Part shown: one piece after another, positions 1 through 37,498 of the stretch
How the letters are laid out: each line of letters begins with the position of its first letter
Numbering within the stretch: position 1 is the stretch's first letter
IMG/VR virus record: IMGVR_UViG_3300046468_000219
Coordinates: 1 to 37,498 of that record
Length of the DNA stretch: 37,498 nt
Reading direction: 5' to 3' (one strand)
Source of the DNA: a virus
Notes under the pieces: generated by a model
Database searches by the model: none
What the model was told of the DNA's origin: nothing
The model's input: the letters and a program-made list of their open reading frames with translations, nothing else
Translations under genes and position numbers: made by a program

Positions 1-98
1 TTTTCCTTACCACCCTGGCAAGCCTTCACGACAAATTTCTTCCCGCCCTGGACTTCACGGCGTGGCACGTTGCACTTCATCTTGGATTTATCAGCCAT
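1..98 (-). CDS. Small basic phage protein, N-terminal part only (cut by window edge)
   Basis: The first 32 codons of a small Lys/Cys-rich protein begin with ATG at 98 and run off the left end of the window. The bases are identical to the start of the complete 81-residue gene at 35946-36191. The start codon shares a base with the stop of the next gene (TAATG), the coupling style used throughout this cluster. It is a truncated duplicate caused by the window boundary, not a pseudogene. Confidence 0.85.
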   Translation of the reverse strand, partial: MADKSKMKCNVPRREVQGGKKFVVKACQGGKE

Positions 99-370
99 TA
101 TTTTTTGCGTACTGGTTTTACTCTTCGGGGTTTACCCGCTGGTTGTCCGAGACTTTTCTTCTCAGCTACTTTCTTTTTCTTCTGCGATGGGGTCAGTTCA
201 CCCGCAGTCACAGGGGTTCTTGAGCTTACACGCTTCGATGGTCTGCAGTATGGCGTACCTCGCTTTTCTCCCGCTTGTCGTCCGCAGGGCTTTCCTGAGC
301 GGACATCCACCCACTCCTCCTTGAACCACCGCTTGAGGGCTGCTCCTTCTTTTGTTTTTCGTGCAGCCAT
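98..370 (-). CDS. Conserved small basic phage protein, 90 aa
   Basis: The product begins MAARKTKEGAALKRWFKEEW and contains a 'VDVRSGKPCGR...GTPYCRPSKRV' core followed by a Lys-rich tail. I recognise this type from marine phage genomes: a short, highly basic protein with two conserved Cys. Its function is unknown; a role as a minor virion or DNA-associated protein is only a guess. The frame is open upstream to 490, but the ATG at 370 is chosen because it gives the recognised N-terminus and overlaps the upstream stop as TAATG. The 3' end overlaps the next start in the same way. Confidence 0.75.
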   Translation of the reverse strand: MAARKTKEGAALKRWFKEEWVDVRSGKPCGRQAGEKRGTPYCRPSKRVSSRTPVTAGELTPSQKKKKVAEKKSLGQPAGKPRRVKPVRKK

Positions 371-504
371 TACTTTGCATTCTTTCGTTTGCCCCAGTTG
401 GCGGCTCCTACCTTGCGGCACTTGGCGATTGCCCCACTTGCATAAGCAGATGGGAAGACCTTGTAACGGGCCTTGACCTTTTTGTAGCAAGCGTCCTTGG
501 GCAT
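370..504 (-). CDS. Conserved small basic protein, 44 aa
   Basis: A 44-codon gene starts at ATG 504 and stops at 370. The product reads MPKDACYKKVKARYKVFPSA, continues YASGAIAKCRKVGAANWG and ends in a basic tail. This tiny family, with DACYxKVKARY and SAYASGA...KCRKVGAANWG, is familiar from marine and other environmental phages, where it stays unannotated or hypothetical. It has two Cys and about a quarter basic residues, suggesting nucleic-acid or metal contact (inference). It is coupled by TAATG at both ends. The second copy carries only silent changes here. Confidence 0.75.
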   Translation of the reverse strand: MPKDACYKKVKARYKVFPSAYASGAIAKCRKVGAANWGKRKNAK

Positions 505-590
505 TACTTACCTTTCACTTTGCAGCCACAACCCTTGCGCTCGCCGCATGAACCCTTACTTGCTTTACTTGCTGGTTTTCGTCCGTACAT
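504..590 (-). CDS. Tiny Cys/Lys/Gly-rich peptide, 28 aa
   Basis: A 28-codon frame begins at ATG 590 with product MYGRKPASKASKGSCGERKG followed by CGCKVKGK. It has the only good Shine-Dalgarno of this cluster (AAGGA, five bases upstream). The stop TAA shares its last base with the following ATG. Three Cys and nine Lys/Arg in 28 residues resemble the small basic peptides common in this part of marine phage genomes. The second copy keeps the frame with one Ser-to-Gly change, which supports coding. Function unknown. Confidence 0.6.
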   Translation of the reverse strand: MYGRKPASKASKGSCGERKGCGCKVKGK

Positions 591-598
591 ATTATTCC

Positions 599-994
599 TT
601 ATTTTACTTGTGATGAACCAAAGTAGAATCCTACGATGGCGAGTGCAGTCTGGCGCACTTCAGGGAGTATCAGATAACCCTGCGTATGCACCCATTTTGA
701 GCCTTTGAATAGCCCTAGAAAGCCGTTTGATTCCTCCTGAAGGGTAACTGCTATGTCAGTGAATGCAAAGACAGCAGGGAGGGCTATAATAGCCAACAGG
801 ACGCTTACGGTAATAATCCTACGCATCCATACTCCACCACGCTCAGAAGCCTTATCAGCAGATATATCAGCTACCTCCTGCTTCTGGAGCATTTGCTCGA
901 AGAGTCTAGTCTGGCTTTGGGCTTGGGCAGCAATCATCTTCATTACGAAGCCTGATACGCCACCTCCTAGCATTGCTATAAGTTCAGGGGTCAT
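599..994 (-). CDS. Putative holin-like membrane protein, 131 aa
   Basis: The protein has a Gly-rich hydrophobic N-terminus (residues 5-25), a strongly charged middle (about 30-55), a clear membrane helix around 57-82 (IITVSVLLAIIALPAVFAF) and a last hydrophobic segment ending GFYFGSSQ. This layout resembles three-segment holins of phages and gene-transfer agents, which hold the inner membrane until lysis. The start overlaps the stop of the 53-residue membrane gene (ATGA), so the two are probably made together. Assignment rests on topology and position in a tiny-gene cluster; a membrane protein of other function is possible. Confidence 0.5.
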   Translation of the reverse strand: MTPELIAMLGGGVSGFVMKMIAAQAQSQTRLFEQMLQKQEVADISADKASERGGVWMRRIITVSVLLAIIALPAVFAFTDIAVTLQEESNGFLGLFKGSKWVHTQGYLILPEVRQTALAIVGFYFGSSQVK

Positions 995-1152
995 TTCTTT
1001 AGTTCCTTGATTACCTTTACGGCTGATGCCGTCATGTAGACAAAGGTAGCTAGACCTACACAGAAGCCCAATATCTCGTTGACAGGGGTAAGCTCGATGG
1101 TAGCAAAGAAACCAGCCACGCCTACTACGCTTCTGTATATGATGTCGTCCAT
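991..1152 (-). CDS. Small membrane protein, 53 aa
   Basis: A 53-codon frame begins at ATG 1152 (MDDIIYRSVVGVAGFFATIE) and ends KVIKELKK. It has two hydrophobic stretches, about residues 8-22 and 27-46, with a basic C-terminus, giving a small two-helix membrane protein. It overlaps the holin-like gene by four bases (ATGA) and is coupled to the upstream gene by TAATG. A holin partner or antiholin is a reasonable guess from size and position. The second copy keeps the frame with a Val-to-Ile change. Confidence 0.6.
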   Translation of the reverse strand: MDDIIYRSVVGVAGFFATIELTPVNEILGFCVGLATFVYMTASAVKVIKELKK

Positions 1153-1397
1153 TAGATAGCCTCTGGGTCAGGGAACTTCACTTCTTCGACAGCGGATTCC
1201 TGCTCGACTTCTGTGAGATTATATGTGCTAACAGGCAATGCCCACTTGGCTGCACCTACCAATGGTTTCTTGGTAAGGCGAGGGCGGGTAACGTAGCGTG
1301 AACCTTTACCTACCTTGTGGTAAGCAAGCCCACGAGCGATGCCCTCCTGTTCGGAGCGGTCAACGCCTTCTTGTTCGGTTGCGAATATTAGATACAT
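1152..1397 (-). CDS. Hypothetical protein, 81 aa
   Basis: The product starts MYLIFATEQEG, then carries RSEQEGIARGL and a 'VTRPRLTKKPLVGAAKWALPV' segment. It has no membrane helix or known motif. I recall proteins of this pattern just downstream of tail-fibre genes in marine phages, but no function. It begins one base after the stop of the large fibre gene and overlaps the next gene by one base (TAATG), so it belongs to the same transcript. The second copy has three conservative or mild changes (I4L, A6E, V12I). Confidence 0.7.
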   Translation of the reverse strand: MYLIFATEQEGVDRSEQEGIARGLAYHKVGKGSRYVTRPRLTKKPLVGAAKWALPVSTYNLTEVEQESAVEEVKFPDPEAI

Positions 1398-1398
1398 A

Positions 1399-4300
1399 TT
1401 AAGATAGGGTTATGCCGTATTCATCGGCGATGTTAGATTCGATTGCTGGGCGGTTAGCGGATTGGTCGGAGGTATAAAGAATGACCTCCTTGATTGGTTT
1501 GGAGTAATGATTTGACCGATTAAACGTGAAGTGACATCCGATTCGCAGTTTTCTTCGTCCGTCATTGTTATTAAAGGGTTCAATCATATCAGTGCTGGTT
1601 GTACCCTCCGTCCCATTTACGCTGGTTGTTCCATTCGGCACATTTAATATTGCCGTAATCACACTCTCACTAGTGGTCACGCTTTGCGATGCACTTGTAA
1701 TAGCACTAGAACCAAGCGATTGAGTTTGTAGCTGGGCTTGGTCTACGTATCCATTAAAGTTTAAAACCCATCCCCCGTATGCGGTTGAACCAGAAACGGT
1801 ACTACCCGCAGAAATCGCTCGCTCTTGTGATGCCCCTGTGAATGGCTTTAGAACCGTAAATAAAGATAACTCACTTAGATTGCACAGGTCACCGTTGTCG
1901 GTTTCTAGGCAATCATCATCTCCATCGAAGTCCAACTCACCAAGGTAGCTACCATTGGCTACAATCTTGGGCTGGAGTCCAGTCGAAGCCTGCACAGCAT
2001 GGTTGCCGTTACCTGACTGGTCGTACCAAGTCTCAACGAATCCGTCCTCAGCAGGGGTATAGATGCCGTAGTGGTTGTTGATGTTGGACTCAATCTTGAA
2101 ACGGTTGTCGTGTTGACTTGCTGGATATATAACCACTTCGGATATTTCACCATCGTAAAAAGAGTTACCATCCCTTCGTGCGAAAAGCGTCAATCTGTCT
2201 GCCGTCCCTGACCTATTTTGGGCAACAGGAGTCTCGCCTGACTCAGCTCCGTTTAGGTACGCATTGCCGTTTGTGGACGGGTCAGAATCAATAGCCGAAA
2301 ACAAAGTCGCCCCCGAAGAAGTAACACCAAGGAACGAAACATTAAGTTCCGCTCCACGATAATTCAACGTAGACGTATTGCCACCCGCCCCAACTAGCCA
2401 GTCAAATCCAGAGTTTTCACTACTTGCATCGCCACACGAAATTAACTCAGCATTAACATCAGATGTTTTGCTTCCCGCCACAAACACACTGAAGTCGGAT
2501 GACATAATGCCATCCCAAGCAGAATCAAGGTTCTGAAGGAAATGAGTGGTTCCGTTTGCTTTGATTGTAGGCTTACCAGCCAATGTCAGCAAGCTACCCG
2601 CCTCAGCAATCTTAGGCTGGTCCCCAGCAGTATCCTGCGTTGCGTCATAGCCATTGACTGATTGGTCATACCATGTGACTACTGTGACATCTTGGCTTAC
2701 GGCAGGTGTTGAGATGCCGTAGTGGTCGCCAATGTTCTTTTCGATGGCTGGGCGATTGTCGGATTGGTCGGAGTTGTAGAATATTAACTCAGAGATTCCG
2801 CTATTCAATCCATCGGTGGCTCCGTCATTTCGTGCAAGAATGCGGGTAATGGTAATATCGCCAGCGACAGTAGCAGGGGAACCAAGGGTGCTGCTGTTCA
2901 AATACATCTGGACGCTATCGGACGCATTCCTATAAAAAGAAGCGATACAAACTTGTGAACCCTCATTGACGATGTTGCCCAAACTTCCGCTGTTTGTATC
3001 AGTTGTGAAATCGGTTGCAGTCGAAAGACGCAATCGAGGACTAATCGAAGCACCATCTGTTCCGTAAAGGGATTGAACGAGGTCACTGGAGTCATAGTCC
3101 AGTACCGAAACAATGGATAGACCTCCAGAAAGAGAAATGCCTGAAACATTGAAGAAGTCAGTATCGACACAATCAATGACTGTATCGCCATTACCGTTTG
3201 TTAACAAACTACCCGCCTCAGCAATCTTAGGCTGGCTGTTTTTATCGGTCTGCGTGGCATCGTTGTTGCCTGATTGGTCATACCATGTGACTACCGTTGC
3301 GTCATGGGTTTTTCTTGTGATTACAAAATCCCGCAAGTAAACGTTATCACCAGCAACGCTGGTCGCTGTAAACTGTACCCGAATCTGAGGTGTGGTAAAT
3401 GTGGCTGTTCCTTCTATCGTAACCCACGAGCCTGCCGTAGGAGAACTGTCTGTCGCTATTTTTATTGATGCGCCATCTCGAATCGAAACCTCCGTAGTGG
3501 AACCGCCATTTGATTCGGGTATAAAATATCTCAACGAAATGTTGTACTGCACCCCAGTCGTAATCCTACCGTTCAAGCCAAATACTTGCGAACTGCTATC
3601 TTGAGCTGTGGAAGATAAATTGTCATCCAATCCCCCGATACCATCTTGATTAAAGGAAATAGTATCGCCACTAAAGCTAATAAAACCATTAGCGGATGAA
3701 CTAAAGTCTGGATTAAAGGTAGTAACACCCTCAGTCAAGAACCCACCCAGCGTAGTCGCTGTGGTGTCGCCAGCGTCCTGCTGTTTGCCATAGGAGCCGT
3801 TTGCGATAGCAAATACGTCACCAGTAGTAAGACCAGAACTATCGGCTGCGATAAGAGTTAATGCCGTTGGCGTATTAGAGGTAACAGTGAACTGACCAGA
3901 AAATGTGTACCATGAATCCTCAGAAGGCATAGGCACATCACTGTGACCAATAGTAGTATTTCCTGAGCGAATACGCAAATCTGGCAACCCGCCTGTATTA
4001 GTAGATGCCCAATACACATCAAAGCTGTACGTAACAACATCACCAATTGCTACATCGCTTGTTGAAAAATTCAAACCCAAAAGTCCAGAGCCATCAAACG
4101 TGGCAAACAAAACATCATCCTTGCCATCCAATGTGTTACCGAATGTAAAGTTAGCTCCCGAAATGCTGGACGCAAACCCGCCTGTGTCAGTAGCAAATCC
4201 TGACTCACTGACTAATTCAATATCCTCAACATTACTAATCGCAGAGCTAGCACTTACCTCGCCATTGGCATCGAACGCCACGTTGACCTCAACATCGTCA

Positions 4301-4890
4301 GAGGGTCTACGTATTTTTAATGCGTTCCCTGTGTAATCCTCCTTGACTTTACGCAAGCTATACGCAGCAGCAGCATCCGCTTGGTCAGCGGGGAGGCGGG
4401 TGTAGTCAAATGAGCTAATGAACTCGCCTAGCGTTTCAGTGCGCTTATTGAAGGGCTGACCTGTGTTAGTATCGGATTCCTCCGTTACATCGTAAATAGG
4501 GGAGTCATTGCTGACCTCGCCATTGGCATCAAATCCTACATCAACCTCAATGTTGTCGAACACTCTACGGACTTGCAAGGCGTTACCTGTGTAGGCATCA
4601 CGTACCTTACGAAGGCTGTAAGCAGCTGCAGCGGTAGCTACGTCAGCAGGAAGGGTATCCTCAAGTTTGCCGTTTACCCAATCCTCAAGCTCAAAGGAAA
4701 CACCCTCGGCAGTGAAGTCCAACTCGGCATCATCACCGTCACGCCGTACACGAGCAACATTGTTCGCATCGCCATTCAAGGCACGAAGCGAATACGCAGC
4801 AGCCGCTCCTGGGAATGTTGGTAGGAGCTTGTCGCCAACCGTGCTAAGTAACGGTTGCCGTTGCAGAGCAGCGTCAAGGCTAATGTGCAT
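1399..4890 (-). CDS. Large modular tail fibre/adhesin with carbohydrate-binding and concanavalin-type domains, 1163 aa
   Basis: Layout seen in the sequence: three N-terminal repeats with the signature AAAAYSLR...GNAL...RR (about residues 29-65, 87-125, 173-212); two beta-rich modules (about 236-365 and 395-526) resembling CBM4/9-type carbohydrate-binding jelly rolls; and three C-terminal modules (about 533-727, 736-944, 951-1161). Each of the last three opens with T-W-Y-D-Q-S, a Q-P-K-I turn and ends with E-x-x-x-Y-x-x-x-Q-x-x-N-R...I-E-x-N-I-x-x-x-Y-G-I, typical of LamG/concanavalin-like glycan binders. It is the probable receptor-binding fibre. I see no obvious catalytic motif. It follows the 85-residue gene by one base. 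The module copies suggest growth by internal duplication. Confidence 0.8.
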   Translation of the reverse strand: MHISLDAALQRQPLLSTVGDKLLPTFPGAAAAYSLRALNGDANNVARVRRDGDDAELDFTAEGVSFELEDWVNGKLEDTLPADVATAAAAYSLRKVRDAYTGNALQVRRVFDNIEVDVGFDANGEVSNDSPIYDVTEESDTNTGQPFNKRTETLGEFISSFDYTRLPADQADAAAAYSLRKVKEDYTGNALKIRRPSDDVEVNVAFDANGEVSASSAISNVEDIELVSESGFATDTGGFASSISGANFTFGNTLDGKDDVLFATFDGSGLLGLNFSTSDVAIGDVVTYSFDVYWASTNTGGLPDLRIRSGNTTIGHSDVPMPSEDSWYTFSGQFTVTSNTPTALTLIAADSSGLTTGDVFAIANGSYGKQQDAGDTTATTLGGFLTEGVTTFNPDFSSSANGFISFSGDTISFNQDGIGGLDDNLSSTAQDSSSQVFGLNGRITTGVQYNISLRYFIPESNGGSTTEVSIRDGASIKIATDSSPTAGSWVTIEGTATFTTPQIRVQFTATSVAGDNVYLRDFVITRKTHDATVVTWYDQSGNNDATQTDKNSQPKIAEAGSLLTNGNGDTVIDCVDTDFFNVSGISLSGGLSIVSVLDYDSSDLVQSLYGTDGASISPRLRLSTATDFTTDTNSGSLGNIVNEGSQVCIASFYRNASDSVQMYLNSSTLGSPATVAGDITITRILARNDGATDGLNSGISELIFYNSDQSDNRPAIEKNIGDHYGISTPAVSQDVTVVTWYDQSVNGYDATQDTAGDQPKIAEAGSLLTLAGKPTIKANGTTHFLQNLDSAWDGIMSSDFSVFVAGSKTSDVNAELISCGDASSENSGFDWLVGAGGNTSTLNYRGAELNVSFLGVTSSGATLFSAIDSDPSTNGNAYLNGAESGETPVAQNRSGTADRLTLFARRDGNSFYDGEISEVVIYPASQHDNRFKIESNINNHYGIYTPAEDGFVETWYDQSGNGNHAVQASTGLQPKIVANGSYLGELDFDGDDDCLETDNGDLCNLSELSLFTVLKPFTGASQERAISAGSTVSGSTAYGGWVLNFNGYVDQAQLQTQSLGSSAITSASQSVTTSESVITAILNVPNGTTSVNGTEGTTSTDMIEPFNNNDGRRKLRIGCHFTFNRSNHYSKPIKEVILYTSDQSANRPAIESNIADEYGITLS

Positions 4891-4891
4891 C

Positions 4892-5149
4892 TTAGACCCT
4901 GTGCAGTGCTACTAGACCAGAGGAGATTGTTACGCTGCTGAACGTACCATAAAGGATGGTTCCAGCGGCGAAGGTATCAACCAATTTGTCGGAGTTCTGT
5001 ACGGAACTGGACGCTGTAAGTGCAGAGATAGTGGAATCCTTGAGGAACTGAATAGCACCAAAGGAACCAGTAGTAGCACCAGCAGCGGCATCAATAATTA
5101 CAGAACCAGCGGAGGAAAACTCCAGAGCATTATTTCGAGATTTAGCCAT
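4892..5149 (-). CDS. Small beta-rich virion-associated protein candidate, 85 aa
   Basis: The product (MAKSRNNALEFSSAGSVIID...) is rich in Ala, Ser, Thr and Val with a 'LVDTFAAGTILYGTFSSVTISSGLVALHR' type beta pattern and no membrane helix or catalytic motif. Proteins of this type sit directly upstream of tail-fibre genes in other phages and may be small tail-surface or decoration proteins; that is inference. It lies one base before the large fibre gene and just behind a strong extended -10 element (5156-5164), so it probably leads its own transcript. Confidence 0.65.
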   Translation of the reverse strand: MAKSRNNALEFSSAGSVIIDAAAGATTGSFGAIQFLKDSTISALTASSSVQNSDKLVDTFAAGTILYGTFSSVTISSGLVALHRV

Positions 5150-5155
5150 GTCGGT

Positions 5156-5164
5156 ATTATATCA
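5156..5164 (-). promoter_or_regulatory. Extended -10 promoter before the fibre pair
   Basis: On the minus strand the sequence reads TGATATAAT, a perfect extended -10 (TG-n-TATAAT). The -10 ends seven bases before the ATG at 5149, so transcription would begin at or next to the start codon and the message would be nearly leaderless. No convincing -35 is present, as is normal for extended -10 promoters. It would drive the 85-residue gene and the 1163-residue fibre separately from the capsid transcript. Confidence 0.5.
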
Positions 5165-5177
5165 CAGGGGGTTTAAG

Positions 5178-5870
5178 TTATCGGGCCTGCCGATTACCAT
5201 GAGTTGAAAATCTTTTGTTGACGGTGTTGTTGTTCATCTTGATGTCCACCTTCTCTAGTTCTAGAGCCAGGTAGTTGCCACCAGCTTGTTCCTCAATCAA
5301 AGCCTTGTCAGTCTGCCCATCCATACGAAGGAAGTCCGCATAAGCGGTATGAGCAATGAAGTGAAAGAACTCAGCAGGAACCTCAGCAGTGCTGGTCTGG
5401 TAGTCCGATGATACGGAGAAAGGAGTGAACTCCTTCTTGTAGGTAACAAAGGCCGAGGAAGCGTCAGCAGTAGTAAGATTCAGGATATGCGCTCCAATGC
5501 CATCCACGTAGAACTCGAACTCCAGGGCTGAGTTACGCAAGAACGGATGAGTGCGGTGAATCCGAATGAACTCGCCAATGTTAACTTTTGCGTTTTGTTC
5601 GTACGGAACAAGTGCTTCATTGTTTCCCGCCAACGAAATATTTAAATTCTGGGTCGGATTGAAAAAACTGGCTGATGTTTCTTCATTCCAGATTTGGCGT
5701 TCCTCTCCCGTTACGAGATAACGGGGCCACATATCACTTGTATCGTAGGCCTCAGAGAAACGGCGGTTAATAAAATTCGCAATGTCATCCTGCTCGGATG
5801 CAGCAAACGAACCAACCCCTGCAAGGGATTGAATTAACTTGAAGAGGTCGCCGTAGGTTCTGGTTTGCAT
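5178..5870 (-). CDS. Probable head-tail adaptor (neck) protein, 230 aa
   Basis: The product begins MQTRTYGDLFKLIQSLAGVG, followed by an 'IANFINRRFSEAYDTSDMWPRYL' helix and a beta-rich remainder. Short N-terminal helices of the INxR type and position after the capsid gene resemble the first adaptor ring proteins of podoviruses (the P22 gp4 / T7 gp11 role), which bridge portal and tail nozzle. The similarity is in size, order and general pattern rather than a motif I can prove. Its start shares one base with the stop of the upstream gene. Another minor tail protein is the main alternative. Confidence 0.55.
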   Translation of the reverse strand: MQTRTYGDLFKLIQSLAGVGSFAASEQDDIANFINRRFSEAYDTSDMWPRYLVTGEERQIWNEETSASFFNPTQNLNISLAGNNEALVPYEQNAKVNIGEFIRIHRTHPFLRNSALEFEFYVDGIGAHILNLTTADASSAFVTYKKEFTPFSVSSDYQTSTAEVPAEFFHFIAHTAYADFLRMDGQTDKALIEEQAGGNYLALELEKVDIKMNNNTVNKRFSTHGNRQAR

Positions 5871-6178
5871 TACGCTTTATTTGGGCTTAGTTCGGGGTAC
5901 TTCTTGTTGTAGTACTGTAGAAATTTTTTGGAATGAACTTCTTCATGTCCGTATTTTTGTGTCAGCCTGAAGAACTCACGGGCTGGCATAGTGGCGACAG
6001 GTTTTCCAAGCGTAGGGTGTTCAGTTCCTTTTAATGCTGTGGCTTCCTTGACGGCCTGATTGAATCTCTTTTGTTCGGTGGCTCGCTCCAGTGCGAAACC
6101 ATTCTTGATTTCACGCATGAATGCGCGGTCAATCTCGCCATCCGAATACTTCTTTATATTGGGTACAATAATGTCCAT
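5870..6178 (-). CDS. Hypothetical protein following the capsid, 102 aa
   Basis: A highly charged protein with no membrane helix. The conserved-looking C-terminal half reads 'MPAREFFRLTQKYGHEEVHS' then 'KFLQYYNKKYPELSPNKA'. I have seen this pattern next to capsid genes in marine podovirus-like contigs, but no function is known to me. It lies just downstream of the hairpin terminator that follows the capsid gene and overlaps the adaptor gene by one base, so it and the adaptor form a lower-expressed read-through unit. Confidence 0.65.
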   Translation of the reverse strand: MDIIVPNIKKYSDGEIDRAFMREIKNGFALERATEQKRFNQAVKEATALKGTEHPTLGKPVATMPAREFFRLTQKYGHEEVHSKKFLQYYNKKYPELSPNKA

Positions 6179-6182
6179 ATAG

Positions 6183-6213
6183 AAAAAGGGCGGGGGGAAT
6201 ATCCCCCCAACCC
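6183..6213 (-). terminator. Rho-independent terminator after the capsid gene
   Basis: On the minus strand a GGG-TT-GGGGGG arm pairs with CCCCCC-G-CCC around an ATATT loop, followed by TTTTT. The plus-strand arms are 6188-6197 and 6203-6213, with the A-run at 6183-6187. It lies between the capsid stop (6227) and the next gene (6178). It probably stops most transcripts after the capsid, giving high capsid dosage with leaky read-through to the tail genes. Confidence 0.8.
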
Positions 6214-6226
6214 AGATTCAATGCAA

Positions 6227-7249
6227 TTAGGCAGTTGCGACAATCTTGCCGTGCGCTCCTGGGTGGTAAACACCGAGGGTCAAGGCGCAATCAACGTAAC
6301 CACGCTCACCGCCACCTTGGTTAGGCAGACGAGTGCTTCCCATTGGGATAAGCTCATGGATACCAACGTACTCAGGGTTGACCAAGTAACCAGACATTCC
6401 TGCTTGACCAGCTTGAACAGGCGCGCAGTCAGGGTTAGCATTTACAACCGAAACAACACCGTGGTCGCTTTGGTAGAGGTCAACGCTCAGCTTGATGCTT
6501 CCGCTTTCACCGTTGTAGTTCACGTTACGAACGCTGTTGTCCGAGGAACCAGAGATGCGAGCGAAGTCGCTGATGTCATTACGAAGAGCGGTGTCAGCAA
6601 CCAACATAAGGTTGTTGGAAGTACCAGTTACACCGAAGATAGAAGTAATGATGGTGTTAAGCTCGGACTCAGCGAACTCGTCATCAGTTACGTCAGCAAT
6701 CGAACCAGCGGGGGTTTTGAAAGCATCGGGGATGTCGGCAGATGCACCAGCACCACCAGTGTCAGCAGCGGACTCAATCCACTTGCCAAGTCCACGAAGG
6801 GCATAGGCAGTGTTAGTTCCGTTCTCAACAGCGCGGTCTTCTTGGCTAGAGATGGTAGCTTCAATGTCGCGTTTGAGTTCGCGGATGGACTTAGCTTCGG
6901 CTTGTGCAATCTTAGCGGGTCCAACGGAATCAACAGCTTCCTGAAGGTCCGAAACTTGGTAGTCACGGCGGAACTTCTGGATGTAGTTTCCAAGGCGAGC
7001 GCGGCCAGCGAACTTGTCAGTGAAGTCGCCAGATGCGATGTCAGCACCTTCACGGATACCAGCAGTGTTGGGAGCAGCGAGGCTGTCAACGGTCCACTCT
7101 ACGAATGTAGCGTTAGCTTTTTGCTTGTTAGCACTCGAAAGAATAGGGGTTTCTTCAGGTGCAAGGATAGTAAGGACGTCAGTGAGGTCCTCACGATTAG
7201 AGACAGCGGAACCAGGATTGGTCGTGTCGAATGTGTTTGAGAATGCCAT
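6227..7249 (-). CDS. Major capsid protein, SU10-type (DUF5309), 340 aa
   Basis: The N-terminal region has NREDLTDVLTILAPEETPIL, then 'ATFVEWTVDSLAAP', 'EGADI' and 'ARLGNYIQKFRRDYQVSD', the hallmark layout of the SU10 major head protein family (HK97-like fold). 'RELKRDIEATISS' and 'LRGLGKWI' follow, also characteristic. At 340 residues it is of normal length with no separate prohead protease gene visible. The gene lies directly after the scaffold and before a strong terminator. The leader is A/T-rich without a Shine-Dalgarno, and a TATAAT lies at 7266-7261 on the same strand. Confidence 0.9.
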   Translation of the reverse strand: MAFSNTFDTTNPGSAVSNREDLTDVLTILAPEETPILSSANKQKANATFVEWTVDSLAAPNTAGIREGADIASGDFTDKFAGRARLGNYIQKFRRDYQVSDLQEAVDSVGPAKIAQAEAKSIRELKRDIEATISSQEDRAVENGTNTAYALRGLGKWIESAADTGGAGASADIPDAFKTPAGSIADVTDDEFAESELNTIITSIFGVTGTSNNLMLVADTALRNDISDFARISGSSDNSVRNVNYNGESGSIKLSVDLYQSDHGVVSVVNANPDCAPVQAGQAGMSGYLVNPEYVGIHELIPMGSTRLPNQGGGERGYVDCALTLGVYHPGAHGKIVATA

Positions 7250-7260
7250 TTTAAATAATG

Positions 7261-7266
7261 ATTATA
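7261..7266 (-). promoter_or_regulatory. Possible -10 element before the capsid gene
   Basis: TATAAT reads on the minus strand 12 bases upstream of the capsid ATG. I see no matching -35 and no extended TG, so this could simply be A/T-rich leader. It lies within a 32-base gap between the scaffold stop and the capsid start. Confidence 0.25.
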
Positions 7267-7281
7267 AGTGAATGATTGTAA

Positions 7282-8397
7282 TTAGCGGCGTGATGCCATT
7301 TTAAGTTTTCTAAGTTCGGCGAAATCGCGGGGGTTACCCGATGTTTTAAACCTGGCCTCTAATTCCTTAAGGGCCTTGGCGGTTCTTCCAGCCTGTTTTT
7401 CGGGCTGAGCAGCGGATGGATTTCCTGTCTTAGGTGGGCTAAGCGATGGGCTTGTCTTCTTTGTCTCAACGGGCTTGCGTCCGTAGATACTGTTTACGCC
7501 ATGAGCGAACCAGTAATCCAACTGAGATGCGATGTCAGGGGCCTCCTTCATCAGAACCTTTTTCAGGTCCTTGAATCGTTTGTCCCCAACGACTGCCTCG
7601 TATTGCTTGCGGGTGTCGTTGTCCTCACCTTGTAGCCATGCTAGTTCTTCTTGCGCTTGAGCCTCGAATGCTTGAGCCATTTGCTCAGATTGGGCTTGCG
7701 ATTGAAGGACTTGCAATTGGGCTGGTAGGAATGTCTTCTGTGCCTTACGTGCTTGAAGCAATGCTTTCCGCACTTCGGCCTTCGTCATTTCTTTACCTTC
7801 TACTTCGGTTACTACATCGTCCGCAGCATAGGCATCACTTTCAAAAAGGACATCCTCTGCCCACTCCACAATATTGCTGACTTCTTCCGCTTTCTCTTGC
7901 AAGCCTTCGATATTCTCGATGTTGCTGAAAGGGTTGTTCTCAACCTTCTTGGGTGCGTCCAATGGATTTTCCTTTTCCTTAAGCGAAGCCTCCAAGCGAG
8001 CTAACCGTTCTTCGGCTGACTTTCGTTTAGCTGTAAGCTCACCATAGCGAGCAACTGCACGACTGCCTAGCTTCTCGGCTAGTTCCCTTAACTCCTCCTC
8101 GGACATATCGTCCAGGTCCAACTGTGAAAGAACGTCTTCGGACTGTTCCTCGGTTGTCTCCTCAGTCTCCTCTTGAGTCTCCTCTTCGGTTTCCTCGATT
8201 ACTTCCTCGGCTGCTTCCTCTTCGACTTCTTCGGATGCTTCCTCGACTTCCTCCACTTGGGGTTCAGCCTGGGCCTGCATCTGTCCGAGCCTGCGATTAG
8301 CAAGGTCCGCAACGGATATATTAGTATTGTCCACTGAATTTGTATCTGCCTCAGCGTTAGCAGTTGCGATTTCGTCTGTCATAATTAATCCACTCAT
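7282..8397 (-). CDS. Scaffold protein, 371 aa
   Basis: A very acidic region (about residues 45-105, almost unbroken Glu with Thr/Val) is followed by long Ala/Gln/Glu/Lys-rich helices and a basic C-terminal tail (LRKLKMASRR). This is the classical composition of a phage capsid scaffold: disordered acidic N-terminus, coiled-coil body and basic capsid-binding tail. Position immediately before the SU10-type capsid gene supports this. The first ATG is at 8397; a second at 8382 (MTDEIATANAEAD) is an equally plausible start, and neither has a clear Shine-Dalgarno. A well-defined promoter lies 27 bases upstream of the first start. Confidence 0.85.
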   Translation of the reverse strand: MSGLIMTDEIATANAEADTNSVDNTNISVADLANRRLGQMQAQAEPQVEEVEEASEEVEEEAAEEVIEETEEETQEETEETTEEQSEDVLSQLDLDDMSEEELRELAEKLGSRAVARYGELTAKRKSAEERLARLEASLKEKENPLDAPKKVENNPFSNIENIEGLQEKAEEVSNIVEWAEDVLFESDAYAADDVVTEVEGKEMTKAEVRKALLQARKAQKTFLPAQLQVLQSQAQSEQMAQAFEAQAQEELAWLQGEDNDTRKQYEAVVGDKRFKDLKKVLMKEAPDIASQLDYWFAHGVNSIYGRKPVETKKTSPSLSPPKTGNPSAAQPEKQAGRTAKALKELEARFKTSGNPRDFAELRKLKMASRR

Positions 8398-8423
8398 TAA
8401 CGCCGAGCGATGGCGATGGGCGC

Positions 8424-8432
8424 ATTATAACA
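8424..8432 (-). promoter_or_regulatory. Extended -10 promoter for scaffold and capsid
   Basis: The minus strand reads TGTTATAAT, a perfect extended -10 with consensus TATAAT. It lies in the only sizeable gap of the head module, between the 72-residue gene and the scaffold. Two perfect inverted repeats occur directly upstream. Start of transcription would fall near 8417, leaving about 20 bases of leader. Confidence 0.55.
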
Positions 8433-8442
8433 CCCCTGTTTA

Positions 8443-8464
8443 CAAATATGCGGAAACATATTTG
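8443..8464. repeat. Inverted repeat upstream of the scaffold promoter
   Basis: CAAATATG and CATATTTG form a perfect 8-bp inverted repeat around a 6-base spacer (CGGAAA). It ends 10 bases upstream of the extended -10 element, a position suited to an operator or activator site. It has no T-run on either side, so it is not a normal terminator. Confidence 0.6.
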
Positions 8465-8467
8465 CGG

Positions 8468-8483
8468 AGGTGATTTATCACCT
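8468..8483. repeat. Second inverted repeat upstream of the scaffold promoter
   Basis: AGGTGAT and ATCACCT form a perfect 7-bp inverted repeat with a 2-base centre. It touches the stop codon of the 72-residue gene. Together with the repeat at 8443-8464 it fills most of this 85-base gap. It could be a protein-binding palindrome or an RNA hairpin at the end of the upstream message. Confidence 0.55.
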
Positions 8484-8701
8484 TACAAACTGTCTTGAAA
8501 ACGCTGACGCAACTTTTCCCACCCAGCGAACTGAAGGATTTGGTCATAGGTAATGATTCTACCTGACACCTGCTGAATGGTTTCCGTTGGTGCTTCGTGA
8601 AGCTCGGCAATAGCCTCTTCACGGAGGTTGTGAATAACCTGCATGAACCGAGCGAAATGCTCATGGTTGTGCAGGGATTGTAGGTCCTGTTCTATGCTCA
8701 T
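8483..8701 (-). CDS. Hypothetical protein, 72 aa
   Basis: An all-helical small protein (MSIEQDLQSLHNHEHFARFM...) with an 'HFARFMQVIHNLREEAIAELHEAP' helix and a 'QQVSGRIITYDQILQFAGW' C-terminal half. Proteins with this layout are often seen between portal and scaffold genes in podoviruses. A structural or assembly role is inferred from position only. It is preceded by the lysozyme-like gene with a 3-base gap. Confidence 0.6.
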   Translation of the reverse strand: MSIEQDLQSLHNHEHFARFMQVIHNLREEAIAELHEAPTETIQQVSGRIITYDQILQFAGWEKLRQRFQDSL

Positions 8702-8704
8702 AAA

Positions 8705-9217
8705 TTATTTTGCAGGAATAAATGCCATCGTGTACATTCGTGTAGCATCTCTGCGGCGTTCGGTATGTTCCTTGCCTTCTTGTGGATTAAGGAATCTTTC
8801 CTGGAACACATCGGAAATAGCAACAGAATCCTGAGTATCAAATGCAGCCCTCAGCTTTTTGGCATTGCCTTGGCCGACAATATGTTGCTTATTGCCATAA
8901 ATGTTTTCGTAAACATAATCAATCTGGGAATCCTCATTGTCCTCCCGACCTTCCTCTTTCAGGTAATCCTTGTAATGTTTTTTATGCCAATCAAATTGAA
9001 ACAAGCCACGACCTGGACCACCTCTGTATTGTTTCTGTTTGGGGTCAAAACTGCCACCAGTCTCAACATCAATATTACCCAGCATGGCCATAATCGCATG
9101 GGAACGGTTGCCGAAACGCTTAACTAGTTTGCGACCAACCTCACGAACCCTTGCGGCCTTTTGTTCTTGTTTGGCTCGCTTCTGTGCGTACTCCTGAGTT
9201 GTCTTGTTATCAGGCAT
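8705..9217 (-). CDS. Lysozyme-like peptidoglycan hydrolase, 170 aa
   Basis: Residues 35-80 carry the pattern of phage tail-type lysozymes: AIMAMLGNIDVETGGSFDP with Glu52 as the likely catalytic acid, then GRGLFQFDW (69-77) lining the substrate groove. There is no signal peptide. It overlaps the portal stop by one base and sits inside the head module rather than with the holin-like gene. It is the only recognisable cell-wall hydrolase in the window. It may serve as a virion-associated lysozyme, as the lysis enzyme, or both. Confidence 0.75.
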   Translation of the reverse strand: MPDNKTTQEYAQKRAKQEQKAARVREVGRKLVKRFGNRSHAIMAMLGNIDVETGGSFDPKQKQYRGGPGRGLFQFDWHKKHYKDYLKEEGREDNEDSQIDYVYENIYGNKQHIVGQGNAKKLRAAFDTQDSVAISDVFQERFLNPQEGKEHTERRRDATRMYTMAFIPAK

Positions 9218-11304
9218 TACTGCATTCCCTGTGTCTGAACTGAACCCATCTGTGCGGGGGCTGTACCCACTCGACCAATCTGAGCGTTCTGTGCTTGTTG
9301 CATCTGGAATGTGTACTGACCAGCGTACTTCTCAAGGCGAGCAGCAAAGGCTTCGTCCTGTTCTAGACGCTGTGCCACATCGGGCTGCTGTGCGTACTGC
9401 TGGATAACCTGCATAGCAATCTGCGCTCCCGCAGGACGGGCTGGCATTTCGATGCCTGAGAATATCTTCGTGAGGTCATCGGTGACATCCTTGACGACTT
9501 GCTGTTGAGCGGACTCAACTGGCTCAAGGACTGCATCAGCCATGATTGGGTCAATGCTTGCGGCTGCAATGTCGAGGAGGTTGTCCACGTTCATGCGACC
9601 ATTAGCATTTAACTGATTCAGGGCAACGAACTGCTGGAGCTTGGCCTGTACAGTTTCGGGGTCAGTGTTCTGGACATCGAAGTTAATCAGGATGTCGAAG
9701 TTCTCGTCAGGGTTCCCCTTGTTAAGAACCTGTGGGTCAGGGATACCTGTTACGCGGAAGAATACTTCATCGGGTCCAAAGCGTTGGAAGCACTTGTAAG
9801 CCATACGCAGAACCTCAGCCGTGTGACTAAGGAACTTGTCCACGAGAAACTGCTTGCGTACTTGGCTAATGCTTGATGTTTCATCCAGTCCAACTAGGCG
9901 GTCAGCCAGTTGAAGCTGTGTCTGCTCCATCTCAAGTGAACCGCTATTGTAGGCAGGGGTAGGAGCGAAGTCCAGGTCACCTTTACGGCGATAAGGAATC
10001 ATGCGTCCAGGTCCCCAATCAGAAGGGGCTTGTCCCACGGGGTGCAGAATAGGCGGTAATGTTGCCAGGCTGTTTCTGTCAATGCGTGAATCCCGCTCAA
10101 CCTTGACCTGATTCTGAATGCCCCGCAGGACAGAAGGAATAGTAGTAGCGTCATAGAGACGCTTGCTGTCCTCGGATAGACGAGTAACGACTACTGGATA
10201 ATCTTCGTATCCGTTCAGTAATTCAAATTTTGCGTACCCCTGGGTGAACTCGTCACCGCTGAACTCCTTGTGGAATACAGTACAATAAATGCCCTCAGCG
10301 TTATCCTCTGGGTCAACTAGGCGTTGGTATCCGTAGCAGATTTCAATAAGCTCCTCGGCCTCGTAAGCATTATCAGTAAGGCTGATAGAGCGGCGACCTT
10401 CTTGCTCGCGCTCAATGCTGTCAATGTTGACGCCTCTGTACTTATCAATAACGTGTTCAACGAATCCTTCATCCCATCCATCGGTTACAACCTTGTTCTC
10501 AAGTTCCTGCGGTGTGTAGTAAGTACGCCAGAAACAATAAGGCGCACGTTGCGGGTCAGTAACATAGGGAGGGAAGAAAAAGTCCCCATCGGGTGCGAGC
10601 GTCTTGACATCGGGTGCATTGACCTGACGGCGTACAACAGGCAGTTCAGCAACTCCAGTCTTGCGGAGTTCCTTGATGGCCTTCTTCGCTCGCTTAGGAG
10701 TAGTACCAGGGAAAATGTTCTGAATCAAAAGCACAAGCTCATCATCCATCTCGCCTGAGTTCACAGCGTCCGCAATCTCAGGGGACATCTGTGCAATCTG
10801 GTTCAGGTCCAATTCCTGGATGAATCGGCGGTCCTCGCGCTGCCATCCTACGTAACTAATAAGGATGCCACGCTCAAGCAGATAGTTAGCACCGAGTTCC
10901 ATCTCACGATAAAAACGGGGAATGTATCCACTGGATACCATCCACTTCAAGAAACCCGATACTACCTTACTGCGAGCAATGTCACCGCTCTCCACGGGGA
11001 ATGCACGGACATTAGCACGATTCAGGGATGCCATGAACAGCGATACCAGCCGTGTAATTCGTTCATCAATGACGTGGCACTCCACATCGGACGCACCCTC
11101 CCAGGGGAAGGCATCAGCACCATGCTTGCGGTGGTCACGGCTCTTGCCAGGCCACCAGTTGCGGCGGTCATCATAAGATGTGCGGCATAGGTCAAAGTAC
11201 CCTTCCAGTTCCGTTACGGTCTGGTCATAGGCGTACTTAAGGGTTTTAATATCAGGCTCGTCACTTACATAGGTAAGGGACTCAGAAACGGATTCATTCT
11301 GCAT
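9217..11304 (-). CDS. Portal protein, 695 aa
   Basis: The protein has the size and pattern of podovirus portals: an N-terminal 'YFDLCRTSYDDRRNWWPGKSRDHRKHGADAFPW' region, 'ITRLVSLFMASLNRANVRAFPV', a 'VTRLSEDSKRLYDATTIPSVLRGIQNQVKVERDSRIDRNSLATL' segment (the helical core and wing), and a Gln-rich C-terminal tail that would form the barrel. It forms the 12-subunit DNA channel at the capsid vertex. It lies in the standard order after the large terminase, with two small genes between. Its start overlaps the upstream gene by 11 bases and lacks a Shine-Dalgarno. Confidence 0.9.
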   Translation of the reverse strand: MQNESVSESLTYVSDEPDIKTLKYAYDQTVTELEGYFDLCRTSYDDRRNWWPGKSRDHRKHGADAFPWEGASDVECHVIDERITRLVSLFMASLNRANVRAFPVESGDIARSKVVSGFLKWMVSSGYIPRFYREMELGANYLLERGILISYVGWQREDRRFIQELDLNQIAQMSPEIADAVNSGEMDDELVLLIQNIFPGTTPKRAKKAIKELRKTGVAELPVVRRQVNAPDVKTLAPDGDFFFPPYVTDPQRAPYCFWRTYYTPQELENKVVTDGWDEGFVEHVIDKYRGVNIDSIEREQEGRRSISLTDNAYEAEELIEICYGYQRLVDPEDNAEGIYCTVFHKEFSGDEFTQGYAKFELLNGYEDYPVVVTRLSEDSKRLYDATTIPSVLRGIQNQVKVERDSRIDRNSLATLPPILHPVGQAPSDWGPGRMIPYRRKGDLDFAPTPAYNSGSLEMEQTQLQLADRLVGLDETSSISQVRKQFLVDKFLSHTAEVLRMAYKCFQRFGPDEVFFRVTGIPDPQVLNKGNPDENFDILINFDVQNTDPETVQAKLQQFVALNQLNANGRMNVDNLLDIAAASIDPIMADAVLEPVESAQQQVVKDVTDDLTKIFSGIEMPARPAGAQIAMQVIQQYAQQPDVAQRLEQDEAFAARLEKYAGQYTFQMQQAQNAQIGRVGTAPAQMGSVQTQGMQ

Positions 11305-11512
11305 CGTCAGGATTGATTCTCTTTTGTATTGATTTCAGCAACCGAATAGTATAGGTCGAGGATACGCCTATTGTATCACATAGCTCTGCATTGGTCATGG
11401 GGAGTTCCGTCAGGTGTAAAACGTGCCTGCGGAGTACCTCCCATGAAGCCAATCGGTCAGCCTGTTCCCTGCACCACTTACGGTCCAAGGTAATATCCTG
11501 ATTACTTAACAT
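11294..11512 (-). CDS. Small helix-turn-helix protein, 72 aa
   Basis: The C-terminal half (MTNAELCDTIGVSSTYTIRL LKSIQK) reads as a helix-turn-helix. The N-terminal half is Trp- and Arg-containing helix. It could be a small DNA-binding regulator of the late genes or a terminase accessory protein. It overlaps both neighbours by 11 bases, so it is translated in step with large terminase and portal. The DNA target is unknown. Confidence 0.55.
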   Translation of the reverse strand: MLSNQDITLDRKWCREQADRLASWEVLRRHVLHLTELPMTNAELCDTIGVSSTYTIRLLKSIQKRINPDDAE

Positions 11513-11873
11513 GACGATAGGTTACGCCGCTTACGTCTTCAATGGCCTCAAAGGTAATCTCCTTGCCCAGGAGCCTGCCTTGCCAGCGGCGATGAATCAA
11601 TACGGGTACACGCTTCTTGGTTTCGGGGTGCTTGACGTAATTCCACTTGGGGTTCGGTGCTTCCTGGAGTACAATCCCCTTGAAGTGCTTGGGGATAATT
11701 TCCTCAATGCAAAAGGAAGTCTCCAGTATCTTGGTTCCCTCCTCAGTTACCCATGTGTTCTTACCCCTTCCAGTCAGGCTACCTTCGGGCAGCTTGTCCT
11801 GTGCTAGGGCTAGAGCCTCATCGAACTCAATCTCTTGTTCCTCTGCTATCTTGGTTAGTTTCTTTTTAGGCAT
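11502..11873 (-). CDS. Hypothetical protein between terminase and portal, 123 aa
   Basis: A Lys-rich N-terminus (MPKKKLTKIAEEQEIEFDEA) leads into a short helical domain and a 'GKNTWVTEEGTKILE' stretch, which resembles a winged-helix or HTH core. The C-terminal part is basic ('RVPVLIHRRWQGRLLGKEITFEAI'). It probably binds nucleic acid or protein, but I do not recognise the family. It overlaps the large terminase stop by one base and the 72-residue HTH gene by 11. Confidence 0.6.
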   Translation of the reverse strand: MPKKKLTKIAEEQEIEFDEALALAQDKLPEGSLTGRGKNTWVTEEGTKILETSFCIEEIIPKHFKGIVLQEAPNPKWNYVKHPETKKRVPVLIHRRWQGRLLGKEITFEAIEDVSGVTYRHVK

Positions 11874-13519
11874 TAGTATCCTCCTCTTCCTGTTGTGGTG
11901 GCTTGCATATCTTTGGATGCGAAGTAATCAGGTCCGTAGCCACCGTTGGACATTCGCAAGTAACGGAGAATATCGAAGAAGTCCTTCAGGGCCTCATCAT
12001 TCTTACCGTTGGAATTGTAATTAATCACGGATTCAATCAGGTTCCCGCAGTCCTCGTGTATGTAACAACGGGGGCGGTTAGCCTCATCAATATCGTAATT
12101 AGGATTATAGGTAAACCATTCGTCCAGTGCAGTGCAGCCAATCTGCTCCTGCTGACCGTCCGATGGTACAAAGCTCATACCGTGGTCATAGAATTTGGTA
12201 AACAGGTCCACGTTGTTCTCATTCTCCTTGGCAAAGAAACGGGAGTCACCTATGCGCTCCATCACGTCAATGCCTAGTTTGTCCTCAATCTCCTTGAATA
12301 GTTCAACGTATCGTTCAACATCGTAGCCGAACTTCTTAGCGGCTGGGCCGTATCTCCACTTCGGGTCCCCGAACAATGCCCACTCGCCATAGCTACCACG
12401 GTCAGGCCATTCTTTGCGGATATATACCTCGTCCTCCTCGGATACCCCAGCCCACAACGCCACGTAGTTCCTTGCAAATGCGGGGTCAACTACCTGATAC
12501 CATGTGAGCTGTTTGGTATTCTCTGGGAACACCATTCCGTACTTATTAGGCTTATCGCTGAGAACATTAATCTCAGGGCTAAAGTTCGGTAGCAATGAGG
12601 TCATGGACTTAGTTGGTAAGCCATAGGCACGTACCATTATCTTGTCCTCGCTCTCATTGCGGAGGTCCTTGGCTATTCGGTCATAGCCCCCGAAAGGATT
12701 CTCGTCCGAGTGCAGGTACACAATCCCAGCATCCCGCTCAGGACTGTACTGCTCCACTGGGACATCGCGGCCAAGCAGTTCTGCGTGTCGCGTCTTCAGG
12801 GTTTCTGAACCCTTCAGATACTCATTTACAAAAGGGGTGTATCCATCTATGGGTGTAAAGCCGAGAAGCATCTTGCTGTTCCGCGTGGCTAGACGGAAGC
12901 GGAGGGTGTTGACCAAAGCGGCATCGCCCAGGTACTCATCAAGCCATGCTCCTATGTTCAGGCCCTTGGGGTTCCTGAATCCGAACTCGAAGCCCTCAAG
13001 GATAGTCTGGTTATTGCTGAACTGCGTATATGTCTTGAAGTCCACGCGTGTCCGTGTATCGGGGAAGATGAAGCTACTCCCCGTGAACCCGTTCTGCATA
13101 CTGAAGTTGATGTACCCGTCAATGCTCTTAGTTTTGCGCCTGAACTCCTTGGGCATCATTTCCCATACCGCAGCCTGCTGGACCTTTACGGAGGTGTCAG
13201 CGTTCTGTGAGAAGCATACAACGTAACCGTCCATCTCGCTGGTTACAGCCTCCATTAACATTTTGGCGCATCCTGTGGTTTTACCTGAGCGGTTACCTCC
13301 GAACGTAATTACCTCATCGTATTTGCTGAGGGCGTTTCTCATCCTGGACCATCCCGCCAAATCGAACCCATGTCGAAGTGGGTCCTCCTCAGCCGCACGG
13401 ATGCGTCCCTCGTGCGCCTCATGGAGGTTTCGCAGAAGTTTAGGGTCCAACTCCCCCAGAGCTATTATCTCCTCGTCAGAGGGAGCCTGGAGGACTGGAT
13501 GCTGGGTGAACTCAATCAT
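11873..13519 (-). CDS. Terminase large subunit, 548 aa
   Basis: ATPase motor: Walker A GGNRSGKTT at residues 74-82, Walker B LNIGAWLDE at 187-195 with adjacent Asp-Glu, coupling motif LLGFTPIDG about 217-225. RNase H-type nuclease: VVDPAFARN at 342-350, IGDSRF with Asp424, and DFFDILRYL at 512-520, giving the acidic metal-binding triad. It cuts and pumps DNA into the prohead together with the small subunit. Length and motif order are normal. The start overlaps the 43-residue gene (ATGA) and has no Shine-Dalgarno. Confidence 0.95.
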   Translation of the reverse strand: MIEFTQHPVLQAPSDEEIIALGELDPKLLRNLHEAHEGRIRAAEEDPLRHGFDLAGWSRMRNALSKYDEVITFGGNRSGKTTGCAKMLMEAVTSEMDGYVVCFSQNADTSVKVQQAAVWEMMPKEFRRKTKSIDGYINFSMQNGFTGSSFIFPDTRTRVDFKTYTQFSNNQTILEGFEFGFRNPKGLNIGAWLDEYLGDAALVNTLRFRLATRNSKMLLGFTPIDGYTPFVNEYLKGSETLKTRHAELLGRDVPVEQYSPERDAGIVYLHSDENPFGGYDRIAKDLRNESEDKIMVRAYGLPTKSMTSLLPNFSPEINVLSDKPNKYGMVFPENTKQLTWYQVVDPAFARNYVALWAGVSEEDEVYIRKEWPDRGSYGEWALFGDPKWRYGPAAKKFGYDVERYVELFKEIEDKLGIDVMERIGDSRFFAKENENNVDLFTKFYDHGMSFVPSDGQQEQIGCTALDEWFTYNPNYDIDEANRPRCYIHEDCGNLIESVINYNSNGKNDEALKDFFDILRYLRMSNGGYGPDYFASKDMQATTTGRGGY

Positions 13520-13647
13520 ACAGCTTTGCCGTTAACGCGCACGTTAACTTTGCGGTCCGTTGGCTTCTTGCTCCAGTCAATGTCATCGTGGTTCTTGCTT
13601 TGCTTCTCCTGGTTATGTCCCTTTCGGGGAGCGCATCCTTTTCCCAT
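13516..13647 (-). CDS. Conserved tiny phage protein, 43 aa
   Basis: A 43-codon frame starts at ATG 13647 (MGKGCAPRKGHNQEKQSKNH) and ends VRVNGKAV. The MGKGxxPRKG opening and Lys/Asn/Asp-rich body match tiny proteins I recall next to terminase or structural genes in many marine phages; function is unknown. It overlaps the large terminase start as ATGA, so it may provide translational coupling for that gene. It overlaps the end of the upstream membrane gene by 35 bases. Confidence 0.65.
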   Translation of the reverse strand: MGKGCAPRKGHNQEKQSKNHDDIDWSKKPTDRKVNVRVNGKAV

Positions 13648-13900
13648 AATCTACCTCCGTATATGCTCCGTTTAATTTTTGAATGTTATTGATTAAAATG
13701 TCAATGATGCGGGCTTGCTTCAGGATGACCTGGTACTGTGCATCAATTCGGCGTTGCTGGCTGTCGAGCTTTATCTCAATTGTATCGAGTTCCTCCCAGA
13801 TATAATTAACCGAGAAGGATAATGAAACAACGAGGGCTACAAACAGGACACGCAGGGCATTGGTAATTTTGCGGTTCAACTTACTCTTCCTTCCATTCAT
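13613..13900 (-). CDS. Membrane-anchored coiled-coil protein, possible inner-membrane spanin, 95 aa
   Basis: From the ATG at 13900 the protein has a basic N-terminus (MNGRKSKLNRKITNALR), one membrane helix (about residues 17-35, VLFVALVVSLSFSVNYIW) and then a long coiled coil to about residue 75. This N-in, helix, periplasmic coil layout is that of i-spanins, which act in the outer-membrane step of lysis. No matching outer-membrane lipoprotein was found, so the assignment is tentative. The frame is open up to 13948 but that extension overlaps the preceding gene heavily. Confidence 0.45.
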   Translation of the reverse strand: MNGRKSKLNRKITNALRVLFVALVVSLSFSVNYIWEELDTIEIKLDSQQRRIDAQYQVILKQARIIDILINNIQKLNGAYTEVDYGKRMRSPKGT

Positions 13901-14135
13901 CCCCGTCATCCTCGGTTTCCTCGAACTCATAGTCCCAATCCACATCAATCTCCTCTGTGCCAGCGTCCTCCATCATCTCCCTAGCCAGCATCTTGCCGAC
14001 TGGCAGGTTGGTGTAATCATAATAAATGTCACCCTCGTCATCCATTACCACGAACATAAAGTTCGAGAAGTGTTCAGCCATTAACGCCCGTATGTCGGCG
14101 TAAAGGTTGTCGTATTGCTCATCAGTTAGTCTCAT
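13881..14135 (-). CDS. Acidic hypothetical protein, 84 aa
   Basis: The product (MRLTDEQYDNLYADIRALMA...) has a helical N-terminus, a short beta segment 'SNFMFVVMDDEGDIYYDYTNLPVG' and a very acidic tail (EFEETEDDGDEWKEE). No family recognised. It is coupled to the DUF551-like gene on its 5' side by a 3-base gap and overlaps the spanin candidate by 20 bases. Confidence 0.55.
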   Translation of the reverse strand: MRLTDEQYDNLYADIRALMAEHFSNFMFVVMDDEGDIYYDYTNLPVGKMLAREMMEDAGTEEIDVDWDYEFEETEDDGDEWKEE

Positions 14136-14138
14136 CTT

Positions 14139-14336
14139 CTATTTCTCCTGTTTTGGCGGTTCTGGTAAAGGCATCCAGTGAGAAGGGCTTAAAAAGAAAC
14201 TACTTTCTAGGCTTATCCATTCCTCCTGCACCAAGTCCCAGAGTGCTAATTCAACATTAGCATCCCAGACGATTATCGTCTCCTGATTCTTTGGAGCCGT
14301 TTCAATCGGTTGCCATTCGTTATTGGTATTACTCAT
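14139..14336 (-). CDS. DUF551-like protein, 65 aa
   Basis: The protein opens with EWQPIETAPKNQETIIVWD and ends with PSHWMPLPEPPK, the two hallmark segments of the DUF551-type family found in many phages, with a short connecting 'ALWDLVQEEWISL' stretch. The function of that family is unknown. It overlaps the 3' end of the small terminase gene by eight bases. Confidence 0.75.
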   Translation of the reverse strand: MSNTNNEWQPIETAPKNQETIIVWDANVELALWDLVQEEWISLESSFFLSPSHWMPLPEPPKQEK

Positions 14337-14886
14337 CTTCTACTTCTCCTGTTTCTGCGTTAATAATCCTGGCCTTCTCAATGCGGTCCTTTGCCGCCTT
14401 GATGGTTGCCTCGTAGTCCTCCTGGGTATATACCTTTCGGTCCTCTGTTATCTGCGTAGCCTCACCACGCGCTGTCAAAGCCTCCCTTGCTGAGTTAGCC
14501 TTTGCTATTGAGAGTTCCTTGAGGTCCTTGAAGGATACCTCCATTTTTGGGTCCGTCTCCATGCGCTCGCGCACCTTCTCAATCAGGTCCTCCTCCAAGC
14601 TGCTAAGGTTCAGGTACGCTTTCGCGGCTATGCGCCCCGATAGGTCCTTGAACTTGCCGAGGTGGTCGGCGTAGTCCGCCAGGACGGATATAACAGTCTC
14701 CCTGTCATAACCGTATTTGCGAACGAGCCTAGTCTGGGAGGAACCAGTGCTGTACAGATACAATAGCTTCGCTACCTTTTCGGGGTCATATACGCTGAGG
14801 CTCTTGATTTTCAGGCACTCCTTCTCAGCAGCTACCTCGCGGATACTGTCCACGATGTCCTGCATTAGTTCTTCTTTTTCCTCCAT
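14329..14886 (-). CDS. Probable terminase small subunit, 185 aa
   Basis: Residues about 36-75 form an HTH-like unit (DPEKVAKLLYLYSTGSSQTR then LVRKYGYDRETVISVLADY), followed by an all-helical oligomerisation-type region and an acidic C-terminus ending in GEVEDE. This domain order fits small terminases, which recognise the packaging start site and hand DNA to the large subunit. It is the first gene of the leftward module and lies next to a repeat-rich intergenic region that could contain its site. The start is uncertain: ATG 14886 lies so close to the promoter that the message may be leaderless; ATG 14865 is an alternative. Confidence 0.65.
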   Translation of the reverse strand: MEEKEELMQDIVDSIREVAAEKECLKIKSLSVYDPEKVAKLLYLYSTGSSQTRLVRKYGYDRETVISVLADYADHLGKFKDLSGRIAAKAYLNLSSLEEDLIEKVRERMETDPKMEVSFKDLKELSIAKANSAREALTARGEATQITEDRKVYTQEDYEATIKAAKDRIEKARIINAETGEVEDE

Positions 14887-14892
14887 TGTCCT

Positions 14893-14922
14893 AGATTAGC
14901 ATTGCTAATAACATAATGTCAA
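14893..14922 (-). promoter_or_regulatory. Leftward promoter for the late module
   Basis: On the minus strand a perfect TTGACA (14922-14917) is followed after 18 bases by TAATCT (14898-14893) preceded by TG-n, an extended -10. Transcription would begin at about the A of the small terminase ATG (14886). The palindrome at 14895-14909 fills the spacer and the -10. Confidence 0.5.
14895..14909. promoter_or_regulatory. Operator-like palindrome in the late promoter
   Basis: ATTAGCA-T-TGCTAAT is a perfect 15-bp inverted repeat lying between the -35 and -10 of the leftward promoter and overlapping the -10. A protein bound here would block RNA polymerase, so this is a good candidate for an early repressor site keeping late genes off. 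No repressor gene is identified. Confidence 0.55.
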
Positions 14923-14946
14923 GGGTATTAATGCAGTATTTTGCGC

Positions 14947-14974
14947 TTGACGTTGTTAGCCCCCATGATACAAT
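14947..14974 (+). promoter_or_regulatory. Rightward sigma70-type promoter
   Basis: TTGACG (14947-14952), a 16-base spacer and TACAAT (14969-14974): five of six matches at each box. It points toward the early genes, but the first accepted gene is almost 500 bases away, so it may make a long leader, a small RNA or an origin primer transcript. Confidence 0.5.
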
Positions 14975-15034
14975 CAAAGCCTACCATAAGGCAGCAACAT
15001 CATACGGCTTCTACTTCATAAGAATAAATACAAA

Positions 15035-15056
15035 GTAAGAGCCATAGGACTTGACT
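15035..15056 (+). repeat. Long-range inverted repeat, left arm
   Basis: GTAAGAGCCATAGGACTTGA plus CT matches the reverse complement of 16893-16914 at 20 of 22 positions. The two arms lie about 1.8 kb apart and bracket the first small early genes. Each arm contains one copy of the CCATAAGG-type core. Confidence 0.7.
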
Positions 15057-15322
15057 GACCATGTGAAGGGCTACCTTAAGGAAGGGCAGCCATAAGGTAG
15101 GGCAATCAGCGGTACGCCGAACTAGGGCCAGTCCAGCCCTATGAGTGAGTTATTTTTTTGAGGCCCGTTTGTTATATACACTCTACACCGCCGAGCCGCG
15201 AGCGCGACCCCCACCCCCCCACTGCTCAAATGTTCAGTATATAAGTTTTGCTAATGCCAAGGCTTCCCAGGATTACGGCTTCTTACATGAGGGATTTTTT
15301 CTTTTTGTGAAAGGTGGATATA

Positions 15323-15346
15323 TTGCGTGCATGATTGCGTGCATGA
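15323..15346 (+). repeat. Tandem 12-bp repeat
   Basis: TTGCGTGCATGA occurs twice without spacing and is followed by a partial third (TTGC). It lies about 70 bases upstream of the shared early-promoter block. It could be a protein-binding pair or replication slippage. Confidence 0.6.
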
Positions 15347-15415
15347 TTGCCAGCTTTAGACCCTCAAATTTAGGGGGCGGAAAGGGTTCAGTTATTTGGA
15401 TTTTTGCGGGATAGG

Positions 15416-15461
15416 AGTTTCAAAACTAGTGATTGCGCTGCGGTCTTATTTGGAGTAAAGT
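15416..15461 (+). promoter_or_regulatory. Early promoter region, copy 1 of a shared block
   Basis: AGTTTCAAAACTAGTGATTG (15416-15435) recurs at 17073-17092 with two differences. In both places it leads into a sigma70-like pair with a 17-base spacer; here TTGCGC (15433-15438) and TAAAGT (15456-15461), both weak. The -10 ends six bases before the ATG at 15468, so the message may be leaderless. Weak boxes plus a shared upstream block suggest activation by a bound factor. Confidence 0.5.
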
Positions 15462-15467
15462 AATAGC

Positions 15468-15743
15468 ATGAAAATTACAAATATCACCTGGAAGCCTACT
15501 CGCATTGATGACATCTTTTATAACGCGGAAACTGACAGATTCGCTTTCTTTAATCCTCTTACAAATGAGATTGATGCAGTGGGATTCTTAGATGATTGCA
15601 AACTTGCCAGCGCAATCTTTTTCTTTAGATGCGAAAAGGAATTATGCATTGATGAATTTGACGCTGATTTATGCCTAGAGGATATTAACAGAATTTACGG
15701 AATTGAAACTTGCAACGCAGTAAAGCAAAGCTTTAACCTTTAA
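15468..15743 (+). CDS. Hypothetical early protein, 91 aa
   Basis: The product (MKITNITWKPTRIDDIFYNA...) is a mixed alpha/beta, acidic, soluble protein with aromatic-rich segments and three Cys. No family recognised. It is the first gene of the rightward module, directly behind the shared promoter block. Its base composition is more A/T-rich than the structural genes. Small first-expressed phage proteins of this kind often act on host functions, but nothing in this one shows a target. Confidence 0.6.
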   Translation: MKITNITWKPTRIDDIFYNAETDRFAFFNPLTNEIDAVGFLDDCKLASAIFFFRCEKELCIDEFDADLCLEDINRIYGIETCNAVKQSFNL

Positions 15744-15780
15744 CCTAACCTATAATTTAACCTATAAATAAATAAACATC

Positions 15781-16074
15781 ATGAAAAAAATTACTGAAAC
15801 AATCGCAACCGCCTTTGCACAGGGGCGCAATAAATCACTTGGCAACACCGCAGCACGTGACAACGCTTTCTATTTGCACGGTAACAAAATTGCGGAAAAG
15901 CGGGAAGGCGGGATTTATATGTCGCTTGCGGGGTGGAACACCGTTACAACTAGAGAACGTTTAAACGGTCTTGCTTACGTGCTTGGCTTAGATGCAAGCT
16001 TTACGCAAAAAGCATTTGAGCCTTACTTGAACGGTAAACGCATTGAAGCTTGCGCTTGGCATAAAGTTTCCTAA
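15781..16074 (+). CDS. Conserved early protein with LHGNxIA...GW.TVTTRERLN pattern, 97 aa
   Basis: Residues about 20-66 read SLGNTAARDNAFYLHGNKIA and SLAGWNTVTTRERLNGL, a pattern I recall from many small phage and plasmid proteins of unknown function (LHGNxIA, then GWxTxTTRxRLN). The protein is compact, basic and soluble. It sits between two other small early genes that share near-identical A/T-rich leaders, TAACCTATAA followed by AAATAAA, so they are probably controlled together. Confidence 0.65.
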   Translation: MKKITETIATAFAQGRNKSLGNTAARDNAFYLHGNKIAEKREGGIYMSLAGWNTVTTRERLNGLAYVLGLDASFTQKAFEPYLNGKRIEACAWHKVS

Positions 16075-16099
16075 CCTTTAACCTATAACAAATAAATAC

Positions 16100-16318
16100 A
16101 TGAAAACACTTAAAGAATTACGACAAGCCTGTAAAGTGGCGGATATACACGTAAAAAAGCAAACCCTGTCTCACGGAATCCATCTAAAATTTTCTGCAGA
16201 TGGCATTTCGACAGGTGCTGTAAATTGCAACCATCAAAAAGTGTTGGCTTTGCGTGAAATTAAAGACAAGTTTCGCGGTATGACAATTGACGGACAAAAA
16301 GTTTACGGTCTGTCTTAA
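16100..16318 (+). CDS. Hypothetical early protein, 72 aa
   Basis: A small basic soluble protein (MKTLKELRQACKVADIHVKK...) with an N-terminal helix and a beta-type remainder that ends 'GMTIDGQKVYGLS'. No known motif. The leader (TTTAACCTATAACAAATAAATAC) is nearly the same as those of the genes on either side. Confidence 0.6.
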   Translation: MKTLKELRQACKVADIHVKKQTLSHGIHLKFSADGISTGAVNCNHQKVLALREIKDKFRGMTIDGQKVYGLS

Positions 16319-16341
16319 CCCTAACCATAACGAATAAATAC

Positions 16342-16479
16342 ATGAAACACTACAAGACAGAGCAAGGAAACACTTATATAATTGACGGCATTTTCGCCTT
16401 TATCAAATTTGGAGGCGAAAGGCTTACTTACTGGGAAAGCCTCGAGGAATTGGAAACGTGGGTTGATTGCCAATATTAA
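16342..16479 (+). CDS. Hypothetical early protein, 45 aa
   Basis: A 45-codon frame, MKHYKTEQGNTYIIDGIFAF, then a 'GGERLTYWESLEELETWVDCQY' C-terminus. It follows a leader (CTAACCATAACGAATAAATAC) matching those of the two preceding genes, which is the main evidence for translation. It is followed after 25 bases by the hairpin of a strong terminator, so it is the last gene of the first early unit. Confidence 0.55.
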   Translation: MKHYKTEQGNTYIIDGIFAFIKFGGERLTYWESLEELETWVDCQY

Positions 16480-16504
16480 CCCGCAAACCTAGCAACTCAA
16501 CAAG

Positions 16505-16527
16505 CCCGCTTTCGAGCGGGTTTTTTT
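16505..16527 (+). terminator. Rho-independent terminator after the first early unit
   Basis: CCCGCT-TTCG-AGCGGG followed by seven T. Perfect 6-bp stem with a UUCG tetraloop, 25 bases after the 45-residue gene. The tetraloop and long U-run make it one of the clearest terminators in the window. Confidence 0.92.
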
Positions 16528-16749
16528 ATGCTGTCAATCCGGGGATTGAAAAGCTAAGGGCATGAATGCCCTGCCAAGCAGCAAGGGGCAATGGCATTTA
16601 ATCCGTGCGTATGCGCAGCTTTTACGCTCAAATTTGCGATATACGGCGTTTTGATTTGCGATAAGGGGTAAGGGTAGGGTAAAGGGGCAAAGGCAATCCT
16701 AGGGGCATTTACGTGCAAGCAATAGGCAATCCGCAAAAATGGAAGCCCT

Positions 16750-16804
16750 TAACCCAAGGCTAACCCAAGCATAACCCAAGCATAACCCAAGGCTAACCCA
16801 AGCA
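16750..16804 (+). repeat. Five 11-bp iterons, TAACCCAAGSM
   Basis: Five directly adjacent 11-base units, all TAACCCAAG followed by GC or CA (starts 16750, 16761, 16772, 16783, 16794). The period equals about one DNA helical turn, so sites would face the same side, the usual arrangement for initiator-protein binding. The array is followed by a GGnTAACCCAAG / CTTGGGGTAACC hairpin with the next repeat. Confidence 0.85.
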
Positions 16805-16823
16805 AGCCCTTGGGGTAACCTAT

Positions 16824-16888
16824 GGAAGCCCTTGGGAAGCCCCTGGGAAGCCCTTGGGAAGCCCTACCTTATGGAAGCCCTACCTTAT
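16824..16888 (+). repeat. Second tandem array: 3 x 11 bp then 2 x 16 bp
   Basis: GGAAGCCCTTG, GGAAGCCCCTG and GGAAGCCCTTG (16824, 16835, 16846) are followed by two exact copies of GGAAGCCCTACCTTAT (16857, 16873). A further copy, GGAAGCCCTTA, precedes the first array at 16741. The CCTTGGG core is the reverse complement of CCCAAGG in the iterons, so the two arrays can pair. Confidence 0.85.
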
Positions 16889-16892
16889 GGCT

Positions 16893-16914
16893 AGTCAAGC
16901 CTTATGGCTCTTAC
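16893..16914 (-). repeat. Long-range inverted repeat, right arm
   Basis: The reverse complement of this stretch matches 15035-15056 at 20 of 22 bases. It contains CCTTATGG (16900-16907) and adjoins the A/T-rich stretch. Confidence 0.7.
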
Positions 16915-17072
16915 TTATTTAAATATAAAACAAAGGAAAAACCATAAGTAATAACTGACCTTATGGCTTGGCAGTCTTATGACTGGGTTGCCTTAAGTAA
17001 GGGCAATGAAAAAACCCCTGTCAAGCTTAAACTGCAAGATAGTTTCAGAAATTTGGATTAATGACAATTAAA

Positions 17073-17118
17073 AGTTTCAAAAGTAGTGATAGACGTAGGC
17101 GCAAATTTATGGTTTAAT
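17073..17118 (+). promoter_or_regulatory. Early promoter region, copy 2 of a shared block
   Basis: AGTTTCAAAAGTAGTGATAG (17073-17092) matches the block at 15416-15435 at 18 of 20 positions. It leads into TAGACG (17090-17095), 17 bases and TTTAAT (17113-17118). A weaker half copy, AGTTTCAGAA, lies at 17041. It probably drives the second early unit starting at 17167. Confidence 0.55.
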
Positions 17119-17166
17119 GCAATCGTTCAATAGAAACAAACCAATAACCAATCAATAAATAACACC

Positions 17167-17295
17167 ATGAAAAACGACATCGACAACCTAGTAAAGGGCG
17201 GGGAGCGTATCTACGAATCCGCGCTCGCCGTCCTAGCCTGTGCCCTGGGCGCAAGCATTATCACCATCCTAGCAATCCTTATCTCACAAATCTAA
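17167..17295 (+). CDS. Small single-span membrane protein, 42 aa
   Basis: A 42-codon frame: a charged N-terminus (MKNDIDNLVKGGERIYES) then a membrane helix of about 22 residues (LAVLACALGASIITILAILI) and a short tail. It follows an A/T-rich leader (CAATAAATAACACC) like those of other early genes, and its stop overlaps the next start as TAATG. It could sit in the inner membrane as an early host-directed peptide; no partner can be inferred. Confidence 0.55.
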   Translation: MKNDIDNLVKGGERIYESALAVLACALGASIITILAILISQI

Positions 17296-17558
17296 TGAAA
17301 CATGAAATAACAAACGATTACTACCGCTTGGCGGCTGGCTTCTACCAGTCCGATGAGCTGCCCGAAAACTACCTAGCAATGGAGGATGAGGACTTCTATG
17401 GGTATCTTGAGGAATACGCATGGCAACCCTTTGAGGGACACAGGGGCGAGAACATTGCCCTTTTCATAGAGAACCTTTCTGTTGCAATGGAAAACATCGC
17501 ACGGGAGGCACGCAAAAAAACCCTTGACGAAGTAAAGGACAAACTCAATATCAAATAA
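17295..17558 (+). CDS. Acidic hypothetical early protein, 87 aa
   Basis: The protein (MKHEITNDYYRLAAGFYQSD...) is acidic and aromatic-rich in its first half and helical and basic in its last 25 residues. No family recognised. It starts within the stop of the small membrane gene, so they are translationally coupled. Confidence 0.6.
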   Translation: MKHEITNDYYRLAAGFYQSDELPENYLAMEDEDFYGYLEEYAWQPFEGHRGENIALFIENLSVAMENIAREARKKTLDEVKDKLNIK

Positions 17559-17574
17559 ACTACCAATACATACC

Positions 17575-17919
17575 ATGACTAAAATCGATAAAACAGAAAT
17601 ACGAAAGTTACTCATTGAGTTCGATGGGGACATTGAGAATGAGGACGTTGACCTCGGAGGCGTTCACTTCCAGAACAACGGAAGGGAATACTCCCTGGAT
17701 ACCGCAAAGGTAACTCGATACGACAATGTAATTGAGGCAACCCTTGAGCGGGATGATGAAGTGTTCCCCGATTCAAGATATGACTTGACCTCCGAGGACT
17801 TGTTGCATGGGGTAAACATTGAAGCCTACATTGAGAGCGATTCACCCATTAAAGATATTCACGTCATTGTGCGATACGGTGACCTAACAATGGCAATCCA
17901 AGCAAACCAAGAACAATAG
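17575..17919 (+). CDS. Acidic hypothetical early protein, 114 aa
   Basis: About a quarter Asp/Glu, with 'GDIENEDVDLGGVHFQNNGR' and a beta-rich C-terminus (DIHVIVRYGDLTMAIQ). The acidic, compact form is reminiscent of DNA-mimic inhibitors, but that is only a composition argument. It lies in a row of unknown early genes before the nuclease and methyltransferase. Confidence 0.6.
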   Translation: MTKIDKTEIRKLLIEFDGDIENEDVDLGGVHFQNNGREYSLDTAKVTRYDNVIEATLERDDEVFPDSRYDLTSEDLLHGVNIEAYIESDSPIKDIHVIVRYGDLTMAIQANQEQ

Positions 17920-17923
17920 AATT

Positions 17924-18280
17924 ATGGAACAGATACAAACATACACATACCCTGCGGGGCAACAGCTTTCCGATGGGGAGCTTGTCCAAGTCCAAGTCAA
18001 AGCTGGCTCGAGACTTGTTTTCAAGGACGCTTACTTCCACGAACTACAGGAGGGTGATGTCTACATTATCCCTACCCAATGGGAGCTACCACCCGCAACC
18101 GATACAGAGATTCTGGACTACATACTGGACAAGGGACTCGGTTGGAATGCTGGCGGCGAGCATCTGATTATCTGGGAGAAGTCCACGCAGAATAATCTGT
18201 TCGTGAGTCATACCGTTACTGACCTTCGGGGCGCGTTCCGCGAAGCAGTCACCGAGTTAATCCATAACTGCGAACTATAA
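17924..18280 (+). CDS. Hypothetical early protein, 118 aa
   Basis: A soluble alpha/beta protein (MEQIQTYTYPAGQQLSDGEL...). Its C-terminal half ('ILDYILDKGLGWNAGGEHLI' and 'AFREAVTELIHN') is helical. No known motif. Its last base is the first base of the next start (TAATG), so it is coupled to the RecB-like nuclease gene. Confidence 0.6.
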   Translation: MEQIQTYTYPAGQQLSDGELVQVQVKAGSRLVFKDAYFHELQEGDVYIIPTQWELPPATDTEILDYILDKGLGWNAGGEHLIIWEKSTQNNLFVSHTVTDLRGAFREAVTELIHNCEL

Positions 18281-19056
18281 TGGCTCACTTCTACTCAGCA
18301 GAGGATGTTACTGCACCGCAGTTTGAACCCAACATTACTACACCGCCACAAGCACGCAAGGCGGGAGCGAGGGTTTACCCCTCAGTCACTACTGTACTAG
18401 GTATTGTGAAGGACGACTTCATTGACTCCATCTGGAAGCCTTCCAAGCTGGTTGAACTGGCTCGACAGTATGAAGACCTGCACTGGCGGGACATTGAGCA
18501 GCTGACCTACGGGACACGGGAACATCCCATGTCGGGCGAGGTCATCTCATCCTCCGAGTTCGGCACGACCGTTCACCACTGCATTGAACAATGGGTCAAC
18601 CATCTATGGCTTGGCGAGGACGCTCCCGAAGAAACACCCTGGGACGCTTGGGCAATGCCATTCATTGACTGGATTGAAACCAATGACGTTAAGCCAATAG
18701 CCTGCGAGCGACTGGTTGCCTGTAACCGCATCAAGATTGCGGGGAGCGTGGACTTCATTGGACACGATGCGGAGGGCAAGCTGTTCCTTGCGGACTACAA
18801 GTGCAGGGCTAACACCAAGGGCAAGGCTAAGACCTATCCGAAGGACTGCGAGCAGTTAGCGATTGAAGCCTTCATGCTTATGAAGGAACACAAGCTGGAC
18901 TACCTGCCAGCCTGTATCAGTATTGTGGTGGATTGTGATACACAGGAACACCATCACCGCGAGTGGACACCTGAGCAGATGAAGTGGGGCATTGATAACG
19001 CCAAACTCTGCGCCAAAATCTACTGGCAGAAACGAATGAACCCCGTAATCAAATAA
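18280..19056 (+). CDS. RecB/Cas4-type PD-(D/E)XK exonuclease, 258 aa
   Basis: Motifs in order: GTTVHHCIEQW (residues 95-105, first His of the RecB family), an acidic position near 143, GSVDFIG with Asp158, LADYKCR with Asp172 and Lys174, and QLAIEAF with Gln192. This is the complete active-site pattern of RecB-like single-strand exonucleases. It may process DNA ends for the ERF annealing protein encoded further on, or degrade host DNA. It lies next to a methyltransferase gene, which could protect phage DNA from phage or host nucleases. Confidence 0.8.
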   Translation: MAHFYSAEDVTAPQFEPNITTPPQARKAGARVYPSVTTVLGIVKDDFIDSIWKPSKLVELARQYEDLHWRDIEQLTYGTREHPMSGEVISSSEFGTTVHHCIEQWVNHLWLGEDAPEETPWDAWAMPFIDWIETNDVKPIACERLVACNRIKIAGSVDFIGHDAEGKLFLADYKCRANTKGKAKTYPKDCEQLAIEAFMLMKEHKLDYLPACISIVVDCDTQEHHHREWTPEQMKWGIDNAKLCAKIYWQKRMNPVIK

Positions 19057-19062
19057 ACAAAT

Positions 19063-19080
19063 AAGAAAGGATACAATGTG
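19063..19080 (+). promoter_or_regulatory. Shared ribosome binding site with twin start codons ATGTG
   Basis: AAGAAAGG (19063-19070) is one of the few good Shine-Dalgarno sequences in the early module. Five bases later lies ATG (19076, frame of the 323-residue protein) and seven bases later GTG (19078, frame of the methyltransferase). The two codons share the G at 19078, so one site can start two frames. Confidence 0.7.
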
Positions 19081-20047
19081 GATACTACCGAAACAATTAC
19101 ACACCTCAGCCTTTGCAGCGGATACGAAGGCATTGGGCTTGGACTCCGAAGAGTTCTCCCAAATCTGCGAGAAATCGCTTACGTGGAGAGGGAAGGATTC
19201 CCTGTCGCGAACCTGGTTGCGAAGATGGAAGCGGGTCACTTGGATGCAGCCCCTATCTTCACGGACGTTAAAACCTTCCCTTACGGAAAGTTTCGTGGAA
19301 AAGTGGACATCCTCTCTGGGGGATTCCCGTGCCAGCCTTTCAGCCAAGCTGGAAAGCGTAAAGCAACTGATGACCCACGACACCTCTTCCCTTTCATCGC
19401 AGATGGAATCCGGGAATGCCAACCCACAATTGTCCTTCTCGAAAATGTGGAAGGGATACTCAGTAGCCGAACAGGAGACGGAGAACCAGTTCTCCAATAT
19501 GTCCTCCGAACATTGGAAGACTTGGGTTACAGGGCAACGGCAGGAATATTCTCAGCGCGTGAAGTCGGCGCAACTCATCAGAGAAAGCGGGTCTTCATCC
19601 TTGGGATGGCCAACGGCGAGCGTAGCAGGTTGCGTAGAGGGAGGAGTAGCGAAGAACGTGGAGATGACACCGAGCGGCTTCAAGGCAACGAGGGAGAACG
19701 GCACGAGCTACGGGGCGAAGCTGCGGGATGCGGTGATACATCACGAGATGAACTGGCCAACACCAAAAACGAGGGATTACAGGGACGGAATGAATCTCCA
19801 GAAGGTAATCCGCAAGGACGGCAAGCACAGGCTGGACAGCACACCACGGTTAGTTCAAACCGTGACCTATGGGTATCCCGACCCAACGAACCCCAACACG
19901 AATGGGAAGAACCGAGGGTCATTGAATCCGAACTGGGTCGAACAACTAATGGGAGTTCCAGTAGGGTGGACAGACTTAGGCTTCTGGGCAACGCAGTCGT
20001 CCCAGCCACAGCCGCCAAAGCCTTCGTTACCCTTATCCAACGATTAG
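19076..20047 (+). CDS. Overlapping protein in the methyltransferase gene (WPT...WVEQLMGVPVGWTD family), 323 aa
   Basis: This frame is open for 323 codons and lies within three bases of both ends of the methyltransferase frame. It reads like a real protein: a Trp-rich basic N-terminal half ('SRTWLRRWKRVTWMQPL', 'FSNMSSEHWKTWVTGQRQEY'), then WPTAS (178) and WPTPKTRDYRDG (227-238), and LNPNWVEQLMGVPVGWTDL (283-301). I recall similar 'WPTPTARD...LNPxFVEWLMGxPxGWT' proteins in phages and prophages near or over cytosine methyltransferases; I cannot cite a family name. Function unknown; it may assist target recognition or be an independent protein. Main doubt: a shadow frame could be open by composition. 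Confidence 0.65.
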   Translation: MWILPKQLHTSAFAADTKALGLDSEEFSQICEKSLTWRGKDSLSRTWLRRWKRVTWMQPLSSRTLKPSLTESFVEKWTSSLGDSRASLSAKLESVKQLMTHDTSSLSSQMESGNANPQLSFSKMWKGYSVAEQETENQFSNMSSEHWKTWVTGQRQEYSQRVKSAQLIRESGSSSLGWPTASVAGCVEGGVAKNVEMTPSGFKATRENGTSYGAKLRDAVIHHEMNWPTPKTRDYRDGMNLQKVIRKDGKHRLDSTPRLVQTVTYGYPDPTNPNTNGKNRGSLNPNWVEQLMGVPVGWTDLGFWATQSSQPQPPKPSLPLSND

Positions 20048-20052
20048 TATGA
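19078..20052 (+). CDS. DNA cytosine-C5 methyltransferase, 324 aa
   Basis: All core motifs lie in one frame: motif I LSLCSGYEGIGLGL (10-23, binds S-adenosylmethionine), motif IV GGFPCQPFSQAG (81-92) with catalytic Cys85, motif VI ENVEG (122-126), motif VIII QRKRVFILG (168-176), motif IX/X RLRLLGNAVVPATAAKAF (299-316). The variable target-recognition part (about 178-298) is hydrophilic and relatively short. It methylates C5 of cytosine in double-stranded DNA, probably to avoid host restriction. The start is GTG at 19078; no in-frame ATG nearby fits motif I. The overlapping frame is described separately. The stop overlaps the next start (ATGA). Confidence 0.93.
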   Translation: MDTTETITHLSLCSGYEGIGLGLRRVLPNLREIAYVEREGFPVANLVAKMEAGHLDAAPIFTDVKTFPYGKFRGKVDILSGGFPCQPFSQAGKRKATDDPRHLFPFIADGIRECQPTIVLLENVEGILSSRTGDGEPVLQYVLRTLEDLGYRATAGIFSAREVGATHQRKRVFILGMANGERSRLRRGRSSEERGDDTERLQGNEGERHELRGEAAGCGDTSRDELANTKNEGLQGRNESPEGNPQGRQAQAGQHTTVSSNRDLWVSRPNEPQHEWEEPRVIESELGRTTNGSSSRVDRLRLLGNAVVPATAAKAFVTLIQRLV

Positions 20053-20243
20053 GGGAATACGAGATAACCTTTACCCATGACGAGATGGGGGACATGGAGT
20101 TCCGCGCTTCTAAGTGGGCGCAGGACGACAAGAAGGCTGTCCGTCTCATGCTCCAGAGTAACCCTGACAAGAACGGCAAGTGCCTGTTCAAGCGGGGCGG
20201 GACTGGTCGTATCATCGCAGTAAAGGACATAACCAATACATAA
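20049..20243 (+). CDS. Hypothetical small protein, 64 aa
   Basis: A small basic protein (MREYEITFTHDEMGDMEFRA...) with a 'NPDKNGKCLFKRGGTGRIIAVKDI' C-terminal half. No motif known to me. It overlaps the methyltransferase stop by four bases and is one base from the next gene, so it belongs to this DNA-modification and nuclease group by expression. Confidence 0.6.
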   Translation: MREYEITFTHDEMGDMEFRASKWAQDDKKAVRLMLQSNPDKNGKCLFKRGGTGRIIAVKDITNT

Positions 20244-20244
20244 C

Positions 20245-20601
20245 ATGGAATACAACGCTGACTTCGCATACGACCTAGCGGTCGGGCAGATGTCCGAGCT
20301 AGCCCTCGGTGACATATTCCAGAACAGAACCATCGAGGTCAAGGCTGACCTCAAAGCCAAGGATACTGGCAACCTGTTCATCGAATACGAATCCAGAGGC
20401 AAGCCATCGGGCATCGCCACAAGCCAAGCGGATTACTGGTGCTTCCACATCAGCAATCTTTTTATCATCATTGATACAGAAACATTAAAGAACATCGTCC
20501 GTCCACTCCTTGGCACAAGTGCTGACAAGCGGGGCGGGGATGAGAACTCATCAAAGGGAGTCCTGCTCCCGCTAACCGCACTATTAAATCAAGTAAAGTA
20601 A
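20245..20601 (+). CDS. Small PD-(D/E)XK-type nuclease-like protein, 118 aa
   Basis: An N-terminal helix with GQMSELALGDIF is followed by TIEVKADLKAKDTGNLFIEY (residues 29-48) containing the E-x-K active-site pair (Glu31, Lys33) and a second acidic residue at 47, then GKPSGIATSQADYWCFHI. This is the compact restriction-endonuclease fold pattern seen in many phage proteins that resolve or degrade DNA. Its exact substrate is unknown. It overlaps the next gene by one base. Confidence 0.6.
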   Translation: MEYNADFAYDLAVGQMSELALGDIFQNRTIEVKADLKAKDTGNLFIEYESRGKPSGIATSQADYWCFHISNLFIIIDTETLKNIVRPLLGTSADKRGGDENSSKGVLLPLTALLNQVK

Positions 20602-20921
20602 TGACACAACATCCACTATCAAGTTCCGAACCCTTGGACTCCTACGCTACCACCATTAGCCGCTTTATGAATTGGGCTGCTGAACGAATCGCCAAGGAGG
20701 TCGAGGACAACGAACGCATCGAGGAGAAGGCTGGGACAAGGGAGTTCATCCCTGGCTCAGGCTACGAGAAGCAACGCATATATACCGAGGAGCAAAAGTC
20801 CGAACTCATATTGGGTATTGACAAGCTCAGGGCTGAGGGTCTGACTGCTCGTAATGCCGCAAGAGAACTAGGAATCTATGACGCAACTTATTACAAATGG
20901 AAAAGAGAACTGAACAAATAG
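20601..20921 (+). CDS. Small DNA-binding protein with C-terminal HTH, 106 aa
   Basis: The N-terminal 55 residues are helical and acidic. The C-terminal 45 (YTEEQKSELILGIDKLRAEG then LTARNAARELGIYDATYYKW) form an HTH of the transposase/IS-type, with the AARELGI...YKWKREL recognition helix. No catalytic domain is present. It could be a regulator of early or late genes, and is a possible reader of the palindromes in the control regions. It overlaps the next gene by 25 bases. Confidence 0.6.
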   Translation: MTQHPLSSSEPLDSYATTISRFMNWAAERIAKEVEDNERIEEKAGTREFIPGSGYEKQRIYTEEQKSELILGIDKLRAEGLTARNAARELGIYDATYYKWKRELNK

Positions 20922-21139
20922 AGGAGACAATTAGCTACGACCGCCTAGTGCAGTCCGAACTCAAGAGGCTCAAGAAATACGAGGAACTCACTAAGTTTCT
21001 TTTTGAATGCCCCGAAGTCAATCTAATGATTAAGGAAACCGAATACATCATGGACGCTCTGGAAGCGTTTCATTTGATGGACGAATACAACCGCACAGGG
21101 GAGCTACCCTTGAGCCAGCACACATACGATTATGAATAA
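20897..21139 (+). CDS. Hypothetical helical protein, 80 aa
   Basis: A fully helical acidic protein (MEKRTEQIEETISYDRLVQS...) with a heptad-like first half. No known motif. It overlaps its upstream neighbour by 25 bases and its downstream neighbour by eight, typical of this compressed cluster. Confidence 0.55.
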   Translation: MEKRTEQIEETISYDRLVQSELKRLKKYEELTKFLFECPEVNLMIKETEYIMDALEAFHLMDEYNRTGELPLSQHTYDYE

Positions 21140-21344
21140 CAATAAAGATTCGGATTACCACGACCGCCTTGAGCAGGAGGTGACTCGCCTCAAGCGGGAC
21201 ATCATTCTGTTGGAGTCCAAGAATACCGAACTGGACTACCACCTCAAGCGTTCCCATGCAGAGATAGCTGGGCTACGTCTTGATAACCAACAGTTACGCC
21301 AAGCGATTGCTGTCCTTAACGATGAACCCACGAACTCACTATGA
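21132..21344 (+). CDS. Small coiled-coil protein, 70 aa
   Basis: Residues about 8-62 form an almost continuous coiled coil with leucines at regular intervals (RLEQEVTRLKRDIILLESKN then LDYHLKRSHAEIAGLRLDN). It would dimerise. There is no DNA-binding basic stretch of bZIP type. Four-base overlap with the next gene (ATGA). Confidence 0.6.
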   Translation: MNNNKDSDYHDRLEQEVTRLKRDIILLESKNTELDYHLKRSHAEIAGLRLDNQQLRQAIAVLNDEPTNSL

Positions 21345-21886
21345 GCAAAGGAACATACAGCCACAGCAACCGCCATCGGATGCACGAGACGAACAAAACC
21401 CCTGATTGGATGGATGAGGTCGATGTAAGTCCAAGAGAAATCACGCCAGAGTACTGGCAGACTCTCTGCGACATTGAGACGCCTTCCGCTGTCATGGTTT
21501 CGGGCGAGCAAATGACGAAACTCATGAAACTCCAAGACGAGAACTCCGATGAGACAGCCCTCCATATTGCTAGGGAGTTAGCCAAGGGCAGGTTCGAGGA
21601 TATTATTAAACTCGAAGAGGAAAACCATGAACAGCTAGGACGGATTAACGAACTCCAAAAGCAACTTGATGAACTCACTCACATGAATCAAGCCATATCA
21701 ATGGTAGCTGGATTGCCGAGGAAGGACGAGATGGAAACTCTCATCAAGGACGGCAAGCGTCTGGACTGGTTGCAATCCTGCGACCTATCCCTGCATTGCC
21801 CGAATGAAGGCGATGTTTGGAGGAAAGAGGGGGTCTATAGAATTAGACAATACATCGACAAAGCCATGAACCAAGCAACACAATAA
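21341..21886 (+). CDS. Hypothetical protein, 181 aa
   Basis: Residues 1-50 are basic to neutral (MSKGTYSHSNRHRMHETNKT...), residues about 50-110 are a long charged helix or coiled coil ('ELAKGRFEDIIKLEEENHEQ', 'LGRINELQKQLDELTHMNQ'), and the C-terminus ends 'WRKEGVYRIRQYIDKAMNQAT', which resembles the tail of small phage helical proteins of unknown function. It lies just before the endonuclease VII-like gene. Confidence 0.55.
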   Translation: MSKGTYSHSNRHRMHETNKTPDWMDEVDVSPREITPEYWQTLCDIETPSAVMVSGEQMTKLMKLQDENSDETALHIARELAKGRFEDIIKLEEENHEQLGRINELQKQLDELTHMNQAISMVAGLPRKDEMETLIKDGKRLDWLQSCDLSLHCPNEGDVWRKEGVYRIRQYIDKAMNQATQ

Positions 21887-21890
21887 CACC

Positions 21891-22352
21891 ATGACCTACC
21901 TTCCGCAAAATCAGATAGCCTCCTATCGGGAGAAAAACAAACCCACCTGCTGTCCCATCCTCAGCACCAAGACTGACGATTGGGTACTTGACCATGACCA
22001 CCAGACGGGTATGGTTCGCGGGGTTATCTCCCGACAGGCCAACAGTCTCCTGGGCAAGGTCGAGAACTTCTACCTCAAGATGTGCAAGGGCGACAAGGAG
22101 TTCCTGCCAGTAACACTTGAGGCAATGGCGAGCTACCTTGAGAATGCGCGGACGGATGTGCTGCATCCAGTAGGTCTTACACAACTTACAAAGCGATTTT
22201 GCAATCAGGGCTTGACAGCCGCACAACAAATCTCCACGTTGGAGGACATGGGGGCGAGTAGAGAAGAACTCGATGCTTGCTCCAATCAGAAACAACGAGC
22301 GGAACTCTTCCGTTCATTAACAAAACAAAAACATAATAACCATGAGTCATAA
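21891..22352 (+). CDS. Endonuclease VII-like recombination nuclease, 153 aa
   Basis: The core VLDHDHQTGMVRGVISRQAN (residues 32-51) followed by SLLGKVENFY is the signature of T4 endonuclease VII-type His-Me-finger enzymes, which cut Holliday junctions and branched DNA before packaging. The zinc site is incomplete: a Cys pair is present at about 20-21 but the second CxxC is replaced by ISRQAN. Several phage relatives with RQxN instead of Cys-containing loops exist, so activity without zinc is plausible. It overlaps the ERF gene by 11 bases. Confidence 0.8.
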   Translation: MTYLPQNQIASYREKNKPTCCPILSTKTDDWVLDHDHQTGMVRGVISRQANSLLGKVENFYLKMCKGDKEFLPVTLEAMASYLENARTDVLHPVGLTQLTKRFCNQGLTAAQQISTLEDMGASREELDACSNQKQRAELFRSLTKQKHNNHES

Positions 22353-22821
22353 CATACGACAAAAGTTACAAGGGATTCAGTCATCCCTCAAAGCCCCAAA
22401 GGGTCAGACCAATAAGTTCGGAGGGTACAAGTACCGCTCCTGTGAGGACATCCTTACTTCCGTTAAACCTTTACTTGCCGAGTGGGGTTGCAGTCTAGTC
22501 ATCCAGGATGACATCGTTGAGGTCGGCGGTCGCGTCTACGTCAAGGCTACTGCCAGCTTAGCCGACAATGATACCGAACTCGCTGTCTCCGCTACTGGAT
22601 TCGCTCGTGAGGCTGAGACTAAGAAGGGTATGGACGATGCACAGATTACTGGCTCCGCTAGTTCCTATGCACGTAAGTACGCCCTCAATGGCCTCTTCGC
22701 TATTGACGATACCAAGGATGCGGACGCAACCAATGACCACGGCAAACGTGCGCCGAAGCCAAGCGAGGCGGCAATGGAGAAAGCCCAACGCCAGCGTGAT
22801 GCCCAACAAGCAGGATTCTAA
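22342..22821 (+). CDS. ERF-family single-strand annealing protein, 159 aa
   Basis: Hallmarks of the ERF family: KFGGYKYRSCEDILTSVKPL near residue 26-45, a beta region with EVGGRVYVKATASL, and ITGSASSYARKYALNGLFAI (about 102-121) before an acidic 'DDTKDADA' tail. It anneals single strands in phage recombination and concatemer formation, and pairs naturally with the RecB-like nuclease and endonuclease VII-like protein. The C-terminus is rich in Ala/Gln/Lys and could interact with single-strand binding protein. Confidence 0.88.
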   Translation: MSHNIRQKLQGIQSSLKAPKGQTNKFGGYKYRSCEDILTSVKPLLAEWGCSLVIQDDIVEVGGRVYVKATASLADNDTELAVSATGFAREAETKKGMDDAQITGSASSYARKYALNGLFAIDDTKDADATNDHGKRAPKPSEAAMEKAQRQRDAQQAGF

Positions 22822-22859
22822 CCCAACAATAACCAATAACCCAATAACCAAATAATAAT

Positions 22860-23105
22860 ATGTCTGATTACGATAACACAAACAGCGGTACATTCTTCAT
22901 CAATGACCGCAAAGAAAAAGAAACGCACCCTGACTACAATGGCAAAATCAATGTAGAGGGTAAAGAGTATTACCTAAAGGGATGGAAGAAGACCGCAAAG
23001 AGCGGACTCAACTTCATGTCCCTTGCTGTTAACCCCGTTGACGGAGCGCGTTCCAGTTCGCCGAAAGAGGCAACTGCCGCAGTCAATGACCCAGAACCGT
23101 TCTAA
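22860..23105 (+). CDS. Small OB-type or DUF736-like protein, 81 aa
   Basis: The protein begins with an acidic stretch then GTFFINDRKEKETHPDYNGK and INVEGKEYYLKGWKKTAKSG, ending LNFMSLAVNP. This GxFxxNDRKExxxHPDYxG...G..Y.L.GW pattern is known from short phage proteins found next to ERF or other recombination genes; a single-strand DNA-binding role has been proposed for similar small OB-like proteins, but this one is not shown. It is preceded by an AATAACC repeat leader and overlaps the next gene by one base. Confidence 0.6.
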   Translation: MSDYDNTNSGTFFINDRKEKETHPDYNGKINVEGKEYYLKGWKKTAKSGLNFMSLAVNPVDGARSSSPKEATAAVNDPEPF

Positions 23106-23449
23106 TGTCTGACGCATCTAGATTCGACAAGGATTGGTGGGAGCATTTCCGCACTATGGAAATCCAGCACATACTGGAGCTTACCGCCAAGAAGAACAAT
23201 GACTACACTGGTGGCGATACCTGCGATAACCCCTTCGCTAACTTCGACAAAAGCACCGAGTTCGGCGTTCATCCCTTGACAGGAATCTGCATCAGAATGC
23301 AGGACAAATTCCAGAGAGCTAAGGCTTTCTGTGCGGACGGCTCGCTCTCGGTTACGACCCAGGGCGACCAGTCCAAGGACATATTCCGCGACCTGATTGG
23401 CTACTCCTTGATAGCCATAGGGATGCTGGAACGGGAAGATAACCCGTAA
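23105..23449 (+). CDS. DUF1599 / Nmad1-type protein, 114 aa
   Basis: The central part (KKNNDYTGGDTCDNPFANFD, then 'GVHPLTGICIRMQDKFQRA' and 'IFRDLIGYSLIAIGML') is the signature of DUF1599, also called nucleotide modification associated domain 1. That family is thought to act in modified-base metabolism or as a helper of such genes; it is not a proven enzyme. Its presence with a DNA methyltransferase in the same early unit suggests the phage changes its DNA or nucleotide pool. It overlaps the previous gene by one base. Confidence 0.75.
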   Translation: MSDASRFDKDWWEHFRTMEIQHILELTAKKNNDYTGGDTCDNPFANFDKSTEFGVHPLTGICIRMQDKFQRAKAFCADGSLSVTTQGDQSKDIFRDLIGYSLIAIGMLEREDNP

Positions 23450-23528
23450 GTCCTAATGGTAGACTACTTGGCCCTTCGCAATTCGGCGGGGGGTTCAAGT
23501 AATCTCAACACATATGCAAATAAATATA

Positions 23529-23699
23529 ATGAACTCACTACAAGACGCTACAAAGACAACCCTTTCAATCCACGAAGCGATTGATACCCGCCGACTTCCA
23601 GAGGAGGTTCGCATCAAACACAATGCGGTCAGTCAGTGCCTACGTTCATTAGTTGAAATACTTGACAATGAACTACGAGCATCCGAACCAACCCCATAG
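23529..23699 (+). CDS. Hypothetical protein, 56 aa
   Basis: A short helical protein (MNSLQDATKTTLSIHEAIDT...). The frame is open from ATG 23514, but the ATG at 23529 follows the AAATAAATATA leader pattern used by other early genes and is preferred. It overlaps the start of the helicase gene by 32 bases, so it may couple translation of helicase. No motif recognised. Confidence 0.5.
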   Translation: MNSLQDATKTTLSIHEAIDTRRLPEEVRIKHNAVSQCLRSLVEILDNELRASEPTP

Positions 23700-25008
23700 C
23701 GTAGAGGCCGAACGCCGACTACTTGCCACCTGTATTGATGATGGCATCCGCGAAGAAAATACTGTTCTGCTTGACGATGTAAGTGCTATCGTTGAGGCAG
23801 AGGATTTCTACGTGTACAAGCACAAGCTTCTGTTCGAGGCTTTGCAGTCCCTAGCCAATGACAGTCAGCCCCTCAATGAGGTCAGCATCCATGAGCGTCT
23901 CAAGACCTCTGGTGCAACCGATGAGGTCGGCGGTCTTCCTGGGTTACTCAACATCATGGACGAGGTTTCCACGGGCCTACAGGCTCGGTTCTTCGCCAAG
24001 ACGGTTGCTGAGAAGTCCAGGCTTCGCGCACTCATGCGCTCCTGCCGTACTGCGGCGGAGCAGGCTGAGAAGGAGACTACTGGCTACGATGAGATTCGTG
24101 CTGAACTGGAGGCTGACATCACAGCTAAACCTAAACTCGGCATTGATACCGCCAAGATTAGTACCAGCACAGAGGAACTCAAGAAGGAGATTCAACTGAT
24201 GAAGGACGGGGAGTTCACCCCTGATGTCATTCGTACTCACATCGGTCGGCTGGATTGGTTCCTTGGCAACGGCGGCATAGCCGCTGGCGAGGTACTGACA
24301 CTAGCCGCACCAACGTCCTGCGGTAAGTCCGCATGGGCCTTGTTCGTTGCACTGAACGCAGTCAAGAAGGAGGAGAAGGCAACCGCCATCTTCTCACTTG
24401 AGATGCCGCAGAAGCAACTGACTAAGCGCATGACGCAGATTGTTTCAGGGGTCAACCTTCGGAACGTACAGGACAGAAACGTAACGGACATAGAGAGCAA
24501 GCGTGTCGATGATGCTATTGATGAACTCGGCGAGATGCCGATTTACTCATCGCATAGTGTCAAGAGCGCAGATGACCTAGTAAGTCAGGCTCGCTCATTC
24601 GTCAACAACAACGGGGTCAAGCTGGTAATTGTTGATTACCTTCAGTTGATTCCGTTTAACTCAAATAAGATGGGTAAGTCAGAGGGCATCGCTAACATCT
24701 CTCACAAGATTAAGCAGATGGCTCTGGACCTTAACGTGGCTGTAATCCTATTGGCTCAGGTCAATCGGGAGGGCGCAAAGCGTGGCGGTCTAGAACTGTA
24801 TGACCTCAAGGATTCAGGTGACATTGAGAATGATGCCGATGTGGTATTGCTCATGTGGCCTTCCAATGGGGACGTTGAGTCCTCCAAGGACAGTGACCAC
24901 TCAGGGCACTACACTAACCTCTTATACAAATTAGCAAAGAATCGTGAAGGCGAGCGAGGAATCGGTTGCTTCTTTAAATTCTATCACGGAACAGGGAGAT
25001 TCAAATAA
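23668..25008 (+). CDS. DnaB-type replicative helicase, 446 aa
   Basis: From the ATG at 23668, residues 6-115 form the DnaB N-terminal domain (PHSVEAERRLL...). The RecA-type motor has Walker A AAPTSCGKS (213-221, first Gly replaced by Ala), Walker B LVIVDYLQL (319-327), LLAQVNRE (361-368), DLKDSGDIENDADVVLL (379-395) and arginine-finger KNREGERG (424-431). It unwinds DNA as a hexamer at the replication fork. A TTG at 23653 could start a five-residue longer form. No loader, primase or polymerase gene is seen, so it probably recruits host enzymes. Confidence 0.92.
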   Translation: MNYEHPNQPHSVEAERRLLATCIDDGIREENTVLLDDVSAIVEAEDFYVYKHKLLFEALQSLANDSQPLNEVSIHERLKTSGATDEVGGLPGLLNIMDEVSTGLQARFFAKTVAEKSRLRALMRSCRTAAEQAEKETTGYDEIRAELEADITAKPKLGIDTAKISTSTEELKKEIQLMKDGEFTPDVIRTHIGRLDWFLGNGGIAAGEVLTLAAPTSCGKSAWALFVALNAVKKEEKATAIFSLEMPQKQLTKRMTQIVSGVNLRNVQDRNVTDIESKRVDDAIDELGEMPIYSSHSVKSADDLVSQARSFVNNNGVKLVIVDYLQLIPFNSNKMGKSEGIANISHKIKQMALDLNVAVILLAQVNREGAKRGGLELYDLKDSGDIENDADVVLLMWPSNGDVESSKDSDHSGHYTNLLYKLAKNREGERGIGCFFKFYHGTGRFK

Positions 25009-25010
25009 TT

Positions 25011-25712
25011 ATGATACAAGCAAAAACAAAATCAAAGACAATCCAGGTACACGGGGTTCCCGTTACCTGTCACTCGGACGGCAGCGTTACCCTCATCGAC
25101 AATCGCACGGGGAAACCTCGGCGTTCATTCGGCGCAAACGTCAAGGGATACAGGATGAGGATGGTTAGGGAAAAGATGAGACCTGTTCATCGCTTGATTG
25201 CTATAGCCTTCCACGGAAAGCCCCAGGATGGGATGGAAGCTGACCACATTAATGGGAACAGGGCCGACAATAGACCAGAAAATCTGCGATGGGCTAGTCA
25301 ATCACAGAACCTTCGGGGCGCAAGGCGTGTTCATGGCGCACTAAAGTACAGAGGGGTTGACTCGAACAAGAGGAGATATAGGGCCAGAGTGCTTGGCAAG
25401 CACATTGGTTCATTCGGTACTGAAATCGAAGCCGCTGAACGCTTTGATGATGTCGCTTTCTACCAGCATGACTTCCCGCTTGAGGGGCTGAATTTTCCTC
25501 AGCGAATACTTGACAAGATGGCTCAGGATGATACAGATAATAGCATGATTGATTCATCAGAAAATGCCGAACGCATCCAGACTCAAATCGAAATGATTCG
25601 CCAAGAGAGCCGTATTCTTTCGTACCGCATTGAGCGTATGATGGAGCAGCGCAAGGCACTCTCCGAAGAGAAGCGTCAACTCAAGACACAGCTTGAAATG
25701 CTTAGTGTATAA
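25011..25712 (+). CDS. HNH endonuclease with AP2 DNA-binding domain and coiled-coil tail, 233 aa
   Basis: HNH core: VHRLIAIAFHG (59-69) followed by ADHINGNRADNRPENLRWAS (77-96). AP2-type domain: KYRGVDSNKRRYRARV with IGSFGTEIEAAERFDDVAF (112-150). Residues 185-231 are a predicted coiled coil. HNH-AP2 proteins are usually mobile (homing) nucleases. The gene is the last of the early unit and three bases after helicase, a common homing site next to conserved genes. The coiled-coil tail is unusual for this class and may give dimerisation. Confidence 0.88.
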   Translation: MIQAKTKSKTIQVHGVPVTCHSDGSVTLIDNRTGKPRRSFGANVKGYRMRMVREKMRPVHRLIAIAFHGKPQDGMEADHINGNRADNRPENLRWASQSQNLRGARRVHGALKYRGVDSNKRRYRARVLGKHIGSFGTEIEAAERFDDVAFYQHDFPLEGLNFPQRILDKMAQDDTDNSMIDSSENAERIQTQIEMIRQESRILSYRIERMMEQRKALSEEKRQLKTQLEMLSV

Positions 25713-25785
25713 TATTTCCGAGGTAAGCCCTGTGAGTAATCCTGGGCAAGGGGGTTAGTATTTCCTCCTATTTAACTCCTCGTTT

Positions 25786-25813
25786 TCATGTAGTGTATAT
25801 CATGTAGTGTATA
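25786..25813 (+). repeat. Two exact 14-bp tandem repeats
   Basis: TCATGTAGTGTATA occurs twice without spacing (25786-25799, 25800-25813). The core TAGTGTATA occurs a third time at 25703-25711, inside the end of the HNH gene. They sit between the convergent modules, just before the terminator. Confidence 0.8.
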
Positions 25814-25815
25814 GT

Positions 25816-25849
25816 AGCCTCGTCCTCCGTTTGGGGGGCGGGGCTTTTT
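25816..25849 (+). terminator. Terminator of the early module
   Basis: AGCCTCGTCCTCC (25816-25828) pairs with GGGGGGCGGGGCT (25833-25845) through a mix of G-C and G-T pairs around a GTTT loop, followed by TTTTT. It lies where the rightward early and leftward ejection-protein genes converge and prevents read-through into the antisense of the latter. No U-run exists for the minus strand. Confidence 0.8.
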
Positions 25850-25850
25850 A

Positions 25851-28800
25851 CTAGTCCTTGCGCCATTCGTGCAATAGCTTACCAATCACGGGTATATACT
25901 TCGTTGTCCTGGAGTCCTTGCTAATCAAGGGCGGGGCGAATTGAAAAACATCACGGCCGAGGTCATTAACAAATTGAACCATCGGTGTATTGAATGTCAG
26001 GTTTTGAATAGCTGAGCCAACACCCTCGCGCTTAATGATAACATTTGTATAACTGTTCAGTCCAAGCAATCTCCACAATGCGTCAATGTGCAAGTCGTCC
26101 AGTTCGATGTCGCCACCCGTAATAAAATCCTTGATGATGTCGGCTGGTATATTTGCGAGGGCCAAGGAGGATGAAAGATAAATCATATTTTTGAATCCTT
26201 CCTTTACCTCTGCCCTGTCCCCTGACGCAAGCTTCTTGAATATATCCTTTCGGGCTAAGTTGAACTGTTTCAGGGTGTAGGATTTGAGTGCATAAAACAT
26301 TCTCCCATTGGGGTGCTGGATGTACATCATGGGCATATCGCTCTGCGTAATAGGTGCAATGTCGCCTAGTTCATACAGCAACATTTCTGCCACGCCCTCG
26401 GTTTTTTTGCCCGATTTCAGTGCGGCGATTGTTGAGCTGGCTTGAGTGAAGCCCTGTTGTTTCTGAATCTTGTCGATTAATTCAAACTTGGCCTTTGAGT
26501 CCCGACCGTTCAACATCTTCTTCCACTTGTTGGCGGTTCCAGTCAGGAATGTTGCCTTGGCTTTGGAGTCCATTGCTCGCATTCCAGTCAGGGTCATTAC
26601 CTTGTCCAGCATCTTTTGTAGCTTCTTGGGAACCTGCGCCTTCTCGGAGAACTCGAAACCGATTTCATTTCCAATCTGGTAAACGTCCTCTAGGGTCCAC
26701 TCAGGTTTTCCAAATGCACGAAGGGTTTGATTGATACCATTCCGATAGAATGAGTAAGCGTAATCACCTAGCTGCGTGATTGCGGTAGTGGGCGAACCGA
26801 GGAATAGTAAGTGAGTAAGGGTTTTTGCGCCCCTAGCTAATCCGTGCATGGGAGCCTTTCGCTGGAATCGCGCCCCAAGGAGTCTCTGTATCTCGGAGAG
26901 TTGCTCTTCGTCCATACGACCCGCCTCGACCTCCTCCTGGATTGCGCGTCCGAACGCACCAAGTCGTCTTGTTTTCTTGGCTGGCTTGCCTTCACCCTCA
27001 CTGATTTCTTTCGGGGTATAGATAGCGTCCCCCTCGCCAGCCTGGACCACATCGTACATCGCGCCCAAGTAGTCCATGCGTGTGATATTGTCAGCCATCT
27101 GGTTGAGGTACAATCCCATCGCCTCAATAGGGTCAGCATAGAACTCAGCCGTCTCATCCGTAACCTCTTCTACTTTGCGACCTTTCAGGAAGGAGGGCTT
27201 CTGGACCTCAGCGGTCCTGAACTCTTTGGAGCGGATTAAATCCTCAAAGATTGCACCTAACTCTTCCGATGTTAATTCCTCCCCCTTCTTCTTTTCGGCA
27301 TCCTGAACCGCCTTGTCCCACTGGCTATCTGGGACATCGTGTCCTAGACGCTTACCAAGTCCCTTGAAGTCCTTGATGAAGCGCGGAAAGTATTCCTCGA
27401 TGTGGCCAATGCCAGAACCGCGTTGAGCTGATTCCTCGTATATCTTTCGGAGCGTTGAACCAATGGATTGCCATTGTAGCTCGTCTCCGTATTTGAGAAA
27501 TATTGCCTTTGCGGAATCAAAATCTTTGCGGAGAATAGCCTTATGCAGTTCGTTGTATTCCTCCTTGGATTCTTTTTTAATCCGTGAGAATGTTTCAAGC
27601 GGAGCCTGAGCCATCTTATAGAAGTCATGATAACGCTTCATGTGTTCGTGTTCAAACGAAACAAGTGTCTGACCAATGCGCTCATTGTAAGCTCGTACTC
27701 GGTCATTCAATGGACGAATGAAGTCATCAACCATTCTTGCGGCCTGGGACTTGCGGTAAACATCAACCCCCTTGCTTACGATGTCCAATGGTTTCTTGGA
27801 TGCCTCCAGGATACTCTCAGCACCCATCTTTGATTTCTCAGCCACAAACTTGCCGCCCTCAATCAATGGTTCAATGTTAATACCCTTGGCCGATAATGCT
27901 CCCGCTGCTCTTTGTCCAAGTTCGGAAGCCATATCTCCAGTGTAAGTCAATCCCTTGGCGGTTGAGTCAACAATCTTCTTGGCGGCGTTACTTTGGGAGA
28001 TGATTTCAGCCCTATCCGCAACCAGGTTCCCGACTTTCTGTACGCCAGCAACGCTCTCGGCAACTAGATTCGGCGAATACCGAACCGTGCCAGGAGTGCC
28101 ACCAACCAGTGCGCCAACTACGGCCGCTTCTCCAATCCCCTCGCTGCGCTCTCTTTCGGGGTCATACTTGGCAATGTCCCGCGCAATCACGTTTTGCGCC
28201 ACTTGTTCAAGTGCTTCGGTTGAGCCTTCGGTCGCGGCTGATGATACAACCCGCTTTGCTGCGGGTGCTGCAACATCCTTGCCGAGTTTTGTAGTCAAGT
28301 TCTTTGCTATTTTTCCTAGACCAACTCTCTCAAGAAACATAGTAGGAATAGCAGTCATAGCACCAACGGCCCTCGCTTGCTCTAGTTGCTCATCGGTCGC
28401 CGTGCTTGGGTCAATCCCCATTGTGTTGAGATAATCGTCCCGACCCGAAGCAAATCCCTGAGCGGCCAGAGTAAATGTAGATAGGGGGGCAGTAGCAGCC
28501 ATCACTCCTAGCTGAGGGAGTCCCTTGGCTATTACCTTATAGCTCAGTTTTTGCTTTACAGCTTCGGGTACATCACCCTCGTAGAACTCCCTTGATGTTT
28601 CCTTGAACTCGGTCCACGGGTTCTCTACATCCTTTGATATATCCTCTCCGTACAGGAGCTTGCTGGCTTCTCCACCCAGGAAGTTTCCAACCTCGTGAGC
28701 GAACTCAAGTGTATTATAACCGAACTCAGCAACGGCTGAAGCCGCACCTTTGAAGTAATCAGAGGCCCTTGCCTCATTAAGGGGCAGGCTGATTTCTGTC

Positions 28801-28880
28801 AGTTGTTCGTTGGTTAGCTCCTTCTCGGACTTAATCGAGTACTGCTTACCTTCCCTATTGGTTAATGTGTAGTTATACAT
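25851..28880 (-). CDS. Large internal virion / DNA ejection protein, 1009 aa
   Basis: Starting at the ATG 28880 the protein begins MYNYTLTNREGKQYSIKSEK. It is mostly helical and charged with Ala-rich stretches at about residues 150-300 (PLSTFTLAAQGFASG, EGIGEAAVVGALVGGTPG) and a basic C-terminus. Size, last position in the late module and association with two further helical proteins match the large ejection proteins of podoviruses (T7 gp16 role). I see no transglycosylase motif. A TTG at 28895 would add five residues; neither start has a Shine-Dalgarno. Confidence 0.7.
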   Translation of the reverse strand: MYNYTLTNREGKQYSIKSEKELTNEQLTEISLPLNEARASDYFKGAASAVAEFGYNTLEFAHEVGNFLGGEASKLLYGEDISKDVENPWTEFKETSREFYEGDVPEAVKQKLSYKVIAKGLPQLGVMAATAPLSTFTLAAQGFASGRDDYLNTMGIDPSTATDEQLEQARAVGAMTAIPTMFLERVGLGKIAKNLTTKLGKDVAAPAAKRVVSSAATEGSTEALEQVAQNVIARDIAKYDPERERSEGIGEAAVVGALVGGTPGTVRYSPNLVAESVAGVQKVGNLVADRAEIISQSNAAKKIVDSTAKGLTYTGDMASELGQRAAGALSAKGINIEPLIEGGKFVAEKSKMGAESILEASKKPLDIVSKGVDVYRKSQAARMVDDFIRPLNDRVRAYNERIGQTLVSFEHEHMKRYHDFYKMAQAPLETFSRIKKESKEEYNELHKAILRKDFDSAKAIFLKYGDELQWQSIGSTLRKIYEESAQRGSGIGHIEEYFPRFIKDFKGLGKRLGHDVPDSQWDKAVQDAEKKKGEELTSEELGAIFEDLIRSKEFRTAEVQKPSFLKGRKVEEVTDETAEFYADPIEAMGLYLNQMADNITRMDYLGAMYDVVQAGEGDAIYTPKEISEGEGKPAKKTRRLGAFGRAIQEEVEAGRMDEEQLSEIQRLLGARFQRKAPMHGLARGAKTLTHLLFLGSPTTAITQLGDYAYSFYRNGINQTLRAFGKPEWTLEDVYQIGNEIGFEFSEKAQVPKKLQKMLDKVMTLTGMRAMDSKAKATFLTGTANKWKKMLNGRDSKAKFELIDKIQKQQGFTQASSTIAALKSGKKTEGVAEMLLYELGDIAPITQSDMPMMYIQHPNGRMFYALKSYTLKQFNLARKDIFKKLASGDRAEVKEGFKNMIYLSSSLALANIPADIIKDFITGGDIELDDLHIDALWRLLGLNSYTNVIIKREGVGSAIQNLTFNTPMVQFVNDLGRDVFQFAPPLISKDSRTTKYIPVIGKLLHEWRKD

Positions 28881-28899
28881 CGAAGGGGGGCGCAATCTA

Positions 28900-29745
28900 T
28901 TATTGAGGTGATATTTGTACAGTCGTCCCGTCAGGAAGGGTCATAATATTTGCCGAACCCGCTTGCGTAGAATAGTAGTCCTGTACCACCTGTGGCATAT
29001 CCTTTAGGAACTCAGGGTACTGGCGCAAAAAATCATCGAACGCAGCAATCTGGTCCTCGTCAAAATTGAGAAGGCCTCTTTTGTGCAGTTCCCCGCCCTT
29101 GATGGCTTTGGTTTGCATTAATTCTTGAAGGTACTGTCCGAATGTTACATCCCCAACTTTCGTTTCAATGAGTCGCATCCTTTCCGATGGCTTCATGGTT
29201 TGCGGCTTCCCGATGGCAGCGGCTTCGGCCTCTAGTTTGGCTGTCTCTGCTTCTAGTTTTGCTCGTTTTGCAGCAGCTTGGTCAAGCTCGGCCTGTGTGG
29301 GGCCACCCATTGATTCCATTAACTTCAGGACTCCAGAAAGGTTTTGTCCTCGGTTTTCTTGGTAAGCAGAAAGAGCCGCACCTTGGTCGAACTTCCCGTC
29401 CTTGGAGCCAGCTGTTATGGCCGCATTGAGGGCGTTTTGCTCCTGTTGCAGTCCAGCTAGATTGATAATCTTAGACGTAGTAACCGCGTCCTTGGAAAAG
29501 GATTTAGACATCTTTTCGCCTTCTTCCGCGCCGAACTGAGCCGTAAGATAGGGAAGGATAGTCTCGTATCGAAGCTTTCTATCCTCTGCATTCTGCTTGT
29601 CAACCTGGTACTTGGTCACTGCTTTACCAATGTCCTCACCCAGGCTAGCCAATGCTTGACCAGTAATCATACCAGCCTTAGCGAATCCGCTTACGTCTGC
29701 TCTGCCCAATTCTGGGCGTACTTGTGTTCCTACTTGAAATGCCAT
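28900..29745 (-). CDS. Probable internal virion / ejection protein, 281 aa
   Basis: Residues about 30-200 are almost entirely helical, with a strong Ala/Glu/Lys coiled coil 'AKRAKLEAETAKLEAEAAAI' (about 158-177). The N-terminus MAFQVGTQVRPELGRADVSG resembles other ejection-type proteins. It lies between the 440-residue and the 1009-residue proteins; three consecutive helical genes at this site are typical of podovirus internal core proteins. No enzyme motif is visible. Confidence 0.6.
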   Translation of the reverse strand: MAFQVGTQVRPELGRADVSGFAKAGMITGQALASLGEDIGKAVTKYQVDKQNAEDRKLRYETILPYLTAQFGAEEGEKMSKSFSKDAVTTSKIINLAGLQQEQNALNAAITAGSKDGKFDQGAALSAYQENRGQNLSGVLKLMESMGGPTQAELDQAAAKRAKLEAETAKLEAEAAAIGKPQTMKPSERMRLIETKVGDVTFGQYLQELMQTKAIKGGELHKRGLLNFDEDQIAAFDDFLRQYPEFLKDMPQVVQDYYSTQAGSANIMTLPDGTTVQISPQ

Positions 29746-29746
29746 G

Positions 29747-31069
29747 TTACTTAATTTTGGTATCCATCCATTTGCGGATGATTGATTTGAGTCCAGGTTT
29801 GTTGGAAATGAACTTAGCGAAGCGTTCCCCGAATTTTAGATACAGATTACGGAACCATGCGGGTGCATCATTCAGCATCCACTCACGGAACTGTAACCAC
29901 TTCGGATTCTCTACGCCGTAGACCTCACGGGCTACCCAGCAAGCCAACATGACTGGAGCCGCAGCAGCACCTATTTTACCAATAGCGCCCATTAATCCAG
30001 CACTACGCGCAGCACTAGCTTGTGCCTGTGCGCCCTGGAACTCAATGTCCTGTGCGCGTTGTTGCATTGCCATATTGATACCCACGTTGGGGTCAAAGAG
30101 CTGAGGTCCCATTGGCTGTCCAGCGAGTCCAGTTGCCTGTCCAAGGGTCTGTCCACCTAGTCCAATAGCGGAAGAGGGGCGACCCAAGAGGGTCATACCA
30201 ATGTCCCCAGCGATTGCTCGCTGTTGGCCGAATGCACCAGCACCAGCCTGGCGAGCCTCCTGACGGAGACCAGCACGGAATTGTTCACGACCAAGGACCT
30301 CAGCCGCGGCAGCACTTTCATCGCCAATACGACCACTGGCCAGGCTTGCCTGTCTAGCGGCCTGCTGTGCGATTCTACGGCGTTCTGGGGATAGTTCACC
30401 CTCAGCCTCGCCAAAGAGACGAAGGGCCTGCTCCTGGGCAGCGTCAGCCAATGCTGTGCTGTATGGGTCCGCTTCACGGTAAGCCTCAACAATACGAGGG
30501 GCAAAGCCTTCGATTGCCCGAACATCCGCTTCACGCTGAATACCTAGCTGTTCGCGTTGCAGTTCGCCTGCCCGCATTGCCTGTTCCTCAAGCAAATCAA
30601 ACACACCAGGAGTAGCATCCTGGGTTCGCGTTGGGGAAAGTTGGGAAAGCCCCCTTGTAGCAGCATCAAGCTCGTCCTGTATTTTTTTGTATTCAGGGTT
30701 TTCCACCTCGTAGGGAGCGCGGTAAAGCCCACGTCTATGGCCCTGTTTGCCTGACTTATACTTGACTAGTTGCGCTGGAGTGCTTTGTAGCTTTTGCTCT
30801 AGCTCCTGAACTTTTGCTGCCTGAGCAGCGTATTCGGGGTCCCCGTATTCACCCGCGGGTAGACCACGAGCAAAGGTAGCAATGTCCTGTAACTCCAGTG
30901 CTGCATAGCGAGGACGGTATTGTTCCTCCGCGCCAATGAGTCGCTCCTGTAATCGGGGGTCAGTGACACCCTGGTAGCCAGAGAACCCTTGGCCGAATAA
31001 ATATTCACCCATTGACTTTCCTGGGTCAATCGGTGGTGGTGCTGCTGGTGCGCGTCCTTTGCCTCCCAT
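29747..31069 (-). CDS. Probable internal virion protein with CWVAREVYG C-terminal domain, 440 aa
   Basis: The N-terminal 330 residues are helical, Ala/Gln/Arg-rich and repetitive. The last 85 residues form a compact Trp-rich domain (CWVAREVYGVENPKWLQFRE then WMLNDAPAWFRNLYLKFGER). I recall CWVAREVYG-ending tails on structural proteins of marine podoviruses and siphoviruses; the function of the domain is not known. It precedes the other ejection genes by one base, and follows a 164-residue gene by nine. Confidence 0.6.
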   Translation of the reverse strand: MGGKGRAPAAPPPIDPGKSMGEYLFGQGFSGYQGVTDPRLQERLIGAEEQYRPRYAALELQDIATFARGLPAGEYGDPEYAAQAAKVQELEQKLQSTPAQLVKYKSGKQGHRRGLYRAPYEVENPEYKKIQDELDAATRGLSQLSPTRTQDATPGVFDLLEEQAMRAGELQREQLGIQREADVRAIEGFAPRIVEAYREADPYSTALADAAQEQALRLFGEAEGELSPERRRIAQQAARQASLASGRIGDESAAAAEVLGREQFRAGLRQEARQAGAGAFGQQRAIAGDIGMTLLGRPSSAIGLGGQTLGQATGLAGQPMGPQLFDPNVGINMAMQQRAQDIEFQGAQAQASAARSAGLMGAIGKIGAAAAPVMLACWVAREVYGVENPKWLQFREWMLNDAPAWFRNLYLKFGERFAKFISNKPGLKSIIRKWMDTKIK

Positions 31070-31078
31070 AATAATTCC

Positions 31079-31573
31079 TTATTTTGCTTTTAAGATTTTT
31101 GAAAATAGTTTAGTAGTGTATTCAACACGAGTCGGATTACCTTGGCGATAGCGAACTCCAAGGAGTTTCTTCGTAAGGCAATCAGGTTCGCGTTCAATAA
31201 ATTTCAATAGCATTTGTTTCCACGCCGATGTGCTGGATGCGTACAAGAACGCCATGAATATAGCGTCACCGTCAGGGGCATCCTCATTCCAGTTATATAC
31301 AAAGCTCCACCCGTCATCAGCATCGCAATTATACCACATGAAAACCCCCTGAATGTCGGCCTCATCATCGGACATAACAACAAGCGTTCCCTTGGCTTGG
31401 TGATACGCAATGAGACTACGCAGGGCTTCATCCTCCCAGCCGTCAAGCACCTTGCCGTTTTCGTGTTCCTTGCAGTAAGCTACTACCTTATCCACGAACG
31501 AAACAAAGTGCGGCTGATTCCCTGAGTGAAGGGCAGCTACGGCTGAGTTAAGGACTGGATTATCGACTTCCAT
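31079..31573 (-). CDS. Conserved hypothetical virion-cluster protein, 164 aa
   Basis: A soluble alpha/beta protein with 'GVFMWYNCDADDGWSFVYNW', 'GDAIFMAFLYASSTSAWKQM' and 'GVRYRQGNPTRVEYTTKLF', which gives a GNAT-like beta and Arg-rich C-terminal pattern. Proteins of this type occur just before internal virion genes in marine podoviruses. An acetyltransferase fold is possible, but no acetyl-CoA loop can be certified. It overlaps the upstream fibre gene by one base. An extended -10 (TGGTATAAT, 31336-31328 on the minus strand) lies within it. Confidence 0.55.
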   Translation of the reverse strand: MEVDNPVLNSAVAALHSGNQPHFVSFVDKVVAYCKEHENGKVLDGWEDEALRSLIAYHQAKGTLVVMSDDEADIQGVFMWYNCDADDGWSFVYNWNEDAPDGDAIFMAFLYASSTSAWKQMLLKFIEREPDCLTKKLLGVRYRQGNPTRVEYTTKLFSKILKAK

Positions 31574-32235
31574 TAGTATCCGATGGCTTGCCAGTGGTAA
31601 ACAGCATTACTAGCAGGGTTACAAGCTATTTGTGTTGTGCTAAAAGAAGTGACCCCTAAATTTGCAGTGTAATCCGCACCCACAGCACCCCCCTGAATAT
31701 TTATAACAGCATTCGGAAAAGGTGTTGCAAAAGTAATTGTGCCTCCCGCTGCACTCAGGGACGCTATACCCCATTTCATAATCAATCCATTAGGAAAGGT
31801 TACACTTTCTCCACCAGCATACGTGCTTGGCGTAAAGTTAGGTGCGGAATCCACATAAGCCTTAATGCTTTGCTGGGTAGCGAGAGCGGTCGCGCTGTCC
31901 GATACCATATCGTCCTCGTCCAGAACGCTGACTTCTTGTGGGGAAGTAGCCGAACCAGAAGTATTGCCAAGCACTTTCATGTCATCGACATCTTCAATCT
32001 TGGCTTTGGTTACATTGCTGTCCGAAATTTTGGCGGTAGTTACTGATGTATCAGCAAGTTTAGAGGTGGTCACGCCACCGTCCTTGACCACGATTGCTCC
32101 GTTACTGTCAACAAATGTGCTGGTTAAATCAACGGCATCGTTGCTGAAGGTTGCATTATCGAGCATGAGGTTCAGCTTGTCGGCTGAAAGCTGCTCGCCG
32201 TTTGCGAAAGTTTTTCCTGTTGTAATTACTGACAT
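31573..32235 (-). CDS. Short tail fibre protein with gp53-like C-terminal domain, 220 aa
   Basis: The first 100 residues contain repeated VTTSKLADTSVTTAKI-type units, a trimeric shaft pattern. The middle has LATQQSIKAYVDSA. The C-terminal domain (about 145-220: PNGLIMKWGIASLSAAGGTI, then 'TFATPFPNAVINIQGG' and 'AVYHWQAIGY') resembles gp53-like fibre tips that contact host receptors. It probably trimerises. It lies three to four bases after another adhesin gene, suggesting a pair of tail fibres. Confidence 0.75.
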   Translation of the reverse strand: MSVITTGKTFANGEQLSADKLNLMLDNATFSNDAVDLTSTFVDSNGAIVVKDGGVTTSKLADTSVTTAKISDSNVTKAKIEDVDDMKVLGNTSGSATSPQEVSVLDEDDMVSDSATALATQQSIKAYVDSAPNFTPSTYAGGESVTFPNGLIMKWGIASLSAAGGTITFATPFPNAVINIQGGAVGADYTANLGVTSFSTTQIACNPASNAVYHWQAIGY

Positions 32236-32239
32236 GATA

Positions 32240-32857
32240 TTAAGCTGTTCGTTTCCACATGTGAACTACGATGTATGGCTGAAGATTGTTGTGGGCATCA
32301 CCATTACCCACCTGGGAAGTCCTACCAACATTCCCATAGGTGCTAGTAGTTGCAGGTCGCATTGCATATGACTGATTCGTAGAACTACTTTGTGTTGCGG
32401 TTTCAGATATAGCATTCGAACTAGTAACATTACCAGTTTCGGCAACAAAACCATCCACAACAGCAAGGTGATGGTGCTGTGCTAGTTCTGCTTCGGTCAA
32501 CGGATGAGTCTTCGCACCGCCAGTTTCTTCTGCTGTGTCGAAGTCCGTGTCCCCTGAATCAATACCCACGGGTACACGACCAGCACCAAAGGCTACCCAT
32601 GTCCCGAACCCTAACAGGGTAGCGGGGTTGGTTGAATCGCTGGCATTCATGTACACGGAGCCAACGGGATATGCCGCAGAAAAAACATTGATAGCTAGTT
32701 TACTAGCATCAATATCAGCGGATGCCGATATGTCTGCATTCACGATAGTTCCAGTATCAATGGCGGCTGTTGGGCTACCAAGGTCATTCAGGTCAGTAGA
32801 TGTGACCGTATCAGTAGGGCCATAAACCTGGCCTGGTGTTACTGTTATTGTTGCCAT
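32240..32857 (-). CDS. Tail collar/gp10 C-terminal-type adhesin, 205 aa
   Basis: After a short N-terminal part with 'ISASADIDASKLAI', the C-terminal 145 residues carry PVGSVYMNASDSTNPATLLG, 'WVAFGAGRVPVGID', HPLTEAELAQHHHLAVVDGF and HNNLQPYIVVHMWKRTA. This is the phage tail collar / gp10 C-terminal domain, a receptor-facing trimer with a His-containing metal-binding turn. It overlaps the nozzle gene stop by one base, so it is built with the nozzle. Confidence 0.85.
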   Translation of the reverse strand: MATITVTPGQVYGPTDTVTSTDLNDLGSPTAAIDTGTIVNADISASADIDASKLAINVFSAAYPVGSVYMNASDSTNPATLLGFGTWVAFGAGRVPVGIDSGDTDFDTAEETGGAKTHPLTEAELAQHHHLAVVDGFVAETGNVTSSNAISETATQSSSTNQSYAMRPATTSTYGNVGRTSQVGNGDAHNNLQPYIVVHMWKRTA

Positions 32858-35712
32858 TAAATTGCTTTCTGTGTTGAACGCATTGCGGTACTTCCCTCAG
32901 TCTCGATTGCTCGAATACGGGGTCGTCCGCTGGTGTTGTTGATTGTAAATTGTAAGCCGTATCCACGGCGGTTCCCTATTCTACCACGTATAGAAACATC
33001 TTCCCCAATAGGGAGTACGGTGGGTTCGTTCGATACTGAATCAACCGATGAGCCAGAAACAGGACTGGAGAACAAGGTAGTAAAGTTGTTGGATGCAAGC
33101 GTACTTGATATGGATTGATATACTGGAAAGAACGTGGATGTTTTGAACACGTAGATGATGGAGCCGTTGAATGAAACCGCTGGCAGGCTTCCAGCACCAG
33201 GACCATTAAGGCGGTAAACATCAAACCCATTGACTACTGAATCAAATACATATGTCCCGTTAAGGTCGGAATCCGAAAATCCAGACATCTGAACCACGCG
33301 CTGTTCAGTTTTATTGTAGTCCGACAATGAACCCAAGGATTCAACCGTATCGGGATTCTCTGTCTCAATGTCAATATCAAAATCAGAGGTATTGTCCTCA
33401 CTGGATTGAACATGAATATCGAAGTTCTTCCAGCGTTTGCGGTCCATGCTCCCGATAGTGTACTGACGGGTCGTAAGGGCAGCGGGTATATCAATACCCT
33501 GAGCCTCGCCACCAATAAAGGTAACAATGCGGTCCTCTCCGTCCACGCGCTCATCCAGTTTATGAATACCGCCGAATCGGTTAATTGCATATACGCCACG
33601 CTGTTCACCGTCACCAGCTACCAAAAGGTTTTCAATATCCCAATCCGTACTACCAGTCGTATCAATGGACTCCCATTGTTTGTTCAGGAAATTAAATACC
33701 AGGATTGCGTTGTTACGAACAGCATTGTCCAGCGGGACAGCAATAAAGTAACGGTTATCAAAGTAAGTCGCAACTGATTGTTCCCATGCGTCCTTGTTGA
33801 TACGCTGAATGGTTTCGTTGATTGGTTCACTTAGCGGTGTTTCAGTACCGCGAAGATTGTATTCATCAAGGAATTGGGTTCCGTACACGCCATTATCCGA
33901 AAGGAATATAACCTGATTGCCAACCTGCCTAATGGACTTACGAGCTACGCACCCAACCTCGTTAGTAAGAAGCCGAGTACTTGCGCCCTGTACGTTAGTG
34001 GTATTCTCGACAAGATGAATGCTGTTGCGGTTAAACACCAGCAAGCGGTCCTCAGCGAATGAGTGCAGTCCAACAACGAAGTCAGCCGTACCTGCATTGA
34101 AGCGGTACTGTGCGTAAATCTGGTCATAGGTATCACTGTCCAATATATCGGATGCAATTATTTCATCAAGGGCATCCTTGGATGTAAAGCTGTCAAGTGC
34201 ATCATTGACAGTGAATCTATACGGCATTACCAACCTGCGCTGGTGATATACCGCAAACTCTGGTGCTGGCATGTGGATAAATCCTAGACCTACGGATACC
34301 TTGCGAGTAAATACTGGAGTAGATGTTAAACTTGCCCCATCGGTAATGTGTTCGTCAGTTTTGTTAGCGTCCACATAGAACTCGAATCCATGAGCCAGGG
34401 CTACTGTTTCATCGCCACTAATTGTAATACTTGGATTTTGCGGTACGTAGAAAACAATGTCATCACCTGATACATCAGAAACAAATCGGCTTCCGTCAAT
34501 CTTGGTATCACCGAATCCCGCAATATCAATCGGGTCCCCTATGCTCCTGCCGTGACCCGCAGCAGTAATTGTAACCTCGTAAAGAGTATCGTACTCCCCG
34601 CCAGAAATTAACTGCTTGACCGCCGCCGTGATTGAAGTAGTAGGTCCACCCTCAAATAGTTTCGCGACAGTGAACTCCGAGCCAATAATCAGACCAGAGC
34701 TTTGGTCCGCATCCAATGTTTTGTCACCTACTACAGTAACAATGCTACCAACAGAAACACCATCTTCCTGATGCACAACGCCACGGTTCTCGATTAATGC
34801 GAACTCGCCTGACGCGCACACAATTTGTACTGGCTGAGTGTACTCACCACTAGCTACCCTAGTGAACTCAGGTGTCCCAGAAAGGTCCCCGTCCCATTCA
34901 AGGGCAGTCTGACCGTTGCGGAAAATAAATACCTTGTTAAAGGCTTGAATCATATCTGACTCCACGGGAACGGTTTCGCCTACTGGATAAATAATGTCGG
35001 TAGTCTCCCCCGTTTTGAGGTTCTTGGCTACTACTTTTAAATTGGATGCAATCAAGAGGTACTGACTAGCATTGGAAGCTGGGTCACTGTACTCCGTGCT
35101 TGCGTAAACCTCGGTGACATTACCTTGGTCCAAGACCATGTTGAATCCAACAACGGCCTGGGTTGTAATATCGTTCAAATCAAAAGGGAGTGTTTCGGGC
35201 AGGACGATGGCGGTTGTATATACTTCATTAGCACCAGTCAAGGCGTACGTAATTGTGCTAGTAGCACCCGCATCAGTAATGCCAGTAATTGTATGTGTGC
35301 CATTCGGGTCAGTGCCAGTAAACTGAATACCCTCTACGGTAATCTCATCGCCAACCTGGAAGTCATAACCTGGCTCCACTGCTGGCTCATTAAGAACAAG
35401 CGATACTACATTGCTCGTCAGGCTAGCGGACTCAATGGTAGTGGGCAGCATAGAAGTCACTCCATCGCCAATCTCGGCAGTAGTCGGAAGACGTTGTACG
35501 TCACCACCGACCGCAAACGGAGCCTCGATAAGCTCGATGCCCTTACGTACCTGCGCTTCACCGTTACGGTCCAAGCGGATATTTTGGGCATCAGAAAGCA
35601 TCCCCGCCTTAAGCTGGTCAGGGCGAAGGCGATTATTGAAACCAATAAAACCGACATCACCATCCTTGGCAACGCGGTCATCTCTTGCTCCGTATGAACG
35701 ATATTCAGGCAT
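32857..35712 (-). CDS. Tail nozzle (tail tube B-like) protein, 951 aa
   Basis: The N-terminus (GFIGFNNRLRPDQLKAGMLS, then 'AQNIRLDRNGEAQVRKGIEL') is characteristic of large beta-rich podovirus nozzle proteins. The rest is a long series of beta strands without membrane helices, including 'YRFNAGTADFVVGLHSFAED' and 'QVIFLSDNGVYGTQFLDEYN', consistent with propeller and barrel domains. It would close the tail below the adaptor ring (T7 gp12/P22 gp10 role). It ends one base into the collar adhesin gene and begins one base after the 75-residue gene. Confidence 0.75.
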   Translation of the reverse strand: MPEYRSYGARDDRVAKDGDVGFIGFNNRLRPDQLKAGMLSDAQNIRLDRNGEAQVRKGIELIEAPFAVGGDVQRLPTTAEIGDGVTSMLPTTIESASLTSNVVSLVLNEPAVEPGYDFQVGDEITVEGIQFTGTDPNGTHTITGITDAGATSTITYALTGANEVYTTAIVLPETLPFDLNDITTQAVVGFNMVLDQGNVTEVYASTEYSDPASNASQYLLIASNLKVVAKNLKTGETTDIIYPVGETVPVESDMIQAFNKVFIFRNGQTALEWDGDLSGTPEFTRVASGEYTQPVQIVCASGEFALIENRGVVHQEDGVSVGSIVTVVGDKTLDADQSSGLIIGSEFTVAKLFEGGPTTSITAAVKQLISGGEYDTLYEVTITAAGHGRSIGDPIDIAGFGDTKIDGSRFVSDVSGDDIVFYVPQNPSITISGDETVALAHGFEFYVDANKTDEHITDGASLTSTPVFTRKVSVGLGFIHMPAPEFAVYHQRRLVMPYRFTVNDALDSFTSKDALDEIIASDILDSDTYDQIYAQYRFNAGTADFVVGLHSFAEDRLLVFNRNSIHLVENTTNVQGASTRLLTNEVGCVARKSIRQVGNQVIFLSDNGVYGTQFLDEYNLRGTETPLSEPINETIQRINKDAWEQSVATYFDNRYFIAVPLDNAVRNNAILVFNFLNKQWESIDTTGSTDWDIENLLVAGDGEQRGVYAINRFGGIHKLDERVDGEDRIVTFIGGEAQGIDIPAALTTRQYTIGSMDRKRWKNFDIHVQSSEDNTSDFDIDIETENPDTVESLGSLSDYNKTEQRVVQMSGFSDSDLNGTYVFDSVVNGFDVYRLNGPGAGSLPAVSFNGSIIYVFKTSTFFPVYQSISSTLASNNFTTLFSSPVSGSSVDSVSNEPTVLPIGEDVSIRGRIGNRRGYGLQFTINNTSGRPRIRAIETEGSTAMRSTQKAI

Positions 35713-35940
35713 TTATTTTTTTGATTGGCTGCGATGGTAACGAGCTTTCATTTCCTGCCTTGCGGTAGCCCGTCCTCTGCGTACATCATTATAATGTACA
35801 CCCCTGGCCGTAACGGTAAAGTCAGGCAGCGTATGTTCCATGCCTACCTCAATCCGTTTTGCTGGAGACGCGGTTCCACGTTCCATGTTTTCTTCGGGTG
35901 ATGGTTGGCTACGTTTAAATCTTCCTCTTGGTTTTCTCAT
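35713..35940 (-). CDS. Small basic protein, 75 aa
   Basis: Arg/Lys-rich throughout (MRKPRGRFKRSQPSPEENME...), with 'DFTVTARGVHYNDVRRGRAT' in the centre and a C-terminal 'ARQEMKARYHRSQSKK' tail. No structured motif is recognised. It lies between the 81-residue basic gene and the nozzle gene, so it is probably a small virion or DNA-contact protein; that is inferred from composition and position. Confidence 0.6.
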   Translation of the reverse strand: MRKPRGRFKRSQPSPEENMERGTASPAKRIEVGMEHTLPDFTVTARGVHYNDVRRGRATARQEMKARYHRSQSKK

Positions 35941-35945
35941 AATAA

Positions 35946-36191
35946 TTAGCAGTTCCAGGCTCGGCGGCTCCAGTAGTTAGCGGATAGTTTGTTTGACTTG
36001 CCCTTGATGCCACCGCTACGAGCGCAGTAGCTTTTCTTACGGGCAGGACGGTCCTTCTTGATTGTCATGTTAGCATCGCCGAAACGGACCAGTTTTTCCT
36101 TACCACCCTGGCAAGCCTTCACGACAAATTTCTTCCCGCCCTGGACTTCACGGCGTGGCACGTTGCACTTCATCTTGGATTTATCAGCCAT
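35946..36191 (-). CDS. Conserved small basic protein, 81 aa (complete copy)
   Basis: The full-length form of the gene cut at position 1-98. It contains 'KMKCNVPRREVQGGKKFVVK', then 'KEKLVRFGDANMTIKKDRPA' and 'RKKSYCARSGGIKGKSNKLS ANYWSRRAW'. The VRFGDxNMxIK...RRKSFxARH core is a familiar small protein of marine phages, of unknown function. Four Cys, a Trp-rich end and many basic residues suggest a small metal- or nucleic-acid-binding fold. It is joined by TAATG to the 90-residue gene. Confidence 0.75.
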   Translation of the reverse strand: MADKSKMKCNVPRREVQGGKKFVVKACQGGKEKLVRFGDANMTIKKDRPARKKSYCARSGGIKGKSNKLSANYWSRRAWNC

Positions 36192-36463
36192 TATTTTTTG
36201 CGTACTGGTTTTACTCTTCGAGGTTTACCCGCTGGTTGTCCGAGACTTTTCTTCTCAGCTACTTTCTTTTTCTTCTGCGATGGGGTCAGCTCACCCGCAG
36301 TCACAGGGGTTCTTGAGCTTACACGCTTCGATGGTCTGCAGTATGGCGTACCTCGCTTTTCTCCCGCTTGTCGTCCGCAGGGCTTTCCTGAGCGGACATC
36401 CACCCATTCCTCCTTGAACCACCGCTTGAGGGCTGCTCCTTCTTTTGTTTTCCGTGCAGCCAT
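36191..36463 (-). CDS. Small basic protein, 90 aa, second copy
   Basis: Counterpart of 98-370. The frame is intact and the protein is the same (five base changes, all apparently silent in this frame). The start is again the ATG in TAATG at 36463. See the left copy for description. Confidence 0.75.
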   Translation of the reverse strand: MAARKTKEGAALKRWFKEEWVDVRSGKPCGRQAGEKRGTPYCRPSKRVSSRTPVTAGELTPSQKKKKVAEKKSLGQPAGKPRRVKPVRKK

Positions 36464-36597
36464 TACTTTGCATTCTTTCGTTTGCCCCAGTTGGCGGCTC
36501 CTACCTTGCGGCACTTAGCGATTGCCCCACTTGCATAAGCAGATGGGAAGACCTTGTAACGGGCCTTGACCTTTTTGTAGCAAGCGTCCTTAGGCAT
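36463..36597 (-). CDS. Small basic protein, 44 aa, second copy
   Basis: Counterpart of 370-504. Frame kept; the two changes (GCC to GCT and CCC to CCT) are silent. Codon-position bias of the changes supports that this tiny frame is translated. Confidence 0.75.
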   Translation of the reverse strand: MPKDACYKKVKARYKVFPSAYASGAIAKCRKVGAANWGKRKNAK

Positions 36598-36683
36598 TAC
36601 TTACCTTTCACTTTGCAGCCACAACCCTTGCGCTCGCCGCATGAACCCTTACTTGCTTTACCTGCTGGTTTTCGTCCGTACAT
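36597..36683 (-). CDS. Tiny Cys/Lys-rich peptide, 28 aa, second copy
   Basis: Counterpart of 504-590. Ser at residue 8 is replaced by Gly and the base before the ATG region changes from AATAAT to AACAAT. The frame and Shine-Dalgarno (AAGGA) are kept. Confidence 0.6.
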   Translation of the reverse strand: MYGRKPAGKASKGSCGERKGCGCKVKGK

Positions 36684-36691
36684 ATTGTTCC

Positions 36692-37087
36692 TTATTTTAC
36701 TTGTGATGAACCAAAGTAGAATCCTACAATGGCGAGTGCTGTTTGGCGCACTTCAGGGAGTATTAGATAACCCTGCGTATGCACCCATTTTGAGCCTTTG
36801 AATAGGCCTAGAAAGCCGTTTGATTCCTCCTGAAGGGTAACTGCTATGTCAGTGAATGCAAAGACCGCAGGGAGGGCTATAATAGCCAACAGGACGCTTA
36901 CAGTAATAATCCTACGCATCCATACTCCACCACGCTCAGAAGCCCTATCAGCAGATATATCAGCAGCCTTCTGCTTCTTCAGCATTTGCTCGAATAGACG
37001 AGTCTGGCTCTGGGCTTGGGCAGCAATCATCTTCATTACGAAGCCTGATACGCCACCTCCAAGCATTGCTAATAGTTCAGGGGTCAT
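36692..37087 (-). CDS. Putative holin-like membrane protein, 131 aa, second copy
   Basis: Counterpart of 599-994. Changes cluster in the soluble N-terminal part: I6L, Q37K, E40K, V41A and K48R; the membrane segments are unchanged in sequence. Same length and same ATGA coupling to the gene upstream. Confidence 0.5.
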   Translation of the reverse strand: MTPELLAMLGGGVSGFVMKMIAAQAQSQTRLFEQMLKKQKAADISADRASERGGVWMRRIITVSVLLAIIALPAVFAFTDIAVTLQEESNGFLGLFKGSKWVHTQGYLILPEVRQTALAIVGFYFGSSQVK

Positions 37088-37245
37088 TTCTTCAGTTCCT
37101 TGATTACCTTGATGGCTGATGCCGTCATGTAGACAAATGTAGCTAGACCTACACAGAAGCCCAATATCTCATTGACAGGGGTAAGCTCGATGGTGGCAAA
37201 GAAACCAGCCACGCCTACTACGCTTCTGTATATGATGTCGTCCAT
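37084..37245 (-). CDS. Small membrane protein, 53 aa, second copy
   Basis: Counterpart of 991-1152. Frame kept, with V46I near the C-terminus and several silent changes. The stop overlaps the holin-like start as ATGA. Confidence 0.6.
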   Translation of the reverse strand: MDDIIYRSVVGVAGFFATIELTPVNEILGFCVGLATFVYMTASAIKVIKELKK

Positions 37246-37490
37246 TAGATAGCCTCTGGGTCAGGGAATTTTACTTCTTCGACAGCGGATTCCTGCTCGA
37301 CTTCTGTGAGATTATATGTGTCAACAGGCAATGCCCACTTGGCTGCACCTACCAATGGTTTCTTGGTAAGGCGAGGGCGGGTAACGTAGCGTGAACCTTT
37401 ACCTACCTTGTGGTAAGCAAGCCCACGAGCGATACCCTCCTGTTCGGAGCGGTCAATGCCTTCTTGTTCGGTTTCAAATAATAGGTACAT
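37245..37490 (-). CDS. Hypothetical protein, 81 aa, second copy
   Basis: Counterpart of 1152-1397 with four changes (I4L, A6E, V12I, S56D). One base is inserted between the fibre stop and this ATG compared with the left copy. Two further codons of the fibre gene (Ser, stop) lie at the edge of the window. Confidence 0.7.
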   Translation of the reverse strand: MYLLFETEQEGIDRSEQEGIARGLAYHKVGKGSRYVTRPRLTKKPLVGAAKWALPVDTYNLTEVEQESAVEEVKFPDPEAI

Positions 37491-37498
37491 GATTAAGA

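Follow-up and report, generated by a model that had tools for sequence, protein, structure and literature searches.

The window analysed here (the whole stretch of viral DNA, 37,498 nt long) carries two matching elements made of short repeats, one beside a terminase-small-subunit-like (terS-like) gene and the other in the largest intergenic gap, which share one anatomy, keep their place in related phages, the second with an A/T-rich centre that is likewise conserved, and co-occur with a small HTH protein. From sequence comparison, these arrays could be twin initiator-binding sites, paired in the manner of oriL and oriR of phage SPP1, and putative starts of replication, a reading which we rank first of those considered and hold tentatively as falling a little short of probable, the claim of an origin being plausible and unproven. 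An earlier note, made from the letters of the DNA, had described the second element by itself as a likely origin: it is still best read as an initiator-type DNA site next to a stretch that melts easily, while the feature turns out to be one half of a pair, and its 11-bp iterons to be specific to a lineage.

Paired arrays of common anatomy

The largest intergenic gap of the window, judged by ORF spacing (16480..17167, 688 nt), houses the element that we call copy 2. Upstream of its arrays an intrinsic terminator read directly from the sequence, CCCGCTTTCGAGCGGG-T7 (16505..16527, plus strand), closes the left gene block, its hairpin and T-run being retained in two relatives, L026 and L011. The arrays themselves lie on the plus strand: array A, five 11-bp units TAACCCAAG(GC/CA) (16750..16804); array B, 11-bp units GGAAGCCC(T/C)TG (16824..16865); and two 16-bp units GGAAGCCCTACCTTAT (16857..16890). 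TRF reports them as 11-bp x 5.0, 11-bp x 3.8 and 16-bp x 2.1, with scores of 82, 77 and 68 against 59 for the best shuffle, and none of 500 dinucleotide-preserving shuffles of 16481-17167 reached the observed arrays. The register of the 11-bp and 16-bp units, which the earlier note had claimed, is borne out by direct reading, TRF and shuffles, and these are direct repeats in the helical register of an iteron-type origin. The adjacent A/T-rich element of such an origin is present as well, at 16911..16955, where the same note had placed it: in the AT scan its richest 40-base stretch reaches 85% AT, a value within the top 0.03% for the window, and the element is retained in relatives, with unwinding as its candidate role. 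The cores CCCAAGG of one array and CCTTGGG of the other are mutually complementary. On both strands the predicted fold of the region is more stable than that of its shuffles (z of -3.4 on the minus and -2.1 on the plus strand), in agreement with the suggestion that the arrays could fold together. What had been missed is that clusters of 8-bp boxes, YCWTAMGR, run past the A/T-rich stretch to about 16982, that a matching copy lies by the terS-like gene, and that an inferred terminal repeat lies between the copies. The boxes of copy 2 (16867..16982, minus strand) have their upper coordinates at 16982, 16966 and, after a step of 59 bp, 16907, 16890 and 16874. A G-quadruplex-like tract, GGGGTAAGGGTAGGGTAAAGGGG, adjoins the arrays at 16662-16688; one of its G-tracts is gone in L026 and another is shorter in L011.

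Copy 1 lies in the second-largest intergenic gap (14887..15467, 581 nt, also by ORF spacing), together with divergent promoters and the inferred terminal repeat. The terS-like gene that adjoins it (14329..14886, minus strand) is so named from its position and a helical, HTH-like N-terminus only; family and fold or structure searches with the protein gave no significant match, and its model is of low confidence. Toward this gene points a probable sigma70-like promoter, TTGACA-N18-TAATCT (14893..14922, minus strand), whose -35-like pair is retained in relatives, and away from it a second one, TTGACG-N16-TACAAT (14947..14974, plus strand), which is intact in many relatives and has a poor -10 in some. 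The boxes follow on the plus strand (14984..15097) at 14984, 15000, 15016 and, after a step of 58 bp, 15074 and 15090. Both copies, then, have 8-bp boxes (CCATAAGG type) at intervals of 16 bp, leave about 50 bp free of boxes and continue with further boxes, their central steps being of similar length. The whole window has eight CCWTAWGG sites, against 2.85 expected, and seven of them fall inside the two elements.

The element of copy 1 (14984-15105) is a matching, mainly inverted counterpart of copy 2: compared with the window itself, the copy 2 region matches 15033-15087 on the opposite strand, and the repeat finder pairs the copies through two inverted arms, one of 30 nt (87%) and one of 16 nt (100%). 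The stricter idea of an always inverted pairing is weakened: most relatives do have an inverted best match, but the quasi-palindromic nature of the element lets a direct alignment score slightly higher in L026, L050 and the window. A direct repeat of 47 nt (74%), TTTGGATT...AGTTTCAAAA-TAGTGAT, stands at 15387-15433, past the terminal repeat, and at 17044-17090, past copy 2, each time ahead of a gene block, and may be a promoter of unknown type.

A probable terminal repeat and the genome ends

The repeat that we infer between the two copies would form the physical ends of the genome. The order upstream of terS in the relatives is divergent sigma70-like promoters, boxes, and then CCCTTGAG-N-ATTTTTTT-RAGG, a pattern found in 48 stretches of viral contigs, of which all those inspected adjoin the terS-like gene of this group. 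Its interpretation as a terminator or leader RNA was dropped, since the contig ends and a shared 33-nt rule point to a terminus signal instead. Contig G001 (35,989 nt) starts just past the first signal and ends exactly at the second, which lies about 190 nt beyond it, and the opening 83 nt of the contig recur near its other end at 97.6%; two contigs from other phages, L098 and L104, likewise end exactly at the second signal, so that contigs of three different phages stop at the right cut signal. Such contig ends would suit identical genome ends of the T7 type, the window being a circularised assembly. Both putative cut sites end a 33-nt signal, TGAR...T-run...ATG with the cut after the ATG, and TGAR stands 33 nt ahead of the cut in both, the left end of G001 being one base off. 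By this rule from the relatives, the left signal of the window (TGAG-T-run) occupies 15142..15174, with a putative cut after 15174, and the right one 15288..15320, with a putative cut after 15320 (both plus strand), and the direct terminal repeat, of 146 bp, would therefore be 15175..15320. This would place copy 1 at the right genome end and the start of the copy 2 arrays about 1.6 kb in from the left one. The terminus rule also allows the linear genomes of the group to be oriented from metagenomes.

A C-rich stretch, GACCCCCACCCCCCC, lies inside the inferred terminal repeat (15206-15221) and is retained in nearly all relatives; as a cos site it was rejected, given its place inside the repeat and the absence of contig stops at it except in L049. 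Many relatives have tandem arrays of their own (9-45 bp units) between the terminal repeat and the first early gene, such as CTAGAACCG in L058 and CTGCACATTAC in L074. The ends of the window itself (1-1404 and 36094-37498) match over 1405 nt at 96.8%, which suggests that the record is a complete genome, assembled as a circle, of about 36.1 kb unit length, whose overlap comes from two strain variants.

Persistence in relatives and a candidate binding protein

Around 100 related loci were gathered by TerL and helicase searches. The closest relative, L026, has near-identical flanks, with four units in the 11-bp array against five in the window and four in the 16-bp array against two. In the more distant L011 the 11-bp array is much longer and built of another, related unit (AAGCCCTWRG), and the 16-bp units number about six. 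The 11-bp iterons are, in these three, the lineage-specific and copy-number-variable part, and the conserved part of the element is the 16-bp-spaced boxes with the AT-rich centre; arrays do persist among relatives, which had been proposed as a check on the origin. When copy 1 of each genome was compared with the rest of its own early region, with 20 shuffles each, a second copy scored above the best shuffle in about 20 distinct related contigs, at the same place: the gap directly before a small membrane-protein gene (17168..17296 in the window, plus strand, by neighbourhood comparison), followed by a 118-residue gene and the exonuclease, and so just upstream of the operon of exonuclease, annealing protein, SSB and DnaB-type helicase. 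The unit sequence varies between clades and agrees within one genome, as would be expected if one factor reads both copies. In each of the 23 loci scanned, the centre of copy 2 ranks with the most A/T-rich 24-mers of that locus (top 0.01-1.2%), its sequence being unrelated between clades; copy 1 has GC-rich hairpins at its centre in some clades. A DNA search of the copy 2 region against 50,697 phage records gave no match.

One box-free group, that of L075, L078, L081, L090, L096 and L097, has at the syntenic site a promoter and then one to three short repeats, without a flanked A/T-rich centre, and this site looks like an operator. In L078, L081 and L097 the repeats that follow the promoter ahead of the exonuclease operon are 21 bp long, TCCAACATGTTACTAGAATGA, and number one to three.

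A protein of 106 residues (20601..20921, plus strand) scores above the curated cut-off for the Pfam domain HTH_Tnp_1. Its model, with three confidently placed helices at the C-terminus and one long helix at the N-terminus, gave no significant match in a structure search. Eight of the 11 near-complete genomes are positive for its profile; G007, G008 and C75C1 have neither the protein nor the arrays, and G004 has a divergent form of it but no recognised boxes. Its presence tracks the box-type arrays in 10 of the 11 genomes, these being related by descent and their boxes judged by inspection, and in the array-bearing L044 group a distantly related domain occupies the equivalent place. It is plausible from this that the protein binds the arrays. 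The earlier guess at this protein as a candidate gains from the co-occurrence.

Origins, operators and other readings of the pair

Family searches (PHROG/Pfam-type) gave a replication kit of an exonuclease, with which the replication and recombination core starts (18280..19056, plus strand), Erf annealing protein, SSB and DnaB-like helicase in the same operon (22342..25008, plus strand), and endonuclease VII. A family A DNA polymerase was found neither in this phage nor in 10 related genomes, and none of the 38 window proteins scanned matched a DNA polymerase PHROG, which upholds to that extent the earlier statement that the phage has no polymerase gene; a large structural protein gave, in the same scan, a weak partial match to a virion RNA polymerase profile. 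Among the proteins of the window no known initiator, or replication domain typical of one, was recognised, and the 118-residue gene before the exonuclease was set aside as a candidate (acidic, with no HTH seen and no family match). All genes diverge from the array region, where the cumulative GC skew has a low plateau; this plateau, looked for near 16.7 kb as a sign of an origin, is there, but gene orientation alone accounts for it. A DNA methyltransferase gene (19076-20047) was not found in L026 and is present in several distant relatives.

Theta replication of SPP1 starts at oriL, and its forks are thought to stall at oriR, each site having direct repeats and an A/T-rich element and one protein, G38P, binding both (PMC6316719, PMC3485210). 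Our phage likewise has two sites of similar repeats per genome, with direct repeats and an A/T-rich unwinding element, here a candidate one, and the two are alike in their exonuclease, annealing protein, SSB, resolvase, DnaB-type helicase and, here probably, use of the host polymerase. They differ in that the boxes here are 8-bp palindromes at 16 bp, that the sites lie some 2-5 kb apart across the genome ends in this group as against some 12-13 kb in SPP1, and that packaging is headful in SPP1 but seems here to produce fixed direct terminal repeats; a search of the early proteins for a G38P-type origin-binding protein or a G39P loader gave no match (PHROGs, Pfam). The LUZ24-like Pseudomonas phage tf, with a direct terminal repeat of 186 bp (PMC3517423), resembles our phage in a distantly related major head protein and in a linear map in which early genes from one end and late genes from the other converge between short direct terminal repeats, but it has its own DNA polymerase and primase/helicase (PMC3517423). 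The closest annotated record, phage C75C1 (OQ984151.1; terL 73%, head protein 67.5% and helicase 42% identity), on which no paper was found in the literature, differs in that neither arrays nor HTH protein were detected and in that an unrelated gene annotated as "replication initiation protein" adjoins its exonuclease.

If the pair is of the SPP1 kind, 16750-16982 would be the early-side member of two nucleoprotein assembly sites, each with 8-bp quasi-palindromic boxes at 16 bp, a centre (A/T-rich in copy 2, hairpin-capable in some of the copies 1) and further boxes. A phage DNA-binding protein, probably the 106-residue HTH protein, would bind both members and on copy 2 would melt the A/T-rich centre, at which the phage DnaB-type helicase and the host polymerase would start replication. 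Next to terS and the terminal repeat, copy 1 would be a second origin or a site of fork stalling, and this stalling would lead to recombination-dependent concatemer formation, as proposed for oriL and oriR. In favour of an origin count, besides the excess of the arrays over chance, their shared layout and conserved place and the A/T-rich centre of copy 2, (i) the drift in number and sequence of the units beside near-identical flanks, which is iteron-like behaviour, (ii) a gene kit that, without a family A polymerase, resembles SPP1-type replication, and (iii) the upstream terminator, which separates the arrays from the left gene block. Against it count the want of an initiator with a recognised replication domain, the shortness of the HTH protein and its resemblance to transposase HTH domains, the operator-like syntenic site of the box-free group, and, for copy 1, the overlap with a promoter start and the GC-rich hairpin centres of some clades.

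A serious rival, which fits almost as well and which we hold to be possible, though less likely, is that both copies are operator arrays, where a phage regulator, possibly the HTH protein, times the terS/late operon, running leftward from copy 1, and the replication operon, running rightward from copy 2. The inverted arrangement would then follow from the opposite direction of the operons, relative to whose transcription both copies are equally oriented and each stands ahead; the first box of copy 1 lies about 10 bp beyond a -10 hexamer, box-free relatives retain promoters at both places, and an HTH_Tnp_1 domain alone suits a regulator. Operators would leave unexplained, however, the retained A/T-rich centre of unrelated sequence and the large, slippage-prone 11-bp arrays, and while boxes overlap a promoter at copy 1, none is clear at copy 2, beside which inspection found no good sigma70 promoter in most relatives. 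A terminase small subunit or its partner might instead bind the arrays as packaging or terminus-maturation sites, on the model of the short repeats SRL and SRR of T7, since the terminal repeat has an array on either side and copy 1, wherever a genome carries it, falls between the inferred cut site and the terS-like gene; this becomes improbable in that array-free genomes (the L073-L105 group and L158) retain the cut signals, so that the arrays are dispensable for cutting, and in that copy 2 lies some 1.6-5 kb inside the left end.

Quite unlikely, too, is a structured RNA, in which case the rightward promoter would give copy 1 as a leader or small RNA, and copy 2 would be a leader itself or the antisense target of copy 1. 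The central hairpin is retained despite complete base replacement between clades, L035 and L116 have terminator-like hairpins after copy 1, and copy 2 of the window folds better than shuffles; yet the two strands of copy 1 fold about equally (mean z of -1.5 and -1.5, with element starts set roughly), as palindromic DNA would, the copies are only about 65-80% complementary in most genomes, a terminator stands upstream of copy 2, and a search of the window gave no Rfam match. We would give as little credit to a bolder form of the origin reading, whereby one phage protein might bridge both arrays across the terminal repeat in the concatemer and make of them a combined origin, fork barrier and site of terminus duplication; if true, it would tie the replication switch to end formation and offer a testable route to the duplication of short terminal repeats. 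Replication start and end formation in phages without a polymerase can be tested on concrete targets here: the two arrays, the 33-nt terminus signal and, as a candidate factor, the HTH protein.

The elements belong to a group of little-known aquatic phages, which is common in IMG/VR, with at least 599 terL stretches, and has one annotated record, C75C1. One terL relative (60%), L106, lies inside an Opitutae metagenome bin, which hints weakly at a Verrucomicrobiota host for the group.

Follow-up and report, generated by a model that had tools for sequence, protein, structure and literature searches.

Two conserved proteins are rarely encoded with near-complete overlap on the same strand, and the locus considered here raises the question of what a second protein would be doing on top of a DNA methyltransferase. 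The locus lies in an IMG/VR virus record (37,498 nt) of unclassified completeness, the whole of which was analysed and is referred to below as the window. Its two frames, hereafter alpha and beta, are on the same strand, with starts 2 nt and stops 5 nt apart, and the coordinates bear out the preliminary description of this DNA, which had reported frames of 324 and 323 codons overlapping almost fully from ATGTG behind one Shine-Dalgarno sequence. The explanation that we consider likely is that one cytosine-5 methyltransferase is made as two subunits, from the same DNA read in two frames, and that these assemble and methylate the phage genome, so that a single enzyme would here be divided by the overlap.

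The catalytic chain and its surroundings

The start region, the two frames and the motifs of alpha are arranged as follows.

19063..19070, + strand: AAGAAAGG, resembling a Shine-Dalgarno sequence, with spacings of 5 nt to the ATG and 7 nt to the GTG
19076..19080, + strand: twin start ATGTG, the ATG of beta and, 2 nt on, the GTG of alpha (read from the sequence)
19076..20047, + strand: beta (P0001, 323 aa), ATG frame, very likely the second subunit, overprinted on alpha (phrog_1008 match, open frame in relatives, selection)
19078..20052, + strand: alpha (P0002, 324 aa), GTG frame, catalytic subunit, cytosine-5 methyltransferase (PF00145 and M.HhaI matches)
19111..19137, + strand: alpha motif I region LCSGYEGIG (located in the sequence)
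19321..19344, + strand: alpha motif IV GFPCQPFS (aligned to M.HhaI)
19435..19455, + strand: alpha motif VI LLENVEG (M.HhaI alignment)
19579..19596, + strand: alpha motif VIII QRKRVF (M.HhaI alignment)
19984..20004, + strand: alpha motif X LGNAVVP (a stretch that also matches the end of phrog_1008)

Alpha belongs to the cytosine-5 DNA methyltransferase family PF00145, scoring above the gathering threshold (E 1.5e-35; 123.6 bits, cut-off 22) and carrying motifs I, IV, VI, VIII and X, and it matches M.HhaI over 76-179, a region that includes motifs IV-VIII. We take LCSGYEGIG to be the AdoMet motif I, and the cysteine of GFPCQPFS is presumably the catalytic one. The preliminary description credited the GTG frame with every methyltransferase motif, which proved too generous: the PF00145 match covers model positions 2-191 and stops at 191 of the 324 in the model, and neither motif IX nor a recognisable target recognition domain (TRD) is found in alpha, in which QRKRVF and LGNAVVP are joined by a hydrophilic, repetitive linker.

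The alpha/beta pair is surrounded by a replication/recombination block (18280-25712), with a PD-(D/E)XK exonuclease gene upstream and genes for endonuclease VII-like, Erf-like annealing, DnaB-like helicase and HNH endonuclease proteins downstream. Beyond it, on the minus strand (25851-28895), lies a gene for a 1014-aa protein with a weak match to the virion RNA polymerase family (E 1.5e-8, residues 154-310). Since a PADLOC scan of eight window proteins recognised no restriction endonuclease, the enzyme is assumed to be an orphan methyltransferase. The PADLOC models matched alpha as a methyltransferase only and left beta unmatched, and a host-defence reading of the pair was rejected.

Judging from its position, AAGAAAGG could be one site serving both starts. 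A Shine-Dalgarno-like string, defined by a loose pattern, precedes the two starts in 88 of the 109 related loci, and the start distance of -2 recurs in 62 of 75 distinct loci (99 of 109 in the pooled set), the others mostly having separate starts 5-11 nt apart. No RNA family was found by an Rfam scan of 18800-20300, and the start region folds no better than its shuffled versions (z 0.56). With one Shine-Dalgarno sequence ahead of ATGTG, ribosomes would start in either frame and the two partners would be made together.

The second frame: openness and selection

Beta comprises an N-terminal half lying over the catalytic motifs of alpha, two modules and a segment resembling motif IX.

19076..19606, + strand: N half of beta (aa 1-177), overprinted across motifs I-VIII of alpha (conserved columns in alignment A3, reduced dSN)
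19607..19753, + strand: beta module 1, beginning WPTAS (module segmentation)
19754..19915, + strand: beta module 2, beginning WPTPK (module segmentation)
19922..19972, + strand: beta motif IX-like segment LNPNWVEQLMGVPVGWT (invariant columns, PF00145 extension in L221)

The probability of such an open frame had been put at 2e-7 for uniform random sequence, a figure that has to be raised considerably. When each codon of alpha was redrawn from its synonyms at the frequencies used by the 21 other window genes, 9.0 stops were expected in the beta frame and the probability of none was about 10^-4.6, with no stop-free frame in 4000 simulations. The +1 frames of those 21 genes contain 336 stops where 363.7 would be expected, and open runs in their two alternative frames reach 136 codons at most. 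An open beta frame in one gene alone is thus suggestive and not proof. A search with beta as query confirmed 259 of 262 stretches, 80 of which were kept; together with phage records and the window copy they gave 85 loci (75 with distinct alpha ORFs), and in all 85 beta is in one open piece at a fixed offset. Because this set had been chosen by beta, a search with alpha as query and no selection on beta was added (124 of 127 stretches confirmed, 80 of the 124 kept, 69 distinct alpha ORFs). In 69 of the 69 distinct loci, beta forms a single uninterrupted frame at an unchanged offset, so that the stops in related phages which the preliminary description would have counted against a second protein are found in none of them; 37 of 62 distinct alpha tails in this set are new compared with the beta search.

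Both frames are also conserved, and the substitution patterns, for which the second codon position of beta is the third of alpha, fit both frames and not alpha alone. When 113 distinct loci were aligned by alpha codons (6068 pairs, which are not independent), differences at fourfold alpha sites amounted, at 72-80% identity, to 0.199 in the N half, 0.282 in the C half and 0.539 in the tail past beta's stop. Two-frame substitution counts were obtained from 51 independent pairs, and those for neighbour genes from 36 usable pairs. Alpha dNN/dSN is 0.20 (0.17-0.23) in the N half, 0.52 (0.39-0.63) in the C half and 0.08 (0.05-0.13) in the tail, and beta dNN/dNS in the C half is 0.14 (0.12-0.17) versus 0.76 in neighbour genes. 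Changes that are silent in alpha and alter beta (dSN) reach 0.186 in the N half and 0.057 in the C half compared with 0.427 in neighbour genes, that is, a 2.3-fold and a 7.5-fold deficit, respectively. Because doubly silent changes (dSS) are also low in the C half (0.321, versus 0.921 in the N half and 0.934 in neighbour genes), the latter deficit shrinks from 7.5-fold to 2.6-fold when scaled by the few doubly silent sites, that of the N half being 2.3-fold on the same scale. The dNN/dNS ratio was rejected as a test of beta in the N half, where it is 0.50, but where the non-overlapped alpha tail already gives 0.37; as this ratio is not diagnostic there, it is dSN that carries the case for selection on beta in the N half. 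The dSN/dSS ratio is 0.20 (0.14-0.26) in this half, but even neighbour genes give 0.46. The 45 pairs of distinct loci taken from a second, distant lineage give C-half values of 0.43 (0.32-0.54) for alpha and 0.13 (0.10-0.17) for beta, with doubly silent changes saturated in the N half.

Hence, purifying selection acts in both frames of the overprinted pair, and the constraint switches in mid-gene, alpha dominating the first half and beta the second. It could still be argued that beta is an untranslated shadow of alpha's conservation, held open by composition, given that alpha is itself conserved and that chance can produce a long open frame with the probability calculated above. Such a shadow does not account for the beta-like substitution pattern of the C half, for the reduction of dSN in both halves relative to neighbour genes, for the conserved twin starts or for gp77 of Mycobacterium phage MeeZee, a homologue encoded almost without overlap, and we regard this reading as vanishingly improbable. 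Beta is, conversely, almost certainly a translated protein, and we infer expression of both proteins.

A motif IX-like segment and exchangeable modules in beta

The profile search of the 323-residue protein that the preliminary description had called for returned phrog_1008 ('DNA methyltransferase'; E 6.7e-17, residues 71-301), a profile that spans beta and then the motif X end of alpha, and of which the betas of all seven tested loci are members. In the betas tested, Pfam gave no match and no NCBIfam model came near its cut-off. Within LNPNWVEQLMGVPVGWT, residues L283, P285, W287, V288, E289, L291, M292, G293, G297 and T299 are invariant in alignment A3, and the segment directly precedes motif X of alpha (19984-20004). 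In ordinary cytosine-5 methyltransferases, motif IX sits directly before motif X. A natural ORF at one related locus (L221), which has the equivalent LNPDWVEWLMG in alpha's frame, is matched by PF00145 over 2-323 with 162.6 bits; this is a single locus, and its own beta frame is broken by stops. At another locus (L418), the IX-like segment is in alpha's frame without motif X, and the PF00145 match stops at 181. Some relatives of beta carry the IX-like segment together with motif X, and two of these match the C-terminal parts of the methyltransferase families phrog_363 and phrog_116, namely the beta of L196 (E 3.6e-9 and 2.5e-5, respectively) and MeeZee gp77 (phrog_116, E 6.2e-9); Pfam gave no match to eight proteins of this kind (L171, L196, L214, L217, L280, L288, L334 and MeeZee gp77). 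The PF00145 extension in L221, the C-terminal matches to phrog_363 and phrog_116 and the span of phrog_1008 are what tie the beta segment to motif IX.

The motifs of the enzyme are accordingly partitioned between the two chains, and this bears on whether beta is a separate anti-restriction or host-directed protein that was overprinted on alpha by happenstance. The Pfam and NCBIfam results would suit such a protein, as would the N half, which has no known relative outside phrog families. Nevertheless, the IX-like segment is present in beta and absent from alpha; motif X, too, is in beta in 9 of 178 distinct loci (among the matches listed); and the equivalents of alpha and beta in MeeZee are successive genes, both named DNA methylase. 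The first of these, gp78, is the core (PF00145 3-161), and the second, gp77, matches phrog_1008 with an E-value of 1.7e-79 and contains LPTP modules, the IX-like segment and motif X. Their annotated overlap is just 23 nt, and a homologue of beta thus exists in a nearly non-overlapping gene, as the preliminary description had expected of a real protein. We consider a separate protein very unlikely. Among the roles guessed at earlier, the independent host-directed protein becomes improbable because beta carries the enzyme's own motif IX-like segment, and the methyltransferase helper or target-recognition aid fits best, albeit not as an accessory to a whole enzyme, for the same reason. In MeeZee (L244, 1800-1988), the beta frame is open for some 55 codons upstream of the annotated gp77 start; this start may have been annotated too late, in which case the true overlap would be larger.

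Between the N half and the IX-like segment, beta is built from modules, delimited here by cutting betas at W-x-T-x. A total of 106 betas yielded 380 modules with a median length of 47 aa, 1-7 per beta; their W[PA]T[PA] modules fall into 26 types by single linkage and are combined into 63 distinct strings among the 106 betas. Modules are swapped: 307 pairs of betas have N halves more than 85% identical yet different module sets. In alpha's frame, at about 19613-19983 (an L144-like region), the modules read as short [LMV][AVG][ND]T repeats, the out-of-frame echo of the W-P-T-P codons, and repeats of this type in the linkers of annotated methyltransferases may be a flag for a hidden beta. The TL motif has been described as a TRD motif of monospecific and multispecific methyltransferases (PMC2413257). 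Among the 286 distinct modules, 10 contain its core, P(STCA)PT(ILV)(TASV), as against 1 of 14,300 shuffled ones, and the core is absent from both modules of the window, and with strict matches so few, equating the modules with the published TL motif was dropped as evidence of membership. AlphaFold2 models of beta are of low confidence, both for the window (49 sequences; pLDDT 53.6, pTM 0.22) and for the short beta of L420 from the second lineage (85 sequences; pLDDT 53.9, pTM 0.18). Target recognition by the modules is therefore something that we infer, the TL motif not being present as such and the models being poor. They are regarded as specificity elements because they are units exchanged on a constant backbone, and it is reasonably probable that they choose the DNA target.

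Alternatively, beta could merely complete the fold of the enzyme by contributing motif IX and scaffolding, with target choice residing in the alpha linker and the modules serving as spacers or protein-interaction elements. This would agree with M.EcoHK31I, whose predicted TRD has been assigned to the larger subunit (PMC3404938), with modules devoid of the TL motif as given in its source and with the failure of AlphaFold to produce a confident beta fold. The alpha linker is, however, the least constrained part of that chain (dNN/dSN of 0.52, versus 0.20 in the core and 0.08 in the tail), in a region where beta stands at 0.14, and modules are exchanged between nearly identical backbones, so that we consider a purely structural beta unlikely.

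Beta is, instead, very likely the second subunit of a split cytosine-5 methyltransferase. Alpha would supply the AdoMet-binding and catalytic core with motifs I-VIII, plus motif X; beta would supply the motif IX-like segment, and the modules before it would read the DNA target. The two chains would form an active heterodimer, and the enzyme would methylate the phage genome as a protection against host restriction. As to its origin, the original frame may be alpha's in the core half, over which the N half of beta was overprinted, and beta's in the IX half, which an overprinted linker bridges in alpha; it is as though a single ancestral gene had changed frame past motif VIII and returned to the first frame ahead of motif X. 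If the two frames need each other in this way, the overlap would couple both the expression and the inheritance of the subunits.

Spread of the arrangement and comparison with known split enzymes

The arrangement recurs widely. A search of prokaryotic genomes with the beta alignment (96 of 140 stretches confirmed, 80 of the 96 kept) and two further searches of viral contigs (at least 600 stretches each, 80 kept from each) provided a census of 240 rows and 210 distinct loci, among the matches listed. As these searches select for the IX segment, the census measures the arrangement given a beta and not its prevalence. By pattern, and among the matches listed, motif X is in alpha in 158 of the 210 distinct loci, in beta in 9 and in neither in 11; the remainder have the core and the IX-like segment in one ORF (2), no recognised core upstream (14) or no IX pattern (16). 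The same +1 frame is used in 177 of the 178 distinct loci with both parts among the matches listed (63 of 63 in the genome set and 114 of 115 in the viral sets), the exception, L294, being frame-disrupted. A single-chain ancestor combining core, modules, IX and X in one ORF was not found in the 240 census rows (210 distinct loci) among the matches listed. Frame switches at the module/IX junction were seen in L221 (2058-3320), L418 (2473-3273) and L294 (2476-3600), where the segment is in alpha's or a third frame overall: in L221 and L418 it is in alpha's frame with the module frames broken, and L294 is frame-disrupted. These switches reflect decay, an indel or sequencing error. A second locus in the L221 genome likewise has stops in its beta-frame match.

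As one estimate of prevalence, phrog_1008 was detected in 9 of 200 genomes from the family to which one host genome belongs, itself counted, and in none of 14 controls, and tblastn against 50,697 phage records returned 17 records with the window beta, 220 with the beta of Escherichia phage K1ind2 and 56 with a clostridial beta, the records being partly shared. The second lineage (L166 and L268-L422) has another conserved twin start, NTGAATGAG, in which the alpha start is followed 4 nt on by the ATG of beta (e.g. L166, 2523-2527); in two sets that share some members, it is present in 48 of 67 and in 46 of 65 distinct loci. Of the 63 loci in the genome set, 10 have a twin start of this type, and in 41 the two starts are separated by more than 25 nt. 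Twin starts are, accordingly, common and not universal.

Annotation treats such pairs unevenly. Of the 220 K1ind2-beta matches, the best 60 include 54 records with annotation; one feature lies under the match in 42 of these and two features in 12. Two Synechococcus phages with the same locus (L002/L004) have beta annotated in one, as a hypothetical protein, and alpha in the other, as a methyltransferase. If many phage methyltransferases annotated as single genes are of this kind, half of the enzyme goes unlisted in them. Whether the window typifies a widespread phage and bacterial class is, in our estimate, evenly balanced. In such a class, specificity would reside in an overprinted modular subunit, often unannotated, whose W[PA]T[PA] modules of 35-50 aa are shuffled to give multispecific enzymes; twin starts behind one ribosome site would set the stoichiometry, and each frame would consist of an ancestral half and a new segment overprinted on the other. 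With hundreds of loci, this natural, recurrent system makes two-frame selection measurable and allows de novo segments to be dated by reference to an ancient fold. Should specificity lie in the modules, methylation targets could be read and altered by exchanging them.

Naturally divided cytosine-5 methyltransferases are not without precedent. M.EaeI consists of two polypeptides, as does M.EcoHK31I, the smaller gene of which lies inside the larger one in another frame, and Bacillus phages SPR and SPbeta encode multispecific cytosine-5 methyltransferases with several target-recognising units between motifs VIII and IX. The latter enzymes are single chains, and the window pair is likened to them, from descriptions, by the idea of several recognition units; the TL motif of SPR/SPbeta-type TRDs, as far as its source text defines it, is not met by the modules here. 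Escherichia phage K1ind2 has both overlapping frames annotated, as a 'putative C-specific methylase' and a 'putative Mte8-like protein', with no function stated. Its beta matches phrog_1008 with an E-value of 1.1e-64 and starts 88 nt inside alpha, whereas the window has a twin start; in Golestan, a near relative with a 93% identical beta, alpha alone is annotated. The phrog_1008 entry, of which beta is a member by profile, is silent on frame overlap and subunit role. In the open-licence literature, we found no paper on this overlap family beyond mentions of M.EcoHK31I; subscription journals were mostly outside that scope, and the family may already be in print there.

In M.AquI, according to PMC3404938, the core is in one polypeptide and motifs IX and X are in the other, a layout shared by 9 of 178 distinct related loci with motif X in beta (among the matches listed) and by MeeZee gp77. 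By contrast, motif X of the window is in alpha, and the related loci with X in beta still overlap extensively. The closest parallel, judged by the published motif layout in the same text, is M.EcoHK31I, whose larger polypeptide has motifs I-VIII and X and whose smaller one has motif IX (PMC3404938), just as the window has I-VIII and X in one chain and a IX-like segment in the other. In that text, the predicted TRD is placed in the larger subunit and the smaller one has motif IX only, whereas we would place target recognition in beta. Unlike M.EcoHK31I, the window pair overlaps almost completely from twin starts, and its long beta, of 323 aa, includes an N half overprinted on alpha and modules that can be swapped. 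What is new relative to the known split enzyme is, therefore, the near-complete overlap, the twin start, the long modular beta and the measured switch of constraint from one frame to the other.
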